A stretch of 64,000 bases of DNA from the NCBI GenBank assembly GCA_020850615.1, contig JADZEI010000004.1, positions 248,001 to 312,000 on the forward strand, given 5' to 3'. The stretch is from Dehalococcoidia bacterium. GTDB lineage: Bacteria; Chloroflexota; Dehalococcoidia; Tepidiformales; Tepidiformaceae. This document shows positions 1 to 64,000 of the stretch, in pieces. The translations under genes and the position numbers were made by a program. How positions within the stretch are numbered: the stretch's first letter is position 1; each line of letters begins with the position of its first letter. Below the pieces are notes generated by a model that was not told the DNA's origin, did not search any database, and saw only the letters and a list, made by a program, of their open reading frames with translations.

Positions 1-1
1 G

Positions 2-436
2 ATGCTGACCATCTTCGGGCTGGCGCGGACGGACGCGCTGCGGGCCGTCCGGCCGATGGCGAACTACCACGGCGCCGATTGGATGATCGTCGCCGAGCTG
101 GCTACGCGGGGCCAGTTCCTCGTCCTGCCGGAGCAGCTGGTGTTCTATCGCCGCCACGAGCGTTCGTCGTCGACGGGCGACCGCTGGGCCGATGCCAACG
201 TCCAACAGGAGTTCTACGACCCCGCTGTGCGCGGGAGCCTTCGCCGGGAGCTGCAGCAGCTGCGCCGATTCGCGGCGCTGCCGGTGGCGATCCTCCGTTC
301 CCCCTTGCCGCTGCGGGCACGTGTCCGGCTGGCCGCGAAGGCGGCCTTCCTCGGCGCCCGGCTGGTCGCCCACGAACGGAAAGTGGCGCTCCGACGGTCG
401 CTCCGGCGCGCGACCCGTGCCCAGGCTGCCGGGTGA
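2..436 (+). CDS. Glycosyltransferase, C-terminal part (cut by window edge)
   Basis: The reading frame is open from the first bases to a TGA at 434-436, so this is probably the 3' end of a longer gene. The visible 144 residues resemble the tail of a GT2-family glycosyltransferase: a conserved GADW segment near residue 24, a hydrophobic stretch with VFYRRHE near residue 49, then a basic Arg-rich tail. In GT2 enzymes that tail follows the catalytic fold, so none of the nucleotide-sugar binding residues is in view. It runs toward the sugar-modifying operon that follows on the opposite strand, which fits a role in assembling a surface glycan. The family assignment rests on local pattern and context; the true start lies outside the window. 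Confidence 0.55.
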   Translation: MLTIFGLARTDALRAVRPMANYHGADWMIVAELATRGQFLVLPEQLVFYRRHERSSSTGDRWADANVQQEFYDPAVRGSLRRELQQLRRFAALPVAILRSPLPLRARVRLAAKAAFLGARLVAHERKVALRRSLRRATRAQAAG

Positions 437-509
437 ACAACGCACTACACGCGTGCACCGCTGACGGATGCTTCATGTCGCGATGGATGGCCCGCGGTGG
501 TGGCCCCGC

Positions 510-1697
510 TCAACCGGCGAGCGCTGCCTGCCCGGGCCCGTCCAGGACCGGCACCAGCCGGGGCGTAAGCCCGGACTGCCGGAGGACGGCCGCGATCTCG
601 TCGAGGTAGTTCGGGTTCATCACCAGCACGGTGGACGGCTTGATGGACGCCAGCTCGGCGGGCGCAAAGATCGCGTGGCCCGTGCCGGGGACATAGCAGC
701 CCTGCTTCAGCGGGTTCACGTCGACGCAGGCCGCGACCAGGTCGCTCCCCGGGACCAGGTTGAGGAACGTCGCTCCTTTCGAGCCAGCCCCCCAGGCCAC
801 GACGGGGCCGGCCTCCGCCATCCGCGTCAGCTGCGCGGACCAGTGTGCCACCGTAGTCGCGAAGGCCGCGCCGAATGCATCGAACTGCGCAGCGAGCCGG
901 GCGACCTCGCCGGCATGGCGCGGCCCGGCCGGGCGATGCGTCGTCCCGGGCACTGCGAAGAGCGAGAGGAACTGACCGCCGAACGACGGACGGAGCTCCC
1001 GCACGCGGTAACCCACCTTCCGGGTGAGTGCGCGCAGCGCCGGTGCGCTGAAGTAGGTGACGTGCTCGTAGACCAGGTCCCAGAACGACCCGGCGTCGAA
1101 CATGTACTCGGCGCGCGGCACCTCCAGGTACATGCCTGCGCCGGTGGAGGACAGCGTCGTCACGAACGTCACCGGATCGGAGACGTGCTCGAGCACGTGG
1201 CGCGCGAGCACGAGGCGCGCGCCTTCGATGTCCGTCACGCCCGCGCGACGGTCATACAGTTCAAGGCGGTCTTCGATCCGGATACCGGGCAGGCTCGGGT
1301 CGAACCCCACCGCCCGGGCACAGCCGGCGCCGACCAGTTCGCGCAGGAAGTCGCCTCGGCCGCAGCCGACCTCCACCGCCAGCCCGCGCTCGAGGTCGAA
1401 CGTCGCGACCAGCGCGCGGGCGAGCGCGGCTGCGTAGCGGCTGAACGCCGGCGAATGGTGCAGCGAGTTCTCGTAGCCCGGGACGTAATCGAGCCGTTCC
1501 TCTTCGAACGCGCCGTTCCAGGTGAGCGAGCAGCTCCCGCAGAACAGGAGGACCAGCTCGCCGCGGGGCACCTGTCGCGCAGCCGCGGCATCGAAGCAGA
1601 GCATGTTGCTCGCGACGGGCAGCGACACGCTGCCGGGCGCCCACGTCCGGGATGACGTGCAACCACACGACGGGCACGCCGGGACGTGGACCGCCAT
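510..1697 (-). CDS. Sugar C-methyltransferase (paralogue 3)
   Basis: A 395-residue SAM-dependent methyltransferase with the three-part layout of NDP-hexose C-methyltransferases (TylCIII/NovU/TcaB9 type). There is an N-terminal zinc-binding module with two Cys pairs (CPSC near residue 8, CGSC near 53). A Rossmann methyltransferase domain follows, with glycine-rich VEVGCGRGDF near residue 109. The C-terminal domain contains WGAGSKG. The Glu-His pair used as catalytic residues in TcaB9 is present as YEHVTYF. The start ATG overlaps the stop of the upstream paralogue (TGATG), so the genes are probably translationally coupled. It is the last gene of the five-gene minus-strand operon. Its sugar substrate cannot be read from the sequence. 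Confidence 0.85.
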   Translation of the reverse strand: MAVHVPACPSCGCTSSRTWAPGSVSLPVASNMLCFDAAAARQVPRGELVLLFCGSCSLTWNGAFEEERLDYVPGYENSLHHSPAFSRYAAALARALVATFDLERGLAVEVGCGRGDFLRELVGAGCARAVGFDPSLPGIRIEDRLELYDRRAGVTDIEGARLVLARHVLEHVSDPVTFVTTLSSTGAGMYLEVPRAEYMFDAGSFWDLVYEHVTYFSAPALRALTRKVGYRVRELRPSFGGQFLSLFAVPGTTHRPAGPRHAGEVARLAAQFDAFGAAFATTVAHWSAQLTRMAEAGPVVAWGAGSKGATFLNLVPGSDLVAACVDVNPLKQGCYVPGTGHAIFAPAELASIKPSTVLVMNPNYLDEIAAVLRQSGLTPRLVPVLDGPGQAALAG

Positions 1698-2872
1698 CAG
1701 ACGGCCCTCAGCTCGGCGGCGATCCCGAGCCGGTCGAGGTCGCCGCGGATCTCATCGCAATAGACCGGGTTCATGGCGACGACGACATCGGGCGGAGCGG
1801 CCTGCAGCTCGGCCGGCGCGATCACCGGGTGCCCGGTGCCCGCCATGAACTTGCCCCACTTGCGCGGGTTGATGTCCACAGCGGCCGAGATGTAGCCGTC
1901 CGGGTCGAGCGTCGAGAGGAAGGCCACGCCCTTCGAGCCGCCGCCCCAGATAGCGACGCGCTTGCCGGCACGGCGCCACCCGGCGAGGTCCGCCGACCAG
2001 CGCCCGATCTGTTCGCGGTAGACCTTGTCGAAGGAGCGCACCGCTTCGCAGACGTCGTGTACCGGTTCCTCCAGCGGGGGCGTCTCGCAGACGGGACCGC
2101 CGGGCCGCGCCTCCAGCAGGATGTACTGGCCGTCGTACGCCAGCTCCAGCGCCTCGACCCGAAACCCGAACCGGCGGAACAGGCGGGAGAGCGACCCGGG
2201 CGTGAAGTACGAGCAATGCTCGTAGTAGATGTCCCAGAAGGCGGCCTCCTGGAGCACACGGAGCGTGTCGGGAAGCTCGAAGAGCACGGTCCTGGTGCCC
2301 TGGAGCCGCGTCAGCTGGCGCACCAGGGCCATGAAGCCGGCGACGGGGTGGATGTGCTCCAGCGTGTGCCGGCACACGACCGCGTCCGCCGGGAGGTCCA
2401 GGTAGCGCTGGTCGAAAAAGTCCTGGACCCAGCGGACGGGCAGCGTCGCCGCCCCCTCGATGCGCCCGGGGATCACGCCGGGGTCGATGCCGATGCTCGG
2501 GCCTGCGCCGGCTTTCGCCATCTCGACCAGGAATTCTCCCTTGCCGCAGCCGATTTCGAGCACGCGCTTGCCTTGCAGCTCGTGGCGGTCCACCCACCGG
2601 CGGGCGAGGTCGCCCGCGAACGCCATGAAGTGCGGTGAGTAGGCCTGGGACTCCTCGTACCGGGACGAGTACTGGTTGAGCCCAGCATCGAACGCGAGGT
2701 TCGAGATGAAGCCACAGGCGTGGCAGACCGCGAGGACGATGTCGCCGCGGGGGAAGGCGAGCGCCTCCTCGCGGCTGTCGACGAGCAAGCAACTGTGCGC
2801 CGGGACGCCGCTGAGCTCGAAGAAGACGGTCATCCTGCTGGCCGAGCACGCGGGGCAAACCGCGGCGCTCAT
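1697..2872 (-). CDS. Sugar C-methyltransferase (paralogue 2)
   Basis: A 391-residue protein with the same architecture as its neighbours: an N-terminal zinc module (CPAC and CHAC pairs), a SAM-binding motif EIGCGKGEF, a Glu-His pair in YYEHCSYF, and a C-terminal WGGGSKG domain. I chose the ATG at 2872 because it overlaps the TGA of the preceding paralogue by four bases (ATGA) and because the zinc module begins right after it. The frame stays open further upstream, but that sequence is antisense to nothing recognisable and overlaps the neighbouring gene. It probably C-methylates a 4-keto-NDP-sugar intermediate of the same branched-sugar pathway, or works as a divergent partner of the other two copies. 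Confidence 0.85.
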   Translation of the reverse strand: MSAAVCPACSASRMTVFFELSGVPAHSCLLVDSREEALAFPRGDIVLAVCHACGFISNLAFDAGLNQYSSRYEESQAYSPHFMAFAGDLARRWVDRHELQGKRVLEIGCGKGEFLVEMAKAGAGPSIGIDPGVIPGRIEGAATLPVRWVQDFFDQRYLDLPADAVVCRHTLEHIHPVAGFMALVRQLTRLQGTRTVLFELPDTLRVLQEAAFWDIYYEHCSYFTPGSLSRLFRRFGFRVEALELAYDGQYILLEARPGGPVCETPPLEEPVHDVCEAVRSFDKVYREQIGRWSADLAGWRRAGKRVAIWGGGSKGVAFLSTLDPDGYISAAVDINPRKWGKFMAGTGHPVIAPAELQAAPPDVVVAMNPVYCDEIRGDLDRLGIAAELRAV

Positions 2873-4113
2873 ACCAGCGCCCCCGCGAGCTCGAGCACCT
2901 GCGGGCGCGGTATCGGGACGATGAAGCGCCCGCCGCGCCGGAGGTATTCGTCCTGCTGGCGCACGATCTCGTCCTTGAAGTTCCAGGCGAGGAGGAGGAC
3001 GTAGTCCGGCGGGTCCTCCAGGAGCGCCTCCACGGGCCGGATCGGGATATGCACGCCGGGCATGTACTTGCCCACCTTGTGGACGTTGCGGTCGACCACG
3101 TATTCGACCAGGTCCGGGCCGATGCCGGCGTAGTTCACGAGCGTGCTGCCTTTCGCAGCCGCTCCATAAGCAGCCACCCGTCGCCCCTCCGCCCGCAGCT
3201 GCCGCAGGAGTGTGAGCAGCTCGCTTCGGACGGTCTCCACCTCCGAAGCGAACTCCTGGTAGTAGGCGAAGTTGGCGAGCGTCCGGGCCTCGTCGTCCAG
3301 GTAACGCCACACGGTATCGGTCGGGTCCGGGCGGTCGCCGATGTGCCAGCGCAGCGTCCCGCCGTGGAGGTCCGAGAAGTACTCGACGTCGTTGAGGAAG
3401 AGCCCGTGGCGCCGCACCAGGCGGTCGATCGCAGTGCAGGAGAAGTAGCAGTGGTGCTCGTGGTAGATCGTGTCGAACTCGCAATGCTCGACGAGGTCCC
3501 GCACGTACGGGTTCTCCACGGTGATCAGCCCGCCGGGCGCGAGCAGGGTGCGCAATCCAGCCACAAAGCCGTCCAGGTCCGGGACATGGGCGAGCACGTT
3601 GTTGGCGATGATGACGTTGGCACACCGGCCATCGGCCACCAGGCGGCGGGCGAGCTCGTCCCCGAAGAACTCGCGCACGGTGGGTACGCCGGCGGCCTCG
3701 GCGGCGTCGGCCTGGCCGGGGGCGGGATCGATCCCGAGCGCGGGGATCCCGGCCTCGACGAAGTTCCGCAGCAGGTAGCCGTCGTTGCTGGCGATCTCGA
3801 CGACCAGGCTGCGCGGGCCGAGCCGGCGCCGCTCGATCAGGTCCAGGGCGTGCGCCCGGGAGTGGGCGAGCACGTGGTTCGAGAACGACGAGAAGTAGAG
3901 GTAGTTGTCGACGAACAGTTCCTGCGGGGGCACATCGTGGAGCTGCTGCACCAGCGTGCAGGACTCGCAGAAGGCCACCTCGAGCGGGTAGCGCCGCTCT
4001 TCGCGGCCGAGCGCCTCCCCGGTGACCAGCGCGTCGGCCAGCGGCGTCTCGCCGAGCGACAGGAACGGGCGCAGGCCGGGTGACCCGCAGGCACGGCATC
4101 GCGTGATTGGCAT
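2869..4113 (-). CDS. Sugar C-methyltransferase (paralogue 1)
   Basis: A 414-residue NDP-sugar C-methyltransferase and the best match to the classical family of the three. It has the zinc module (CRAC and CESC), a SAM-binding stretch EIASNDGYLL typical of this clade, the catalytic-type YHEHHCYF motif, and a C-terminal domain with YGAAAKG and WNFKDEI. Related enzymes add the methyl branch to 4-keto-2,3,6-trideoxy sugars. A good ribosome binding site (AGGAG, seven bases before the ATG) supports the start. The SDR gene ends nine bases upstream, so it is in the same operon. The YHEHHCYF form and the IASNDG glycine loop differ from the two copies downstream, which suggests distinct substrates rather than recent duplication. 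Confidence 0.9.
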   Translation of the reverse strand: MPITRCRACGSPGLRPFLSLGETPLADALVTGEALGREERRYPLEVAFCESCTLVQQLHDVPPQELFVDNYLYFSSFSNHVLAHSRAHALDLIERRRLGPRSLVVEIASNDGYLLRNFVEAGIPALGIDPAPGQADAAEAAGVPTVREFFGDELARRLVADGRCANVIIANNVLAHVPDLDGFVAGLRTLLAPGGLITVENPYVRDLVEHCEFDTIYHEHHCYFSCTAIDRLVRRHGLFLNDVEYFSDLHGGTLRWHIGDRPDPTDTVWRYLDDEARTLANFAYYQEFASEVETVRSELLTLLRQLRAEGRRVAAYGAAAKGSTLVNYAGIGPDLVEYVVDRNVHKVGKYMPGVHIPIRPVEALLEDPPDYVLLLAWNFKDEIVRQQDEYLRRGGRFIVPIPRPQVLELAGALV

Positions 4114-4122
4114 CGTGAGCTC

Positions 4123-5172
4123 CTAACCCGCCGCGGCCGCGGCGACAGGCTCCAGGACACGGAGCGAGCTATCGAGCCGGCCGGCCGCCTGCAGCGCCTG
4201 GATGTGCTGGATCCGCTGGAGGCGCGGCCCGGTGAGGTCCGCGAGGGTAAGCCCGTACCTGGCGTAGGCGTCGCGGAGCTCCTGCACACCGCGCTCGACC
4301 GTCCAGCAGGGCTCGAAAGCGGGCAGCGCGGCGCGGATGGCGTCGCAGGTCACGCGGTAGTTCCGCTTGTCGGGCCCGGCGGTGCTGGCGAAGGTGATGG
4401 CACTGCCGGCGACGTTTCGCTCCACGATCTCCGCCACCTGGCGCATGCGGTAGTTCTCGGTAGTGACGCCGACGTTGAAGGCGCGGTCGTGCACCAGCTC
4501 GCGCGGCGCCTCGGCGATGGCGATGAATGCCCGCGAGACATCCTCCACGTGGACGAGCGGTCGCCAGGGTGTGCCGTCGCTCTTGAGGAGGACCTCTCCC
4601 GTCGTGGTCGCATAGCCCACGAGGTTGTTGACCACGAGGTCGCCGCGGAGCATCGGCGCGAAACCGTAGACGGTTGCATTGCGCAGGTAGGTGGGTGAAA
4701 ACGCCGGCGACGCCATCTCGTGGAGGTCGCGTTCGGCGAGCACCTTCGACTCCCCGTAGGGCGTCACCGGGTTGAACGCGGCGGACTCGTCGAGGAGGTC
4801 GTCGCCGTGCGCACCGTAGAGGCTGCAGGACGACGAGAACAAGAAGCGGGGGACGCCGGCCTCGCGCGCCTGGCGCGCCACCTGCACGGTCCCGCGGTAG
4901 TTGATGTCGTAGGTGCACTCGGGGTTGAGGTCGCCGAGCGGGTCGTTGGAGATCGCCGCCAGGTGGATGACGGCGTCGAAGCCGTGCAGGAGGTCAGCGG
5001 TGACGTCGCGGATGTCCATTTCGAACGCCGGGACTGGTTCCGGGGCGGGGCCCACTTGGCAACCCGCGTAGAGCCCGGAATCGAGCCCCACCACCTCGTG
5101 GCCGCGATCCAGGAGCAGGGGAACAAGGCACGACCCGATGTACCCACGGTGCCCGGTTACGAGAATACGCAC
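4123..5172 (-). CDS. NDP-sugar epimerase/dehydratase (extended SDR)
   Basis: A 349-residue extended short-chain dehydrogenase. It begins with an NAD-binding loop TGHRGYIG and carries the catalytic SSCSLYG serine and the YGESK Tyr-Lys pair. Near the C-terminus is the substrate-side WRPLVHVEDV segment common in NDP-sugar epimerases and dehydratases. I placed the start at a GTG (5172), two bases after the stop of the cytidylyltransferase gene, because the nucleotide-binding strand starts directly there; upstream codons add a non-conserved extension. It probably acts on the CDP-sugar made by the upstream gene, as 4,6-dehydratase, epimerase or ketoreductase. The exact reaction is not determinable from motifs alone. 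Confidence 0.85.
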   Translation of the reverse strand: MRILVTGHRGYIGSCLVPLLLDRGHEVVGLDSGLYAGCQVGPAPEPVPAFEMDIRDVTADLLHGFDAVIHLAAISNDPLGDLNPECTYDINYRGTVQVARQAREAGVPRFLFSSSCSLYGAHGDDLLDESAAFNPVTPYGESKVLAERDLHEMASPAFSPTYLRNATVYGFAPMLRGDLVVNNLVGYATTTGEVLLKSDGTPWRPLVHVEDVSRAFIAIAEAPRELVHDRAFNVGVTTENYRMRQVAEIVERNVAGSAITFASTAGPDKRNYRVTCDAIRAALPAFEPCWTVERGVQELRDAYARYGLTLADLTGPRLQRIQHIQALQAAGRLDSSLRVLEPVAAAAAG

Positions 5173-5174
5173 GA

Positions 5175-5942
5175 TTAGTTCCACACCTTCCAGGGAGCTT
5201 CGGACTCCCACATTGCTTCGAGCAGCTTCTTGTCGCGCAGCGTGTCCATGCACTGCCAGAAGCCGTCGTGCTGATACGCCATGAGCTGGCCATCGGCGGC
5301 AAGCCCGCTGAGTGGCTCCCGCTCGAACTGCGTGTCATCGCCCTCGATGTAGTCGAACACTCCCGGTTCGAGGACGAAGAAGGCGCCGTTGATCCAGCCC
5401 TCGCCGGTCTGGGGCTTCTCCGAGAACTCGCTCACGCGCGAGCCGTTGATCTCCAGGTGGCCGAAGCGCGCGGGCGGGCGCACGGCGGTCAGCGTGGCGA
5501 GCTTGCCATGTGCACGGTGGAACGCGAGGAGCGCATCGAGGTCGACGGTGGAGAGCCCGTCGCCCCAGGTGAGCATGAACGTGCCATCACCCACATGCGG
5601 GGCGAGGCGCTTGATCCGGCCGCCGGTGGCGGTGCCCTGGCCGGTCTCGACCATGGAGACGTTCCAGTTGAGGAACTCCGGTTCGTGGCGGATCACGCTC
5701 GCGTCCCGGAAGCCGACCGTGATGTCGCTGGTGAGGGCGGCGTGGTCCACCATCCAGCGCTTGATCAGCTCGCCCTTGTATCCGAGGGCTATCACAAAGT
5801 CTTCGAAACCGAAGGTCGCGTAGTACTTCATGATGTGCCAGAGGATGGGTCGCCCGCCGATCTCGACCATGGGCTTGGGTTTGGACTCTGTCTCTTCGGA
5901 AAGGCGGCTGCCCACTCCGCCTGCGAGGATCGCAACCTTCAC
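5175..5942 (-). CDS. rfbF: Glucose-1-phosphate cytidylyltransferase
   Basis: A 255-residue nucleotidyltransferase that joins CTP and glucose-1-phosphate to CDP-glucose, the first step of CDP-3,6-dideoxysugar and branched CDP-sugar synthesis. The N-terminus has the LAGGVGSRLSEET loop with KPKPMVEIGGRPILWHIM, which is characteristic of RfbF and distinguishes it from RmlA. The length equals the family norm. The gene starts with GTG, and AAAGGA lies about eight bases upstream. It heads the operon with the SDR and the three C-methyltransferases, a combination that points to a C-methyl-branched CDP-sugar for a surface polysaccharide. Recognition of the family is confident; the final sugar is inferred. 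Confidence 0.93.
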   Translation of the reverse strand: MKVAILAGGVGSRLSEETESKPKPMVEIGGRPILWHIMKYYATFGFEDFVIALGYKGELIKRWMVDHAALTSDITVGFRDASVIRHEPEFLNWNVSMVETGQGTATGGRIKRLAPHVGDGTFMLTWGDGLSTVDLDALLAFHRAHGKLATLTAVRPPARFGHLEINGSRVSEFSEKPQTGEGWINGAFFVLEPGVFDYIEGDDTQFEREPLSGLAADGQLMAYQHDGFWQCMDTLRDKKLLEAMWESEAPWKVWN

Positions 5943-6035
5943 GGCTCTGTCCTTTTCTGCGCCGGCGCGCCCTGCACTTGCCGGAGGGCCGATGGTTGGG
6001 TCCGCCAGTTGCGGGTTTGTTGAGGGCGGGTCGCC

Positions 6036-8120
6036 CTATCCCCTGGCGACGAACCGCCGGAACGAGCTGCCCGTGTCGTCTCCCCACTCCCAGTTCGCGG
6101 CGATGCCGACGCGCCGGATGGCCAGCCGCCGCGCTTCCGGTCGCACGTCCGTCAGGGCGCGGTAGAGGACCGGTTCGCCATCCACCGACACCATGTAGCG
6201 GAGCCCATCGAAGGCCACGCGGAGGTCGTGTGGTTCACCCCAGCGGACGCGCGAGGCAACGTTCGTCCAGACCGCTTCGTAGATGTCCTCGTAGCCACCG
6301 AGGCGGAAGAACGACGAGATCGACGCCCCCGGGTAGCCGTCGTCCAGCCAATTGTTGACGATGATGTAGTTGTCGCGGTCCTGCCAGAAGATCAGCCCGG
6401 CGCGGCCGTTGTGCCCCTCGCCGCGGGCCCGCCCCGGCGGGGTGATCGCCACTTCGATGTCGGCGAGCTCCGGGTTCGACCAGGGGACGGTGTACGCCGT
6501 CCGGCCGGGGTTCGGCCGGTTGAGCGTTGCGTCCACGCTCGCCGCGCCGTCCGCCACGCGGACCACGCCCGCGCCGAGGGAACGGGCCCACGCGCCGGCG
6601 GAGGTGTGCCGGCCTGCCAGCTCGCCCGCGTGGCCGTCGAAGTCATCGCGGAGCAGGACCCGGCCGCCGCGCGGGACCGCGGGCGTGGCGATCGCCAGGT
6701 CCGCCGGGAGCGCGACCGTGGCCTCGTGGACCTCGAAGTCGCGAAGGAGCGCGTCCCCGGCGACCGTGATGCCCGCGCGGCCGCGCGGCTCGCCGCCCAG
6801 GTCGCACTCCATCGCCTCGCCGTCCGCGCTCACCCGCGCCAGCGGGCCTTCGAACACCACCTGGAGGTCGATGACATCGGACTCCGCGGCGTAACGGAGC
6901 TCGCCCAGCGTCCGCTCTACCCCGCCGCGGACGGCGGTGACCGCCAGGCCGGTGCGCGTGGTGACCACCTGTACGTACCCGTCGCCGCCATTGCCCGTTT
7001 CGAACACAAGGCCCGCAGAGCCGCTGCCCGGTGCGATGACGGCCCGGGCGAGCCCGGCCGCTTCGCAGTCCGAGAGCGCGACGGCGGACTCCGCGGCTGC
7101 CCGGGCGCCGCCGGGCGTGCGGTGGACCTCGCCGGCCAGGTTGCGCCAGCTGCCGCCGGCGGCCGGGCGCGATGCCCCCAGCGACCCGGCCCCGGTGCAC
7201 CGGTCGGCGAAGGCGGCGGAGCCATACCACCCGGTCCAGCCGGGCACGGTGGCGGTCCGGACGCCGTACACCCGGGTGTCGACGCGGAACCCGATCTGCC
7301 CCAGGACCGCCTGCTGGACGGACGCCCAGGCATGGGACTGCCGCTTGTTCCGGACGATGCCCACGGGCCGAATGCCGGCCGCCAGGCCGGGAAGGTTGTG
7401 CGTCGCCTGCAGGGCAGCGGCGTAGAACGCCGTCGTCTCGCCCCGGTCGAGCGCCACGAGCAGAAGTGGCACGTTTCGTAGCTCGTCGACCGCTACGCGA
7501 CGGGTGCCCGGCGGCCCGACCACCAGCGCGCCGTTGCGGCCATCGCTGCCCTGGATGCGCAGCCCACCCGTGCCGTCCGGGGCATCGCTCCAGCCGAACG
7601 AGAAGCTCTCGCGCACGCCTGACGGGCGGTGGAAGCGGCCGCTGTGGGCCAGCCAGTTGCGGAGCTGCCACGCGTTGCGCCGGGGGTGGCGGGCGTGCGC
7701 GATTGCCCGCCCGAGGAGCGGCTCGCCACCAGGGCCGTCCAGCCAGCGCCGGAGCCGCGCCCGCAGGGGCTCACTGAGCGGCTCATCCGCGGATGCGTTA
7801 TGTCCGTTCAGGACCAGCACCGAAGCCGCCAGCCCGGGCTGCTGTTCGAACGGGCCCCAGGCGACGCCTTCGCGCCCCCAGCCCGCGCGGATGAGGGGCC
7901 GAAAGCGCAGGGCCCCGTGGTCGACGCCGATGCACTTTTCGACGTCGGTCACCTTCGCGGTCGAGCCCAGCACCTCCGCCACGTGGCCGGGGCCGCAATC
8001 GAAGACGGCTGCGAAATCGAGGCCCCAGCCCGGCGCGACCGGGGTCGGTGCCGGGCTGGCGGACCTCGGACGTGTCACCCGGGCTCGCGGCCGCGGCCAT
8101 GAGATGGTGGTCACCCGCAT
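6036..8120 (-). CDS. Large uncharacterised protein with C-terminal lectin/glucanase-like domain
   Basis: A protein of about 694 residues with no family I can name confidently. The last 200 residues (LLRDDFDGHAGELAGR through VGIAANWEWGDD) look like a concanavalin A-like beta-sandwich: the DDF opening, LIFWQDRDNYI, and a YMVSVDGEPVLYR strand are typical of such carbohydrate-associated domains. The middle third is rich in short beta-strand patterns and may hold a second sandwich. No signal peptide or membrane segment is obvious. The start is uncertain: ATG 8120 has a purine-rich stretch abutting it, while a GTG at 8150 would add ten codons. The gene lies upstream of rfbF on the same strand with a 93-bp gap, so a glycan-binding or modifying role is plausible but unproven. 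Confidence 0.6.
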   Translation of the reverse strand: MRVTTISWPRPRARVTRPRSASPAPTPVAPGWGLDFAAVFDCGPGHVAEVLGSTAKVTDVEKCIGVDHGALRFRPLIRAGWGREGVAWGPFEQQPGLAASVLVLNGHNASADEPLSEPLRARLRRWLDGPGGEPLLGRAIAHARHPRRNAWQLRNWLAHSGRFHRPSGVRESFSFGWSDAPDGTGGLRIQGSDGRNGALVVGPPGTRRVAVDELRNVPLLLVALDRGETTAFYAAALQATHNLPGLAAGIRPVGIVRNKRQSHAWASVQQAVLGQIGFRVDTRVYGVRTATVPGWTGWYGSAAFADRCTGAGSLGASRPAAGGSWRNLAGEVHRTPGGARAAAESAVALSDCEAAGLARAVIAPGSGSAGLVFETGNGGDGYVQVVTTRTGLAVTAVRGGVERTLGELRYAAESDVIDLQVVFEGPLARVSADGEAMECDLGGEPRGRAGITVAGDALLRDFEVHEATVALPADLAIATPAVPRGGRVLLRDDFDGHAGELAGRHTSAGAWARSLGAGVVRVADGAASVDATLNRPNPGRTAYTVPWSNPELADIEVAITPPGRARGEGHNGRAGLIFWQDRDNYIIVNNWLDDGYPGASISSFFRLGGYEDIYEAVWTNVASRVRWGEPHDLRVAFDGLRYMVSVDGEPVLYRALTDVRPEARRLAIRRVGIAANWEWGDDTGSSFRRFVARG

Positions 8121-8259
8121 CCCTCCCGACCGGGGAGGTCCGCGCCCCACGGCCGGTCAACATCTCCACGGCATGTCCCGTTCATGGTCCGCACGCTGAC
8201 GCGCGGTGGTTGTGGACTTGCCGAGCAGTCGTCGTCGCGCGCCGGGAGGGCAGTGAGGA

Positions 8260-9057
8260 ATGAGTACCCTGGCAACCATGGGAAAGACCGCGGCAATGCC
8301 GCTCCGCCACGCCCTCCGCTCGCGCCGCGCGTCGCGTGCCTTCCAGGTAGCCGCGGGGCCCGGCGCGGGGCTCCGCCTCACCGGGATGTACGCGAGCGGC
8401 GACTACGCGTCCGGCGGCAACGAGGTACCAGTCCAGCGCGCCATCCTCGAGGCGCTCCCGCCCGGCGGCGTCTTCTACGATGTTGGCGCGAACGTCGGGT
8501 ATTTCAGCATGCTCGCCGCGCGCGCGGTGGGCCCATCCGGGCACGTCTACGCGTTCGAACCGGTCCCCTGGATCAGTGACCGGATCGGCGTCCACTGCCG
8601 GTTGAACGGCTTCGCCAACGTGCGCACGCTCCCCGTCGCCGTCGCCGATGCGTACGGGACGAGCCGCCTGCGCGTGACTGCGCACCCGGGAGGGGCGACC
8701 CTCGAAGGCCACGGGCAGCCGTCCGACGGCCTCGAATGGCTCGACGTGCCCACCGTGAGCGTCGATGGGGTCATCCGCGCCGCCGGGCTGCGCCGTCCAG
8801 ACGTGGTCAAGATCGACGTGGAAGGCGCCGAGCTGGCTGTGCTCCGGGGTATGCGGAGCTGCCTCGCGAAATACGGACCGGTCGTAGTCTTCGAAATCGA
8901 CGGCGAGACCAACGAGGAGGTGCACGGCAAGCACGAGCCGATCGCAGCCCTCCTCGATGACGCGGGCTACCGCGTGCGCCCGCTCGACGCGTCATACGCG
9001 GGCAGCTGCCACATCGTCCGGCACTTCGCCGCCCGGCCCGTGGCTGCGGAGCGCTGA
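8260..9057 (+). CDS. FkbM-family methyltransferase
   Basis: A 265-residue SAM-dependent methyltransferase of the FkbM type. It has the DVGANVGYFSMLAAR SAM loop, the YAFEPVP strand, a VVKIDVEGAE motif and the late VVFEIDGE strand, all in the expected order. FkbM enzymes O-methylate sugars or polyketides, and in glycan clusters they usually methylate a sugar hydroxyl. The start ATG has a purine-rich GGGAGG about nine bases upstream; an alternative in-frame ATG follows at 8278. It is the first gene of the plus-strand half of the glycan locus, divergent from the large minus-strand protein gene with a 139-bp intergenic region that must hold both promoters. Confidence 0.88.
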   Translation: MSTLATMGKTAAMPLRHALRSRRASRAFQVAAGPGAGLRLTGMYASGDYASGGNEVPVQRAILEALPPGGVFYDVGANVGYFSMLAARAVGPSGHVYAFEPVPWISDRIGVHCRLNGFANVRTLPVAVADAYGTSRLRVTAHPGGATLEGHGQPSDGLEWLDVPTVSVDGVIRAAGLRRPDVVKIDVEGAELAVLRGMRSCLAKYGPVVVFEIDGETNEEVHGKHEPIAALLDDAGYRVRPLDASYAGSCHIVRHFAARPVAAER

Positions 9058-9139
9058 GGCGCGCGCGCCCCGGCCGGCGCTGCGTATCCCGACACCTTCT
9101 CCGCGTTTTCGAAACGCCTCACGGCGATCGTCCGGGCCT

Positions 9140-10399
9140 ATGTCCAGGACCGTCGCGTTCGTGAACCAGCCCTGGTGCGTGAGCACCCCGCCGCCGACCT
9201 CGTCGCTCGAGATCTGGACGTACGAGGTGGCGCGGCGGATGGCGCGCGACGGCTCCCGCGTGATCGTGACCGGGGGGCTGCACGCGCGGACCTTGCGGGC
9301 GCAGCGGTTCGTGGACCAGGGGGTGGAATACCAGCTCCTCCCGGTCGTGCCCGACAACGCGGTCGAGCGGCTTGCCCGCCGCCTGCCCGGCACCGCCCGG
9401 CCCGACCGGCCGCTGATCACGTCCCGGGGCTACTTCCTCCCCTATGCCGTGCGTGCGGCGCTCGCCCTGCGCAAGGAGCGGCCCGACGTCATCCACATCA
9501 TGAACCAGTTCCCCTTCGCACCGGTGATCCGCCGGTTCAACCCGCGCGCGGCGATCGTGCTGCACATGCAGTGCGAGTGGCTCTCGCAGGTCGACCGGAA
9601 GCGCGTGGTGCCGGCGTTGCGGGCGGTCGATGCGGTCGTGGGTTGCAGCGGGCACATCACGCAGCTCATCGAGGCGCGGTTCCCGGGCGCCAGCTGCCTC
9701 CGCAGGACGGTGCACAACGCCGTCGATGTCGATGCCTTCCAGCCCGCTGCGCGCTGCCGCCGCGAGGACGATGCTCCGCGGGTGCTCTTCGTGGGCCGCG
9801 TGTCGCCCGAAAAGGGCGTGCACACGCTGGTCGAAGCCTTCGAGCAGCTTCGCGAACGGCGACCCGGGGCCACGCTCACGCTGGCCGGACCGATCGCGAC
9901 GCTCCCCGCCGAGAGCATCGTCCGGCTTTCACGCGACCCGCTCGTGACCGCGCTCGAACGCTTCTATGAGCCGGGGGCGGGCAGCTACCACGAGCACCTC
10001 CTGGCGCGGACCGCGCCGGGTACGCGCGACGCGGTCACGTTCGCCGGCAACCTTGGGCGCGACCAGGTCGCACGGGCGTTCGCGGAAGCCGATGTCCTCG
10101 TGAATCCATCCCTGAGCGAGTCGTTCGGGATGAGCCTCGTCGAGGCGATGGCATCGGGCTTACCGGTCGTCGCCACGCGCGTCGGCGGGATGCCCGAAGT
10201 TGTCGAAGACGGCGTGACCGGCCACCTCGTGGCGCCGGATGCGCCGGCCGCGCTCGCCGGCGCCATCGAGCGCGCCCTCGACGACCGTGCCCGGCTGGGC
10301 TGTGCCGGGCGCCACCGGGCCGAGGCACTGTTCTCGTGGGAAAGGATCGCCGCGGAGACGGCGGCGGTGCACACGGAGGCGCTCGCCCATGTGCGCTGA
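9140..10399 (+). CDS. Glycosyltransferase family 4
   Basis: A 419-residue GT-B retaining glycosyltransferase. The N-terminal domain starts with VAFVNQPW and the nucleotide-sugar domain opens with LFVGRVSPEKGVHTLVEAF. The signature ADVLVNPSLSESFGMSLVEAMASGLPVV carries the catalytic-site EX7E pattern. I took the ATG at 9140 because conserved sequence begins there; the frame is open further upstream but overlaps the FkbM gene with no conservation. No strong Shine-Dalgarno sequence is visible. The stop overlaps the start of the deacetylase gene by 11 bases. It probably transfers a sugar to the growing polysaccharide on the cytoplasmic side. Confidence 0.9.
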   Translation: MSRTVAFVNQPWCVSTPPPTSSLEIWTYEVARRMARDGSRVIVTGGLHARTLRAQRFVDQGVEYQLLPVVPDNAVERLARRLPGTARPDRPLITSRGYFLPYAVRAALALRKERPDVIHIMNQFPFAPVIRRFNPRAAIVLHMQCEWLSQVDRKRVVPALRAVDAVVGCSGHITQLIEARFPGASCLRRTVHNAVDVDAFQPAARCRREDDAPRVLFVGRVSPEKGVHTLVEAFEQLRERRPGATLTLAGPIATLPAESIVRLSRDPLVTALERFYEPGAGSYHEHLLARTAPGTRDAVTFAGNLGRDQVARAFAEADVLVNPSLSESFGMSLVEAMASGLPVVATRVGGMPEVVEDGVTGHLVAPDAPAALAGAIERALDDRARLGCAGRHRAEALFSWERIAAETAAVHTEALAHVR

Positions 10400-11279
10400 A
10401 CGCCGCCCCATCGAAGCCGTCCGGCAGTGGCGGTTCGACCGCATCGCCCGGCGCTGCCAGCCCGTCGGCGCGGCCGAGCTGGCGCGCCCGGCCGTCGTGC
10501 TCGCCCCGCACTACGACGACGAGACGCTGGGCTGCGGCGGCACCATCCTTCTGAAGCGGCGCCATGGCGCAGCGGTCTCGCTCGTCTTCATGACCGACGG
10601 CAGCACCTCGCACGCCGCCATGACGCGGCCCGAACTGCTGGCCCGGGTCCGCCGGCGAGAGGGCCGCGAAGCCGCCAGGCGCCTCGGCATCCCGGCCGAC
10701 GACGTCACCTGCCTCGAGTACCCTGACGGCCGCCTCCACGAGTTCACGGCAGCGGCGGCGGAGCAGGTCGCCGAACTGCTCCGGGATGTGCGGCCCGCGG
10801 CGATCTACGCGCCCTGGCGCTCCGATGGCCACCCGGACCACGACGCCACCTTCGCGATCGCCGTCCGCGCCCGCGAGCTGGCCGGCATCGACGCCGCCAC
10901 CTGGGAGTACCCGGTCTGGGCATGGAACGTCTGGCCCTGGATGCGGGGCCCCACGCCGTGGCCACCGTCGCGAGCCGCCGCGCGGGACTGCGCCAGGTTC
11001 TGGGCGCGCACGGCCCGGAGCAGCCTCGCGCGCTCCCCCGGCCCGGTGTTCACGCACGCGGTCGATATCCGCGACGTGGTGGCGGGCAAGGAGGCGGCGC
11101 TCGCCGCACACCGTTCGCAAACGTCCCGGCTGCGGCCCGGCTGGCCCGTGCTGGCCGACGTGGGCGGCGGGACGTTCCTGCCCTGTTTCTTCCGCGGCCG
11201 CGAGCTCTTTCGCCAGGCCGCGCCAGCCCCATCCCGACCAGCAATCTCCCAGCGATCACTCACAGGAGGACGGGCATGA
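10389..11279 (+). CDS. PIG-L/LmbE-family deacetylase
   Basis: A 296-residue zinc-dependent N-deacetylase. It shows the family metal motif PHYDDETLGCGG near residue 38 (His and Asp ligands) and the third ligand in DGHPDHDAT near residue 142. Members remove acetyl groups from N-acetylglucosamine in GPI-like, mycothiol, bacillithiol and antibiotic sugars. Here it lies between a glycosyltransferase and a sugar dehydrogenase, so a glycan or sugar-nucleotide substrate is likely. It overlaps the preceding gene by 11 bases and ends in an ATGA overlap with the next. The C-terminal part after residue 180 is Trp- and Arg-rich and less conserved. Confidence 0.87.
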   Translation: MCAERRPIEAVRQWRFDRIARRCQPVGAAELARPAVVLAPHYDDETLGCGGTILLKRRHGAAVSLVFMTDGSTSHAAMTRPELLARVRRREGREAARRLGIPADDVTCLEYPDGRLHEFTAAAAEQVAELLRDVRPAAIYAPWRSDGHPDHDATFAIAVRARELAGIDAATWEYPVWAWNVWPWMRGPTPWPPSRAAARDCARFWARTARSSLARSPGPVFTHAVDIRDVVAGKEAALAAHRSQTSRLRPGWPVLADVGGGTFLPCFFRGRELFRQAAPAPSRPAISQRSLTGGRA

Positions 11280-12565
11280 ACACCGCGACTCGAACGGCCA
11301 CGCGCAACAGGGTCTCCCTGCGGGTGGCACCAACCCCGCTCCAGGCGTTGGCGGACCGCATCGCCAACCGCACCGCCACCGTCGGCGTCATCGGGCAGGG
11401 CTACGTCGGCTTCCCGCTGGCCCAGCGCGCCGCAGAACGCGGGTTCCCGACGCTCGGCATCGAAGTCGACCCCGCCGCCGCGCGCCGCTGCGAGCAGCTC
11501 AACATCCACGAGAACTACCGGGTGACGCTCGACGCGAACGAACTCGGGGCATGCGAGGTCGTCATCATCGCCGTGCCGACACCCACCCGCGAGTCGGCAG
11601 GGACACGAAGCCCCGACCTCGAACCGGTCCGCCGGGCGGTCGCGATGCTCGCGGGCGCGCCCCGCAGCACCGAAGCCTGCCTGGTCGTGGTCGAAAGCAC
11701 GTACGGTCCGGGCACGACACGGTCGCTGGTTGCGCCGGCGCTCGCGCCGCTCGGCAGGCTCGGGGAGGACCTGGCGCTGGGGTATTCGCCCGAACGCATC
11801 GACCCCGGGAACGACACCTACCACGTCGCGAACATCCCCAAGGTGGTGAGCGGCTACGACGACCAGAGCAGGGAGCTCGTCCAGGCCTTCTACGACGCGA
11901 TCGTTGCAGCGACGGTCCCGGCCTCGTGCATGGAGGCTGCGGAGAGCTGCAAGCTGCTGGAAAACGTCTTCCGCTTCATCAACATCACGTTCGCACAGGA
12001 GTTCGAGCAATTCTGCGCGGGCGCCGGGGTGGATGCGGCGGAGGTGACGCGCCTCGCGGCGACGAAGCCGTTCGGGTTCATGCCGTTCTTCGCCGGCGTT
12101 GGCATCGGCGGGCATTGCATCGCCGAAGACCCCTACTTCCTGCAGGACGCGCTCAGGGCGCACGGCAGTCCCTCGCCCCTGCTCGACGCGGCGATCACGA
12201 ACCACGAAGGGCGGGCCATGGTCATCGCCGGGCGCGTCCTCGACCAGTTCGACCGGGCCAGGCCGGGCGGGCGTGTCCTCCTGCTCGGTGTGACGTACAA
12301 GCCGAATGTCGCCGACGCGCGGCGCTCACCGGCCGAGCCGCTCATCGCGCACCTCCAGGACGCCGGCCTGGAGGTGGCGTACCACGACCCGCTCGTTCCC
12401 CGCTTCGGGGGGCTCGAATCCGTGCCGATCGACTGCGACCCGGCGGGTTTCGACCTTACGGTTCTCGTCACGCGACACACCGCGTTCGACCTCGGTGCGC
12501 TGGCGGCGGCCGGCCATCGCCTGTTCGACCCAACCTCCCGGGTCGCCGCGGCGGCAGCCCGATGA
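11276..12565 (+). CDS. Nucleotide-sugar dehydrogenase (UDP-glucose/UDP-HexNAc 6-dehydrogenase family)
   Basis: A 429-residue NAD-dependent enzyme that oxidises C6 of a UDP-sugar to the uronic acid in two steps. The NAD loop reads GVIGQGYVGFPLA near residue 39. The central domain contains ESCKLLENVFRFINI, and the catalytic cysteine sits in GIGGHCI as Cys281. The GGHCI form with LLGVTYKPNVADARRSP is typical of WbpA/WecC-like enzymes acting on UDP-GlcNAc-type substrates rather than classical Ugd, although context with the next gene suggests UDP-glucuronate. GGAGG lies seven bases before the ATG. Both flanking junctions are ATGA overlaps, so the gene is translationally coupled. Confidence 0.9.
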   Translation: MNTATRTATRNRVSLRVAPTPLQALADRIANRTATVGVIGQGYVGFPLAQRAAERGFPTLGIEVDPAAARRCEQLNIHENYRVTLDANELGACEVVIIAVPTPTRESAGTRSPDLEPVRRAVAMLAGAPRSTEACLVVVESTYGPGTTRSLVAPALAPLGRLGEDLALGYSPERIDPGNDTYHVANIPKVVSGYDDQSRELVQAFYDAIVAATVPASCMEAAESCKLLENVFRFINITFAQEFEQFCAGAGVDAAEVTRLAATKPFGFMPFFAGVGIGGHCIAEDPYFLQDALRAHGSPSPLLDAAITNHEGRAMVIAGRVLDQFDRARPGGRVLLLGVTYKPNVADARRSPAEPLIAHLQDAGLEVAYHDPLVPRFGGLESVPIDCDPAGFDLTVLVTRHTAFDLGALAAAGHRLFDPTSRVAAAAAR

Positions 12566-13545
12566 GAGTGCTGGTTACGGGCGCCGCCGGGTTCATCGGC
12601 CGCCACATGGCGCTGAGGGCCGCACTGGAAGGCCACGAGGTGCTCGCGGTGGACAACTTCGTCACCGGGTCGCGCGAGGACGTGCCGATCGCCCCCGGCA
12701 TCACGTTCGAGCTCGCCGATGTGCGCGACCGCGAATTCGTCGAGGTCGCGCGATCGTTCGATCCCCACCAGGTCTACCACCTCGCCTGCCCGACCGGGGT
12801 CCCGAACCTGGAGCCGCTTGCCTACGAGATGCTGTCCACCAGCTACGAAGGCACCCGGAACGTGCTCGATGTCGCCCGCACCACCGGGGCGCGCGTGGTC
12901 GTCGCCTCATCGGCGGAGGTGTATGGCAACCCGCTGCTGTCCCCGCAATCGGAGGAGTACACTGGGAATGTGGACCCGACCGGGCCCCGGAGCGGCTACG
13001 AAGAGGGCAAGCGCGTCGCCGAGACGCTCTCGGCGATCTACGCGGCGCGATGGGCGGTCAATGTCTCGGTTGCCCGGATCTTCAACACCTATGGAGAGGG
13101 CATGCGCATCGACGACACCCGCGTCGTGCCGTCGTTCATCCGCGCCGCCCTCGATGGCGCCCCGCTCGTGGTCTTCGGCGACGGGACGCAGACCCGCTGC
13201 CATTGCCACGTCATCGACACCGCCCACGGGCTCGAGCGGCTGATGGTCGCGGGGGAACCGGGCAGGTCGTACAACATCGGCTCCCAGGTCGAAGTCACCG
13301 TGGCGAACCTGGCGCGGCTGATCATCGAGCTGACCGGCACCACCAGCCCGATCCACCGCATCCCCAGGCCATTCGAAGACCACGACCGGCGGCTGCCGGA
13401 CACCACCCGTGCCCGCGAAGAGCTCGGCTGGGAACCATTGCTCAGCCTCCGCGAGGGGCTGGGCCGGACGATCGCCGACTTCCGCGCACGATCGCGAACG
13501 GGCCCGGCCCTGGCGGGTACGCCGGCGCACGAACAGGTCGCCTAG
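12562..13545 (+). CDS. UDP-glucuronate decarboxylase-like SDR
   Basis: A 327-residue extended SDR that starts with the NAD loop TGAAGFIGRHMA. It has the catalytic SSAEVYGNP serine and Tyr146-Lys150 in YEEGKR. The Y-x-E-G-K-R form is the hallmark of UDP-xylose synthases, and RIFNTYGEGMRIDDTRVVPSF also fits that family. The enzyme would decarboxylate UDP-glucuronate to UDP-xylose or its 4-keto form, using the product of the dehydrogenase encoded immediately upstream. The start overlaps that gene by four bases. The C-terminal 20 residues are low-complexity. An epimerase function cannot be excluded. Confidence 0.85.
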   Translation: MRVLVTGAAGFIGRHMALRAALEGHEVLAVDNFVTGSREDVPIAPGITFELADVRDREFVEVARSFDPHQVYHLACPTGVPNLEPLAYEMLSTSYEGTRNVLDVARTTGARVVVASSAEVYGNPLLSPQSEEYTGNVDPTGPRSGYEEGKRVAETLSAIYAARWAVNVSVARIFNTYGEGMRIDDTRVVPSFIRAALDGAPLVVFGDGTQTRCHCHVIDTAHGLERLMVAGEPGRSYNIGSQVEVTVANLARLIIELTGTTSPIHRIPRPFEDHDRRLPDTTRAREELGWEPLLSLREGLGRTIADFRARSRTGPALAGTPAHEQVA

Positions 13546-13586
13546 CGATGCCGCGATTTCGAACCGGCCGGCGGTGACGTGGCACG

Positions 13587-14108
13587 ATGGCGACGGCACT
13601 CCTCGTCTTAGTGGCCGGGACCATGATGCTCGCGGCGGGCCGCGTCCCGCGCATGGCCCGCAACCCGGCGCCGGCCTGGTGGTATGCCGGCGCTGCGCTG
13701 CTCCTCGCGCTCGCGTGGGCGGAGTTGCTCGGCCTCGACCGCGCGCTAACGTCCCGCCTCTCGCGGTTCTGGTACGACCATGGCTGGTACGACGACCGCC
13801 GCGAGCTCCAGCGGCCGCTCGTCCTCGTGCTCGCCGTGGCCGGGGCAGCGGCAGGGCTCGCAGCCCTCTGGGTGACGCGCCGCTGGCGGAGGGCCGCGCG
13901 GTTCGCACTGCTGGCCACCCTCGGTCTCGGCACGCTGACCGCCATCCGCGTCATCTCGTTCCACGACGTCGACGCGTTCCTCCGTGACGCACCGGGGAGC
14001 TGGCTGGAGCCCGCCGGCGCGGCAATGGCGCTCGCCGCCTCCGCCGTGGCGATCGATTGGACGCGGTTACGCCGGCAGGGAGACGCGCCGCGCGGAACCA
14101 CGCCGTGA
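13587..14108 (+). CDS. Small multi-pass membrane protein
   Basis: A 173-residue protein with about four predicted membrane helices: residues 3-20, 30-45, 75-95 and 103-120, plus a possible fifth near 143-157. Between the second and third helices is a charged, aromatic loop containing FWYDHGWYDDRRE. I recognise no family. The gene lies 41 bases after the decarboxylase gene and overlaps the pseudokinase start by four bases (GTGA), so it belongs to the same operon. A role in the membrane step of glycan export or in working with the adjacent membrane-anchored pseudokinase is possible from context only. Confidence 0.65.
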   Translation: MATALLVLVAGTMMLAAGRVPRMARNPAPAWWYAGAALLLALAWAELLGLDRALTSRLSRFWYDHGWYDDRRELQRPLVLVLAVAGAAAGLAALWVTRRWRRAARFALLATLGLGTLTAIRVISFHDVDAFLRDAPGSWLEPAGAAMALAASAVAIDWTRLRRQGDAPRGTTP

Positions 14109-15646
14109 ACGGTTCACCCGGCTACACCAAGCTTGCCGGGCGCTACCACTGGCGGCGCGACCTGGGCAGCAGCGGCGGCTCGCGGCGGCATCTCGGGTGG
14201 GACCCGGCGTTCCGGCGCCAGGTGGTCGTGGAGGTGTTCGCCCGTGCGGCGCTGCAGGAGGCCGGCCGAACGCGCCTCATGGAGCGGATCCACGTGCTCG
14301 AAGAGCTCGACCATCCCAGCCTGGTACGGGTCCTCGATGGCGGCGTCCGCGACGGCACGCCATTCATCGCCTGCCGCTACCACGGCGATGACACGCTGGA
14401 GCAACGGCTGGAGGGCGGGCCGGTCCCCATGGAGGACGTCCTTCGCGCGCTGGACGAGGCCGCACGGGCGCTCGAATACGTCCACGAGCGCGGCGTCGTC
14501 CACGGGCGGCTCGATCCCGCATTCCTCGTGTTCGACCGCAAAGGGCGCGCGCGCGTGTGGGGGTTCGCGCCCCTGCCGCCCCGGCTGCGGCCGGCCGACC
14601 CGGGCTACCCGTTCCAGTGCCCGGAAGTCCGCCTCGGCCAGGAACCCGGCGTTGCGAGCGACGTCTATTCGCTTGCTGCGATCGCATACTGTGCGCTGAG
14701 CGGCACAGCTCCCCCGGTCGAAGCCCGTGGCCGTACATCCGCCAGGCTGTCCGCCGCACTCGCGGCGAGCGCGCAGTCGCACCGAAGGCAGGCGCTTGCG
14801 GCGGTGTTCGCCAGGGCGCTGGACGAAACGCCGTCCGAGCGCTACGCACGGCCGCGCGACTTCGTCCGGGCCCTCCGCTCGGCGCTCGAAACGCCGGTCG
14901 AACCCGGCGCTCCACCGGCGAGGGAGCTGCCGTTCCGGCGGCCGTGGGCCGTGGCTGCGACGCTCGCCATCCTGGCGGCAGGTGTCGCGATCCTCGCCAT
15001 GGTGCTGATCGCGGGCGACGGCGACCCACCGGGCCGCGTCCAGCCGGCAGCAGACGGGACCGCCCTGGCACCGGCCTCCCCGGCCCCGTCGCCGACCTCA
15101 GCTGCACCGTCCCCGGCCTCAACTGCACTGTCGCCGGTGCCGTCACCTTCGGGCACCGCGGCCGGCCCGGGCCCACCGGGCGAAAGCAGTGTCCCGACGC
15201 AGCAGGTCGCCGGGACGCGCCAGCCGGGAGACGGGGGCCCCAACCCTCCGCTCGCCGACACAGCCTGCGATGGGGAGCGTTGGACTGCTTTCTCGGTGGC
15301 GGATGGCGGCCGGCTCTTCCCGAACGAAACCGCCTGCCGGTTCGCGTTCAGCGTGGGAGCATGTCCCTCGCCGGCCGTCGTCCTCGCGCCCCAGGTACTC
15401 CCCGCGCCCGGGACAGCCGTCCAGGTGTCCTGGCAGCCGGGCTGCGAAGCCACCGGCTACACACTCGAGGTCACCGCCGGCGACCAGCAGTCCGCTGTCG
15501 TGGAGCTCACCGCCGCGGACACCAGCTACGTATTGCCGTCGCCCCTCCCGGCGGAAGCGGCGGAAGCGCGCATCCGGTTGACCGCGCACTATGCTGCCGC
15601 GGAGCTGCACTGGACGCACGAACGCGTGGCGCGCGCCGCGCCGTGA
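14105..15646 (+). CDS. Membrane-anchored protein pseudokinase with extracellular tail
   Basis: A 513-residue protein laid out like a Hanks-type bacterial Ser/Thr kinase: kinase fold at about 1-265, one membrane helix at about 280-302 (VAATLAILAAGVAILAMV), a Pro/Ser/Ala-rich linker to about 385, then a beta-rich extracellular domain with four cysteines. The fold is recognisable from YHGDDTLEQRL, HERGVVHG and the SDVYSLAAIAYCALSG helix. Every catalytic element is changed. The VAIK lysine position reads VVEVF, HRDLKP reads HGRLDP (residues 133-138), and the DFG position reads VWGF around Trp152. It should therefore bind ligands or partners rather than phosphorylate. I chose the GTG start because it overlaps the upstream stop (GTGA). 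Confidence 0.8.
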   Translation: MNGSPGYTKLAGRYHWRRDLGSSGGSRRHLGWDPAFRRQVVVEVFARAALQEAGRTRLMERIHVLEELDHPSLVRVLDGGVRDGTPFIACRYHGDDTLEQRLEGGPVPMEDVLRALDEAARALEYVHERGVVHGRLDPAFLVFDRKGRARVWGFAPLPPRLRPADPGYPFQCPEVRLGQEPGVASDVYSLAAIAYCALSGTAPPVEARGRTSARLSAALAASAQSHRRQALAAVFARALDETPSERYARPRDFVRALRSALETPVEPGAPPARELPFRRPWAVAATLAILAAGVAILAMVLIAGDGDPPGRVQPAADGTALAPASPAPSPTSAAPSPASTALSPVPSPSGTAAGPGPPGESSVPTQQVAGTRQPGDGGPNPPLADTACDGERWTAFSVADGGRLFPNETACRFAFSVGACPSPAVVLAPQVLPAPGTAVQVSWQPGCEATGYTLEVTAGDQQSAVVELTAADTSYVLPSPLPAEAAEARIRLTAHYAAAELHWTHERVARAAP

Positions 15647-15717
15647 GGTGGCGCGAACGGGGGTGTTTCAAACCCTCCGGTGCGGCGAACTCGCCCTGCC
15701 CCTGACACGACCACCGA

Positions 15718-15819
15718 CGGGGGCGCGGTCTGATACAATCGGCCGGGTCCGGGCGGACGGGTGGCGCCGGTCGTGCGCGCGAGCGGGAGTAGCTCAGTGG
15801 TAGAGCGCCTGCCTTCCAA
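15718..15819 (+). repeat. 102-bp direct repeat, left copy (promoter + 5' half of tRNA-Gly)
   Basis: This stretch matches 51467-51568 at every position but one (gtccgggcgg here, gtccggccgg there). It contains the tRNA promoter -10 sequence TACAAT and the tRNA 5' half. Identity stops abruptly in the anticodon loop, after CCTTCCAA. On the left it is preceded by the pseudokinase 3' flank, and on the right copy by RHS debris. That is the arrangement expected when a circular DNA carrying this 102-bp segment recombines with a chromosomal tRNA-Gly gene. Confidence 0.9.
15783..15819 (+). pseudogene. Truncated tRNA-Gly(TCC), 5' half only
   Basis: The sequence matches the intact tRNA-Gly at 51532 for its first 37 nucleotides: the acceptor 5' strand GCGGGAG, the D arm GCTC-AGTGGTA-GAGC, the anticodon 5' strand and loop CTTCCAA. 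It then diverges into unrelated sequence. The anticodon 3' strand, T arm and acceptor 3' strand are absent here and found nowhere in the following kilobases, so no functional tRNA can form. Confidence 0.9.
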
Positions 15820-16021
15820 CTAGCCCGCCCCGAGCGCTGTGCTTCCCAAGCTAGCAGATAGGCCGAAGGGCGAGCGGATCGTGTCCAGTTATCATCTGTA
15901 ACTTCGAGGCCCGGCGCGCCATTCCGGCGGCAGCTGAGCCGCCGACCTCCCACCGACCAAGCAGGGCGCGACGGGCTTCGCCAGCGGGCGGCACAGTCGC
16001 CGGCCGCGCCGACATGGCGTC

Positions 16022-16170
16022 GTGGCGCTGTTCACCGTCGCCGAGACCATGCGGTCCTCGTAGTCCCAGGTGACGCTGTCGCTCGCGCGCGGCTCCACCG
16101 AGGTCAGCGTCGTCCCGCCCTGGTCGTGGACGATGCCGGTCAGCCGGTCCGCGTTGTCATACGCGTACCA
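16022..16170 (-). pseudogene. RHS/YD-repeat gene fragment (mosaic)
   Basis: Two short blocks of RHS coding sequence are joined with an internal deletion. The first resembles the block at about 18681-18747 of the large RHS gene (WDYEDRMVSATVNSAT in translation). The second resembles 19036-19105 (DNADRLTGIVHDQGG). The reading frame does not continue on either side. Nothing recognisable lies between this fragment and the truncated tRNA, apart from a short GC-rich hairpin near 15926. It is the most distal RHS debris on this side of the segment. Confidence 0.75.
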
Positions 16171-16210
16171 CTCGATGGAATTCATCATGCCAACGGAATA
16201 GCGGGCTGGA

Positions 16211-16573
16211 CTACCAGCCCACGGGCTTGGATCGCGAGTCCTCTTTCGGTGACTTCGGCGCATAGTGCTTTCTAAGGGCTCGAATTACTTCGATTGTCGA
16301 CACCAGGATGATCAGTGAGATGAAGATAAAGAGGTTAACTTCGGCCCCCATTAACGACACAAGTGCTCCGAAAAGAATCAACCAAAAGGGTGCTAAGCGT
16401 GGCGCCAGCCTCCAGCACACCGAGAGGGTCAGCCCGCAGGCAATCGCGATGCCGGCGGCGAGGGAGGGTATCGATCGGAAGGCGCCCGCCGCGTAAAGCA
16501 ACGTAATCGTCGAGAACAGCGCGCTCGACACGATGGCGACGCCAAGCTTGGAATTAGCCCTCCACCTCAACAT
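16211..16573 (-). CDS. Small membrane protein, candidate orphan immunity gene of the RHS array
   Basis: A 120-residue protein with about four membrane helices (starting at VAIVSSALFSTITLLYAAG, then LAAGIAIACGLTLSV, LAPFWLILFGALVSLMG and FIFISLIILVSTI) and a charged C-terminal tail. I set the start at ATG 16573 because AGGAG sits five bases upstream. The frame is open further upstream into RHS debris, but those codons are not part of this gene. It lies downstream of an RHS fragment, like the displaced toxin-immunity tips in other RHS arrays, where the immunity protein often outlives its toxin. No toxin sequence is recognisable in the 160 bases between the RHS fragment and this gene. No family match is evident. 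Confidence 0.6.
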   Translation of the reverse strand: MLRWRANSKLGVAIVSSALFSTITLLYAAGAFRSIPSLAAGIAIACGLTLSVCWRLAPRLAPFWLILFGALVSLMGAEVNLFIFISLIILVSTIEVIRALRKHYAPKSPKEDSRSKPVGW

Positions 16574-16761
16574 TGTACTCCTGTACCGGCCGTCCATCTT
16601 GTGATGGCTGTCATGATATCGTCCGCCGATCCCCCTGATCCTGCGGGGAGGATTCAGATTAAACCGAGCACCACCGCACACCCAAGCTGGCGATCCGATA
16701 GTTTGCCCTCTTCTCGATCCCTCGCCAGTTGTTCGTGCCTCATCTGTTGACTTCGCCGGCG

Positions 16762-17111
16762 CAGGGCTCGGCGGCGTGACGCTCGTGATCCGGTCGTTGT
16801 CGTCGTAGGCGTACGTTGTCGTCCCGCCCGCGTCGGTCATCGAGGTCCGGTTGCCGAAGTCGTCGAACGCGTAGCTGGTGGTGCTCGGCCCCGGATAGGT
16901 GACCGAGGTCAGCCGGTGCACATCGTCGTAGGCGTACGTGTGCGTCCCCGCCTGGTCCACCCGCTGTGTCCGGTTCCCCACGTTGTCCAGCGTGTACGCG
17001 ACCGAGGCCAGCGTCGTCCCGCCCTGGTCGTGGACGATGCCCCGTCAGCCAGTCCGCATGTCATAGCTGTACGTCGAGACCACGCCGGTGCCCGTCGGAA
17101 GCGTCGAGTGC
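16762..17111 (-). pseudogene. RHS/YD-repeat gene fragment
   Basis: About 350 bases closely similar to 18804-19140 of the large RHS gene, read on the same strand. They encode about six YD repeats (for example YAYDDVHRLTSV, YAFDDFGNRTSM, YAYDDNDRITSV). A two-base insertion near 17041 (gatgccccgtc against gatgccggtc) breaks the frame. The homology ends after a Pro-rich TPPSPAPAKS segment, where about 160 bases of unrecognised sequence precede the small membrane-protein gene. This is the expected form of a displaced RHS tip: a short stretch of core homology followed by a different C-terminus. Confidence 0.85.
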
Positions 17112-17118
17112 CCCTTCA

Positions 17119-17682
17119 TCAGGACAAATGTAATTCGGCGTGATCGAGTTTGGCCGATGACAAGGTCGACTTTAGGCGACCAATATCTGCATCTTGGAGG
17201 ACCAGGTGAAATGGTATTGGGAGTGACGTTCCGAACCTTGACGGGCAGCCCTCTGACTCGAAGCGACGAATAATACGTTGGACTACTTCAATCAAGTACG
17301 TGAGTTTGTCCACTTCCGGGCTGTCTGCTAATACTTCCGACGCGTCCGTAATAATCATTATGATCGTATGATCGCTCTGATCTAGCCATGTCGCGTCTCC
17401 TAGACAGTCTTGTAAGGCCGCCCAATTGTTACCGAAGTAGAGCGGAAATTGAAAAGATGCCGACATTTCAGTCATCACTTCGTCATCAGAACGCATCTTC
17501 CGGCCACGAACCCATCTAATATTTACATGCTTCTCATTAAGAAGTGCGGGCCAGAACAAATTCGTAATGAGTCCCACATCGAGATCAGTAACGAATATCT
17601 CATGCTCATTCAGACGAAATACCTCCGGCCAAATGCTCCATGCTTCTCCGCTATGCAATGGCGAACGGTAATCGTCGTTCAT
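17119..17682 (-). CDS. Barstar-family immunity protein
   Basis: A 187-residue protein containing a barstar fold. RGRKMRSDDEVMTEMSASF is followed by FPLYFGNNWAALQDCLGD, the signature loop and helix with which barstar covers the barnase active site. The Asp matching barstar Asp39 is kept in LQDCL, while the position of Asp35 is Ala. Flanking N- and C-terminal segments make it longer than the 90-residue archetype, as in many polymorphic-toxin immunity proteins. The ATG at 17682 overlaps the stop of the RHS toxin gene by four bases (ATGA) and has GAGG five bases before it. Base composition is visibly more AT-rich than the surroundings. It should neutralise the barnase-like tip of that gene. Confidence 0.88.
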   Translation of the reverse strand: MNDDYRSPLHSGEAWSIWPEVFRLNEHEIFVTDLDVGLITNLFWPALLNEKHVNIRWVRGRKMRSDDEVMTEMSASFQFPLYFGNNWAALQDCLGDATWLDQSDHTIIMIITDASEVLADSPEVDKLTYLIEVVQRIIRRFESEGCPSRFGTSLPIPFHLVLQDADIGRLKSTLSSAKLDHAELHLS

Positions 17683-20246
17683 GGAATCCTCGTGAAAGTC
17701 GTGTAGTGATCTGTCGTGTACCACGCACTACCGTCCGAACCCAAGACAATTCGTTGATTGCCGCGATTCGTTCCGGTTGGGACTTGTTGAACGTCAAATT
17801 CGGTATATGTGATCGGATTACCATCGCTGTCCGTCTTTGGAAGTACTTGTCCGTTACCACGACCATCGTTTTCCCAAGGCCTGCCCGCGCCAGCAGTAGT
17901 ATTGTCCCAAGGCACATGCTTATTGAGCCGAATGAATCGAACGAGTTCCTGGATGGTTTCGAGCGTGAGAGCTGTAGGCCCGAGGAATTTCAGAACATAG
18001 TCTACGAAGTCCTTGGAGTTTCGTCCGGCAGAATCGCATATTTTTTGATATTCATCGTTGAGCATGCATATTCGGTAGCTATTGAGACCAATTCCGAAGA
18101 AGAATCTCTGTTCGATGAAGAACTTAGAACTGGACGGGAACCAAAGAGAAATCCCTCCATCGGAGACGGCGTCGACTCGCTTCCAACGAGCCCAGGACCA
18201 AAGTCCAGTCGGGTCGGTCGCATTAGCAGGATTGGCTGAGCCGTACTGATGGGGAGATTCAAGCCAACCAACCTCAGCTGCCAGTGGATCTCGACTCAGG
18301 AACGTCCCCGTTTCCGTGTCGTAGTACCGCGCCCGCAGGTACTGCAGGCCCGTCGGGTCCGTCTGCTGGCCCGCGAACTCGAACTCGTTCGCCTGGCTTC
18401 CGCTCGTTCTCGTCACCTCGCCGTAGACGTCGTACTCATAGCTGTTCACGACCGTCCCCGTACCGTCCACCGTCTTCATCGTCGAGCCGAGCCCGTCGGC
18501 GAGATAGTAGTACGTGTGTGCACCCGACACCTGGCTCACCAGCCCGGCGCCGTAGACGTACTGCGCACCATCGTCCAGGACGACCGGCAGGCCGGCGGCG
18601 ATGTCCCAGGTGAAGTAGGTCGTGTTCCCGCCGGTCGTCCGGCTGTCGCGGAGGCCGTCGCCGCGGTAGGCGAAGGTCGTGGTCGCGCTGTTCACCGTCG
18701 CCGAGACCATCCGGTCCTCGTAGTCCCAGGTGAAGCTGTCGCTCCCGCGGGCGGTGAGGTTGCCGTTGTCGTCCCAGGTGTAGCTCTTCACCGGGTCCGG
18801 GCTCGGCGGCGTGACGCTCGTAATCCGGTCGTTGTCGTCGTAGGCGTAGGTCGTCGTCCCGCTGCCGTCGGTCATCGACGTCCGGTTGCCAAAAGCATCG
18901 AACGCGTAGGTTGTCGTGCTCGGGCCGGGGTAGGTGACCGAGGTCAGCCGGTAGACGTCGTCGTAGGCGTAGGTGTGCGTCCCCGCCTGGTCCACCCGCT
19001 GGGTGCGGTTCCCGACATCGTCGAGCGTGTAGGCGACCGAGGCAAGCGTCGTCCCGCCCCTGTCGTGGACGATGCCGGTCAGGCGGTCGGCGTTGTCGTA
19101 GCTGTACGTGCTGACCACGCCGGTGCCACTCGGGAGCGTCGCGCTCGTCATCCTCCCCGCATCGTCATACGCGTACGTCGTGATGTCGAGGTTCCAGTCG
19201 GTGACAGAGGTGAGGCGGTTCGCGTCGTCGTACCCGTAGGCGACCTGGTTCGAACCGCCGGGATAGGTGATGAGGGTCCGCCGGCTGGCATCGTCGTAGC
19301 CATAGCTCACGGTGCGGCTGCCGGGGAACGTGACCGAGGCCAGGCGGTAGAGGTTGTCGTAGCTGTAGGTAGTCGTCCCGGTGCTGTCGGCCATCTGCGT
19401 GCGGGCGCCGGCGTCGTTGTAGCTGAAGGTCGTGTCCGTTCCCGCCGGGTAGTCGATGAGGGTGAGCTCGTTGCGGTCGTTGTAGCCGTAGGCGATGGCC
19501 TGGCTCTTCGGGTCCGTGCGCGAGGTCAGGCGCCCAGCGAGGTCGTAGTCGTAGGAGCGCACCTTGCTCAACGGGTCGGTCTCGGACTCCAGTCGGCCGA
19601 GGTTGTCGTAGGTATAGTTCGTCGTCTTGTTGCGCGGGTTCGTCTTCGCAGCGAGGTTGCCGACCGCGTCATACGTGAAGGCCCAGGTCCCGCTCTCCGC
19701 ATCGGTGACCGTCGCGAGGAGGTCGCGACTGTTGTAGGTATAGCTCGTGACGTTCGTATTCGCGTCCGTGACGGTGAGGACGTTGCCGTTCTCGTCGTAG
19801 GTGTAGGCGGTGACGTTGCTGAGAGCGTCGGTCGCCGTGAGCAGGAGGTTGGCGTCGTTGTAGGTGAACGTCGTCGCGTGGCTCAGCGGGTCGGTGACCG
19901 ATGTCACGCGGCCCTTCGTGTCGTAGACGTACGTCCACGTCTTACCCAGGGCGTTCGTCACGGTCGTGCGGTTGCCGTAGCTGTCGTAGCCGAAGGCCGT
20001 CGCGTGGCTGAGCGGGTCGGTGACCGCGGTCACCTCGCCGTTGCTATTTATCGTGAAGGTCGTCGTCTTGCTATTCGCGTCGGTCACCGAGGTGAGGTTG
20101 CCGGCGCTGTCATAGCCGTAGGTCGTCACCCGGCTCAGGGGGTCACGGCCTTCCGGCGACCGTGCAGATGGCATCGCGGCGTGCCGCAACGGGGGCCGCG
20201 CCGGCCGAGACTGTAGGAATCGCGTAAGAGACGAGCCCGCTCGCAC
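17679..20246 (-). CDS. RHS/YD-repeat polymorphic toxin with barnase-like RNase tip (5'-truncated)
   Basis: Up to 855 residues. Roughly 24 YD repeats (YxYDxxGxLTSVTD type) start at about residue 35. The conserved RHS core YLRARYYDTETGTFLSRDP lies near residues 630-650, and the variable tip begins after DPTGLW. The tip ends in a barnase/RNase N1 domain. It keeps the catalytic Glu (TEFDV, Glu816), both arginines (NRGNQRI, Arg828 and Arg832) and the His (TTDHY, His847) that correspond to barnase Glu73, Arg83, Arg87 and His102. RHS proteins normally carry a signal peptide or other N-terminal delivery domains and are longer. Here homology starts inside the repeats and the first 35 residues are unrelated, so the gene has lost its 5' part and its start is unreliable. 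Confidence 0.85.
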   Translation of the reverse strand: MRAGSSLTRFLQSRPARPPLRHAAMPSARSPEGRDPLSRVTTYGYDSAGNLTSVTDANSKTTTFTINSNGEVTAVTDPLSHATAFGYDSYGNRTTVTNALGKTWTYVYDTKGRVTSVTDPLSHATTFTYNDANLLLTATDALSNVTAYTYDENGNVLTVTDANTNVTSYTYNSRDLLATVTDAESGTWAFTYDAVGNLAAKTNPRNKTTNYTYDNLGRLESETDPLSKVRSYDYDLAGRLTSRTDPKSQAIAYGYNDRNELTLIDYPAGTDTTFSYNDAGARTQMADSTGTTTYSYDNLYRLASVTFPGSRTVSYGYDDASRRTLITYPGGSNQVAYGYDDANRLTSVTDWNLDITTYAYDDAGRMTSATLPSGTGVVSTYSYDNADRLTGIVHDRGGTTLASVAYTLDDVGNRTQRVDQAGTHTYAYDDVYRLTSVTYPGPSTTTYAFDAFGNRTSMTDGSGTTTYAYDDNDRITSVTPPSPDPVKSYTWDDNGNLTARGSDSFTWDYEDRMVSATVNSATTTFAYRGDGLRDSRTTGGNTTYFTWDIAAGLPVVLDDGAQYVYGAGLVSQVSGAHTYYYLADGLGSTMKTVDGTGTVVNSYEYDVYGEVTRTSGSQANEFEFAGQQTDPTGLQYLRARYYDTETGTFLSRDPLAAEVGWLESPHQYGSANPANATDPTGLWSWARWKRVDAVSDGGISLWFPSSSKFFIEQRFFFGIGLNSYRICMLNDEYQKICDSAGRNSKDFVDYVLKFLGPTALTLETIQELVRFIRLNKHVPWDNTTAGAGRPWENDGRGNGQVLPKTDSDGNPITYTEFDVQQVPTGTNRGNQRIVLGSDGSAWYTTDHYTTFTRIP

Positions 20247-20405
20247 TGGACTGGTACATATGTGTGACTGTCCGGTGTTGATAAGGGGTATTGACTACTC
20301 TTAGACTCCGCGCGATCACGGCCCGATCCATTCCCATTCGGGAGTGACTGCGGGTGTGATGGGCGCTATTGTGCCGAAACCGTGTAGGTCACACAGGAGT
20401 ATGTG

Positions 20406-23400
20406 ATGAGCAGGTGGTATCTGGGGGCCATCAATGGTGGTTGGGGGCGGTGCGGAGGGGCGCTGTCCGCACTCAAGCGGCCGGCGGCAGCGTTGCTGGC
20501 GCTGGTCGTCGTGGCAGTTTCCACCCTGGGCGGCGGAACGAGCGCCCGGGCAGTCGAGCCCACGTACTGGTTTCCACATTCCTCTGGCCTCGCCAGAGAG
20601 GGGTCTTTTGAGGGCGTGCTGACCGTCGAACGTGACATGACGGAGGGAGCCGCCGAGGTCGTGTGCCTCGCTACGGATGGCACGGGCACCGCTGCGGCTG
20701 ACCTCGCCAGCGCAACGGCAATGGCGTCATTCACAGAGGGCCAATCCACCGCGTACTGCGTGTTCACGGCTGTCGACGACAGCACAGCTGAAGCGTTCGA
20801 GAGCCTGACCGTCGAGCTCGTGGCACCACTCGGCGGGATCGCTGGAGCGCCGTCGACCGCCGAACTCCTGATTGTGGACGACGATGGCGGTGGCGAATTC
20901 TCGCTGACTTCGACGGCGGCCGTCGTGACCGAAGGTGACTCCGTCTATGCGGAAATCGTCCGGGCGGGCGACCTCGCCGGCGGGACGATCGTCTACGTCA
21001 GCTTCAATGAAGGCTCGGCCACTTGGGATGACCTTGGCGGGGGCGGCTGGGACTTCTACTTCCATGAAGGTGACACGCATCGCGGGGGCTACCTGCCGAT
21101 CGTCGATGACCTCATCCCCGAACCGTACGAGACGTTCACCGTCGGGATAACCGGCGTCTCGGGCACCGGAACGGTCACGGTGTCGCTCATGACCGTGACC
21201 ATTGTCGATAACGATGGGCCGCTACCGCCGCCTGCCGTGCTGCCGCAGCCAGAGCAGGCTGATATCTATGGCTACACGAGCGTCACCATCGACTTCGTCC
21301 TCCCCCCAGGAGTGACATGCGCGAGTGACAGCGGAGAGCTGCCCTTCGAAGGTTCGGCCGAATGCTCGGCCTCCGACGTCATCCTGACGGAACCGCTTTC
21401 GTTGGTCGAACCACCATCCGTTCACGACACCGATCTTTCCGACCCCACGGTGGTGAGCGTCACCGTGACCGGGAATGCGGTGGGGCCCGGGACTGGCACC
21501 GTGGAGTTGGCGGTGAAGTACGAGGGCGAGGGCTACGTTTCATCCGAGGCGACCGTGACGGTGCACCCCTCCGCGGCCGTCCTGACCGCCCCGACCACGG
21601 TTTCGGCCGGCGGAAGCCACAGCCTCGCTCTCGACGGAGACGGTGAGCTGTGGCACTGGGGGAGTGACTTCTCGGGCCAGTTCCCCTGGCCCGGGCCGCT
21701 GCGTCCTCGTCACTACCCCTTCCCGGCTCAGCTCGCCTCCGTTGACGCAGGCGGAGGGCACTCGATGGGGGTGACCGCCACGGGCGATGTTTGGACCTGG
21801 GGATACGACGCCTATGGACAGATGGGCGATGGGCCCGGCGGGTTCGGGCAACCCTTCCACGTCCCTTTCCCGGCCTCCGCGGTTGCCATCTCTGCGGGCT
21901 CGAGTCATTCGTTCGCGCTTCTTTCGGACGGCACGCTCTGGGCATGGGGAGCGAACGATCGGGGTCAGCTCGGGTTGGGATACGCCACGCCGTACCCGTC
22001 TGACCCCCTTGGAGTCGAAACGCCGCAGCCGGTTCTCATCAGCGACGTAGCGACAGTGGCAGCCGCCAAGGGGGGCGGCCATACGCTCGCGCTGAAAAGC
22101 GACGGCACAGTCTGGGGTTGGGGCGAAGCATCGGCAATCCTCACCTCTCTGCCTGAAGGGGGTTGGCCGAACGAGCCGATCGTCGCTCCGCAACACATCC
22201 CTGGGCTCACTGATGTGACGGCTATCGCGGCCGGCGGCTATCGTTCGCTCGCACTCAAGTCCGATGGGACCGTGTGGGAGTGGGCTGCGTGGAGCGGCCT
22301 CCAGCAAGTCCAGGGCCTGCCGGATGACATCGTCGCAATCACGGCCGGACCAAACTCGGCCCACGCACTCACGAGCACCGGTGAAGTTTACGGCTGGGGG
22401 GGCAACTATCGCGGGAGCGTCGGAGACGGCACGTTCGATGCCAGGCCAATGGCTGTGCCATTGAACCTGTCCGGGACCGCGGTGCAGATCTCCGACGGCG
22501 GAAGCGACCACTCGCTCGCCCGCCTGGCCGACGGTCGCATCTTCGCCTGGGGCGCAAACGGGAACGGGATGCTCGGTATCGGCACTGATACGGATACTCC
22601 TACGCCGACCCAGGTCCTGTTCGGCCCTTCCGACACGGTTACCTGTTCAGGGGAGCAGTGGCCGACGCGGTATCCATTCACCATCTCGTGCTCGGCGGAC
22701 CTGGCCGATGGCTCCAGCCCCGTCACATGGGTGGCAATGGGCCTGACACCCGACACACAAGTTGGCACGTCGGCATCCTTTGCGACGGCCCTCCCGGATG
22801 ATGATCCGCTCCCACCATCGTGGCCCGCATCAATCGAGGCGAGCTGGACAGACCCGCAGGGCAACCCCCGGACGGTGACTTTACCCCGGACGATTGAGAG
22901 CCCGGCAAGCTGTTACGGCGGACAGTCGACCACCGTCCACTGCTCGTTGGTTGTCGGGGGCGACTTCGGGACATGGACGGCGACGGGGTTCTCCCCTGAG
23001 TTCTCGAACAGCACCTGGCAGGAGTTCACACGTCCGCCATACACGTCTGGGACCATCACGGTCACATTCGCCGGCCGCCAGCAGGTCTTCGACTTCCCGT
23101 GGCCTGCCCCGCCACCCGCGGTGCCGGAGTTGCGTTGGGTCGCGCCTGCGGGGAACGTCATTCTGGGGCAGCGGTATGACTTCCGGAGCGTCGGCAGCCG
23201 CGTCCACGCCTGTGTCTTCGATGGCGTGACGGGGATGCCGATGAGCCTGCCCGCGTTCAACATCGGGGACATAGTCGTCGCGGGAAGCGGTGGCCACACC
23301 GGCACGGCCGACCCGGACCCGAACCTCGTGGATCCCATCGTGTACATCGGTGGCGGACAATCCCAGGGTGCGCTTTGCCTGAGCTGGGTGTCGACCGAGG

Positions 23401-26400
23401 CTGGCGAGCAGGACCTCAGCCTTGGCACCGTGTGGAACGGCGCTCCGTTCGTGGTTGGCTGGGACAGCAACGGGGACGGGAACGGCAATCCCGCGCTGGT
23501 GAACGCCCCCCTCACCGCCGGCTGGGCGGTCGTTGACACGATCGAGCTGAGCTACGGCGGCACGGTCTACAGCGGCAATGACGCGGTGGACCCGCTGGGC
23601 GCCGTTTCGGCGACGACGTGGCCGCCGTCCCAGAACACGCTCCAGGTCGCAGGACAGGGGCAGTACGTGGACGGGTCGGGGGTGGTCCACCATTCGTCCA
23701 GCCTCTTCCCCCCGACGGGCATCTTCGGCCTGACCATCGGGATAACGCCGAGTGACCAGTGCGTCCAGGCACCGCTGGTGTTCGAAGGCGCGCCGGCGGT
23801 GTACCAGCTCGACGTGTCCGGCTGCCCGCCGTCCACCGAGCTCGACCTCACGGTGACGGTGCAGGCACCCGGCGTCCTTGGCTCGGGCCCGTCGCCCACG
23901 GCCACGGGGATCCTGCATGTGACCGTGCAGCCGCAGACGCCGGCGGCGAAGCACGTGCTGCTCGCGTGGGCGGGGCAGCGCGTCATCCTCGAACACGACT
24001 GGCGGTTGCTGTTCGGCGGCATCGCCACCAACGAATACCAGGGCCTCTGCCCGTTCGCCCAGTCGTTCAACGTCCAGTACGTCCAGAGCTACGGGCCGGG
24101 GACCTTCATCGCGACCCCGGGGGCCGAGCTTACGTGGGACCCGTTCGGGTCGCATCAGGCCATGATCGCAGTGATCGGGGATAACACGCAGGTGCCGGAA
24201 GAGGTGCCGTGGGACCCGCAGGGGGCGTGCATCAGCCGGGTGCTCTATGAGTCGGAAGACCCGGGCCAGGTCGACGTGGAAGCGTTCGTCCCCGAATGGC
24301 CGGCCGCCCCGAAGGCCGCGTTCGTCATCTTCTACATGAAGTTCAACGCGGTCACGATGGCGGTCGAGACTGGCGTTTCGAAGCCAACCGTGAACCTTAC
24401 AGGCGGGGACTGGGCACCGGGCAACCCGTGGCATGCGGCCGCGCCCGGCGGGCCGGTCGAACGGGACCTCTACCTGGACGTGCTGGTACGCGGCCAGGTG
24501 ACCGGCTGGTTCATCAACGAGAACCCGTCGGGCCGGCCGCAGGATCCTTCGAACCCGCTCAACGTGCTCCCGGCCAACCGCTGGGTGCTGCCGGACGACT
24601 GGGCGCTGCTGGCGGGCGGCCCCGCGGACCCGGCCGACGGCTCAGATGCGACCGGCACGGGCGAATCGTTCCGGCCCGGGTACAACCTTCTGTTCGCGCC
24701 GAACAACAGCCTCGGGCTCGAATGCGCGACGCCTTCGGGGCCGTGCGAGGAGCAGCCGATCGGGGCGCCACCACCTCCTTCGACGCTGACCGGGCTCATC
24801 GAAGGGCCGTACAGCACGCTCGACGTGCCGGGCCCCGGCTCGGCGGCCCTGGCCAGCGGAGCGTTCGAGATCCGCGAGACAATCGTCCGGGACAACGACA
24901 TCGACCGCTGGGACGCGCCGATGCCGCCGGCGATGGTGTCGGTCTCCATTCGCGGGACGGGCTACATCCGCCAGGTCCGCAAGGAGGACGTGTACTACCT
25001 CGGGACGCCGGACGCGCCCGGGCAGACGTTCACGAACCTGTTCTACAGCGCGAATATCCCCGCCTCGCCGTTCATCCCGGCCGTGGTGGCCGGCGGCGGC
25101 TACCTCTGGGACTCCTTCGGGAACGATGGGCCGGGCGATGCCGGCAACGGCCCGCACGAGTTCTGGGTGCCGGTGGTCATCGGGGCCAACTCTTCGGGCG
25201 TGGGCGACGCCAGCCTCACGCCGGCGGAGCAGTCCGCCCTCGATGGCCTACGGGCGGACAACAGCGACCCCACCATCGCCCGTGACCTCGTCGTCTATTC
25301 CGACAACCACGGCGAGTTCATGGTCGCGGCAAACGGCCGCTTCCGCGGCGACCCCGGGACCTGCAACGCGACGAGCGCCGCCGGCACGGGCACGGTTACG
25401 GCGGTGGCCGATTATCCGGATTTCCGCGGAAAGCACTTCCCGGTGGGGTCGAACCCGGCCGTCATCAACTGGAAGCGGGTGAACCAGGTCGTCAACGGAG
25501 TCTCGCCGGCGACCGTCGTCATCGGCAGCGAGACGGGGACGTTTACCGTGACTGGCGCGGGCTTCGAGTCAGGACGGTCGCAACTCTGCGTCAACGGCCT
25601 GCCAGTGCCGACTACGGTCGTCTCGAACCTGGAGATAACCGGCGAACTGCCGGGCGACCAGGTGGAGGCAGGGACCTATGAGGTGCGGGTCATCCACACC
25701 GACCCGGGTGGGCGGCTCTCACGCCCACTCGTCATCCTCGCGACGGTCGAAGAGGCCGAAGTCGAGGCTGCCGACGCGGGTTCGAGCGATGACCCGACCG
25801 ACACGGTGACCGTGGCGGCGGACGGCGGCACCGCCGGCTCCGCCCAGGCGACGACATCGGAGGGCACGGGCACCGTGGCGGTCGCGGTGTACGCGGACAG
25901 CCCGGCGACGCCCACGACCATCGCAGCCGAGGCCTACTTCGACATCTACGTGGCGCCGGAGAGCACCTTCACCAGCGTGACGGTCGAGCTGTGCCAGGCG
26001 CCCGGCGGCCCCGAGGAGCTGTACTGGCACGACGGGTCCGACTGGTCCGAAGTATCGGACTACACCTACGACGGTGGGACCGGTTGCTTCACCGTGGTAG
26101 TCACGGAGGACTCATCGCCGTCGCTCGCGGACCTCGGCGGGACCGTCTTCGCGACGGGCGCGCCGGATGGCGACGGCGACGGCACGCCCGACCACTCCGA
26201 CGGCTGCCCAGCGATGCCCGGGCCGGAGTCGCTGCACGGTTGCCCGGCAGCGTGCAGCATGGCGCCCACCATCACCGGGACGAACAGCAACGACATCATC
26301 CAGGGCACGTCCGGCGACGATGTCATCTTCGCGATGGGCGGCAACGACCGGGTGTACGGCAACGGTGGCAATGACGTGATCTGCGCCGGCGACGGCAACG

Positions 26401-26804
26401 ACACCGTGGTGACCGGCGGCGGCGACGACCTCATCGATACCGGGAGCGGGAACGACTCGGTCTCGGCCGGAGACGGCAACAACGCGGTCTTCAGCGGCGA
26501 CGGCAACGACACGGTGACATCGGGAGGCGGCAACGACCTCGTCGATACCGGGGCCGGGAACGACTCGATCACGGCCGGCGACGGGGACAACGCCGTGTTC
26601 AGCGGTGACGGGAACGACGCGGTGGAATCGGTTGACGGCGACGACCGGATCGAAGCCGGGACGGGCAACGACACCATCAACGCAGGCGCTGGCGACGACC
26701 ACGTCGACGCCGGCACCGGCAACGACACGGTCAACGGTGGTCCGGGAACGGACGCCTGCCTGCCTGGTGGGGGGTCGGACAACTTGTCCGGTTGTGAGCC
26801 GTAG
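20406..26804 (+). CDS. Giant secreted Calx-beta/RCC1/IPT/RTX-repeat protein
   Basis: A 2132-residue exported protein. Residues 20-48 form a Sec signal peptide (LLALVVVAVSTLG, cleavage near ARA-VEP). Two Calx-beta domains follow (about 50-165 and 170-275, each closing with IVDDD or IVDND). A run of six to eight RCC1-type repeats spans about 395-740 (AGSSHSFALLSDGTLWAWG pattern). A long uncharacterised beta-rich middle follows, then an IPT/TIG domain near 1700-1778. A thrombospondin-3-like calcium loop (DGDGDGTPDHSDGCP) lies near 1922, and RTX nonapeptide repeats run from about 1953 to the end. AGGAG lies seven bases before the chosen ATG. It is probably a calcium-dependent surface or adhesive protein. 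RTX proteins usually use type I secretion, but no such genes are nearby. Confidence 0.88.
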   Translation: MSRWYLGAINGGWGRCGGALSALKRPAAALLALVVVAVSTLGGGTSARAVEPTYWFPHSSGLAREGSFEGVLTVERDMTEGAAEVVCLATDGTGTAAADLASATAMASFTEGQSTAYCVFTAVDDSTAEAFESLTVELVAPLGGIAGAPSTAELLIVDDDGGGEFSLTSTAAVVTEGDSVYAEIVRAGDLAGGTIVYVSFNEGSATWDDLGGGGWDFYFHEGDTHRGGYLPIVDDLIPEPYETFTVGITGVSGTGTVTVSLMTVTIVDNDGPLPPPAVLPQPEQADIYGYTSVTIDFVLPPGVTCASDSGELPFEGSAECSASDVILTEPLSLVEPPSVHDTDLSDPTVVSVTVTGNAVGPGTGTVELAVKYEGEGYVSSEATVTVHPSAAVLTAPTTVSAGGSHSLALDGDGELWHWGSDFSGQFPWPGPLRPRHYPFPAQLASVDAGGGHSMGVTATGDVWTWGYDAYGQMGDGPGGFGQPFHVPFPASAVAISAGSSHSFALLSDGTLWAWGANDRGQLGLGYATPYPSDPLGVETPQPVLISDVATVAAAKGGGHTLALKSDGTVWGWGEASAILTSLPEGGWPNEPIVAPQHIPGLTDVTAIAAGGYRSLALKSDGTVWEWAAWSGLQQVQGLPDDIVAITAGPNSAHALTSTGEVYGWGGNYRGSVGDGTFDARPMAVPLNLSGTAVQISDGGSDHSLARLADGRIFAWGANGNGMLGIGTDTDTPTPTQVLFGPSDTVTCSGEQWPTRYPFTISCSADLADGSSPVTWVAMGLTPDTQVGTSASFATALPDDDPLPPSWPASIEASWTDPQGNPRTVTLPRTIESPASCYGGQSTTVHCSLVVGGDFGTWTATGFSPEFSNSTWQEFTRPPYTSGTITVTFAGRQQVFDFPWPAPPPAVPELRWVAPAGNVILGQRYDFRSVGSRVHACVFDGVTGMPMSLPAFNIGDIVVAGSGGHTGTADPDPNLVDPIVYIGGGQSQGALCLSWVSTEAGEQDLSLGTVWNGAPFVVGWDSNGDGNGNPALVNAPLTAGWAVVDTIELSYGGTVYSGNDAVDPLGAVSATTWPPSQNTLQVAGQGQYVDGSGVVHHSSSLFPPTGIFGLTIGITPSDQCVQAPLVFEGAPAVYQLDVSGCPPSTELDLTVTVQAPGVLGSGPSPTATGILHVTVQPQTPAAKHVLLAWAGQRVILEHDWRLLFGGIATNEYQGLCPFAQSFNVQYVQSYGPGTFIATPGAELTWDPFGSHQAMIAVIGDNTQVPEEVPWDPQGACISRVLYESEDPGQVDVEAFVPEWPAAPKAAFVIFYMKFNAVTMAVETGVSKPTVNLTGGDWAPGNPWHAAAPGGPVERDLYLDVLVRGQVTGWFINENPSGRPQDPSNPLNVLPANRWVLPDDWALLAGGPADPADGSDATGTGESFRPGYNLLFAPNNSLGLECATPSGPCEEQPIGAPPPPSTLTGLIEGPYSTLDVPGPGSAALASGAFEIRETIVRDNDIDRWDAPMPPAMVSVSIRGTGYIRQVRKEDVYYLGTPDAPGQTFTNLFYSANIPASPFIPAVVAGGGYLWDSFGNDGPGDAGNGPHEFWVPVVIGANSSGVGDASLTPAEQSALDGLRADNSDPTIARDLVVYSDNHGEFMVAANGRFRGDPGTCNATSAAGTGTVTAVADYPDFRGKHFPVGSNPAVINWKRVNQVVNGVSPATVVIGSETGTFTVTGAGFESGRSQLCVNGLPVPTTVVSNLEITGELPGDQVEAGTYEVRVIHTDPGGRLSRPLVILATVEEAEVEAADAGSSDDPTDTVTVAADGGTAGSAQATTSEGTGTVAVAVYADSPATPTTIAAEAYFDIYVAPESTFTSVTVELCQAPGGPEELYWHDGSDWSEVSDYTYDGGTGCFTVVVTEDSSPSLADLGGTVFATGAPDGDGDGTPDHSDGCPAMPGPESLHGCPAACSMAPTITGTNSNDIIQGTSGDDVIFAMGGNDRVYGNGGNDVICAGDGNDTVVTGGGDDLIDTGSGNDSVSAGDGNNAVFSGDGNDTVTSGGGNDLVDTGAGNDSITAGDGDNAVFSGDGNDAVESVDGDDRIEAGTGNDTINAGAGDDHVDAGTGNDTVNGGPGTDACLPGGGSDNLSGCEP
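26415..26630 (+). repeat. Two tandem 108-bp repeats in the RTX region
   Basis: Two consecutive 36-residue units (26415-26522 and 26523-26630), each made of four RTX nonapeptides in the same order: a GGG-D/N-DL-I/V-DT unit, then G-S/A-GNDS, GDG-N/D-NAVFS and GDGND units. DNA identity between the units is high. This indicates recent internal duplication of a calcium-binding beta-roll segment. Confidence 0.8.
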
Positions 26805-26817
26805 CGGGCACTCGCGA

Positions 26818-26854
26818 GCTCCCCGGGCTTACCGCTCTCGCGGACCCGGGGAGC
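26818..26854 (+). terminator. Hairpin downstream of the giant surface-protein gene
   Basis: A perfect ten-base stem GCTCCCCGGG / CCCGGGGAGC with a 17-base loop lies 14 bases after the TAG stop. No U-tract follows, so it is a GC-rich hairpin terminator candidate rather than a canonical one. It sits between this gene and the convergent nuclease gene and may act in both directions. Confidence 0.55.
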
Positions 26855-26972
26855 AACTCGCATTGGCGCATGCATCCTCGCGGCCTACCAAGGTGTAGCC
26901 GCCATCCCGATCACGAACAAGAGATAACAAGGCCCTTCGACTAAGCGAATCAGCCGACGCAGTCGGACACTA

Positions 26973-28082
26973 TCATGGGACGCTTTCGTCGAGATCCATG
27001 GTGATGTGGCCGGCCGCTTTGAGACGATTGTACTCGTCGTCGTCCACGCGAAGGACTTCCCGGTAGACGTAGTCATTGTACTCGCCGATGGCAGTGGGGC
27101 CGGCCGCGAATGGGACGGGTGTGTCGGAGAATTGCCAGAGCGGTCCTATAAAGTCGTAGGTCTCGCCGTTCTCGATTGGAAGTGGCTTCCAGAAGTGGCG
27201 CGCCTTTAGCTGCGGATCATCCAGGACGCGCGACGCCTCCAGGACAGGCGCTGGGATGCCGCAGCCCTGGAGCAAATGCATCAGCTGGTAGTCACCGTGC
27301 TGCGCTGTCCAGGCCGTGACGAGCGCATCGAGTTCCTGGTGGTGGGCCATCCGGTCCACGTTCGTTTCGAAGCGCGGGTCACTGGCGAGTTTCGGGGTGG
27401 CCATCACGCCCAAGAGGGATTGCTCTGCGGCAACTTCCATCGCCGCCGAGAGACGCTGGCTTATCCATGCGCCTTCACCATCGAGGAACGCCGTTGCCGC
27501 GGCGACCGAGCTCGCGTAGTCGCCCACCGAAACCGCGTCGCGGCAGGGCCCGGGACAGCGGCCCAGGTCGAACCGGGCACTGCGCCGGAACGGCACCGGG
27601 TCCTGGCACGAGCGCAGGCCGAACCACTCGCCGACGAACTCCGCCAGGTCGGCCACGAAGTACTGGTCTTTGAACGGTCCGAACAGCGCTCCCGGTCGTC
27701 GCGCCGACTCGGCGACCACGACGGCCGGGAAGGCGTCGCCGGTCAGCAACAGGTACCGTCGCTCTCCGTAGTCGCGCTGCTGCACATTATGACGCGGAAG
27801 CACCTGCTTTATGAGTGCGTCTTCGAGCAGCAGCGCCAGGAGCTCGCCGCTGGTGGGCCGCCACTGGAACGCGTCGATGGCGTAGGTCAGGTGGCGCATC
27901 CGGGCGTCCGGTGCCGCGTGTCTCGGTGTGAGGTACGAGAGCATTCGCCGCCGGAGGTTGCGCGACTTGCCGACGTAGAGCGGTTCGCCGGCGGCCCCCA
28001 GCCACGTGTAGACGCCCGGGCTTTCGGGCACGGCGCGGTTGATCTGCGCCCGGAGCTCAGCGGCACGGTCATTTAAAGGCAT
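26973..28082 (-). CDS. Chimera: UvrC-type GIY-YIG nuclease fused to CoA-transferase C-terminus
   Basis: 369 residues in one open frame made of two unrelated parts. Residues 1-220 are a UvrC/Cho-like GIY-YIG nuclease: GVYTW, YVGKSRNLRRR, the catalytic-type Glu80 in SGELLALLLEDALIK, and the UvrC-like FDLGRCPGPC at about 171-180. From about residue 222 the sequence becomes the C-terminal end of a family III (CaiB/BaiF) CoA-transferase: LASDPRFETNVDRMAHHQELDALV, LLQGCGIPAPV, and the closing GEYNDYVYREVL with KAAGHI. The catalytic Asp region of the transferase is absent, so that half should be inactive. The junction, near 27415, falls where the nuclease's UvrB-interaction helix would be. The start overlaps the phosphoesterase stop by 14 bases. 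Confidence 0.85.
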   Translation of the reverse strand: MPLNDRAAELRAQINRAVPESPGVYTWLGAAGEPLYVGKSRNLRRRMLSYLTPRHAAPDARMRHLTYAIDAFQWRPTSGELLALLLEDALIKQVLPRHNVQQRDYGERRYLLLTGDAFPAVVVAESARRPGALFGPFKDQYFVADLAEFVGEWFGLRSCQDPVPFRRSARFDLGRCPGPCRDAVSVGDYASSVAAATAFLDGEGAWISQRLSAAMEVAAEQSLLGVMATPKLASDPRFETNVDRMAHHQELDALVTAWTAQHGDYQLMHLLQGCGIPAPVLEASRVLDDPQLKARHFWKPLPIENGETYDFIGPLWQFSDTPVPFAAGPTAIGEYNDYVYREVLRVDDDEYNRLKAAGHITMDLDESVP

Positions 28083-29085
28083 TGATGAGCTCCCGGCTGA
28101 GCTGGACGTTTATCGTGGGCGGGAAGATCGCCCGGAGGTTCGCGGCCCGAAGCCGTGGCAACAAGGCCGGCGGTGGTGATGGGGCGGTTATCCGGACGAC
28201 CGCGTCCGATGGCAGGCGCCGCGATTCGCTCGTGAGGAACGCGTCCACGCAAGCGCTGTCCAGGTCCCCGGGGATGACCACGTCGACCATGGGGCGGGAG
28301 GGCAGTTGCAAGAAATCGGCCTGCACCACCTTCGCGCGGCCGCTTGGAACGCAAGCCATCGTGAGGTCGTAGAACCCCTTGGTCTCGTTTCGTTCGGCAA
28401 ACGATGTCCGCTCGGTCGACCCGGCATAGATCACCGGCGGATGGCGCCCATCCTCGAGGACCTGCGCGCGGTGGATGTGTCCAGCCAGCACGCCGGTCAG
28501 TGTAGGCGGGAGGGCCACCGCCGGGACCACGTCCGGACCTGCACGAAAGGTGTAGCCGTTCGGGCCGACCTGCGCGCCGGCGACCGTGTGGTGCATGCAC
28601 AGGAGATGCGCGTCGGCGACGACCGCCATGAGCCCGGCGAGCGCGAGCTGCCTTTCGAACCGCTGCCGCAGATCGCCCCATAGAAAGGAAAACCCGCCGA
28701 GCGCGAGCCGCATCCCGGATGCCTCGACAACGAACGTCCGCGGGCGGTCGAAGACGTGGATGTCAGGGTGTCCGAGCCAGAGCGACGGCGGCAACCGCGA
28801 CCGATCGTGGTTGCCCGGGACGATGAACACCGGGATGCCGAGGTCCGCGACCTGCGCGAGCGCGGCGAACGCTTCCTCAACGATCGCGGGCGCGACCCTG
28901 GCCCGGAAGAAGAAGTCGCCCCCGTGCACAACGGCGTCGGGCCTGGTGTGCTCGACGTGCCGGAGGACACGCCGGTAATTAGCGGCGAAGTCGTCGCCGC
29001 GCCGCCGCCGGTCGAGCCTGGGGCCGGCCGGCAAGTCGAAGCCGAGATGTGTGTCTCCGAAGAGGACGACCCGGGCGGACTTCAC
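28069..29085 (-). CDS. SbcD/Mre11-like metallophosphoesterase
   Basis: A 338-residue calcineurin-like phosphoesterase with the full metal-binding set: GDTHLGF (residues 10-16), VVHGGDFFF, VPGNHDRS, a lone His in LLCMHHT, and GHIHRAQ. A C-terminal domain of about 90 residues follows. The order and the D-T-H-x-G start resemble SbcD/Mre11 DNA exonucleases, but no SbcC/Rad50 ATPase partner is nearby. I chose the GTG at 29085, directly before the first conserved strand; there is no strong ribosome binding site and upstream codons are not conserved. The gene overlaps the downstream nuclease chimera by 14 bases, so the pair may be coexpressed in DNA repair or defence. Confidence 0.82.
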   Translation of the reverse strand: MKSARVVLFGDTHLGFDLPAGPRLDRRRRGDDFAANYRRVLRHVEHTRPDAVVHGGDFFFRARVAPAIVEEAFAALAQVADLGIPVFIVPGNHDRSRLPPSLWLGHPDIHVFDRPRTFVVEASGMRLALGGFSFLWGDLRQRFERQLALAGLMAVVADAHLLCMHHTVAGAQVGPNGYTFRAGPDVVPAVALPPTLTGVLAGHIHRAQVLEDGRHPPVIYAGSTERTSFAERNETKGFYDLTMACVPSGRAKVVQADFLQLPSRPMVDVVIPGDLDSACVDAFLTSESRRLPSDAVVRITAPSPPPALLPRLRAANLRAIFPPTINVQLSRELINAFK

Positions 29086-29172
29086 GATGCAGCACGCTAG
29101 CGTCCGAGTGGGCGAGCGCCCAGGGCCGGGTGTCAGCAAGGGAGCACGATTCCTCTCGAGTCCGAGATCGGT

Positions 29173-30144
29173 TCAGCGCATGTGGCAGGCGACCCAGTGC
29201 GAGGGTTGGAGCTCGCGGAAGGCCGGCTCCTGTTCGGCGCAGATGCCCTCCGCCAGCGGACACCGGGTGCGGAAGCGGCAGCCGGACGGGGGAGTAATCG
29301 GGCTGGGCAGCTCGGTGTTGGTCTGCCTGGGCACCGGTCGGACCTCCGGGTTTGGGACCGGGTGCGCTGACAGGAGCAGCTCGGTGTAGGGGTGCAGGGC
29401 GTTCACGACCACGTCCCTGGCGGGTCCGAGCTCGACGAGCTTGCCGAGGTACATCACGCCGATGCGGTGGCTCGAGTGGGCGACCACCGCAAGGTCGTGC
29501 GCGATCAGGACGTACGAAAGCCCGCGCTGCTGCTGCAGGTCCATGAGGAGGTTGATGACCTGGGCGCGGATGGAGACATCGAGCGCGCTGACCGGTTCGT
29601 CCAGCACGAGCACGCTGGGGTTGACTGAGAGGGCTCGTGCGATGGCCAGGCGCTGGCGCTGGCCACCACTGAATTCGTGCGGGAAGCGGCTGCCGATGGC
29701 GCCCGGCAGGCCCACGGACTCGAGGAGCTCCCCAGCGAGCTTCTTCGACTCGGCTTTCCCGACGTGCCGCTGGACGGTGAGCGGCTCGAGGATGATGTCG
29801 CTGACGCGCATGCGCGGGTTGAGGGATCCGTACGGATCCTGGAAGACGGCCTGGACGTCGGAGCGATACTGACGCCGGTTGCTGCCCGAAAGGCGGGAGA
29901 TGTCACCGCCCCGGAACAGGACCTGGCCACCGGTTGGGGGCACCAGGCCGAGGATCACCCGGCTCACGGTTGTCTTGCCGCAGCCCGATTCTCCGACGAT
30001 CCCGAGCGTCTCGCCGCTCGCGAGGTCGAAGCTCACGTCGTCGACCGCGTGGACCACGCGGCCTTTGCCGAACGACCAGGCCGACCCGGTGGAGTAGTGC
30101 TTGGTCAGGCTCCGGACTTCCATCACCGCCTGTGGCGCGGTCAT
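29173..30144 (-). CDS. oppF: Oligopeptide/dipeptide ABC transporter ATPase (OppF type)
   Basis: A 323-residue ABC ATPase with Walker A GESGCGKTT, the signature FSGGQRQRLAIARAL, Walker B VLVLDEPVSALD and the H-loop IAHDLAVVAH. The C-terminal extension with the Cys-rich GCRFRTRCPLAEGIC motif is the Fe-S-type signature of OppD/DppF-like subunits. ATG 30144 overlaps the upstream oppD-like stop by four bases. It is the last gene of the importer operon and should pair with the adjacent ATPase to power import of the substrate captured by the operon's lipoprotein. The actual substrate may be a small organic acid or peptide; peptide specificity is not shown by the sequence. Confidence 0.92.
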   Translation of the reverse strand: MTAPQAVMEVRSLTKHYSTGSAWSFGKGRVVHAVDDVSFDLASGETLGIVGESGCGKTTVSRVILGLVPPTGGQVLFRGGDISRLSGSNRRQYRSDVQAVFQDPYGSLNPRMRVSDIILEPLTVQRHVGKAESKKLAGELLESVGLPGAIGSRFPHEFSGGQRQRLAIARALSVNPSVLVLDEPVSALDVSIRAQVINLLMDLQQQRGLSYVLIAHDLAVVAHSSHRIGVMYLGKLVELGPARDVVVNALHPYTELLLSAHPVPNPEVRPVPRQTNTELPSPITPPSGCRFRTRCPLAEGICAEQEPAFRELQPSHWVACHMR

Positions 30145-31166
30145 GGCGCTGCTTCCAGCAACGAGCCGACCTCGCCCGGTTTCCAGCACGCGCTGCGGTG
30201 GTCCCGGTCGATCTCGGCGACGGGCGGGTACTCCTCGTGGCAATGGGCGTCCGCGAGGGGACAGCGCGCGGCGAACCGGCATCCCCCGGGGAGCTGGCTG
30301 AGGTCGGGCGGCGACCCGTCGACGGGGACGAGCCGGCTGCCGAGCGTGTCCGCCTCCAGCGATGGCACGGAGCGGAGCAGGGAGGCGGTGTAGGGGTGCG
30401 CCGGGCTGGTGTAGATCCGCTGCACAGGAGCCTCTTCGATGATGCGGCCGGCGTACATCACCGCCACCCGGTCGCAGTTCTGCGCCACGATCCCGAGATC
30501 ATGCGTTACGAGGACGATGCTGACGCCAAGGTCGTCGCGGAGCTCGCGGAGCAGCCGGAGGAACTCGGCCTGGGTTGTCACATCGAGCGCGGTGGTCGGC
30601 TCGTCGGCGAGGAGAATCTCGGGCGGCCCGCTGAGGGCGATCGCGGCGCAGACCCGCTGGCGCATCCCGCCGCTCAGCTGGTGTGGGAAGGCCTTCAGCC
30701 GGTCCTCCGGCTCCGGGATTCGTACAGACCGGAGCAGGTTGACGGCGCGAAGCAGGCGTTCCTTGCGTGGGATGGACGGATGGACGATACGGAGGGTCTC
30801 ACCCATCTGGTTGCCGACCGAGTAGACCGGATTCAACGACATCAGCGGGTCCTGGAGGATCACCGCAATCCGGCGGCCGCGGTAGGCCCGCATGTCCGAT
30901 TCCTTGAGCTGCAGGAGGTCGACATCGCCGAGCTCGATGCTCCCGGCTTCGATCCGACCGGCCGGGCCTGGCACGAGTCGCATGATGGAAAGGCACAGCA
31001 TCGACTTGCCAGAACCGGATTCGCCGACGATGCCCAGCATCTCGCCCTTTCGCACATCGAGGGTAACGCCGTCGACAGCGCGGACGACGCCATGGCGCGA
31101 GCGGAACACCGTAGTGAGGTCACGAATGCGAAGGGCCACAGCGGACCCGCTTGCTACCGCGCTCAT
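30141..31166 (-). CDS. oppD: Oligopeptide/dipeptide ABC transporter ATPase (OppD type)
   Basis: A 341-residue ABC ATPase with Walker A GESGSGKSM, the signature LSGGMRQRVCAAIAL, Walker B ILLADEPTTALD and H-loop VTHDLG. The C-terminal GCRFAARCPLADAHC cysteine motif is typical of OppD/DppD. The SGGMRQRV form of the signature separates it from the OppF partner. I chose the ATG at 31166, which overlaps the permease stop as TGATG; a GTG three bases further upstream is possible. Two permease operons occur in this window, but this is the only ATPase pair, so it may serve both. Confidence 0.92.
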   Translation of the reverse strand: MSAVASGSAVALRIRDLTTVFRSRHGVVRAVDGVTLDVRKGEMLGIVGESGSGKSMLCLSIMRLVPGPAGRIEAGSIELGDVDLLQLKESDMRAYRGRRIAVILQDPLMSLNPVYSVGNQMGETLRIVHPSIPRKERLLRAVNLLRSVRIPEPEDRLKAFPHQLSGGMRQRVCAAIALSGPPEILLADEPTTALDVTTQAEFLRLLRELRDDLGVSIVLVTHDLGIVAQNCDRVAVMYAGRIIEEAPVQRIYTSPAHPYTASLLRSVPSLEADTLGSRLVPVDGSPPDLSQLPGGCRFAARCPLADAHCHEEYPPVAEIDRDHRSACWKPGEVGSLLEAAP

Positions 31167-32107
31167 CACACCTGCCTCAGATGGGGGTCGAAGTGGTCCC
31201 GGAGACGGTCACCCATGAGGTTGATGCTCAGGACGGTCGCGAGGATGGCGAGGCCGGGATAGAGCGTCAGCCAGGAGGCAACGCTCAGCAGCTCCCGCCC
31301 GTCCGAGAGCATCAGCCCCCAGGAGGATGTTGGCGGCTGGACGCCGATGCCGAGGAAGCTCAGCGATGCTTCGAAGAGGATCACTCGCGCGAAGTCGAGG
31401 GTTGCGATGACTGCGAGTGTCCCGGCGAGGTTCGGCAGGAGGTGCTTCCGCATGATCGCGAACGAACCCTGGCCTGCGACCTTCGCCAGGGCGACGTAAT
31501 CGCGCTCTCGCAGCGAGAGGACCTCGCCGCGGACGACGCGGGTGTACTGGATCCAGCCAGTGAGCACGAGGACCACGAGGATCGTCTGGAAGCCCGCGCC
31601 GAAAGTGGCGGACCAGATCATGCCGATGAGGATAGATGGCATGGCGATCCAGAGGTCCACGAACCGCATGATGAGCATGTCGGCGATGCCGCCGCGGTAG
31701 CCCGCGATAAGTCCGAGCGCGGTACCGGCGGTGCCGCCCAGCAGCACGGCGATGACCGATAGCTGGAGCGAGAGCCGCGCGCCGTAGACGATCCGCGAGA
31801 GGATGTCTCGCCCGAGCTGGTCGGTACCGAGGATGTGGCTCGATTCGCCCCCATCCTCCCAGGCCGGGGCCTGGACTGCCTTGAGCAGGTCCTGCTTTGC
31901 CGGGTCGTGGGGCGCGATCAACGGGGCGAACACCGCGCAGAGGACGACGAGCGCCAGCACCGATGCGGGCACGACCGGCACGACGCGGAAGATCTGCCTG
32001 ATCCGGCGCAGCGGCACCGAATGCGACTCCAGCAGGACGGGTTGCGCAGGAAGCGAAGCGATTCCGCCCCCGGCGGCGCGGAGCTCATCATGTCGAATGT
32101 CCGTCAT
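31166..32107 (-). CDS. oppC: ABC importer permease (OppC type)
   Basis: A 313-residue inner-membrane permease. An N-terminal helix (VPASVLALVVLCAVFAPLIAP) is followed by the LGTDQLGRDILSRIVYGARLSL segment and five further helices. The cytoplasmic EAA-like loop is DYVALAKVAGQG, and FLGIGVQPPTSSWG is characteristic of OppC/DppC. ATG 32107 overlaps the upstream permease stop by four bases. It forms the membrane channel with the OppB-like subunit. Confidence 0.92.
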   Translation of the reverse strand: MTDIRHDELRAAGGGIASLPAQPVLLESHSVPLRRIRQIFRVVPVVPASVLALVVLCAVFAPLIAPHDPAKQDLLKAVQAPAWEDGGESSHILGTDQLGRDILSRIVYGARLSLQLSVIAVLLGGTAGTALGLIAGYRGGIADMLIMRFVDLWIAMPSILIGMIWSATFGAGFQTILVVLVLTGWIQYTRVVRGEVLSLRERDYVALAKVAGQGSFAIMRKHLLPNLAGTLAVIATLDFARVILFEASLSFLGIGVQPPTSSWGLMLSDGRELLSVASWLTLYPGLAILATVLSINLMGDRLRDHFDPHLRQV

Positions 32108-33024
32108 CGGGAGAACCTGATCCTCGGGTCGATCCAGAGGTAAGCGAGGTCGACCAGGAAGTTCGTGGTGATGTAGAGGGCGGCGCTGAGCAGGACGATC
32201 GCCTGCACGACGGGGAAGTCGCGAGCCAGGATCGATGCCACGGCGAGGCGGCCGATCCCGGGCCACGCGAACACCGTCTCGGTCACTACCGCGCCGGTCA
32301 GGAATGCGGCGAAGAGCAGCGCTGCGACTGTGACGATCGGGATCGCGGCGTTCTTGAACGCGTGTTTCATCACGACCGAGTACTCCGGCAGGCCGCGGAG
32401 CCGTGCGAACTTGACGTACTCGCTCCGCAGGACCTCGAGCATGGCGGACCGGATGAGCCGGACGAGCACCGCAACCAGGTAGGAGCTGAGGGTAACGATC
32501 GGAAGTACGTAGCTATCCGGGCCGTCCCGGCCGCCCGTCGGAAGCCAACCGAGTCGGACGGAGAAGAAGAGGATTAGCAGGAGGCCAAGCCAGAACCCGG
32601 GCATGGCCTGGCCAAGCAGAGCCACGGCCTTCCCGAACCGGTCGAACCACCCGCCGGGATGGACGGCTGAGAGCACCCCGACGGGCACGGCGACCAGCAC
32701 GGCGAACGCGAACGCGCCAATAGCGAGTTGCAGCGTGGCCGGCATGCGCTCCTTGACGAGGTCCATCGCCGGGCGGTGGTTGCGGTAGGAATCGCCGAAG
32801 TCGAGCTGGACAGCACCCTGCAGGAACCTGCCGTACTGGACGAGGTACGACTCGTCGAGGCCGAGGTCCTTGCGCACTTCAGCCACTTCGTCGTCGGTCG
32901 CCTGGGGCGGCACGAGGAGCAGGGCCGGGTCCCCGGAGGCGCGGGTGACCACGAAGATGACAACGGTGACGCCCCAGAGGGCGACGAGCGACTGGAGCAG
33001 CCGGCTGACGAGAAGACGAGCCAT
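32104..33024 (-). CDS. oppB: ABC importer permease (OppB type)
   Basis: A 306-residue permease with six predicted helices. It opens with VVIFVVTRASGDPALLL, in which the GDP motif is family-typical. A large periplasmic loop (DESYLVQYGRFLQGAVQLDFGDS) follows, and the EAA loop is YVKFARLRGL. The end reads WPGIGRLAVASILARDFPVVQ. GGAGG eight bases before ATG 33024 supports this start over an upstream in-frame codon. A 102-base gap separates it from the binding-protein gene. With OppC it forms the translocation pore. Confidence 0.92.
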   Translation of the reverse strand: MARLLVSRLLQSLVALWGVTVVIFVVTRASGDPALLLVPPQATDDEVAEVRKDLGLDESYLVQYGRFLQGAVQLDFGDSYRNHRPAMDLVKERMPATLQLAIGAFAFAVLVAVPVGVLSAVHPGGWFDRFGKAVALLGQAMPGFWLGLLLILFFSVRLGWLPTGGRDGPDSYVLPIVTLSSYLVAVLVRLIRSAMLEVLRSEYVKFARLRGLPEYSVVMKHAFKNAAIPIVTVAALLFAAFLTGAVVTETVFAWPGIGRLAVASILARDFPVVQAIVLLSAALYITTNFLVDLAYLWIDPRIRFSR

Positions 33025-33126
33025 CCGCGGATCCTCCGGCGTTGAACGGTGTCCCGCCGCTGCGGTGCCCGGGAGGGGATTGGCGGGCACCGCAGCCGAC
33101 GGCGGGAAGGGGACAGCGAGCAGGAA

Positions 33127-34812
33127 CTAGAGTGCTCGGCCGGTCCAGGGGACGAGGTAGGTGTAGCCGGGGATCGGCTTCCACGTGACCTTGTCCTTCC
33201 GCACCCCGTGGAGGAGGTACGGGTGATAGAGCGGGATGATCGGCACTTCGTCGTAGAGCAGCTTGAAGGCCTGGCGCATGTGATCGGAGCGCTCCTCGGT
33301 TGTGCGGAGCTTCACGTTGTCTTCAGCGATCTGCTTGAACCGGTCGCCGAGCTGGCCGGACTGATAGGAGTACGCGCCGCCAGTCGCTACCGAGCCAAGG
33401 ATGCGGTTCGCCGGGTCGCCGGGCGCAGCATCGCTCCAGAGCTGGAAGATGACGCCGTCGAGCACCGGTTCGGTCGTCGGGCGCACAGTGTTGATCCAGA
33501 TGCCGTACTCGAGGTTATTGACTTTCGTCCTGATCCCGGCCTCTTTGAGCATCTCCGCAGCTGCCTCACCGACCTGTTGCGACTGCGGGCTACGGCCGCC
33601 GACGAGCCCGTTCACCTGGAGGTCGAAGCCGTCCGCGAACCCGGCGGCGCTGAGGAGCGCCTTCGCCTCCGTGAGATTGCGTGTGTGCGGCTTGATGGCC
33701 GGGTCGTAGCCCATCACTCCTTCCTGGACCAGGGCTCCCGCGACCGCGGCGTTTCCGCGGAAAAGGCTCTTCACGATGGTCTCGCGGTCCAGGGAGAGGA
33801 GGATCGCCCTGCGGACGCGGACATCGCCGAGCGGCAGCTTCGCGTCACCCGGGTTGAGGTTGAAGTAGATGTTCTCCCACGGGTTGTGCTTCACGACTTC
33901 GATGTTCTTGTCGTTGCTGAGCGCGTCACCCTGGAGATAGGGCAGGTTATAGGCGACATCGGTCTCGCCGGCCTGCACGGCGGCGACGCGCGATTGCGCC
34001 TCCGGCACTACCTTATAGATCGCCTCGGCGAACGTCGGGTTTCGCCAGTGTCCGGCGTGGGCATCGAGGACCCAGCCCTCGCCCGGGGTGATCGACCGGA
34101 CCTTGTATGGCCCCGAACCGACGGGCTTCTTCTGGAACCCATCGTCGCCAACCTCGGCGGTGTACTTCTTCGGCTCGATCGGCGCGATGCCACTCGTCAG
34201 GAGGCGCGCATCGGGCTGTGTCAGTGAGATGACCACCGTCTTCGCGTCCGGGGACTCCATCTTGTCGATGAAGCGGAGGTTCCCCTTGAATACCGAGATC
34301 TGCCGGTACGTGTCGATCGAATAGATGACGTCCTCGGTGGTGACGGGGTCACCGTTGTGGAACGTCATCCCGTCACGGAGCGTGAACGAGACCTTGCTGA
34401 AGTCGGGCGCAACTTCCCATTCTGTCGCTGCGGCGGGGACGAGCTTCCCTTCGGCGTCGACGCTCGTCAGCCCTTCGAACACGTTGACCGTGAAGAAGTA
34501 CGAGGCGCCGCCCGACTGGCGAATCCCGGAGTAGTTCTCGGGCTGGTCGCCGATGGCGAACCGGATCGTCCCTTTCGGAGCAGTACTGGTGGGCGAGCCG
34601 GCGGGCGTGGTGGCCGTGCTGGTCCCCGTGGCTCCAGTCGTCCCTGGGGCACTGGGCGACGCGGCCTCGTCGTCATCATCGTCGTCGCCACAGCCGACCG
34701 AGGCCAGGGCTGCCGCCCCTGCGACGAAGGTACCGGTGGTGCCAATGAACCGCCGGCGCGTTGCCCTCAGACCACGTGCCTTCGTGGTCCAGTAGTTCTC
34801 TCGATCATTCAT
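33127..34812 (-). CDS. Extracellular solute-binding protein family 5 (Tat lipoprotein)
   Basis: A 561-residue periplasmic-type binding lipoprotein of the peptide/nickel family (SBP_bac_5). The N-terminus has a twin-arginine motif (Arg19-Arg20-Arg21-Phe) and a lipobox ending at Cys41, followed by a run of aspartates and a Thr/Ser/Pro linker. The mature part contains the family landmarks LRDGMTFHNGDPVTTEDVIYSI and GSGPYKV. GGGAAGGG lies six bases before the ATG. It delivers substrate to the OppBCDF proteins encoded downstream. The same operon carries LLM, crotonase and CoA-transferase genes, so the substrate is more likely an organic compound than a peptide, but that is inference. Confidence 0.92.
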   Translation of the reverse strand: MNDRENYWTTKARGLRATRRRFIGTTGTFVAGAAALASVGCGDDDDDDEAASPSAPGTTGATGTSTATTPAGSPTSTAPKGTIRFAIGDQPENYSGIRQSGGASYFFTVNVFEGLTSVDAEGKLVPAAATEWEVAPDFSKVSFTLRDGMTFHNGDPVTTEDVIYSIDTYRQISVFKGNLRFIDKMESPDAKTVVISLTQPDARLLTSGIAPIEPKKYTAEVGDDGFQKKPVGSGPYKVRSITPGEGWVLDAHAGHWRNPTFAEAIYKVVPEAQSRVAAVQAGETDVAYNLPYLQGDALSNDKNIEVVKHNPWENIYFNLNPGDAKLPLGDVRVRRAILLSLDRETIVKSLFRGNAAVAGALVQEGVMGYDPAIKPHTRNLTEAKALLSAAGFADGFDLQVNGLVGGRSPQSQQVGEAAAEMLKEAGIRTKVNNLEYGIWINTVRPTTEPVLDGVIFQLWSDAAPGDPANRILGSVATGGAYSYQSGQLGDRFKQIAEDNVKLRTTEERSDHMRQAFKLLYDEVPIIPLYHPYLLHGVRKDKVTWKPIPGYTYLVPWTGRAL

Positions 34813-34860
34813 CTGTCCCTTCCCTTCGAGATGCGGTGGGCTCCCAACAGGTCCTTGTCC

Positions 34861-37110
34861 TCACCGGTGGCCTGCGATGGCGGCCTCCTCTCTCAGTGCC
34901 ACTCCGCCTGGCACCTTGATCACTCCCAGCCCTGCGAGAGCGGCGACCTGTTCGGCCTCGTAGCGAAGCACGTCCTCGAGCACCGACGTTGTGTCGCTAA
35001 ACAGCGGGGGTGCGCCGCATCGGACTGACGGCCGCTGGCCGTTCACTCGCCAGAACGGTGCGGCGATAGACACACCACCCTCGGCGAGACGAGGCGATCG
35101 ATCCGGCTGCCAGAACTCGGCCCGCACGAGGCTCGGGTCGGCAAGCACCTCGCGGCAGTTCTGGACGACCGCCCAGGGGACCTTCGCCGCGTCGAGTGCC
35201 CGGCCGATCTCCTCCGACGGCTTCCACCACGCGGCTTCGACGAGGCAGCCATTCGAGTCATCCGCGGCCCGGAGCGCGTTTGCGGCGTCGGAGCGACCGG
35301 CCGCGCCAGCGATGAGGACGACGATGCTGCAACCATCGCGGCTGTGGACTACCAGCGGTTCTGGCACGGGATTCTGCGCGGCGCCGTCCTCGGCGAGTGC
35401 AAACAGGAGGTCGCTAATGATGAGTGTCGTGGCCTCCAGATCCGACACATCGACGGCAGCACCACCGCCGCCATTTCGCGCGCCGAAGACGTAGACCAGG
35501 AGCGCGAACGCGCCGGCGACGCCCGACACCGGGTCGGCGTACGGGATGAGCATCTGCGTGGGGGTGTCATCGGCCCCGAAGGCGTAGGCGCAGCCGGCCG
35601 AGGCGAACAGGTGCGGTCCGTAGCCGACAAAATGGGAGTTCGGACCGCTCTTGCCATATGCGGACATGGAGACGTATGCCAGCGACCCGTTGACGTCGCG
35701 CAGGTCCGCGCCGCCGATACCCAGCCGGTCGACGACACCGGGCGAGAAGTTCTCGATCGCGGCGTCACTCACGGCGGCGAGCTCGTGGATGATGCGCTTC
35801 CCCTCGGGGCTCTTGAGGTTCACGCCGAGGCTCAGCTTCCCGCGCTGGTTGCTGCTCCACCATCCGCTTGTGTCGCTCGACGTCTCGTCGCCACCGGCGA
35901 ACGGCGGCTGGGTCCGCATGTTGCTTGCGCGTGGGTCCCACTCGACATTGATGACATCCGCGCCAAGGTCGGCAAGCAGGGTCGTGGCAAAGGGGCCTGC
36001 CCACGCCCAGGTCAGGTCCAGCACCCGGACGCCGCTCAGCGGAAGCGATCCGGCGGGGTGGTGGTGGCCATTCGCGGAGCGCAAAGGCTCGGGGGGATGA
36101 TGGGCGACGGTCCACGGGACGGAGAGCGGCTTCGGTGCGCGGTGCGTGCCGAAGAACTCACGCGCGATCAGGTGGCGGTCGCGAGCCACGTCCCCGGGGC
36201 GGTTGAGCGGGGCAAGCGGCACATGCCGTGCCTGCGCCGCCTCGACGATGTTCTCCACCGTACGCTTCGCCGCCCAATCGCGGAGCGGCCCGTCAATCAG
36301 GTCCCGCGCCTCAAGCAGGAAGCGCCGGTCCGAAAGCGCCTCCAGGCTCGCCCATTCCATATCGCCGACGAGCTCCAGCAGCCGCTTCCAGTGGGCTGGC
36401 TCGACGGGGCGGACGTAGACCTGCCCGTCGAGCGCCTGCATCACCCCGCCCGGGTAGGCACCTGCGTCAGTCTCGCCGACGATGCGACCTTCTATCTGCG
36501 CGGTCGCGACGGGCTGCATCGGGAGCGTCGCGAGGAGCTCGAGCTTGTCGAACGCGAGCGCGAGCGGCCGCGGCCCGTCACGCTGCGCCAGGGCGATCGC
36601 CACCGCGCCGAACGCCGCCACCTCGCCCGCGAGCAGGCTCGCCTGGAAGTTCGCGGGAAACGACACCTGGCCGTGGCCGCCCGTCGCAGACGACGAGCGG
36701 GAGAGCGACGCGAGCCCCGACCGTGCCCAGAGCCGCATGTCATCTTCGATGGACTCGAAGAGTTCCCACTCCGGGCGCGTCGCTGACTCGACGATGAGCG
36801 TGGACCAGCCGTCCCCGAGATCCTGCCGTACCGCGTTGGCCGCGAAGGCGGAGAGCACGACGGCGTTGCCGTTCGCCTCGCCCCTGACCTCGTCGCTTGC
36901 GGCTTCGGACTTTCGCGCCTGGGTCCGCCGGACGAAGGCGGCGACGGCGGCCGGCAGTTCGTCCAGCCCTTGCCGAAGGGACGGCGGGGTTGGCACGGAC
37001 ACGACCGTGGCGCCGAGCTCCGCGAGCAGCCAGCCGGCAAAGGCGGTCGAGACCGCGGGGCCGTACTCGACCACCTTCAGCCCTGCCAGCGGTTGTCCCG
37101 GGTGTCGCAT
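34861..37110 (-). CDS. Double-domain family III CoA-transferase (CaiB/BaiF), probably lacking the catalytic Asp
   Basis: 749 residues, about twice the normal length, built from two CaiB-type units. The first (about 1-345) starts with GLKVVEYGPAVSTAFAGWLLAELGATVV but is divergent. The second (about 355-740) starts with GVRVLDLTWAWAGPFATTLLADLGADVI and is closer to consensus, with LKSPEGKRIIHEL and the AAIENFSPGVVDRLG motif. Family III transferases form a covalent thioester on an Asp in the xYD/xxD-QA segment; here that segment reads GYGPHLFASAGC, with no Asp. Double-length members occur in catabolic clusters. It begins three bases after the enoyl-CoA hydratase stop and should act on a CoA ester in that pathway, possibly as a CoA-binding or racemase-like protein. 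Confidence 0.85.
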   Translation of the reverse strand: MRHPGQPLAGLKVVEYGPAVSTAFAGWLLAELGATVVSVPTPPSLRQGLDELPAAVAAFVRRTQARKSEAASDEVRGEANGNAVVLSAFAANAVRQDLGDGWSTLIVESATRPEWELFESIEDDMRLWARSGLASLSRSSSATGGHGQVSFPANFQASLLAGEVAAFGAVAIALAQRDGPRPLALAFDKLELLATLPMQPVATAQIEGRIVGETDAGAYPGGVMQALDGQVYVRPVEPAHWKRLLELVGDMEWASLEALSDRRFLLEARDLIDGPLRDWAAKRTVENIVEAAQARHVPLAPLNRPGDVARDRHLIAREFFGTHRAPKPLSVPWTVAHHPPEPLRSANGHHHPAGSLPLSGVRVLDLTWAWAGPFATTLLADLGADVINVEWDPRASNMRTQPPFAGGDETSSDTSGWWSSNQRGKLSLGVNLKSPEGKRIIHELAAVSDAAIENFSPGVVDRLGIGGADLRDVNGSLAYVSMSAYGKSGPNSHFVGYGPHLFASAGCAYAFGADDTPTQMLIPYADPVSGVAGAFALLVYVFGARNGGGGAAVDVSDLEATTLIISDLLFALAEDGAAQNPVPEPLVVHSRDGCSIVVLIAGAAGRSDAANALRAADDSNGCLVEAAWWKPSEEIGRALDAAKVPWAVVQNCREVLADPSLVRAEFWQPDRSPRLAEGGVSIAAPFWRVNGQRPSVRCGAPPLFSDTTSVLEDVLRYEAEQVAALAGLGVIKVPGGVALREEAAIAGHR

Positions 37111-37113
37111 CGT

Positions 37114-37908
37114 TCAGCGCCCCGAGTACACCGGCTCACGCCGCTCGGCGAACGATTGTCGCCCTTCGGTGCGGTCCTCGACGGGCTCGTCGAGGAGGCT
37201 GATTTCGAGGCCCAGCGCCGAATCGAGCTGGTCGGCGAACCGGCTGCGCAGCTCGCGCTTGAGCAGCGACAGCGCCTTCGTTGGCCCGCTTGCCAGGCGC
37301 CGGGCGAATGCGACCGCTTCGGTCTCAAGCGCGTCGTCCTCGACCACACACGTGGCGAGGTTGAGCCGGGCCATCTCCTCCGCGTCAATGACTTCGCCCG
37401 TCATCATGATGGTGGTCGCGGCCGGGAGTCCGATCATGAGCGCGAGCAGGTAGGTCCCTCCGCTGCCTACAGGGACCGCGCGCTTTGCCCGCATGTCGCC
37501 GTAGACCGTGCTCTTGCTCACGAGGCGGAAGTCGGCGGAGAGCGTGATGTCCTGGGCGATGCCGTGACACCGTCCGCGGATGGCAGCAACCACTGGCTTC
37601 GGGAACATGAAGAGCCGGCGAATGAGCCGCTGCTGGTACTCCTCCACCGGGTGTGCTCCGGGGAAGACGCCATAGGGCATCTCGCCCATCGACGTCACAT
37701 CGTCGCCGGCGGAGAAAGCGCGGCCCGAGCCCACGAGGAGGATGCAGCGGATCCCGGGGTCTTCCTCGGCGCGCTGCAGCTCAGCAAGGAGCTCGGAGAT
37801 CATCTGGTACGTGACGGCGTTCAGCTTTTCGGGCCGGTTCAGCGTGAGTGTCAGCACGTTATCGGCGACGGAGCTGATGACCTGGCGGTTCCCGTTCAAC
37901 GACGACAT
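37114..37908 (-). CDS. Enoyl-CoA hydratase/isomerase (crotonase family)
   Basis: A 264-residue crotonase-fold protein. RPEKLNAVTYQM, FSAGDDVTSMG and the oxyanion-hole segment AAIRGRCHGIAQDITLSADFRL are in order, and the C-terminal GPTKALSLLKREL helix is present. The first catalytic Glu of classical hydratases is replaced (the GCE position reads AQD), and the second Glu is not evident in RAVPVGSGG. It may therefore be an isomerase or a different crotonase-fold activity. AAGGAGG lies five bases before ATG 37908. The LLM gene ends ten bases upstream and the CoA-transferase starts three bases downstream, a tight catabolic operon. Confidence 0.87.
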   Translation of the reverse strand: MSSLNGNRQVISSVADNVLTLTLNRPEKLNAVTYQMISELLAELQRAEEDPGIRCILLVGSGRAFSAGDDVTSMGEMPYGVFPGAHPVEEYQQRLIRRLFMFPKPVVAAIRGRCHGIAQDITLSADFRLVSKSTVYGDMRAKRAVPVGSGGTYLLALMIGLPAATTIMMTGEVIDAEEMARLNLATCVVEDDALETEAVAFARRLASGPTKALSLLKRELRSRFADQLDSALGLEISLLDEPVEDRTEGRQSFAERREPVYSGR

Positions 37909-37918
37909 CCTTGCCTCC

Positions 37919-38938
37919 TTAGTGACTGGCGACGGGCACGGCTGCCGGCACAGGAGCCATGGCCCGCAGCGCGTATGTGTTGTCGATGGGCTGGTCCGGC
38001 GTCTTGAAGAGCTGCAGCAATGGCAGGTCAACGCCGGCTTTGCAGTATTCGAGGACCTGCTGGCGGCAGTACTCGGGTGTGCCGTTGAGGACGAGCTCGT
38101 CGACGAGGTCCTGCGGGAGAAGTTCGAGCGCTTTTTTCCGGTCGCCCTCGTTCCATGCCGCCACCGTGCCGGCAATCCGGTCTCCATGGCCGAGCCACTG
38201 CTGGAACTTCGTGTACGTGGGCACGGTGAGATACCCGGCGAGGAATCGACGGGCAACGTCGCCCGCGACCTCGCGGTCTTCGGACGCACAGACGAAGATG
38301 CGACAGACGACTTCGATCGAAGCGGGATCCCGGCCGGCCTGCTCGGCGGCATCTCTGACCACCTTGACGGCTTTCGGTACGTCGCGGGCGGAGAGAAGGT
38401 TGATGATCACGCCATCGGCCACCTGTCCGGCGAGTGCGAGCATCTTCGGCCGAAGGGCGGCCAGGTAGATGGGAATTGGCGGGTCCACCGGCCGCGTGTA
38501 CTTGGCTCTGCGGACCTCGAGGGTCGGGAGCGAAGCAGTGACGTTCTCGCCAGCGAGTGCGCGCTTTACGACCTCGGTGGTATCACGCACGTGGCTGAGC
38601 GGCCGGTCGAATTTGACCCCGTTCCACCACTCCACGATGGGAAGCGAAGCCGAGCCGAGTCCCAGGACGACACGCCCGGGCGCGACTTCATTGAGCGACG
38701 CGGCATGCATGGCGAGGATCAGCGGGCCCCGGGTGTAGGAGCTGACGATTGCCGTACCGAGCCGCGCGCGGCGCGTCGCCTGGGCCGCAAGCACCAGCGG
38801 CGTGAACCCGTCTGTCGCGTTCACCTCTGACGACCAGAGGTCCGTGTAGCCGAGCTCCTCCGCCTCTGCAAACAGCGGGACCTGGTCCCTGAGCGGGAGT
38901 TCGCCAAACGGGATGGTTACTCCCCAGCGTTGCGTCAT
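37919..38938 (-). CDS. LLM-class flavin/F420-dependent oxidoreductase
   Basis: A 339-residue TIM-barrel oxidoreductase of the bacterial luciferase-like superfamily. The N-terminus GVTIPFGELPLRDQVPLFAEAEELGYTDLWSSE, the LGTAIVSSYTRGPLILAMHAASLNE strand-helix and GRVVLGLGSAS are diagnostic. The E-N at the SSEVNATDGF position is typical of F420-using members such as MER and FGD, though FMN cannot be excluded. A near-ideal ribosome binding site GGAGGTGACCT precedes the ATG. This is the first gene of the minus-strand catabolic/importer operon. An operator-like palindrome lies 50-65 bases upstream. Confidence 0.9.
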   Translation of the reverse strand: MTQRWGVTIPFGELPLRDQVPLFAEAEELGYTDLWSSEVNATDGFTPLVLAAQATRRARLGTAIVSSYTRGPLILAMHAASLNEVAPGRVVLGLGSASLPIVEWWNGVKFDRPLSHVRDTTEVVKRALAGENVTASLPTLEVRRAKYTRPVDPPIPIYLAALRPKMLALAGQVADGVIINLLSARDVPKAVKVVRDAAEQAGRDPASIEVVCRIFVCASEDREVAGDVARRFLAGYLTVPTYTKFQQWLGHGDRIAGTVAAWNEGDRKKALELLPQDLVDELVLNGTPEYCRQQVLEYCKAGVDLPLLQLFKTPDQPIDNTYALRAMAPVPAAVPVASH

Positions 38939-38981
38939 AGGTCACCTCCGCGATTCCACCCGTCGGTTGGTGGCGGGAGGC

Positions 38982-39005
38982 TACCTAACTAACAGCCGTT
39001 AGTCA
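38982..39005. promoter_or_regulatory. Operator-like palindrome upstream of the LLM operon
   Basis: A perfect inverted repeat ACTAAC-AGCC-GTTAGT (38988-39003) lies between the TetR gene stop and the LLM gene start. On the minus strand it overlaps a TTGACT -35-like hexamer. Its 24-base context matches the site at 39714-39737 in 11 consecutive leading bases (TACCTAACTAA) and most of the rest. Two such sites flanking one TetR gene is the usual picture for its own binding sites. Confidence 0.65.
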
Positions 39006-39041
39006 ATGCCTACACAAGTACTGTCTGCCGGGTTTCTTTGG

Positions 39042-39662
39042 CTAGCGACGCGGGCCGAGGAAGAACGTGATGTAGGCGTCTGCCACCTGGGCAGGACTCA
39101 GCCGGCCGGCCGGGTGATACCAGACAGGAAGCCGGGTGATCGCCCCGAGTATGGCGAAGGCGGACATGACATGGTCCGTCTTGGGGAGCAGGCCGGCCGC
39201 GATCGCATCGCGGACCGTATCGAGGAAGATCGTTTCGTACTGCTTCGTGAGTTGGCGGACGACGTCGTGGTTCTCGGGCTTGAGGTTCCGTGCCTCGTTG
39301 ATCATGACGCCGGCGGCATAGCGGTGCTCGATGTGGTAAAGCACGGCCGAGCCCAGCAGCGTCTCGACACGGCAGGCCACGTCATCGGGAGCGACGCCGG
39401 CGAGGGCCTTCCGGGTGCTGGCCAGGAGGCCCTGCATGTGCCGGTGCGTGATCGCGAAGAGGATGTCTTCCTTCGACGGGAAGTGGTAGTAGAGCGACGC
39501 CGCGCGCACACCGACCGCGTTCGCGAGATCGCGCAGAGACATGGCAAGGAAGCCCTTGTCGTGGATCATCTCCTGGGCTTTTTCGAGGATGAGCTCGAGT
39601 GTCTCGTCGCCCGTCCTCGCTCGCACACCCGGCTCGTTGGTCTCACGCACGTATCCCGGCAT
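39042..39662 (-). CDS. TetR-family transcriptional regulator 1
   Basis: A 206-residue TetR regulator. The N-terminal helix-turn-helix reads MSLRDLANAVGVRAASLYYHFPSKEDILFAI, the canonical TetR signature, at about residues 41-71. The C-terminal ligand domain has FLDTVRDAIAAG and a late LPVWYHPAGRLSP motif like that of regulators controlling CoA-ester and fatty-acid catabolism. It is transcribed in the same direction as the LLM operon. Matching operator-like sites lie before its own start and before the LLM gene, so it probably represses itself and the operon until a CoA thioester or related inducer appears. Confidence 0.9.
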   Translation of the reverse strand: MPGYVRETNEPGVRARTGDETLELILEKAQEMIHDKGFLAMSLRDLANAVGVRAASLYYHFPSKEDILFAITHRHMQGLLASTRKALAGVAPDDVACRVETLLGSAVLYHIEHRYAAGVMINEARNLKPENHDVVRQLTKQYETIFLDTVRDAIAAGLLPKTDHVMSAFAILGAITRLPVWYHPAGRLSPAQVADAYITFFLGPRR

Positions 39663-39713
39663 ACCCAGCCCTGCACCGTAATTGCACCCGCGGGGGTGAA
39701 TGCGATTCCAAAG

Positions 39714-39737
39714 TACCTAACTAATGCCCGTCAGGCA
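39714..39737. promoter_or_regulatory. Second operator-like site upstream of the TetR 1 gene
   Basis: TACCTAACTAATGCCCGTCA and four following bases lie about 50-75 bases before the TetR 1 start. They match the site at 38982-39005 in the first 11 bases and in most later positions, with a less perfect right half. This placement suits autoregulation by TetR 1. Confidence 0.6.
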
Positions 39738-39855
39738 AAGAGAGCCGGGCCGTATCGTGGAAGAACGACATCGGACAACGCGTGAACAGAGCGGCGGCCA
39801 GGCTTCCGGCATTTACCCTGGAATTCCGACCGTGAACCAACTCGTCACCCGGCGG

Positions 39856-40602
39856 TCATCCTTCCTGGCCGGGAGAGGCCGGTGCGGATGCAAGCACGCG
39901 CGGCGCATCACCCCATCCCGCGGTCAGTGCCTCTCGCGCCGGCGTCCGGGCGATGCCCTTGAGCACGAACTGGGTCACGGTGTGAGCGAGCTCGTGATGG
40001 GTGACGGAGCCGCCGGGCTGAAACCACTCAGCGGTCTGCAGCACGGTGTTGAGGCAGATCCTCGCCAGCACCCTCGGGTGGCCCGGCATGAACTGCCCCT
40101 GCGCGATGCCTGCTTCCACCACCTGGCGCACCACATCCGTGCTGCTGCGGGCTTTGTCGTGCACGATCTGGGCGTCGGTGTCGCTCAGTGCCTGGTTGAG
40201 CTCGGATGCCATGACGAAGGCGCACCGCCATTCGTCCTCCATCACCCGCGTCGCGCAGTACTCGATGATACAGTGCAACGCTTCGCGCGGAGTTTCACTC
40301 GATTCGAGGAGCTGCTCGAAGCGCAGCTTCGCTTCGTCCTGTACGTCACAAAACAGGGAGAATACGATCTCCGACTTCGACTTGAAGTAGTGGTAGATCA
40401 TCCCCTTGGTGGACCCCAGGGCAGCGGCGATATCGTCCATGCCCGTCGGTGCGTAGCCCTTCTGGAAGAAGACCTGGGCTGCGGCCCGCACGATCTCTTT
40501 CTTCCGCTGGGCCGCCAGCTCTGCTGATGGCTGCGGCCCGGGCCGGCGGCGGGCAGGCGGTGCGTCGTCGCTTCCTGTTCGGGACATGGAACGATGATGC
40601 AT
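39856..40602 (-). CDS. TetR-family transcriptional regulator 2
   Basis: A TetR regulator of about 248 residues. A basic, Pro-rich N-terminal tail precedes the helix-turn-helix GMDDIAAALGSTKGMIYHYFKSKSEIVFSLF, whose MIYHYF/KSKSE ending is the family signature. The C-terminal domain is typical of acyl-CoA-responsive members (MEDEWRCAFVMASELNQAL). The start could be ATG 40602 or ATG 40587; neither has a clear ribosome binding site. It is divergent from the second binding-protein gene with only 96 bases between, so it most likely controls that carboxylase/importer operon. The last 30 residues (APASPGQEG end) are low-complexity. Confidence 0.88.
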   Translation of the reverse strand: MHHRSMSRTGSDDAPPARRRPGPQPSAELAAQRKKEIVRAAAQVFFQKGYAPTGMDDIAAALGSTKGMIYHYFKSKSEIVFSLFCDVQDEAKLRFEQLLESSETPREALHCIIEYCATRVMEDEWRCAFVMASELNQALSDTDAQIVHDKARSSTDVVRQVVEAGIAQGQFMPGHPRVLARICLNTVLQTAEWFQPGGSVTHHELAHTVTQFVLKGIARTPAREALTAGWGDAPRVLASAPASPGQEG

Positions 40603-40628
40603 TGGCGGACGCCACCAGACCAGAGGGC

Positions 40629-40656
40629 TTGACAGCGCAGGCAACCTCACTATTCT
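40629..40656 (+). promoter_or_regulatory. Sigma-70-type promoter for the second importer gene
   Basis: A consensus -35 TTGACA (40629-40634) and a good -10 TATTCT (40651-40656) are separated by 16 bases. They lie 43 bases before the ATG of the solute-binding protein gene, inside the intergenic region shared with TetR 2. A regulator bound here could control both directions. Confidence 0.65.
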
Positions 40657-40698
40657 TACGCCCGACATACTCGCAGGAATGCAGTTACTGGAGGGATG

Positions 40699-42366
40699 AT
40701 GTCCAGCCGAATCAGCCGGTCGGCCTGGCGGCCGCTGTCACGACGCAAAGTCCTCAATGGGGGGATGGTGACCCTCGCGGGCGCCGGAGCCGCAGCGCTG
40801 GTGGGCTGCGGTGGCGACGACGACGACAATGGCTCAGAGGCGAGCCAGACCGAGATTCGAACTGCGACGCCGATCCCGCCGTCGAGTTCTGTAAAGCGAG
40901 GCGGCGTCCACGTGGCGCCATGGGAGACGGAGCCACTGGGCCAGCTCGACCCCCACCTGATGAAGTCCGGCTTCGTCAACTCGGCAACCTATGCCGTGTA
41001 CAACGGCCTCATTCGCCAGGACAACGCCGACCTGAATAACCTCCAGGGAGAGCTTGCGGATTCCTGGGAGAATCCAGATCAGGTCACGTTCACGTTCAAG
41101 CTCCGGCAGGGCGTGAAGTTCCACGACGGTACAGACTTCAATGCTGAAGTCATGAAGTGGAACGTCGAGCGAATTATTTCCCCCGGATTCGTCATGGAGG
41201 GGAAGTACACCGGTGCCGCAGCGGGACTGATCAAGGTCGAGGTGCTGGACACCTATACGATCAAGTTCACGTTCGATAAGCCCAAGGTGAACTCCATCGA
41301 GGCGTTCTACTGGACGGGCCAGGGGATCTCGGGAGCAGTCTCCCGCACGGCCGGCGAGGCCGCGGGCAAGGACCTCTGGAAGGCGCCGGTGGGCACCGGA
41401 CCGTTCAAGCTGACGAAATGGGACACCGGCAGCAAGATTACGTTCGAGCGCAATCCCGACTACTTCGAGAAGCTCAACGGCGAGGCACTGCCCTTCGCGG
41501 ACCGCTTCGAGCAGATCGCGCTGCCCGACCCTGCCGTGCGGGCGATCAACCTGAAGAACGGGCAGCTCTCGTCTTCCCCGTTCCCTGCCAGCTCCGCGAA
41601 AGACCTCAAGGACGAAGGGTTCGAGGTCATCACCGGGGGGTTGGACGCCCTCGGCTTCTATCCGAACCACCAGGGTGGCGTTTTCAAGGATGCGCGGCTG
41701 CGGCGGGCCGTCGCCTATGGCATCGACCGCCAGGCACTGGCCCAGACCGTCTTCTTCGGTCTCGCCCAGCCCAACGTGGGCATGCCGAAGGCCAGCAAGT
41801 GGGCGGACGCCACGTACACGGGGTTCCCGTACGACCCGAAGCGGGCGAAGGACGAGATGGCGGCCGCTGGCGTGCCAGACGGCTTCGAGTTCGAGGCGAT
41901 GGTCTTGCCGACTGGCGACCGGCCCAAGGCGGTCGAGTTCATGCAGGCGCAGCTCGCCTCCATCGGGACCAGGGTCAAGATCACGCCGACCGAATCGGCC
42001 GCCTACGTCGAGCGGCTCATGGTGCGCGGTGAGGGCGATACCTTCTTCGCGTCCACCGGCCTTCTCGGTCTCACGGAGTCCGGCAGCTTCGAAGCATCGG
42101 CCGTGCCCAACCCTGGTCGCAAGCAGAACCCGAACGACCAGAAGATGATCGACTACGTGACCCGGATCTCGGCGACCTTCGATGTGGATGAACGGCGCAA
42201 GCTGATCCAGGAGGCGCAGAAGTACTACTGGGACGAGCTGGTCGCCATCATCCCTGTGGTCGACTACACCCCGCCTCAGGTCATGGGTAAGGGCTGGACG
42301 AACCTCGACTTCGTACCGCCGTTCACCTTCTTCCCCGACTACAAGCGGATCGCCCAGAAGGCGTAA
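40699..42366 (+). CDS. Extracellular solute-binding protein family 5 (Tat lipoprotein, second copy)
   Basis: A 555-residue SBP_bac_5 lipoprotein. A twin-arginine motif (SRRKVL) and a lipobox ending at Cys37 are followed by a short Asp run. The mature protein has FTFKLRQGVKFHDGTDFNAEVMKW and GTGPFKLTKW, the usual family landmarks, and resembles the first copy at 33127 only at family level. Two in-frame ATGs occur (40696 and 40699). I prefer the second because GGAGG then has about four bases of spacing. It opens the plus-strand operon with the carboxylase and two permeases. Confidence 0.92.
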   Translation: MSSRISRSAWRPLSRRKVLNGGMVTLAGAGAAALVGCGGDDDDNGSEASQTEIRTATPIPPSSSVKRGGVHVAPWETEPLGQLDPHLMKSGFVNSATYAVYNGLIRQDNADLNNLQGELADSWENPDQVTFTFKLRQGVKFHDGTDFNAEVMKWNVERIISPGFVMEGKYTGAAAGLIKVEVLDTYTIKFTFDKPKVNSIEAFYWTGQGISGAVSRTAGEAAGKDLWKAPVGTGPFKLTKWDTGSKITFERNPDYFEKLNGEALPFADRFEQIALPDPAVRAINLKNGQLSSSPFPASSAKDLKDEGFEVITGGLDALGFYPNHQGGVFKDARLRRAVAYGIDRQALAQTVFFGLAQPNVGMPKASKWADATYTGFPYDPKRAKDEMAAAGVPDGFEFEAMVLPTGDRPKAVEFMQAQLASIGTRVKITPTESAAYVERLMVRGEGDTFFASTGLLGLTESGSFEASAVPNPGRKQNPNDQKMIDYVTRISATFDVDERRKLIQEAQKYYWDELVAIIPVVDYTPPQVMGKGWTNLDFVPPFTFFPDYKRIAQKA

Positions 42367-42387
42367 CCTTCGGCATCCCTCCGACAG

Positions 42388-42418
42388 CCGGGCGGACGCG
42401 TGCTGCGCGTCCGCCCGG
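42388..42418 (+). terminator. Strong GC-rich hairpin after the second binding-protein gene
   Basis: A perfect 13-base stem CCGGGCGGACGCG / CGCGTCCGCCCGG with a five-base loop TGCTG lies 21 bases after the stop codon and 39 bases before the carboxylase start. There is no U-tract, so it may be an attenuating or mRNA-stabilising hairpin that keeps binding-protein levels above those of downstream genes. Confidence 0.65.
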
Positions 42419-42457
42419 TCAGTTCACCACGCCGGCTGAGGGCCGGTGGAGTTGCGA

Positions 42458-45400
42458 ATGCTCAAGAAGCTGTTGATCGCGAACCGGGGCGAGATCGCCA
42501 TCCGTGTCGCGCGTGCCGCCGCCAGGCTCGGGATCGAGACCGTGGCGGTGTATTCGGAAGACGACGCCGAGTGCCTGCACATTCGAAAGGCGGACCACGC
42601 GCGGGCGCTCGACGGCGTCGGTGCCGCGGCCTACCTCGACGGTGCGCAGTTGATCCGTGCGGCCATCGAATCCGGGTGCGACGCGGTCCACCCCGGATAC
42701 GGCTTCCTGAGCGAGAACGCGGAGTTCGCGGGCAGGGTGCGAGCCGCGGGGCTCGTGTTCGTGGGCCCGTCCGTTGAAGTGCTTGCGCGCTTCGGCGACA
42801 AGGTCCAGGCGCGAGCCCTCGCCTCCGAAGTGGGCGTTCCCGTCCTGCGCGGGCTGGACCATTCGCCGTCCATTGACGAGGCACGCGGTTTCTTCGGCTC
42901 TCTTGGCGAAGGTGGCGCGGTCATCGTGAAGGCGGCGTCGGGTGGTGGCGGGCGCGGGATGCGCGTGGTGCGCGAGGCCGAGGAGCTCGAGGAAGCCCTC
43001 GAACGGTGCCGGTCAGAAGCGCTCGCCGCGTTCGGCAACGGCGAGGTCTACCTGGAAGAGTACCTGGCGCCCGCGAGGCACATCGAAGTCCAGGTCGTAG
43101 GCGATGGCACCCGGGTAATGCACCTCTGGGAGCGCGACTGCTCGGTGCAGCGCCGGCGCCAGAAGCTTATCGAAATCGCTCCTGCGCCTGGGCTGCCGGC
43201 CGAGCTTCGCACGCAGCTCCTCGAGGCGGCGACACAACTCGCCGGGAGGGCGGGCCTGGACAGCCTCTCCACGATCGAGTTCCTCGTGTCGGCGGGCGAA
43301 GGCCCCGGGCGATTCGCGTTCATCGAAGCCAACGCGCGGTTGCAGGTGGAACACACGGTCACGGAGGAACTCCTCGACGTTGACCTGGTCGAGGCGCAAC
43401 TCCGCCTCGCCGGTGGGGAGAGCCTGGCCGACATCGGCCTCGCTGCTCCGCCGAACCTGCCATCGGCGTTCGCGGTCCAGGTGCGGGTCAACCTCGAGAC
43501 CGTCCGTGCGGACGGCTCGGTGGTCCCGGCGAGCGGCACGCTGGAGGAGTTCGCTCCGCCGTTGGGTCGCGACGTGCGCGTAGACACTCACGGGTACCGC
43601 GGGTACCGGCCGAGCCAGCGGTTCGACTCGCTGCTCGCGAAGGTCATCGTGTCCACGGACGGAGCGGAGTTCGCCACGGCGGCAGCCCACGTCCACCGCG
43701 CCCTTTCCGAGTTCCAGGTCGCCGGCATCGCAAGCAACCTGCCGCTCGCGATGGCGATCGTCCGCCATCCGGTCTTCACGAGCGGCCACGCCACAACGGA
43801 GTTCCTGGAACGCTCGCTGGATGAGCTACTTCGCCAGTCACACGACCTGCCCACGCGGTACTTCGGAACCGGCGACACGCAGGACAAGAGCCAGCTCGTC
43901 GGCACACGGGTCGATACCCGTGATCCGCTCGCGCTGTTCGGCCTCTACGACAGCAGCAAGCGCGTGGAAGTGCGGTCGACGCTCTTCGACGACGAGGACG
44001 ACGCAACCACCGGTGATGTGCGTGCGCCGCTCCAGGGCACCGTGGTGGCGGTCAGGGTGGCGGAAGGCGATACGGTCGCCGCGGGAGAACCGCTGGTCAT
44101 CCTGGATGCCATGAAGATGGAGCACACCGTGGCCGCCCGGTGTGCCGGGACCGTGGAGCGGATCCACGTTTCACTCGGCGACACCGTGGCGGAGAACTCG
44201 CTCCTGATCGCGATCACACCCTCGCACGATGACGCGGATGGCAATGCGGTGACGGATCCGCTCGCGGGCATCGACCTGGACGCGTTCCGCCCCGACCTCG
44301 CCGAGGTCGAGCGCCGCCGCTCCTTCACGCTCGATCCGGCGCGTACCGAGGCGATCGAGAAGCACCGGAAGGTGGCCCATCGGTCCGCACGCGAGAACAT
44401 CGACGACCTCGTCGACCCCGACAGCTTCGTCGAATACGGGCAGCTGGCGCTCGAGGGGTATGGAACCGGGCCGGACCTGGAAGAACTCCTCCGGAAGAGC
44501 CCTGCCGATGGGTTCGTCTGTGGCGTGGGCACGGTGAACGGCGACCAGTTCGGGCCGCAGGCCCGGTGCGCCGTCCTTTCGTACGACTACACCGTGTACG
44601 CCGGCACCCAGGGCGGCATCAACCACCACAAGCACGACCGCATGTTTCGCCTGGCCGAGCAGTGGAAGCTCCCGGTCATCTTCTTCACCGAGGGTGGCGG
44701 CGGCCGTTCGCGCGGACCTTCGGGCGTGAAGTCGGCTCACTCGGGCATGCGCACGACCGACACGTTCCGGCTCCTGGGGCGCCTGAGCGGACTTGTCCCG
44801 CTCGTGGCCGTCTCGGCGGGCCGCAACTTCGCGGGGAGCGCCGCGATCCTCGGGCCGTGCGATGTCGTCATCGCCACTCGCGATGCGAACATCGGCATGG
44901 GTGGGCCGGCGGTCATCGAGGGTGGTGGCCTGGGTGTCTACCGCCCGGAGGAGATCGGGCCCATTGATGTCATGGCCCGAAACGGCGTCGTCGACATCGT
45001 CGTCAAGGACGAAGCCGAAGGCGTTGCCGTCGCCAAGAAGTACGTCTCGTATTTCCAGGGCCGCACGGAGCCCGGAGAGGCACCCGACCAGCGCCGGCTT
45101 CGTCACCTCATCCCGGAGAACCGGCGCCAGGCGTACGACATCCGGACGGTCATCGAGACGATCGCCGACAAGGACTCGGTGCTCGAGCTGCGGCGCTACT
45201 TCGGCCGGACGTTCGTCACCGCGTTCATCCGCATCGGGGGGCGACCCATCGGCGTGGTCGCGAACAACCCGGCCGTCCTTGGCGGCGCGATCGACGTCGA
45301 CGGGTCCGACAAGGCGGCGCGGTTCATGCAGCTCTGCGATGCGTTCGGGATCCCGATCCTCTCGCTCTGCGACACGCCCGGGATGATGGTCGGCCCCGAA

Positions 45401-45847
45401 GCGGAGGAGGCCGCGCAGGTGAAGCACTGCAGCAGGCTCTTCGTGGTGGGCTGCAACCTCAGCGTGCCCTTCATGATGATCGTCCTCCGCAAGTGCTACG
45501 GCCTGGGCGGGCTGGCGATGGGTGCGGGCAACCTCGAGACGCCGTCGTTCGTCGTCTCCTGGCCGACAGGCGAGTTCGCGGGAATGAACCTGGAGGGCCA
45601 GATCAAGCTGGCCTACCGCAACGAGCTGCTGGCGATCGCGGACCTGGAAGAGCGCACCCGGAGGTACGAAGAGCTGCTTGCGGCCGCCTACGACCGGACC
45701 AGCGCAATCACCGTGGCCGGCCTCTTCGACCTGGATGACGTCATCGACCCGGCAACTTCGCGCCGCTGGGTGGAGCGCACGCTCGACATGGGCGCGTTCC
45801 AGGACCCGCGGCCTGCGAAGCGCCGCCCGTGCGTGGACACCTGGTAG
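42458..45847 (+). CDS. Single-chain acyl-CoA carboxylase (biotin carboxylase + carrier + carboxyltransferase)
   Basis: 1129 residues combining all activities of a biotin-dependent acyl-CoA carboxylase. Biotin carboxylase spans about 1-445 (start KLLIANRGEIAIRV, ATP loop GGGGRGMRVV near 161, HPGYGFLSEN). The biotin carrier domain lies near 520-590, with biotinyl Lys553 in DAMKMEHT. The carboxyltransferase spans about 610-1129 (GGGGRSRGPSG, GPAVIEGGGLGVY, SLCDTPGMMVGPEAEE). The length and order match single-polypeptide long-chain acyl-CoA carboxylases rather than the usual separate subunits. GGAG lies eight bases before ATG 42458. The operon context suggests carboxylation of a catabolic acyl-CoA; substrate chain length is unknown. 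Confidence 0.92.
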   Translation: MLKKLLIANRGEIAIRVARAAARLGIETVAVYSEDDAECLHIRKADHARALDGVGAAAYLDGAQLIRAAIESGCDAVHPGYGFLSENAEFAGRVRAAGLVFVGPSVEVLARFGDKVQARALASEVGVPVLRGLDHSPSIDEARGFFGSLGEGGAVIVKAASGGGGRGMRVVREAEELEEALERCRSEALAAFGNGEVYLEEYLAPARHIEVQVVGDGTRVMHLWERDCSVQRRRQKLIEIAPAPGLPAELRTQLLEAATQLAGRAGLDSLSTIEFLVSAGEGPGRFAFIEANARLQVEHTVTEELLDVDLVEAQLRLAGGESLADIGLAAPPNLPSAFAVQVRVNLETVRADGSVVPASGTLEEFAPPLGRDVRVDTHGYRGYRPSQRFDSLLAKVIVSTDGAEFATAAAHVHRALSEFQVAGIASNLPLAMAIVRHPVFTSGHATTEFLERSLDELLRQSHDLPTRYFGTGDTQDKSQLVGTRVDTRDPLALFGLYDSSKRVEVRSTLFDDEDDATTGDVRAPLQGTVVAVRVAEGDTVAAGEPLVILDAMKMEHTVAARCAGTVERIHVSLGDTVAENSLLIAITPSHDDADGNAVTDPLAGIDLDAFRPDLAEVERRRSFTLDPARTEAIEKHRKVAHRSARENIDDLVDPDSFVEYGQLALEGYGTGPDLEELLRKSPADGFVCGVGTVNGDQFGPQARCAVLSYDYTVYAGTQGGINHHKHDRMFRLAEQWKLPVIFFTEGGGGRSRGPSGVKSAHSGMRTTDTFRLLGRLSGLVPLVAVSAGRNFAGSAAILGPCDVVIATRDANIGMGGPAVIEGGGLGVYRPEEIGPIDVMARNGVVDIVVKDEAEGVAVAKKYVSYFQGRTEPGEAPDQRRLRHLIPENRRQAYDIRTVIETIADKDSVLELRRYFGRTFVTAFIRIGGRPIGVVANNPAVLGGAIDVDGSDKAARFMQLCDAFGIPILSLCDTPGMMVGPEAEEAAQVKHCSRLFVVGCNLSVPFMMIVLRKCYGLGGLAMGAGNLETPSFVVSWPTGEFAGMNLEGQIKLAYRNELLAIADLEERTRRYEELLAAAYDRTSAITVAGLFDLDDVIDPATSRRWVERTLDMGAFQDPRPAKRRPCVDTW

Positions 45848-45862
45848 GCGGGGGCGACGGAG

Positions 45863-46834
45863 ATGGTGTCGTTCGTGATCCGGCGCTCGCTCGAAGCCCT
45901 GCCCGTGTTGTTCTTCGTCTCGGTTGCGGTGTTCTCGATGGTCCACCTCCTCCCAGGTGACCCGGTGCGTTCGCTCATCCCGGTCGGCGACCAGACGGTA
46001 GACCCGGCTGAGTTCGAGGAGGCCGTCCAGCGCGTCCGAAAGGAACACGGCCTGGATGACCCGTTGCCGCAGCAGTACGTGCGCTGGCTCACGAGGGCAC
46101 TCAGCGGCGACCTCGGGACATCCATCGCGACGAAGCAGCACGTCGCGACCATGATCCGGGAACGCCTGCCGGTCACGGTCTCGCTCGGCGCGATGTCCGC
46201 GCTCATCTCGCTCTCCATCGCCATCCCCGCAGGAGTGATCGCATCGTTGCGGCGGAACTCCTGGGTCGACATCGTCGCCACAGTGTTCTCGCTGTGCTTC
46301 GTGGCGATGCCGGGCTTCTGGCTCGGGATGCTCCTGATCCTGGTGTTCGTCGTCTGGCTCGATGTACTGCCAGGACCGGGCAGCTACGTCGAGCTCTGGG
46401 TCGACCCCTGGCGCAGCCTGCAGCTCTCCATCATGCCGGCGATCGCGCTAGCCGGGTTCTCGATGGCCGCCCTCATGCGGCTCACGCGCTCCAGCATGCT
46501 CGAAGTGCTGGCGCAGGACTACATTCGGACCGCTCGCGCCAAGGGCCTCGGAAAGAAGTCGGTGGTCCTGCGGCACGCGTTGCGGAATGCGGCCCTTCCG
46601 CTCGTCACCTTCCTCGGCCTGCAGACGATCTTCGTCTTCAGCGGCTCGGTCGTCATCGAGCGGCTGTTCGCCATCCCGGGGGTCGGCTCCATGGCGGTCG
46701 ATGCCATCTTCTCCCGGGACTTCCCCGTCATCCAGGGCATGGTCTTCGTTACGGCGTTCGTCGTGGTCGTCGTCAACGTCCTGGTCGATGTGGTCTACAG
46801 CGTTGTCGACCCGCGCATCCGGGTGGGACTCTGA
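45863..46834 (+). CDS. ABC importer permease (OppB/DppB type, second copy)
   Basis: A 323-residue permease with the family start VAVFSMVHLLPGDPVRSL, the loop LPQQYVRWLTRALSGDLGTSI, six helices, the EAA loop YIRTARAKGL and the terminal IPGVGSMAVDAIFSRDFPVIQ. It begins 15 bases after the carboxylase stop with GGAG close to the ATG. Its stop overlaps the next permease (TGATG). It is a distant paralogue of the OppB at 32104. No ATPase gene is present in this operon. Confidence 0.92.
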   Translation: MVSFVIRRSLEALPVLFFVSVAVFSMVHLLPGDPVRSLIPVGDQTVDPAEFEEAVQRVRKEHGLDDPLPQQYVRWLTRALSGDLGTSIATKQHVATMIRERLPVTVSLGAMSALISLSIAIPAGVIASLRRNSWVDIVATVFSLCFVAMPGFWLGMLLILVFVVWLDVLPGPGSYVELWVDPWRSLQLSIMPAIALAGFSMAALMRLTRSSMLEVLAQDYIRTARAKGLGKKSVVLRHALRNAALPLVTFLGLQTIFVFSGSVVIERLFAIPGVGSMAVDAIFSRDFPVIQGMVFVTAFVVVVVNVLVDVVYSVVDPRIRVGL

Positions 46835-47724
46835 TGACGACGGTTGCGGCCACGCCGCAGACAACCGCCCTCGCCCGCGGGCCGGCAATCAAGCGCTGGC
46901 TGCGCCTCGCCGGCCGCTATCCCCTCGGCACGTTCGGTTTCTTCTGCATCGGCTTCATTATCGTCGTCGCCCTGGCGGCCCCGGTGCTGGCGCCGTATTC
47001 GCCAACGCAGGTGGGCACCGGATTGCCCCTCGACGGCCCGTCTGCCGACCACTGGCTGGGCACCGACCAACTCGGTCGCGACCTCTTCAGCAGGCTCATC
47101 TACGGCTCGCGCGTGTCCATCATCGTGGGGTTCATCGCCGTGAGCGTGGCCGCAGGGATCGGTGTCCCGGTCGGGCTGATCGCGGGGTACGCCGGCGGCT
47201 GGGCGGACGCGCTCTTGATGCGCGTGGTCGATGCCGTCATCGCCTTCCCGGCGCTGATCCTCGCGCTGGCAATCGTCGCGACCTTCGGGACCGGCATCCA
47301 GGTCGTCATGGCCGCGATCGGCGTGGCCCTCATGCCGCAGTACGCCCGCATCGTCCGGGCGCAGGTCCTGAGTGTGAAGGGCTCGGATTACGTCCTGGCG
47401 GCGAAGGCGGTTGGCGCCCCGGGGCTGCGAGTGGTCATCCGGCACATCGCGCCGAATGTCTGGGCGCCCGTGCTCGTCGTGGCCACGCTCGGGCTCGCGA
47501 ACGCGGTCGTCGCCGAAGCCTCACTCAGCTTTCTCGGCATCGGCGTGAAGCCACCCCAGCCCACCTGGGGGAACATGCTCCTCGACGGGTTCGGCCAGAT
47601 GCAGCGGCGGCCGGCGATGTCCGTCGCACCGGGCGTCGCGATCTTCGTGCTGGTCCTCTCCTTCAACTTCATCGGGGACACACTCCGGGACGCGCTTGAC
47701 CCGCGATTGCGGGGTTTGAGGTAG
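46834..47724 (+). CDS. ABC importer permease (OppC/DppC type, second copy)
   Basis: A 296-residue permease. It has an N-terminal helix (FGFFCIGFIIVVALAAPVLAP), LGTDQLGRDLFSRLIYGSRVSI, the EAA-like YVLAAKAVGAPG and the terminal FLGIGVKPPQPTWGNML, the OppC/DppC hallmarks. The ATG at 46834 overlaps the upstream permease stop. It should pair with that protein and borrow ATP-hydrolysing subunits, most simply the OppD/OppF pair encoded at 29173-31166. Confidence 0.92.
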   Translation: MTTVAATPQTTALARGPAIKRWLRLAGRYPLGTFGFFCIGFIIVVALAAPVLAPYSPTQVGTGLPLDGPSADHWLGTDQLGRDLFSRLIYGSRVSIIVGFIAVSVAAGIGVPVGLIAGYAGGWADALLMRVVDAVIAFPALILALAIVATFGTGIQVVMAAIGVALMPQYARIVRAQVLSVKGSDYVLAAKAVGAPGLRVVIRHIAPNVWAPVLVVATLGLANAVVAEASLSFLGIGVKPPQPTWGNMLLDGFGQMQRRPAMSVAPGVAIFVLVLSFNFIGDTLRDALDPRLRGLR

Positions 47725-47795
47725 GGCCTGGCATTGAGCTCGACAGATAAGGGGTCGCCAGCCGGCGTCCCTCCAGATAAAGGGAAGGAAGCACC

Positions 47796-48995
47796 ATGGG
47801 GCCACTCGAGGGAATCAAGGTCATCGAAATGGCGAACGGAATCCACGGTCCGTATGCGTCGATGTTGCTGGCCGACATGGGCGCGGACGTCATCAAGATC
47901 GAGCCGCCCTTCGGCGACATGAACCGGGTGGCCGCCATCGTGGAAGGCAAGTACTCCGGCGGCTCCCAGTTCTACGCGTGTAACCGCAACAAGCGCGCCA
48001 TGTGCGTCGACCTCACCCGGCCGGAAGGCGTCGCACTCGTCCGTGAGCTCCTGGAAGACACCGACGTGCTCCTGGAGAACATGCGTCCAGGCGTCCTGGA
48101 CCGGCGCGGGCTTGGGTACGACACCCTGAAGGCCGAGCTCCCGCAGCTCATCTACGCCTCAGCGACCGGGTACGGTCCGATCGGTCCTCGCGCGAACCTC
48201 GCCTCTCTCGACATCGTCGGACAGGCGGCCGGCGGCGTGGTGGCGCACACGGGCACCGAGGAGTCGGGACCGCTGCCGGCCGGCGCGGCCCTTGCCGACC
48301 ACGGCGGTGCGCTCTGGCTCGCCTACGGGATTATGGCTGCGCTCTACGCTCGGGAGCGGACCGGCCGCGGTCAGCGGGTCCAGACCTCCCTCCTCGGAAG
48401 CCAGATCGGCCTGCAAGCGTGGGAGATGAGTCACTACATGCTCACGAACCAGGAGTCCGGGCGCGGCGGCACCGGCCATCCGCTCGCCCGCGGTGGCTGG
48501 CGCATCTTCGCGGCGAAGGACGGCCACTTCGCCCTCGCCGGAGTGACCGACGAACGGTGGCAGGGGCTCTGCCAGGCACTGGGTGTCCCGGGGCTGGCAT
48601 CCGACCCGCGGTTCGACTCGGCGATGGGTCGTCTCGAAAACGGCGATGAGCTCCTTGCCGCGATCGAGCCGCTCTTCCAGTCCCGTCCGGTCCGCGACCT
48701 CGTGAGGGCGCTCGAAGAGACGGACCAGATCGTCGCGATGGTGATGAACTACGCGGACCTCTGCGAGGACGAGCAGACGCGCCTGAACGGCTACGTCACG
48801 ACGCTTCACACCGACGAGTACGGCGACTTGCCGATGGTCGGCCTGCCCGTGTCCCTCAGCGAGACCCCGGCCAGTATCCGCTCGCGGCCCCCGGACCTCG
48901 ACGCGAACACCGTCGAGATCCTCCACGGCCTCGGACGGACCGACGAACAGGTCGCCGCGATGTACACCGCCCGGATCGTGGGCCCGAACACGTAA
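47796..48995 (+). CDS. Family III CoA-transferase (CaiB/BaiF)
   Basis: A 399-residue CoA-transferase of normal length. The start is GIKVIEMANGIHGPYASMLLADMGADVIKIE, then CVDLTRPEGVALVRELLEDTDVLLENMRPGVLDR. The catalytic Asp139 is kept in SLDIVGQAAGG, so it should be active, moving CoA from a donor thioester to a free acid. The C-terminal substrate domain ends with SETPASIRSRPPDLD. The ATG follows AAGGAAG by six bases. It closes the second importer/carboxylase operon after a 71-base gap and fits activation of the imported acid. Confidence 0.9.
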   Translation: MGPLEGIKVIEMANGIHGPYASMLLADMGADVIKIEPPFGDMNRVAAIVEGKYSGGSQFYACNRNKRAMCVDLTRPEGVALVRELLEDTDVLLENMRPGVLDRRGLGYDTLKAELPQLIYASATGYGPIGPRANLASLDIVGQAAGGVVAHTGTEESGPLPAGAALADHGGALWLAYGIMAALYARERTGRGQRVQTSLLGSQIGLQAWEMSHYMLTNQESGRGGTGHPLARGGWRIFAAKDGHFALAGVTDERWQGLCQALGVPGLASDPRFDSAMGRLENGDELLAAIEPLFQSRPVRDLVRALEETDQIVAMVMNYADLCEDEQTRLNGYVTTLHTDEYGDLPMVGLPVSLSETPASIRSRPPDLDANTVEILHGLGRTDEQVAAMYTARIVGPNT

Positions 48996-49017
48996 CGCCG
49001 TCGTGGCGCGGGCACTT

Positions 49018-49043
49018 ACTCCGACGGGGCGACCGGTCGGAGT
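49018..49043. terminator. Bidirectional hairpin between convergent genes
   Basis: An eight-base stem ACTCCGAC / GTCGGAGT with a ten-base loop lies in the 75-base gap between the convergent CoA-transferase and metallopeptidase genes. That is the expected place for a shared terminator, though there is no U-tract. Confidence 0.5.
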
Positions 49044-49070
49044 GCAATAGCTCTCGTCCGTTCGAGTTCG

Positions 49071-49799
49071 CTACACCGACAGGCGGGGCCCGGCCTCTCG
49101 GAGGCGCTTTCGCCTCAGCGGGTAGTCGGGCATCGCGAGCTCTACCAGGGACCAGAACTCCCGGGAGTGATTTCGGTGCACCAGGTGCGCGAGCTCATGG
49201 ACGACGACGTAGTCGAGCAGTTCGGGCTCGGCCATGGCGATCCGCCAGTTGAATCGCAGGGTCCCGTCGGGTGCGCAGCTACCCCATCGCCGGCGCTGGT
49301 CGCGGACCGCCACCGCTGTGGGAGCGGCCCCAACCACCTTCGACCACCGTTCGATCGCACTCCGCACACTGTCGCCGGCCCGCCGGCGGTACCACCGCAC
49401 GAACGCGGCGCGGATTGCCGTGCGGCGCTCGTCGCCATTCAGCCTCGCCGGAACAGTCACGGCGAACAACCAGTGACTGAAGCGAATGCGCACGCCGGGC
49501 ACGTCGGCGTGGGTCACGTCCAGGCGGACTTCGCGCCCGAGGTAGGGCAGCGTCTCGCCGCTGATGAACTGCTTGGGATTCGGCGCGAGTGCCCCTTCGT
49601 TCGCACGGGCGATGATCCAGCCCGCGCGTTTCAGGACGACATCTCGGATTGCTTCGGCTGGCGCCGCGAAAGGCGCTGCCACAAGCACCCCCTCCGATGC
49701 ATCGAGCGTGATTTCGATGGTCTTCTTTCGGCGGCGGCTGCGGGTCACGGTGTACGGGATCGTCGTGTTCCCATAGCGGACGAGCCCCCGCTCGGTCAC
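49071..49799 (-). CDS. YgjP/DUF45-type zinc metallopeptidase (M48-like)
   Basis: A 242-residue cytoplasmic metallopeptidase of the YgjP/WLM group. It has the zinc motif HELAHLVHRNHSREFW near residue 200, preceded by the family-typical WGSCAPDGTLRFNWRI. The N-terminal half is beta-rich with YTVTRSRRRKKTIEI. Such genes commonly sit just after hsdR in type I restriction-modification operons. Here the GTG start overlaps the stop of an hsdR remnant by four bases (GTGA), so this gene is a surviving part of a former R-M operon. Its function in those systems is not established. Confidence 0.88.
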   Translation of the reverse strand: MTERGLVRYGNTTIPYTVTRSRRRKKTIEITLDASEGVLVAAPFAAPAEAIRDVVLKRAGWIIARANEGALAPNPKQFISGETLPYLGREVRLDVTHADVPGVRIRFSHWLFAVTVPARLNGDERRTAIRAAFVRWYRRRAGDSVRSAIERWSKVVGAAPTAVAVRDQRRRWGSCAPDGTLRFNWRIAMAEPELLDYVVVHELAHLVHRNHSREFWSLVELAMPDYPLRRKRLREAGPRLSV

Positions 49800-50039
49800 C
49801 GGGACGCCCTCCGCCGCGCGATTTCGACCATGCTCGATACCAGCGCGTTGAGCTGCTCCTCGGGCAGGGCACCCGCGGTGCGCAATTCACGCTTGATATC
49901 GCGGCGCATCACCCGGAGCACGTCCTCATTGCGCTGCCAGTCGACGATGGCCTGGCCCCGCTGCATGACCTCTTCGATGCGCTGAGCAACGGACCTCAGC
50001 CCGGGGTCGAGGTGCCCGAGGTGCCGGTTCCGCGAGACA
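49796..50039 (-). pseudogene. hsdR: hsdR (type I restriction subunit) C-terminal remnant
   Basis: About 80 in-frame codons ending at the TGA that overlaps the metallopeptidase start. They contain AIVDWQRNEDVLRVMRRDIK and LNALVSSMVEIARRR, which resemble the extreme C-terminus of type I HsdR subunits; the HsdR-metallopeptidase gene order is common. Upstream of about 50040 the homology stops and RHS-repeat debris begins at 50198, so the rest of hsdR, and hsdM and hsdS, are gone. The assignment relies on a short segment plus context. Confidence 0.6.
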
Positions 50040-50130
50040 AATGGTCTGCACCAACGGACCTATTGACATCTCCATCAGTGACTCGTCCCATCGGTTTCCA
50101 CGGTCACTTCCTCACTTGTTCCCTGGCCCG

Positions 50131-50198
50131 CTACGTAGTCGTAGATGGTGCGTGCTCCCACCTGGTCCACCCGCCGCAATTGCCGACATCATCGAAGG
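50131..50198 (-). pseudogene. RHS/YD-repeat gene fragment (short)
   Basis: Sixty-eight bases similar to about 18960-19030 of the large RHS gene, in the same orientation. The shared block includes CCTGGTCCACCCGC and the following GACATC-TCGA pattern. It is flanked by the hsdR remnant on one side and the 185-codon orphan gene on the other. It is thus one more tip-junction scar of an RHS array. Confidence 0.65.
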
Positions 50199-50199
50199 C

Positions 50200-50757
50200 T
50201 CATACCCAGCCTGACCGCGCCAGGAGTCTGTCTCCGTGCGCTTCGCCCATCACGTGGCGCACGAGCGGTCTGACCCATGCATCGTCCGATGCCGAAGACC
50301 TCGCGAACGACTGCCGCCACTCAGAAAGCATCTCGATTGTCGATTCATCCGAGAACTCTTCCATTCGATTCTGCAAACAGGCAACCGCGCACTCACTGCC
50401 CACGAATATCGCGAAGTACTCCGACGATATCATAATTGCCCAAGACAGGTCAGTCGCAACGATGGCATTCTCGGTAACGCCACTGAATCCTTTCTCGGCA
50501 AGGCCTTCATAGAGCAAAGGGTTGAGAAGATCTATCTCCCAAACCCCTGGCTGTTTCCCTTCTAGTTCGAACAGTACTGCGCCGACCGAATCCGCGCCCA
50601 CACACCCAATGATACCTTGTACCTGATCACGAGTGAGCGTGTAACCAAACCCGTGACCAAGTCGTCGGAATTCTTGACTCTCGACAACAGGGCAATCGTA
50701 AACGTTGTAGTTGGAAAAGAACTCTTCGAATATCTCGTACATGTCGTCGGGAGTCAC
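50200..50757 (-). CDS. Orphan protein, candidate immunity gene of the RHS array
   Basis: A 185-residue acidic, apparently soluble protein with no family I recognise. It begins with MYEIFEEFFSNYNVYDC and includes a WEIDLLNPLLYEGLAEKGFSG segment. It is clearly more AT-rich than the surrounding genes. It lies directly downstream of a 145-base RHS fragment and upstream of another, the position and composition expected for an immunity gene left after its toxin tip was displaced. There is no sign of a toxin domain between the RHS fragment and the gene. Confidence 0.6.
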   Translation of the reverse strand: MTPDDMYEIFEEFFSNYNVYDCPVVESQEFRRLGHGFGYTLTRDQVQGIIGCVGADSVGAVLFELEGKQPGVWEIDLLNPLLYEGLAEKGFSGVTENAIVATDLSWAIMISSEYFAIFVGSECAVACLQNRMEEFSDESTIEMLSEWRQSFARSSASDDAWVRPLVRHVMGEAHGDRLLARSGWV

Positions 50758-50802
50758 GATTCGCTCCTAGCGGCCAGCCCGCTAGCCAAATCAGCCGTTG
50801 AG

Positions 50803-50947
50803 GTTCGGCGCGACCAACCACGTACGCGTGGGTCGAGACCACGTCGGTGCCGGTCGGGAGCGTCGAGCTCGCCATCCTCCCCGCATCGTCATACGCGTAG
50901 GTCGTGATGTCGAGGTTCCGGTCGGTGACAGTCGTCGGCCGGTTGGC
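50803..50947 (-). pseudogene. RHS/YD-repeat fragment A (145 bp)
   Basis: This block is similar to about 19105-19235 of the large RHS gene and encodes DRNLDITTYAYDDAGRM and STLPTGTDVVSTHAY. It is nearly identical in sequence and exactly equal in length (145 bp) to fragment B at 51275-51419. Both share the same left edge, GTTCGGCG followed by GACCAACCACGTACGC. The common endpoints suggest the two were made by the same kind of recombination event. Confidence 0.85.
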
Positions 50948-50973
50948 AGCCTTTCGCGCAACCCGGGTGTCAG

Positions 50974-51174
50974 TCATCTCGGAAGGCTGTGTAGCAACTC
51001 AATAAGCTGACGATGAAGTTCTTTGGCCGGTTCGATATCCGTTCCAGTTAAAGTTTGAAAATCCTCTCTACTTAACGCCCTGAATGTCTCATTCATGGCA
51101 TTCGCCAGCATTATAGCTTCCCACGAGTCGAGACTGATCTCAGCCCCGAATTCAGTAACCTTAAGGACTAGCAT
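50974..51174 (-). CDS. Small orphan protein, candidate immunity gene
   Basis: A 66-residue protein (start LVLKVTEFGAEISLDSWEAIMLANAMNE, end LIELLHSLP) that looks helical and soluble. It is markedly AT-richer than the chromosome around it. It sits between RHS fragments B and A on the RHS coding strand, like a displaced tip module. Small helical immunity proteins of this size exist in contact-dependent systems, but I recognise no family. It could also be the end of a larger lost gene. Confidence 0.5.
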   Translation of the reverse strand: MLVLKVTEFGAEISLDSWEAIMLANAMNETFRALSREDFQTLTGTDIEPAKELHRQLIELLHSLPR

Positions 51175-51274
51175 AGGATTCGAATCTTCCCCCTTTAACC
51201 CTCACAACTACCTTTGTAGCCTATCGAAGTAGTCCCGATCGCTCCGCAAGGCCGTTCCGCCATTGGTGATGAAC

Positions 51275-51419
51275 GTTCGGCGTGACCAACCACGTACGCC
51301 TGGGTCGAGACTACGCCGGTGCCGGTCGGGAGCGTCGAGCTCGTCATTCTCCGCGCATCGTCATACGCGTACGTCGTGCTGTCGAGCGGCCAGTCGGTGA
51401 CAGTCGTCGGCCGGTTGGC
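51275..51419 (-). pseudogene. RHS/YD-repeat fragment B (145 bp)
   Basis: This block is a near copy of fragment A with the same endpoints and corresponds to 19105-19235 of the large RHS gene (LDSTTYAYDDARRMTSSTL in translation). It ends 47 bases before the tRNA-bearing direct repeat. It is the most upstream RHS scar on this side and the piece that would adjoin the left-hand array if the segment were circular. Confidence 0.85.
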
Positions 51420-51466
51420 GGCGTCGTGCCGGGGGGCGATGCCGGCCTCCAGCCGCGCAGCCCGCC

Positions 51467-51568
51467 CGGGGGCGCGGTCTGATACAATCGGCCGGGTCCG
51501 GCCGGACGGGTGGCGCCGGTCGTGCGCGCGAGCGGGAGTAGCTCAGTGGTAGAGCGCCTGCCTTCCAA
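51467..51568 (+). repeat. 102-bp direct repeat, right copy
   Basis: The partner of 15718-15819, with one mismatch over 102 bases and an offset of 35,749 bases. It contains the tRNA-Gly promoter and 5' half, and here continues into the tRNA 3' half. The bases just before it derive from RHS-flanking DNA and differ from those before the left copy. Confidence 0.9.
51483..51488 (+). promoter_or_regulatory. tRNA-Gly promoter -10 element
   Basis: TACAAT (in the context GATACAAT), 44 bases before the mature tRNA 5' end, is a good -10 match. It is present in both copies of the 102-bp repeat. The -35 region is GC-rich and not obvious. Confidence 0.55.
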
Positions 51569-51606
51569 GCAGGATGTCGCGAGTTCGAGCCTCGTCTCCC
51601 GCTCCA
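51532..51606 (+). tRNA. tRNA-Gly (anticodon TCC)
   Basis: A complete cloverleaf: acceptor GCGGGAG/CTCCCGC, D arm GCTC-AGTGGTA-GAGC, anticodon stem CCTGC/GCAGG with loop CTTCCAA (anticodon TCC), variable loop ATGTC, T arm GCGAG-TTCGAGC-CTCGT with one G-U pair, discriminator T and an encoded CCA. It is the intact right-hand member of the repeat pair. Confidence 0.97.
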
Positions 51607-51794
51607 ATTCCGCCTCCACGTCCCTGGTGATGTTCGCGGTCGGCGATGCGGCACGTTCCAGCTGCCCGCCGGGTTGGTCGGGGAATCTTGTGTGCTGCGC
51701 GGCCCCGTCCGGCGCGCGCGGGGTGGCTGAAACGGCGTGTGGGGCGTAGAAGTGGGGACACAGACCCGCTTGCTGCGCCGATGCCGAGGAGCGT

Positions 51795-52670
51795 ATGACC
51801 ACCACCCATCACACCGTGCCCGATATCCACGAACCCGCGTCCCGGCGCTTCCCGGTCGACGGGATCGAGCTGCACTACCTGGAGTGGGGCGACCCGTCGA
51901 ACCCGCCGATCGTGCTGCTGCACGGGGGCGGCCAGAATGCGCGCACATGGGGCCGGGTGGCGACGCGGCTCGGCCACGAATACCGGCTGCTGGCGCTGGA
52001 TGCGCGCGGCCACGGGGACTCGGACTGGGACCCGGCCGGCCAGTACAGCGGGCAGCGGCACCGGGAAGACGTGCGGGAGCTGGTCACCGGGCTCGGGCTC
52101 GATGACTTCGTCCTCGTCGGGATGTCGATGGGCGGGATGACGTCGCTGTCGTATGCCTCGACCTACGGCGAGAGCCTCCGCGGGCTGGTGGTGGTCGATA
52201 TTGCCCCCGACGTGAAGCAGGAGGGGCGCGACCGGATCCTGGGGTTCATGCTTGGCCGCGAGTCGTTCGGTTCGCTGGACGAGGCGATCGAGTACGCGCA
52301 CGCGTTCAACCCGCGCCGCAGCCCGGAGGCGCTGCGTTCGACGCTGCCGCACAACCTGCGCCACCTGCCCGACGGGCGCCTGCGCTGGAAGTGGGACCCG
52401 GCCTGCTTCAACTTCGACCGCCAGGCAACGGCGGGCCGCTTCGGCAACGAGGACCTCTGGGAGGGTACGAAGCGGATCCCGTGCCCCATGCTGGTTGTGC
52501 ACGGCAAGGAGAGCGACATCCTGACGGCGGACGTGGGCGAGCGGCTGGCGCAGTCGGTGCCGAACGGGCGGTATGTCGCGGTCGAGGGGTCGGGCCACTC
52601 GGTGCAGGGGGACAACCCGCACAGCCTGAGCGACGCGATCCAGCAGCTCCTGCGCGAAATCGACTACTGA
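51795..52670 (+). CDS. Alpha/beta hydrolase
   Basis: A 291-residue alpha/beta-hydrolase. The oxyanion loop is LLHGGGQNARTW, the nucleophile elbow GMSMGG carries Ser111, the acid lies in the VVHGKESDILT region and the His is in GSGHSVQ near residue 271. The conserved LDARGHGDSDW precedes the elbow. It is a soluble esterase or C-C bond hydrolase; the substrate cannot be inferred precisely. It is the first gene after tRNA-Gly and lies 220 bases before the CoA-transferase gene of the cluster, a gap in which I see nothing else. Confidence 0.9.
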   Translation: MTTTHHTVPDIHEPASRRFPVDGIELHYLEWGDPSNPPIVLLHGGGQNARTWGRVATRLGHEYRLLALDARGHGDSDWDPAGQYSGQRHREDVRELVTGLGLDDFVLVGMSMGGMTSLSYASTYGESLRGLVVVDIAPDVKQEGRDRILGFMLGRESFGSLDEAIEYAHAFNPRRSPEALRSTLPHNLRHLPDGRLRWKWDPACFNFDRQATAGRFGNEDLWEGTKRIPCPMLVVHGKESDILTADVGERLAQSVPNGRYVAVEGSGHSVQGDNPHSLSDAIQQLLREIDY

Positions 52671-52890
52671 CGCGGGTCCTGGGTCCGGGCGGGCACCGCG
52701 GCGTGCGCGGGCGTTTCATGCTTTGGTTTACGTCGCTCGACTGGCCGAAAGCTGGCGGGCCACGTAGGATGCTCACCGAGAACGAATCACATTCGTGCCG
52801 CACCCCCGGGCGGCTTTCCCCCATCCAGCACTACTGACCAGGAGGGGTGTCGCGCCCACCGCCTGCCGGCTGCGGCGTGACCAATACGAC

Positions 52891-54183
52891 ATGGACAACG
52901 CAGCTCCGCTCCCGCTGGACGGGATAACCGTCCTCGATTTTTCGCAGGGGGAGTTCGGCCCGTATTGCGCGATGATGCTCGCGGACATGGGGGCCGACGT
53001 CATCAAGATCGAGCGGCCGGACATCGGCGAGGGCTGGCGCTTCGGCGGGATCAACAGCATCGCTGCCGGGGTATCGAACATGTTCGCGGCGATTAACCGC
53101 GGCAAGCGCAGCCTCGCGGTCGACATCACCAGCGACGAAGGCCGCGACGTGGTCTACCGGCTGGTGCGCGAGGCCGACGTGGTGCTCCACAACATGCGCC
53201 CGGGCGTGATGGAGCGGATCGGCTTCGGCTACGAGCAGCTGAGCGAGCTGAATCCCCGCATCGTGATGTGCTCCGAGAGCGCCTACGGCGAGACCGGACC
53301 GCACGCCCAGCGCGCCGGCCAGGACCTGCTGACGCAGGCGTTCTCCGGGATCATCGCGCTGCAGGGGTACGAAGGCGATGCGCCGCGGGCAGTAGGCACG
53401 CCGATCGCCGACGGCGTGGGCGCGATCACGGCTGCGTGGGGCATCGTGCTGGCGCTGTTCGTGCGCGAGCGGACGGGCGTGGGCCAGGAGATCACGACGA
53501 ACCTGTTCGATGCGCTGCTCGCGCTTTCGCCGATGGACTTCTGCGACTACCTGATGACCGGGAACGTCGAGAAGGGCGGCCGCGGCTGGTATCCGCAGAT
53601 GCCGTATGGCCCGTGGCAGGCCCGCGACCGTGCGGTGGTGGTGAACCTGCAGGGCGACATGGCCTGGCCGAAGTTCTGCCAGGTGATGGGCATCGACGAT
53701 GCCGTGCGCGACGACCCCCGGTTCGCGACGAACATGGCGCGGCGGGCGAACCGCAAGGCGCTCGAGGCGGTGCTCGACCCCGCGTTCGCCAGCAAGGACG
53801 CCGCCTACTGGCAGGGGGCGTTCGAAGCGGAGGGGCTGCGCTGCGACCCGGTGTACGACTACCGCGACGTGGAGGCGGACCCGCAGACGACCGTGAACCA
53901 GATGATCGTCGAACAGGAGCACCCGGAGTACGGAAAGCTGCGCACGGTCGGGATGGCGATCAAGCTGAAGAAGACGCCCGGGCGGCCCGGGGGGCCGCGG
54001 GAGCTGGCTGCGCCCACGCTCGGCGAACACACGCGCGTCATCCTCGAGGACCTGGGCTACGACGACGGCGAAATCGCCGACTTCGAACGCCGCGGGCTGA
54101 TCAACACGCGCGGTGCGGTCGCGATCCAGGAAGCGATGGCGAAGATGCTGCAGCAGCGCAGCGCCAACCCGCGGGCGCTCTAG
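52891..54183 (+). CDS. Family III CoA-transferase (CaiB/BaiF)
   Basis: A 430-residue CoA-transferase. It starts with GITVLDFSQGEFGPYCAMMLADMGADVIKIE, then DEGRDVVYRLVREADVVLHNMRPGVMERIG. Asp145 in GQDLLTQAFSG is the expected thioester-forming residue. ERTGVGQEITTNLFDALLA and the C-terminal GLRCDPVYDYRDVEADPQ fit the family. ATG 52891 is chosen from conservation; its ribosome binding site is weak. It lies 27 bases before the CoA-ligase gene. Together they offer two ways of making a CoA ester, as in bile-acid and aromatic-acid degradation clusters. Confidence 0.9.
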   Translation: MDNAAPLPLDGITVLDFSQGEFGPYCAMMLADMGADVIKIERPDIGEGWRFGGINSIAAGVSNMFAAINRGKRSLAVDITSDEGRDVVYRLVREADVVLHNMRPGVMERIGFGYEQLSELNPRIVMCSESAYGETGPHAQRAGQDLLTQAFSGIIALQGYEGDAPRAVGTPIADGVGAITAAWGIVLALFVRERTGVGQEITTNLFDALLALSPMDFCDYLMTGNVEKGGRGWYPQMPYGPWQARDRAVVVNLQGDMAWPKFCQVMGIDDAVRDDPRFATNMARRANRKALEAVLDPAFASKDAAYWQGAFEAEGLRCDPVYDYRDVEADPQTTVNQMIVEQEHPEYGKLRTVGMAIKLKKTPGRPGGPRELAAPTLGEHTRVILEDLGYDDGEIADFERRGLINTRGAVAIQEAMAKMLQQRSANPRAL

Positions 54184-54210
54184 CGCGGCCGCTTCGAGGG
54201 GAAACGACGA

Positions 54211-55665
54211 ATGGAAAAGCTACCGGATGTCGCGGCGCTCGCCCGCGAGGTGAAGGGCGGGGACGGGTCGGCGGCGGACGTGCCGGCGTGGCTGCACGAC
54301 ATGGACCGGCCCTACTGGAACATGGACACCGAGCAGAAGCTCGAAGAGTTCGCGACGCCGCGCGGCCAGGAGCGGGCCTGGGCGCGGCTGAAGCGGACGA
54401 TCCGGGACGTGTACGACACGTCGTCGTACTGGAAGCACCGGCTGGATGAAGCGGGCGTCGTGCCGGAGGCGATCAAGACGCCGGAGGACTTCGCCCGGCG
54501 GGTGCCGCTGTTCGATAAGGAAACGCACCGCCAGAGCCAGGAGGATTCGCTGGCGGCGCATGGCCACGCCCTGGGGATGCACCTGCGCGTGCCCCTGGAG
54601 CAGCTCCGCCTGATCTGCGCGACCTCCGGGACGTCCGGGAACCCGACGTATTACGTCTACGACGCAAACGGGCTCATGGGCTCGAACGAGGTGTATGCAC
54701 GGGCGCTGTGGCGCACGGGCGTGCGGCCGGGGATGCGGGTGCTGCACGGGTTCGCGCTTTCGATGTTCGCGGCGGGCGTGCCGATGGTGCACGCGTTCAA
54801 CTACATGGGCGCCTGCGTCATCCCGGTGGGCGCGGAGGCGGGCACCGAGCGGCTGCTGCTCCAGGCGAACCTGCTGAAGCCCGAGGTCCTGACCTGCACG
54901 CCCTCGTACGCGGAGTACCTCATCGAGAAGGCGCGCGCGGTGACCGGGCGGGACATCGGCGACTTCGGGTTCAAGATCCTCATCGTTGGCGGCGAGCCGG
55001 GCGGTTCGATCCCGGAGGTGCGCAGGAAGCTCTCGGAGGCGTTCGGGGCGAAGATTTATGACATGCAGGGCCCCGCGATGTCCTGCGATGCGAACGAGGG
55101 CTTCCACATGTCCTCGATGGGCGGGAGCTGGTACGAGCTGCTCGACCCGGACACGAAGGAGCTCCGTAAGATCGAGCACGGCGCCACGGGCGAGTGGGTC
55201 ACGACATCGCTCTCGGCGGCGAAGGGCGTGGCGCCGGTCCTGCGCATGGCGGTCGGCGACCTCTACCAGGTGTTCACGGAGCCCTGCGCCTGCGGCAAGT
55301 CCGGCTGGCGCTACCGCATCGTCGGGCGGGTCGACGACATGCTGAAGGTGAAGGGCGTGATGGTGTACCCGGCGGCGATCACGAAGGTGATCCAGGGGAT
55401 GTACCCGAAGGTCACCGGCGCCTACCGGATCGTGCTGGACGAGCCACCGCCGCGCGTGGTTCCGCCGCTCAAGCTCAAGATCGAGTACGGCGAGCAGTTC
55501 GCCGGCGCGGACGAATCGGCCCACACGGCGCTGGTGAACGAAATCGAAGAGCGGATGCACAACGCCCTGAAGATCCGCCCGGCGATCGAGCTTTTGCCCC
55601 CGGAAACGCTCGACCGCTCGGTGCACAAGTCGCAGGTGTTCGAACGCACCTACCAGCAGAGCTGA
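54211..55665 (+). CDS. PaaK-like phenylacetate-CoA ligase family protein
   Basis: A 484-residue AMP-forming acyl-CoA ligase of the PaaK type. The P-loop reads CATSGTSGNPTYYVY, followed by FNYMGACVIPVGAEAGTERLL, then GGEPGGSIPEVRRKL and the hinge region GRVDDMLKVKGVMVYP, with a short C-terminal domain. It activates a carboxylic acid with ATP and CoA. Its length is slightly above the PaaK average. The neighbours (CoA-transferase before, OYE-family reductase after) suggest an unsaturated cyclic or aromatic acid substrate. The ATG has a purine-rich GAGGGGAAA upstream. Confidence 0.9.
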   Translation: MEKLPDVAALAREVKGGDGSAADVPAWLHDMDRPYWNMDTEQKLEEFATPRGQERAWARLKRTIRDVYDTSSYWKHRLDEAGVVPEAIKTPEDFARRVPLFDKETHRQSQEDSLAAHGHALGMHLRVPLEQLRLICATSGTSGNPTYYVYDANGLMGSNEVYARALWRTGVRPGMRVLHGFALSMFAAGVPMVHAFNYMGACVIPVGAEAGTERLLLQANLLKPEVLTCTPSYAEYLIEKARAVTGRDIGDFGFKILIVGGEPGGSIPEVRRKLSEAFGAKIYDMQGPAMSCDANEGFHMSSMGGSWYELLDPDTKELRKIEHGATGEWVTTSLSAAKGVAPVLRMAVGDLYQVFTEPCACGKSGWRYRIVGRVDDMLKVKGVMVYPAAITKVIQGMYPKVTGAYRIVLDEPPPRVVPPLKLKIEYGEQFAGADESAHTALVNEIEERMHNALKIRPAIELLPPETLDRSVHKSQVFERTYQQS

Positions 55666-55698
55666 GCTGCCCGGACGCAGCCAGGGAGGGGGATAGAC

Positions 55699-57729
55699 AT
55701 GGCCACGGACCCGCTCTTCGAGCCCATCACGATCATGGGCATGGAGTTCAAGAACCGGATCATCCACGCGCCGACGACGATGAACATGTCGGACCCGCTG
55801 GGCTACATGACCGACCGCTGCGTCGGCGTGTACGAGTCGCTGGCGAAGGGCGGCTACTCGGCCGTGACGGTGGGCGCGACCTGCGTGCGGCACGACGGGC
55901 TGATCAACGAGCGCATGCTCGGGCTCTACGACGACACCTACGTCATCGGGCTGCGCGACGTGGTGGAGGTGATCCACAACAACAACTCGCTCGCCGGGAT
56001 CCAGCTGTTCTACGGCGGGCTGATCCCGGGGCTCGCTTCGACGACGCCGCTGGAGCCGGCGAAGGGCTGGATCCCGGGCACGGTCTCGTGGGGCGCGAGC
56101 GATAAGGCGTTCATTGGCAACCCCCGGCCGGGCGTGATGACCACGGCCGACTACGAGGCAGTCGTCGAGGCGTTCGCGCAGGCGGCGCGGCGCTCGCGCG
56201 AAGCCGGCTTCGACTACCTGTCGTTCCACTTCTGCCATGGGTCGCTGCCGCACACGAACCTCTCGCTCCTTTCGAACGTGGGCCGCGAGGACAAGTACGC
56301 CGACCGCTTCCTGCTGGTCGAAGAGATCATCCAGGCGACGCAGAAGGCCTGTGGGGCGGACTACCCCCTCCTGCCGCGCATTTGCTGCGACGAGAACCTG
56401 AAGGGCGGCTTCGACATCGACTATTTCGTCGAGAACTACGCGACCCGGCTGCACAAGCTCGGGGTCGCCTGCATCGACGCAACGTTCGGCTCGATGATCA
56501 TGGCGGAGAGCCGGCGGACGGACGTGCGCTCGAACGAGTTCATCGGCGGCGGCTTCTACACGCCCAACATGGTGAACCTCGACAACATCAAGAAGCTCAA
56601 GAAGCTGCTCGGCGAATACGGCATCGACACGCCGGTCATGGGTTCGTGCAACCTGGGCACGCCCGAGCAGGTCCGCACGATGGTCACCGAAGGCGGGGCC
56701 GAATTCGCGGCAGTGTGCCGGTTCTCGATGGACGACCCGGAGTTCCCGAAGAAGATGCTCCATGGCCGCGACCGCGAGATCCGGAAGTCGACGCGGACCG
56801 GTGCGTCACTGCTGCACGGGAACATCTTCGGCAAGGGATACGCGGGCTCGCCGCAGAACCCCGAGTTCGGGCACGAGCGCGAGTACAAGATCGTCCCGAC
56901 GCGCAGCCCGAAGCGCGTGGTCATCGTGGGCGGCGGCAGCGGCGGCATGGAATTCGCCATGACCGCGAAGAAGATCGGCCACGATGTCGCGCTGTTCGAA
57001 AAGGGCAACCGGCTCGGCGGCGTGATGGACTGGTGCGGCAACTACCCGAACATCCCGAACACGGAGTCGATCCGCTACCAGCCCGAGTACCACTCGTACA
57101 TGATGGAGCTGCTCGGGGTGGACTGCCGCCTGAACACCGCGGCCACGGCCGACTCGATCGCCGCCGAGCAGCCCGACGTGGTGGTCATCGCCACCGGCGC
57201 GCGGGCAAAGCTGCCGCCGGTCGAGGGTCTCGCGGCGGCGCGGACCGCGGGACGCGTGCTGACCATGGACGAGGTGATGGCGCGCGACAACGCCGCCGAC
57301 CCGGGCAAGTCGGTGGTCGTCTGGGGCGCCGGCGAGGGCATGGAGCTCGCCCTGGAGCTGGCCCGGCAGGGACGCGCCGTGCGGCTCATCGACCAGAACG
57401 GCGGGCTCGTCCCGGCGCCGTACATGGCCTCGCGGATGTTCCACGTACTCGGCTGGCTCGCCGAAGCACGGGTCGCGCTCGAGCTCGGGACCAGCGTGCG
57501 CGAGTTCACCGCAGACGGCGTGCGCGTCGCGAAGGCGGACGGCTCGGAGGAGACGATCGCCTGCGACAGCGTGATCGTGTGCCAGGGTCGCGAACCGGCG
57601 AACGCGCTGGTGCGCGAGCTCGAGGGGCGCGTCCCCGAAGTGCTCGTGCTGGGCGACGCGAAGAAGCCGCGCTCCTACGGGAACGCAATCCACGAGGCGG
57701 CCTACCTCGCGCGCCAGCTGGATTCCTGA
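55699..57729 (+). CDS. Old Yellow Enzyme-family NADH:flavin oxidoreductase lacking Fe-S ligands
   Basis: 676 residues in the layout of FadH/BaiCD enoate reductases: an FMN-binding TIM barrel (1-355, with HFCHGSL in the active site), a linker, then an NAD(P)/FAD-binding domain (about 410-676, VVIVGGGSGGMEFAM and VVVWGAGEGMELAL). In FadH-type enzymes the linker binds a 4Fe-4S cluster through four Cys. Here the expected positions read Ser364, Thr367, Ser370 or Leu371, and Ser384, with the following NP and Glu still conserved, so the cluster is probably lost. How electrons pass from FAD to FMN is then unclear. GGGAGGGGG precedes the ATG. It probably reduces an alpha,beta-unsaturated CoA ester or ketone. 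Confidence 0.9.
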   Translation: MATDPLFEPITIMGMEFKNRIIHAPTTMNMSDPLGYMTDRCVGVYESLAKGGYSAVTVGATCVRHDGLINERMLGLYDDTYVIGLRDVVEVIHNNNSLAGIQLFYGGLIPGLASTTPLEPAKGWIPGTVSWGASDKAFIGNPRPGVMTTADYEAVVEAFAQAARRSREAGFDYLSFHFCHGSLPHTNLSLLSNVGREDKYADRFLLVEEIIQATQKACGADYPLLPRICCDENLKGGFDIDYFVENYATRLHKLGVACIDATFGSMIMAESRRTDVRSNEFIGGGFYTPNMVNLDNIKKLKKLLGEYGIDTPVMGSCNLGTPEQVRTMVTEGGAEFAAVCRFSMDDPEFPKKMLHGRDREIRKSTRTGASLLHGNIFGKGYAGSPQNPEFGHEREYKIVPTRSPKRVVIVGGGSGGMEFAMTAKKIGHDVALFEKGNRLGGVMDWCGNYPNIPNTESIRYQPEYHSYMMELLGVDCRLNTAATADSIAAEQPDVVVIATGARAKLPPVEGLAAARTAGRVLTMDEVMARDNAADPGKSVVVWGAGEGMELALELARQGRAVRLIDQNGGLVPAPYMASRMFHVLGWLAEARVALELGTSVREFTADGVRVAKADGSEETIACDSVIVCQGREPANALVRELEGRVPEVLVLGDAKKPRSYGNAIHEAAYLARQLDS

Positions 57730-57741
57730 GCCGGGGCGAGC

Positions 57742-58143
57742 CTACACGCGGACGCCGCGGCGGGCGTGAACCGGCGGTGGCATGGCCTCGGCCGCGACTT
57801 CGACGATGTTCCCACGGGCGACGACCGCCACGGCGAGCGACTGCTCGCCCGCGGTCGGGCCGATGGGCGCGACTTCGCGCCCGCCGTGGCCGAGGAGCTC
57901 GGACCGCGCCCGCTCGACCTCCTGCCACGCGGCGAGCCTGGCGCGGATGCCGCTCCGGTAGCGGTCCGGCGATTCCATGTGGGTAGTGACCATCTCTCCA
58001 CCGGGTAGCGTTTGCCGCATCGTCACCCGGAGACCCCATTCGTGCTTTTCCATCAGGGAACGATACGCGGCGCGCCGTTTTCGCGGTGTGGGCTGGCGCC
58101 GGAGCGGGATCACGAATGCATCGCAGTTCAGGGCTTCCTTCAC
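57742..58143 (-). CDS. Hypothetical protein divergent from hspR
   Basis: A possible 133-residue protein with a basic N-terminal segment (IPLRRQPTPRKRRAAYRSL) and a mixed helical remainder (IRARLAAWQEVERARSELL), starting at GTG 58143, 27 bases from the divergent hspR start. It fills a space otherwise without a gene, between convergent and divergent neighbours. I recognise no family and there is no good ribosome binding site, so it may not be translated. Confidence 0.4.
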   Translation of the reverse strand: MKEALNCDAFVIPLRRQPTPRKRRAAYRSLMEKHEWGLRVTMRQTLPGGEMVTTHMESPDRYRSGIRARLAAWQEVERARSELLGHGGREVAPIGPTAGEQSLAVAVVARGNIVEVAAEAMPPPVHARRGVRV

Positions 58144-58170
58144 ACGTCCCGGCTCAAGTACGATCGGCGC

Positions 58171-58503
58171 ATGGAAACCGAACGCCGGGTCGCCATCGCC
58201 ATCGCGAGCGAGACGCTGTCACTGCACCCACAAACGCTCCGGAAGTACGAGCGCGCGGGCCTGCTGCGGCCCGAACGCCGCGGCGGGGGTTCGCGGCAGT
58301 ACTCCCAGGCCGACATCGAACGGCTCTCGCTGATCAAGCACCTCGCGGAGGTGCGGCGGGTCAACGTGGCCGGGATGGCGCTCGCGCTGGCGATGCACGA
58401 CGATCTGCTCGCGCTCCTCGCCGAGCTCGAAGGCGTGGACGACGCGCGCACCCACGCCCGCGAGCGGATCGCGCAGGTCCTCGCCCGCCTCGTGGGTGAT
58501 TGA
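58171..58503 (+). CDS. hspR: HspR-type MerR-family heat-shock repressor
   Basis: A 110-residue MerR-superfamily protein. IAIASETLSLHPQTLRKYERAGLLRPERRGGGSRQYSQADIERLSLIKHL is the HspR helix-turn-helix and wing, with the LHPQTLR(K/Q)YER signature; a short leucine-rich dimer helix follows. In Actinobacteria and Deinococcus, HspR represses dnaK and clpB by binding HAIR sequences. Here it lies directly before clpB, with a HAIR-like site between the two genes. ATG 58171 is chosen because the conserved domain begins within five residues of it. Confidence 0.9.
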   Translation: METERRVAIAIASETLSLHPQTLRKYERAGLLRPERRGGGSRQYSQADIERLSLIKHLAEVRRVNVAGMALALAMHDDLLALLAELEGVDDARTHARERIAQVLARLVGD

Positions 58504-58517
58504 TACGGCCAGTATCA
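58501..58517. promoter_or_regulatory. Inverted repeat at the end of hspR
   Basis: TGATAC-GGCCA-GTATCA, a perfect six-base inverted repeat that includes the hspR stop codon and lies 50 bases before clpB. It may be a small hairpin or an extra regulatory site; it does not match the HAIR consensus. Confidence 0.4.
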
Positions 58518-58530
58518 GGTTGCTACGATA

Positions 58531-58551
58531 CTTGACACGAAACGACGCAAG
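58531..58551. promoter_or_regulatory. HAIR-like HspR operator before clpB
   Basis: CTTGACA-N7-ACGCAAG matches the HspR-associated inverted repeat consensus CTTGAGT-N7-ACTCAAG in the outer CTTGA and CAAG parts with exact spacing. It ends 16 bases before the clpB start, where a bound repressor would block transcription or early elongation. Confidence 0.7.
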
Positions 58552-58567
58552 CAGAGAGTGAGGACCC

Positions 58568-61162
58568 GTGAACATCCAGCGGTTCACTGAGAAGGCCCAG
58601 GAGGCCGTGGTCGAAGCCAAACAGCTCGCCGAAGAGCTGCAGCACCAGGAGCTGGCGGTGGAGCACCTGCTCGTCGCGCTCGCCGAGCAGCAGGACGGCG
58701 TCGTGCCGCGGCTGCTGCGGCTGCAGAAGGTCGAGCCGCGCGCGTTCGCCCGCGAAGTGCGCGGTGTGCTCGACCGGAAGCCGAAGATCTTCGGGCACAC
58801 GCAGGTCTACCTCGGCGGGCGGCTCAGCACGGCGGTGCAGACGGCCGAGCGCGAAGCCGAGCGCCTTAAGGACGATTATGTCTCGACCGAGCATCTCTTC
58901 CTCGGCTGCGTCGAACAGGCGGAAGGCGAGACTGCGCGCTACCTGAAGGGCGCCGGGCTGGACCGCGACAGCGTCTACCAGGCGCTCGTCCAGCTGCGAG
59001 GCAACCAGCGCGTGACCGACCAGAACCCCGAGAGCAAGTACGAGGCGCTCGCGAAGTATGGGCGCGACCTCACCGACGCGGCGCAGCAGGGCAAGCTGGA
59101 CCCGGTCATCGGCCGCGACGAGGAGATCCGCCGGACGATCGAAGTGCTTTCGCGGCGGACGAAGAACAACCCGGTCCTAATCGGCCCGCCGGGCGTGGGC
59201 AAGACGGCGATCGTCGAAGGGCTGGCGCAGCGCATTTCGAGCGGCGACGTGCCGGAAGGGCTGCGCGGCAAGCGGCTGGTGTCGCTCGACCTGGGCGCGC
59301 TCGTGGCCGGGGCGAAGTACCGCGGCGAGTTCGAAGACCGGCTGAAGGCGGTGCTCAAGGAGGTCCAGGAGGCCGAGGGTCGGGTCGTGCTGTTCATCGA
59401 TGAGCTCCACACGGTCGTCGGCGCGGGCGCAGCCGAGGGTGCCATGGACGCTTCGAACATGCTGAAGCCGATGCTCGCCCGCGGGGAGCTCCACTGCATC
59501 GGCGCGACCACGCTGGACGAGTACCGCAAACACATCGAGAAGGACGCGGCCCTGGAACGGCGGTTCCAGCCCGTGCGCGTCGGCGAACCGAGCGTCACGG
59601 ACACGATTTCGATCCTGCGCGGGCTGCGGGAGCGGTACGAAGTGCACCACGGCGTCCGGATCAAGGATGCGGCGCTCGTGGCTGCGGCCGTGCTTTCGAA
59701 CCGCTACATCACCGACCGGTTCCTCCCAGACAAGGCGATCGACCTGGTCGACGAGGCGGCGGCGCGGCTGCGCACGGAGATCGACAGCCTGCCGGTGGAG
59801 CTCGACGAGGTCGAGCGGCGCATCCTCCAGCTCGAAGTGGAGCGCGAGGCGCTGCGCAAGGAGGACGACCCGGGCTCGCGGGACCGGCTCCAGCAGCTCG
59901 AACGCGAGCTCGCGGGGCTGAAGGAGGAGCAGTCCGGCCTGCGCGCGCAGTGGCAGGAGGAGAAGGGCCGGATCGAGGGCATCCGGCGGCTCAAGGAGCA
60001 GATCGAGCGCGTCCACTTCGAAATCGAACAGGCCGAGCGGCGGACGGACTACGAGGCAGCGGCGCGGCTGCGCTACAGCACGCTCGGCGAGCTGCAGGCG
60101 CAGCTCGAGGCGTTCGCAGCCGCGACGCGCGAGTCCGGGAACGCGCTGCTCAAGGAAGAGGTAAGCGAGGACGACATCGCCGAGGTGGTGGGCCGGTGGA
60201 CGGGCATCCCAGTGAGCCGGCTGCTCGAAGGCGAGATGCAGAAGCTGCTTCGCATGGAGGAGCGGCTCCACGAGCGCGTCATCGGGCAGGACGAGGCGGT
60301 CTCGGCGGTGTCGAACGCGATCCGGCGCTCGCGCGCGGGGCTGCAGGACCCGAACCGGCCGCTGGGGTCGTTCATCTTCCTCGGACCCACTGGCGTGGGA
60401 AAGACGGAGCTCGCCCGTGCGCTCGCCGAGTTCCTCTTCGACGACGAGCGGGCGATGGTCCGGATCGACATGTCGGAGTACATGGAGAAGCACTCGGTGA
60501 GTCGCCTGATCGGTGCGCCGCCGGGGTACGTCGGCTACGACGAAGGCGGGCAGCTCACCGAGGCGGTCCGCCGGCGGCCGTACTCGGTCGTGCTCTTCGA
60601 CGAAGTCGAGAAGGCGCACGGCGACGTGTTCAACGTGCTCCTGCAGGTGCTCGACGACGGCCGCCTGACCGACGGACAGGGCCGGATCGTCGACTTCAAG
60701 AACACGATCATCGTGATGACGAGCAACCTCGGCAGCGCCTACCTGATGGAGCCGGGGCTGAGCGACGACGAGCGCCGCGAACGGGTGATGGCGGCCGTGC
60801 ACGGGCACTTCCGGCCGGAGTTCCTGAACCGCGTGGACGAGGTGGTGATCTTCTCGCCGCTGCGCGAAGCGGACCTGCTCCACATCGTCGACATCCAGGT
60901 CGCGCAGGTCATGCGCCGGCTGCAGGAGCGGCAGATCACGCTGGACGTGAGCGCCGAAGCGCGGCGGGAGCTGGCGAGCCAGGGCTACGACCCGCTGTTC
61001 GGCGCGCGGCCGCTGAAGCGGCTGATCCAGCGCGCGGTGCTGGACCCGCTGGCGATGAAGCTGCTCTCCTCCGAGTTCGGCCCGGGCACGGAGGTGCTCG
61101 TCGACTGGGACGGCCGCGAATTCACCTTCCGCGGCGTGCTCGTGGGCGAGGTGGTGGGGTGA
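58568..61162 (+). CDS. clpB: ATP-dependent disaggregase ClpB
   Basis: An 864-residue Hsp100 chaperone that, with DnaK, dissolves protein aggregates after heat stress. It has the N-terminal Clp domain ([12 protein letters not shown]), AAA1 with Walker [10 protein letters not shown] near 205 and [12 protein letters not shown], and the middle coiled coil (about 400-525, rich in Glu/Arg/Leu) that marks ClpB rather than ClpA/C. AAA2 has Walker [10 protein letters not shown] near 606 and [21 protein letters not shown]. Length is standard. The GTG start follows the HAIR-like site. The upstream neighbour is its probable repressor HspR. Confidence 0.96.
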
Positions 61163-61200
61163 GCGCGTAGCGGCGAAGGCGTCCCTTCGCGACGCGGCGG

Positions 61201-61232
61201 CCCTCACCCCTAACCCCTCTCCCAGTGGGAGA
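61201..61232. repeat. REP-like palindromic element, left
   Basis: CCCTCACCCC-TAACCCCTCT followed by a CCCA-TGGGA hairpin, in the 331-base clpB-mrp intergenic region. Its inverse complement recurs at 61414-61448, so the two enclose about 180 bases with no gene. This type of CCCTCACCC/GAGAGGG sequence is a widespread intergenic repeat. Confidence 0.65.
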
Positions 61233-61413
61233 CACGATGGCAAAGGGCCAGGATGGCGGATGAAAACCGAATGCCGTCAGCGAGAGTCGACAGATAACGA
61301 ATGCGGATGCCAGACACCACGCGGCTATTTTCAGAGCAGAGGGGAACCCTGTTGGTACGCATCGCCGAGGGTCGAGTGGATCACGCGCGCAACGGCGATG
61401 AAGCGACTCCACG

Positions 61414-61448
61414 CTCCCTCTCCCTCCGGGAGAGGGCTGGGGTGAGGG
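61414..61448. repeat. REP-like palindromic element, right (inverted)
   Basis: The inverted counterpart of 61201-61232: CTCTCCC-TCC-GGGAGAG forms its own hairpin and is followed by GGCTGGGGTGAGGG, the complement of the left end. The pair could be the ends of a small non-autonomous element or two separately inserted REP units. Between them (61233-61413) I see no gene. Confidence 0.65.
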
Positions 61449-61493
61449 TGGACCCGACTCCATCCCCGGAGCGCGCCGTTATGCTGTACGCGT

Positions 61494-62324
61494 ATGGAGA
61501 CCGGGCAGTCGCCACCGCCAGCACGCATGCCGCTCCCGGGCGTGCGACGCGCCGTGATGGTCGGGAGCGGCAAGGGCGGCGTGGGCAAGACGACGGTCGC
61601 GGTGAACCTGGCGCTGGCGCTGTCGAGGCTCGGCAGGCGAGTGGGGCTGTTCGATGCCGACCTGTACGGCCCGAACGTGCCGGTCATGCTTGGCGTGCGG
61701 CGAAAGGTGTCGTCGAGCGGGATGGTGCCGATCAGGCGCGGCAACCGGCCGCCGTACATCCGTCCGCTCCGGCGCTTCGGCATCGACGTCATGTCGATGG
61801 GCTTCCTCGTCGGCGACAGCGATGCCGTGGGCCCCGACCCGCGGTTCGTGAACCGGCTGGTCCTGCAGACCCTCCGGGACGTGATCTGGGACGTGGATGT
61901 GCTGGTGATCGACTCGCCGCCGGGCACGGGTGAGCCGCAGACCACGCTCGTCCGCGAGGTTCAGCTCGATGGAGCGGTCGTGGTCACGACGCCAGGCGAG
62001 CTCGCGCTCATGGATGCGGGCCGGTCCGTCGCCGCATTTCAGCGCGATGGCCTGCCGGTCCTTGGGGTCATCGAGAACATGGCGTACATCCGCTGCCCGG
62101 GCTGCGGCGAGACCATCCACATGCACGAAACGGGTGCCGGGCGCGCGGCGGACGACCTCACCGGTGAGGTGCTCGCCCGGATCCCGATGACACCGGCGGC
62201 GGCGCGCACGATCGGCACGCAGCACGGCCTGCTCGAACCGGCGAACGAAAGCGAGACCGACCGCCAGTTCGTCGCCGCCGCCTCGGCCCTGCTCGCCCGG
62301 CTCGAAGGCGAGCCACGTCCGTAG
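61494..62324 (+). CDS. Mrp/ApbC-family Fe-S carrier P-loop ATPase
   Basis: A 276-residue MinD-superfamily ATPase. The deviant Walker A GSGKGGVGKTTVAVNLA lies near residue 24, then FDADLYGPNVPVMLG and the switch VIDSPPGTG. The Fe-S-binding CPGC pair is near residue 198. Such proteins carry and deliver 4Fe-4S clusters to apoproteins. The N-terminal DUF59-like domain found in longer Mrp proteins is absent, as in many short homologues. A TATGCT sequence sits about ten bases before the ATG, so transcription may start very near the first codon. Confidence 0.88.
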   Translation: METGQSPPPARMPLPGVRRAVMVGSGKGGVGKTTVAVNLALALSRLGRRVGLFDADLYGPNVPVMLGVRRKVSSSGMVPIRRGNRPPYIRPLRRFGIDVMSMGFLVGDSDAVGPDPRFVNRLVLQTLRDVIWDVDVLVIDSPPGTGEPQTTLVREVQLDGAVVVTTPGELALMDAGRSVAAFQRDGLPVLGVIENMAYIRCPGCGETIHMHETGAGRAADDLTGEVLARIPMTPAAARTIGTQHGLLEPANESETDRQFVAAASALLARLEGEPRP

Positions 62325-62364
62325 GCGCGACTCCGGCTGGAGGGCACGCAGGTCGTGCCTCGAC

Positions 62365-62925
62365 TCAGTTCAGGTTCGGGGTAACCGGGAAGTAGGCGAA
62401 CATGGCGAGCTTCCCCGGCTGGCGGCGGAGGACGTTCCGCCAGAGGTGCTCCGGGTCGGGGTCGAAGGCGTCGCCGGGGAGCGCATCGACGACGAACCAT
62501 GCTTCCTCGTCGATTTCACCCTCGAGCTGCTGCGCCGACCAGCCGGCGTAGCCCGCGAACAGCCGGAACCCGTCGAGGTCGTCGAGCGGCAGGTCGTCCG
62601 GGTCGGCGTTGAGGTCGATCACGCCGAAGCCGGCGCTCATCTCGGACCAGGCGGCAGGCGCCGCTGCGGGGCTGAGCCAGCGCGCGAGCCCGAGCGCGGC
62701 CGAGGGCTCGACCGGGCCGCCCTGGTAGATCCGCTCCGGCGGGCTGGCGACGGCGGACCACGGCGCCATCGGGCCCGCCAGGTCGAACTCGAGCGGCCGG
62801 TTGAGCACGACGCCGAACGCGCCCTCGCCGTCGTGCGCGAGGAGCAGCACTACGGTGCGGGCGAAGTTGGGGTCGACGAGCTTCGGTGAGGCGACGAGGA
62901 GCTTGCCGGCGAACGACTCGGCCAT
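62365..62925 (-). CDS. YqgE/AlgH family protein
   Basis: A 186-residue protein of the UPF0301 (YqgE/AlgH) family. The start GKLLVASPKLVDPNFARTVVLLLAHDGEGAFGVVLNRP is diagnostic, followed by the YQGGPV and FAGYAGWSAQQLEGEI motifs, in normal order and length. The molecular function is unknown; the Pseudomonas member was linked to alginate regulation. It is convergent with the Mrp gene (40-base gap) and follows the GMC oxidoreductase gene on the same strand only by direction, not obviously as an operon. Confidence 0.93.
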   Translation of the reverse strand: MAESFAGKLLVASPKLVDPNFARTVVLLLAHDGEGAFGVVLNRPLEFDLAGPMAPWSAVASPPERIYQGGPVEPSAALGLARWLSPAAAPAAWSEMSAGFGVIDLNADPDDLPLDDLDGFRLFAGYAGWSAQQLEGEIDEEAWFVVDALPGDAFDPDPEHLWRNVLRRQPGKLAMFAYFPVTPNLN

Positions 62926-62962
62926 GGGACGATCATCGCACGGGGCTGGCGGCCGCGCACGG

Positions 62963-64000
62963 TCAGAGGCCGTACCGCGCGGGGGTCGTTCGCAGCCATT
63001 CGCCGACCATCTCGCCGATCATGATGCAGGTGAGGTTCGTGTTGGCGCTCGGCACCGTGGGCATAACCGAGGCATCGGCGACGGCGAGGCCGGGCACGCC
63101 ATGGACGTTGCCATACTGGTCCGTCACCGCGTCCGGGTCGCCTTCGGGGCCCATGCGGGCGGTGCCGGAGGGGTGGAAGCCGCTCGCCGAGAGGCGCTGG
63201 AGCAGGTCGCGGACCGAATCGTCGCTGAGCGAGCGCGCCGGCGCGGGGAACAGCACCTCGGCGATGAGCTCGCGGTAGGCGCGCGTCTGTGTGAAGGCGA
63301 TGGTGTCGCGGAAGCAGGCGGCCAGGCGCTTCGTATCCCGGTCGTCTTCGCAGAAGCGCTGCTCGATCAGCGGCGGCACGTGGGGGTCGGCGGACTGCAG
63401 CCGGAGGACGCCCACGCCTTCGACCCGTTCGAGCACGGCCGCGAGGGCGAAGCAGTTCAGCGGCCCGGGGCGCGGCGAGAACGAGAACGCCTCGATCTGC
63501 AGGTCGTTCCGGTATTCGCTGCCCGGCGCGGTGTAGCGCAGGATCGTCTGGACGATGGGCTGGTCGGCGTCGAGGATCGATGGGTCCTTGACGCGGCAGA
63601 GCACGGCCAGCGCCGGGTGGTCCGAGAGGTTCGAGCCCACGCCCGGGAGCTCGCGGACCACTTCGATGCCGTAGGCTTCGAGCTCGGCGCGCTTGCCGAT
63701 GCCCGAGCGCATCAGGATCGTGGGCGACTGGATCGAGCCGGCCGAGAGCACGACCAGGCGGGCCGCGATCGTCTCGACCGTGCCGCCGCGCTCGACTTCG
63801 ACACCGGTGGCGCGCCCGTTGGCGATGAGCACGCGCCGGACAGTCGTGTCGCCCTGGACGGTGAGGTTCGGGCGGGCGCGGGCGGCGGCGAGGTAGCCGA
63901 TCGCGGTGGAGATGCGAAGGCGGCCGATCTTGTTCATCGGGTGCGGGCCGACGCCCCAGCTCGCGGGGTCGTTGGCGTCGGGGCAATCGGGGTAGCCGAG
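62963..64000 (-). CDS. GMC-family FAD-dependent oxidoreductase, C-terminal part (cut by window edge)
   Basis: About 345 residues, open to the window edge, so the FAD-binding N-terminus is missing. The visible part has the GMC substrate domain and signatures: GAGSIQSPTILMRSGIG-like sequence (SAGSIQSPTILMRSGIG), ELPGVGSNLSDHP, and the end HPSGTARMGP with PSANTNLTCIMIGE. His in SGFHPSGT and Asn in SANTN are the usual catalytic pair of choline, glucose and alcohol oxidases or dehydrogenases. The substrate is probably an alcohol; the exact one is unknown. Confidence 0.9.
   Translation of the reverse strand, partial: LGYPDCPDANDPASWGVGPHPMNKIGRLRISTAIGYLAAARARPNLTVQGDTTVRRVLIANGRATGVEVERGGTVETIAARLVVLSAGSIQSPTILMRSGIGKRAELEAYGIEVVRELPGVGSNLSDHPALAVLCRVKDPSILDADQPIVQTILRYTAPGSEYRNDLQIEAFSFSPRPGPLNCFALAAVLERVEGVGVLRLQSADPHVPPLIEQRFCEDDRDTKRLAACFRDTIAFTQTRAYRELIAEVLFPAPARSLSDDSVRDLLQRLSASGFHPSGTARMGPEGDPDAVTDQYGNVHGVPGLAVADASVMPTVPSANTNLTCIMIGEMVGEWLRTTPARYGL

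Follow-up and report, generated by a model that had tools for sequence, protein, structure and literature searches.

What are the two small AT-rich ORFs that lie among fragments of an RHS gene, close to a tRNA-Gly, in the genome of a Dehalococcoidia bacterium? The window, that is, the whole stretch of 64,000 nucleotides that was analysed, contains one ORF of 185 residues (P0001) and one of 66 residues (P0002). The initial annotation described each of them as sitting behind an RHS fragment on the coding strand, and this was confirmed; the two RHS pieces are 148 nt each. We conclude that P0001 and P0002 probably belong to a decayed array of RHS polymorphic toxins, as orphan immunity genes that have lost their toxins.

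The array beside tRNA-Gly

The array and the adjoining tRNA gene comprise the following features:

50200-50757, minus strand: P0001, 185-residue ORF, candidate orphan immunity gene, GTG start with AGGAG upstream
50803-50950, minus strand: RHS piece A, mid-core, aligning to core residues 307-363
50974-51174, minus strand: P0002, 66-residue ORF, candidate orphan immunity gene, ATG start, homologous to P0003 (see below)
51275-51422, minus strand: RHS piece B, mid-core, aligning to core residues 315-363
51532-51606, plus strand: tRNA-Gly (TCC), adjoining the array

Two further features of the window served as ruler and control:

17119-17724, minus strand: barstar-type immunity gene (PF01337) directly behind the ribonuclease tip, positive control
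17679-20246, minus strand: RHS gene with intact core and ribonuclease (barnase-type) tip (PF05593, PF00545), ruler and control

On the minus strand, the order from tRNA-Gly to about 50200 is piece B, P0002, piece A and P0001, and this tandem of scrap, gene, scrap and gene on one strand was counted in favour of orphan immunity genes. Pieces A and B are 91% identical, start 472 nt apart and are both matched by the Pfam RHS_repeat model. Piece A is 92.6% identical to the intact RHS gene of the window over 95 nt and piece B 85.7% over 119 nt; thus both are core pieces of the local intact RHS type, a feature of displaced RHS tips. P0001 and P0002 also show a feature of RHS immunity genes, in that each is small and follows RHS sequence in the same orientation, the RHS part here being mid-core. 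To express positions in the core, residue 21 of the 855-residue frame of the intact RHS gene was taken as core residue 1; the core totals 662 residues and is closed by DPTGL at residues 658-662. On this ruler, A and B both stop at residue 363, about 300 residues before the tip would start, and the core end (DPxGL) running into a tip is absent from both. Because A and B end in mid-core, P0001 and P0002 have no tip junction. The two ORFs had been placed initially in the position of toxin-immunity tips, and this holds in that they follow RHS pieces and fails in that these pieces lead to no tip junction.

The gap is 45 nt between piece A and P0001 and 100 nt between piece B and P0002, and beside the two ORFs there are these intervals only, with no cognate toxin, toxin remnant or core end. 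In the intact RHS gene, the stretch matching A and B lies about 1.4 kb upstream of the immunity gene. This difference in spacing fits loss of the core end and the toxin, which would have disappeared from between the scrap and the gene. A scan for a sigma-70-like promoter or a terminator found none, and it is uninformative because only 0.6 and 1.2, respectively, are expected by chance.

A 102-nt direct repeat (99% identical) occurs at 15718-15819 and 51467-51568 of the window, 36 kb apart, with one copy beside each of the two RHS arrays. It includes the 5' half of tRNA-Gly together with the flank upstream of it. 5' halves of tRNA-Gly that end at the same nucleotide are also found in genomes G303 (C33:8288-8328) and G321 (C11:54271-54307). 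The repeat could be an integration trace; no integrase was recognised by eye among the ORFs listed for 26800-58000.

A toxin/immunity pair as internal standard

As noted initially, the base composition of the two ORFs is unlike that of their surroundings. GC is 0.537 in P0001 and 0.460 in P0002, compared with 0.676 in pieces A and B and a window mean of 0.678, so that an AT-rich variable part stands behind a GC-rich core piece at both ORFs, as in displaced tips. GC of 0.536 or less was found in 97 of 6345 segments of 558 nt, and these fall into two places only, 50181-51228 and 16971-18368. The latter corresponds to the barnase-type tip of the intact RHS gene together with the barstar-type immunity gene behind it, with Pfam E-values of 1.7e-8 for Ribonuclease (PF00545, in the RHS protein) and 5.1e-15 for Barstar (PF01337); GC of the barstar gene is 0.478. 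Since this second low-GC place is a recognisable toxin/immunity pair, such a pair has the composition seen at P0001 and P0002. That the only other equally AT-rich stretch of the window is a genuine tip/immunity pair argues for orphan immunity genes. Codon-position GC is 0.60, 0.41 and 0.60 in P0001 and 0.56, 0.37 and 0.51 in the barstar gene. The pI is 4.31 for P0001, 4.77 for P0002, 4.85 for barstar and 6.93 for the ribonuclease tip; the barstar-like acidity of P0001 and P0002 points in the same direction. The barnase/barstar pair is thus an internal standard, in the same window, for spotting such genes by position and composition.

The window's second array lies behind the barstar gene and contains more RHS pieces, whose core limits differ from those of A and B. 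At 16211-16981, an RHS fragment is fused in frame to an orphan of hydrophobic character that may be a membrane immunity gene. Adjoining this array, an ORF of 2133 residues (20403-26804) has RCC1-like and calcium-binding-type repeats by eye.

Homologues and recurrence of the layout

Neither protein had been assigned to a known family, and this was borne out: no above-threshold match was found in Pfam, PHROGs, PADLOC or NCBIfam. For P0001, there was no match in Pfam at E up to 5, none in PHROGs or PADLOC, and a single sub-threshold match in NCBIfam (E 0.13). Among 301 genomes of the window's phylum (E up to 0.01), P0001 matched itself and one 703-residue frame (E 0.007). Weak matches were found in 14 other genomes among 80 relatives (E up to 1); three more came from 367 genomes of the phylum to which a deltaproteobacterial MAG belongs and one from a set of 8 genomes or records. 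Ten plasmid records (E about 0.4) and six phage records (E 0.4-0.5) were also matched. Searches by exact 8-residue words, which distant relatives may escape, gave nothing in viral contigs and 31 word matches with no relative in genome contigs. Thus, no homologue of P0001 was accepted across the genome, plasmid, phage, viral-contig and genome-contig searches. In the genome searches, P0001 showed weak local matches to proteins that are clear SCP2 and GNAT members. A relationship of P0001 to either family was rejected, as the matches were weak and local and neither Pfam model matched P0001 (E up to 5); they were discounted because per-genome E of about 0.001-0.05 is expected by chance over hundreds of genomes. 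The fold of P0001, predicted without an alignment, had a pLDDT of 40 and was unusable. When the stretch of P0001 was shuffled with dinucleotides preserved, 9 of 2000 shuffles contained a frame of equal or greater length, and AGGAG lies a few bases before the GTG start. What makes P0001 a candidate immunity gene is its position, its composition and its frame.

P0002 differs in this respect, as its length was reached in 325 of 2000 dinucleotide shuffles and is no evidence by itself, while its homology to P0003 is evidence. P0003, also of 66 residues, is encoded on contig C28 of the same genome and is the sole convincing homologue of P0002. The two proteins are 36% identical over 61 residues by BLASTP (E 2e-7 as a single comparison), and their Smith-Waterman score of 74 compares with 23.1 +/- 4.5 for shuffled sequences, none of 5000 scoring as high. 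P0003 lies behind an RHS scrap covering core residues 311-336 (85% identical, E 4e-6; Pfam RHS_repeat match below the cut-off), which supports the orphan-immunity reading. Against it, P0003, with a GC of 0.621 and a pI of 8.41, shows neither AT-richness nor acidity, and it is not the first but the third ORF behind the scrap, after ORFs of 140 and 225 residues. RHS_repeat matches (E up to 1) occur at six to eight places, depending on grouping, in the 4.17-Mb genome, and 2 kb on each side of these places amounts to about 0.7% of the genome by post hoc arithmetic. Immediately behind P0003, at L038 9057-10847, the listed frames contain a regular short repeat that resembles a CRISPR array.

Other searches with P0002 returned no match in Pfam, PHROGs, PADLOC, NCBIfam or plasmids, itself only in the 301 genomes of the phylum, and 10 exact 8-residue word matches with no relative in viral contigs. 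Among the 80 relatives (E up to 1), it matched P0003 (E 0.056), weakly contig C38 of its own genome (E 0.89), and weakly 8 other genomes. A P0002 and P0003 profile recovered both members from 400 genomes of the phylum, together with weak matches (E 0.002-0.009) in 6 genomes. A degenerate DNA pattern of the motif shared by P0002 and P0003 hit 16 loci in genome contigs; none was accepted, and the best (z 8.3) falls inside a 567-residue frame. From a two-row alignment, P0002 was predicted to fold into two strands and two long helices (pLDDT 75), and Foldseek found no match to this model in the PDB (best E 3.2). The structure comparison proposed initially thus had a usable model for P0002 and none for P0001. 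Likewise, the location of homologues, which had been proposed as a check, placed P0003 behind an RHS scrap, and P0001 had no homologue to place. Homologues consistently in non-toxin contexts, or clear membership in an unrelated enzyme family, had been named as contrary evidence, and neither was seen.

The layout recurs in the same genome. The same mid-core piece at C4:217683-217790 (core residues 327-360) has P0004 downstream of it at a distance of 26 nt, which also supports the orphan-immunity reading. On C2, several ORFs follow a weak scrap (core residues 328-348, score 51), and two of them are similar to the C28 ORF of 225 residues (scores 179 and 142; none of 300 shuffles scored as high). 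The ORFs concerned are:

L036 9061-9657 (C4:217060-217656): P0004, 198-residue orphan right behind an RHS mid-core piece, no Pfam match
L038 8114-8791, and L039 4402-4860 and 5448-6137: three related ORFs on C28 and C2, close to RHS scraps, lipoprotein-like starts by eye, no Pfam match

Homology of P0004 to a C2 ORF (z 4.4) or to P0001 (z 4.3) was not accepted.

At the DNA level, piece A found matches in 6 of 41 genomes, its own included, and layouts are described here from four of the other five (G315, G313, G305 and G320), which represent other genera. In G313, a membrane ORF stands behind a scrap (core residues 309-357). It is similar to the ORF that follows a complete RHS tip at the same locus (Smith-Waterman 72, z 9.3, 200 shuffles), and this similarity supports the orphan-immunity reading. 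In G305, a scrap (core residue 315 to at most 360) runs into an ORF without a family beyond RHS, and a DUF6980 ORF (L074 5259-5564) lies just ahead of a further RHS piece. In G320, a DUF4279 ORF (L073 7323-7751) lies between RHS genes; near a further RHS piece, at L073 10730-10873, there is an 84% identical copy of the last 49 residues of this ORF. Beside tRNA-Gly, G315 has at L072 10088-12556 the 3' half of an RHS gene (core residue 288 to core end), then a tip and, overlapping the end of this tip, a small hydrophobic ORF; another RHS piece comes next. With a limit of E 0.1, the tip had no match among Pfam families. That G315 retains core end, tip and small ORF beside the same tRNA-Gly likewise favours orphan immunity genes. 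Among the tRNA-Gly loci examined, RHS lies beside tRNA-Gly only in the genome of the window (G000) and in G315; RHS matches (E up to 1e-5) were absent from the sequence retrieved around all 8 further tRNA-Gly loci in relatives, comprising six intact genes and two halves. Given the six intact loci without RHS, the G315 parallel is a single case.

Taken by position, pieces within core residues of about 307-363 stand ahead of small genes at five sites of the own genome (A, B, C4:217683, C28 and C2) and at one site each in G305 and G313. Their 3' limits are 363 (A), 363 (B), 360 (C4), 336 (C28), 348 (C2), at most 360 (G305) and 357 (G313), so that six of the seven end at residues 348-363 and the seventh at 336. 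This count leaves out a second G305 piece, which stops at the contig end, and the pieces of G315 and G320, which reach the core end.

Explanations and known systems

We propose that each unit of the array originally consisted of an RHS core, a toxin tip and an immunity gene. Displacement of the tip and a later deletion would have removed the core beyond about residue 363 together with the toxin, leaving a mid-core scrap and the immunity gene. The genes would be expressed, and their products would be small acidic proteins, each binding and blocking one incoming toxin and thereby giving protection; the senders would be kin or rivals that still carry the tip. The initial suggestion of immunity families is favoured by the array of RHS remnants, the barstar-like composition and acidity, the position of P0003 and similar layouts in other genera, and is weakened by the finding of no homologue directly behind an intact toxin. 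Also against it are the lack of a toxin or toxin remnant alongside, RHS pieces that are not core ends, and P0001 having neither a homologue nor a usable fold. The further suggestion that each protein, if an immunity protein, points to a cognate toxin elsewhere led to no tip, as no homologue was found directly downstream of an intact toxin. P0001 and P0002 are thus candidates for two new immunity families without a described match, P0002 being the better supported; new families would by nature fail a test of matching a described immunity family.

Among the alternatives, it is unlikely that the ORFs are unrelated passengers, i.e., accessory genes of other function that recombined between RHS fragments at a rearrangement-prone site. 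The lack of a toxin partner, the lack of a P0001 homologue in anything searched and the tRNA-Gly half repeat as a sign of past rearrangement in the region agree with passengers, but the homologue of P0002 sits in another RHS remnant, the layout recurs with different small genes behind the same core piece, and composition and acidity agree with the barstar control. A bolder reading, also unlikely, is that the mid-core scrap is the header of a mobile immunity cassette, by which toxin-less immunity genes were gained and stacked through recombination at the repeat, and that P0001 and P0002 found two families. This idea comes from the mid-core pieces ahead of small genes at seven sites, with mostly similar 3' ends. 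Several points speak against the cassette: a single ancestral copy may have given rise to A, B and the C4 site, the core has a repetitive sequence, the scrap on C2 is a weak one, and RHS pieces elsewhere, both here and in relatives, differ in their limits. Since the pattern of scraps could have come about through common descent and the repetitive nature of the core, the cassette is kept at low probability.

It is improbable that the ORFs are displaced toxin tips or parts of tips instead of immunity genes. In the displaced arrays treated in PMC2935791, tips are likewise AT-rich and likewise lie behind core pieces. However, each gene here has its own start, with AGGAG ahead of that of P0001, and neither is an in-frame fusion to a core end; both are acidic compared with the ribonuclease tip, P0002 has just 66 residues, and neither matches a toxin family. 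The least probable alternative, that one or both ORFs are decayed or chance frames, would suit the readily reached length of P0002 and the missing homologue of P0001, but conflicts with the shuffles of P0001, the AGGAG before its start and its barstar-like codon-position GC, and with the likeness of P0002 and P0003 at the protein level.

The preferred reading, orphan immunity genes left by lost toxins, has parallels in known systems. Displaced RHS tips accumulate with core pieces behind an intact gene (Jackson et al. 2009, PMC2935791), and the arrays described there share with this one the core pieces of local type, the tandem order on one strand and a GC-rich core followed by an AT-rich variable gene; in Serratia, GC is 67.7% for the core and 46.4% for the variable part. 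Unlike here, where the core breaks off at about residue 363 (of 662) without a tip behind it, the fragments in that account keep the core end and a recognisable tip. Orphan rhs-CT/rhsI modules of Salmonella, as portrayed in Koskiniemi et al. 2014 (PMC3967940), similarly have, downstream of the main rhs gene, a promoterless core fragment with a variable unit. These fragments still hold a toxin and can recombine with the main gene, whereas the toxin is absent here. Effectors have been reported to be lost while immunity genes persist (Kirchberger et al. 2017, PMC5361080), and orphan immunity genes at the Rhs1 locus of Serratia can protect (PMC10539506). In both reports, as here, immunity-type genes without effectors are stacked at an effector locus. 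Homology to complete pairs is shown there, and in Serratia protection too, whereas P0001 and P0002 are known from sequence and no homologue in a complete pair was found for them. Heterogeneous polyimmunity loci, in the description of Zhang et al. 2012 (PMC3482391), also combine unrelated immunity-type genes without toxins; in contrast to them, each gene here stands behind an RHS scrap, and the array has two genes only. A limited literature search found no paper on mid-core headers or RHS immunity arrays in this group. If our reading is right, this locus documents toxins once carried by the lineage, and it offers candidate immunity families, and hence unknown toxins, from bacteria whose systems of this kind have received little study. 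In summary, orphan immunity genes in RHS loci and arrays are an already known phenomenon, and what is new here is the two candidate families and the recurring mid-core scrap ahead of orphans, the latter being the unexpected part.
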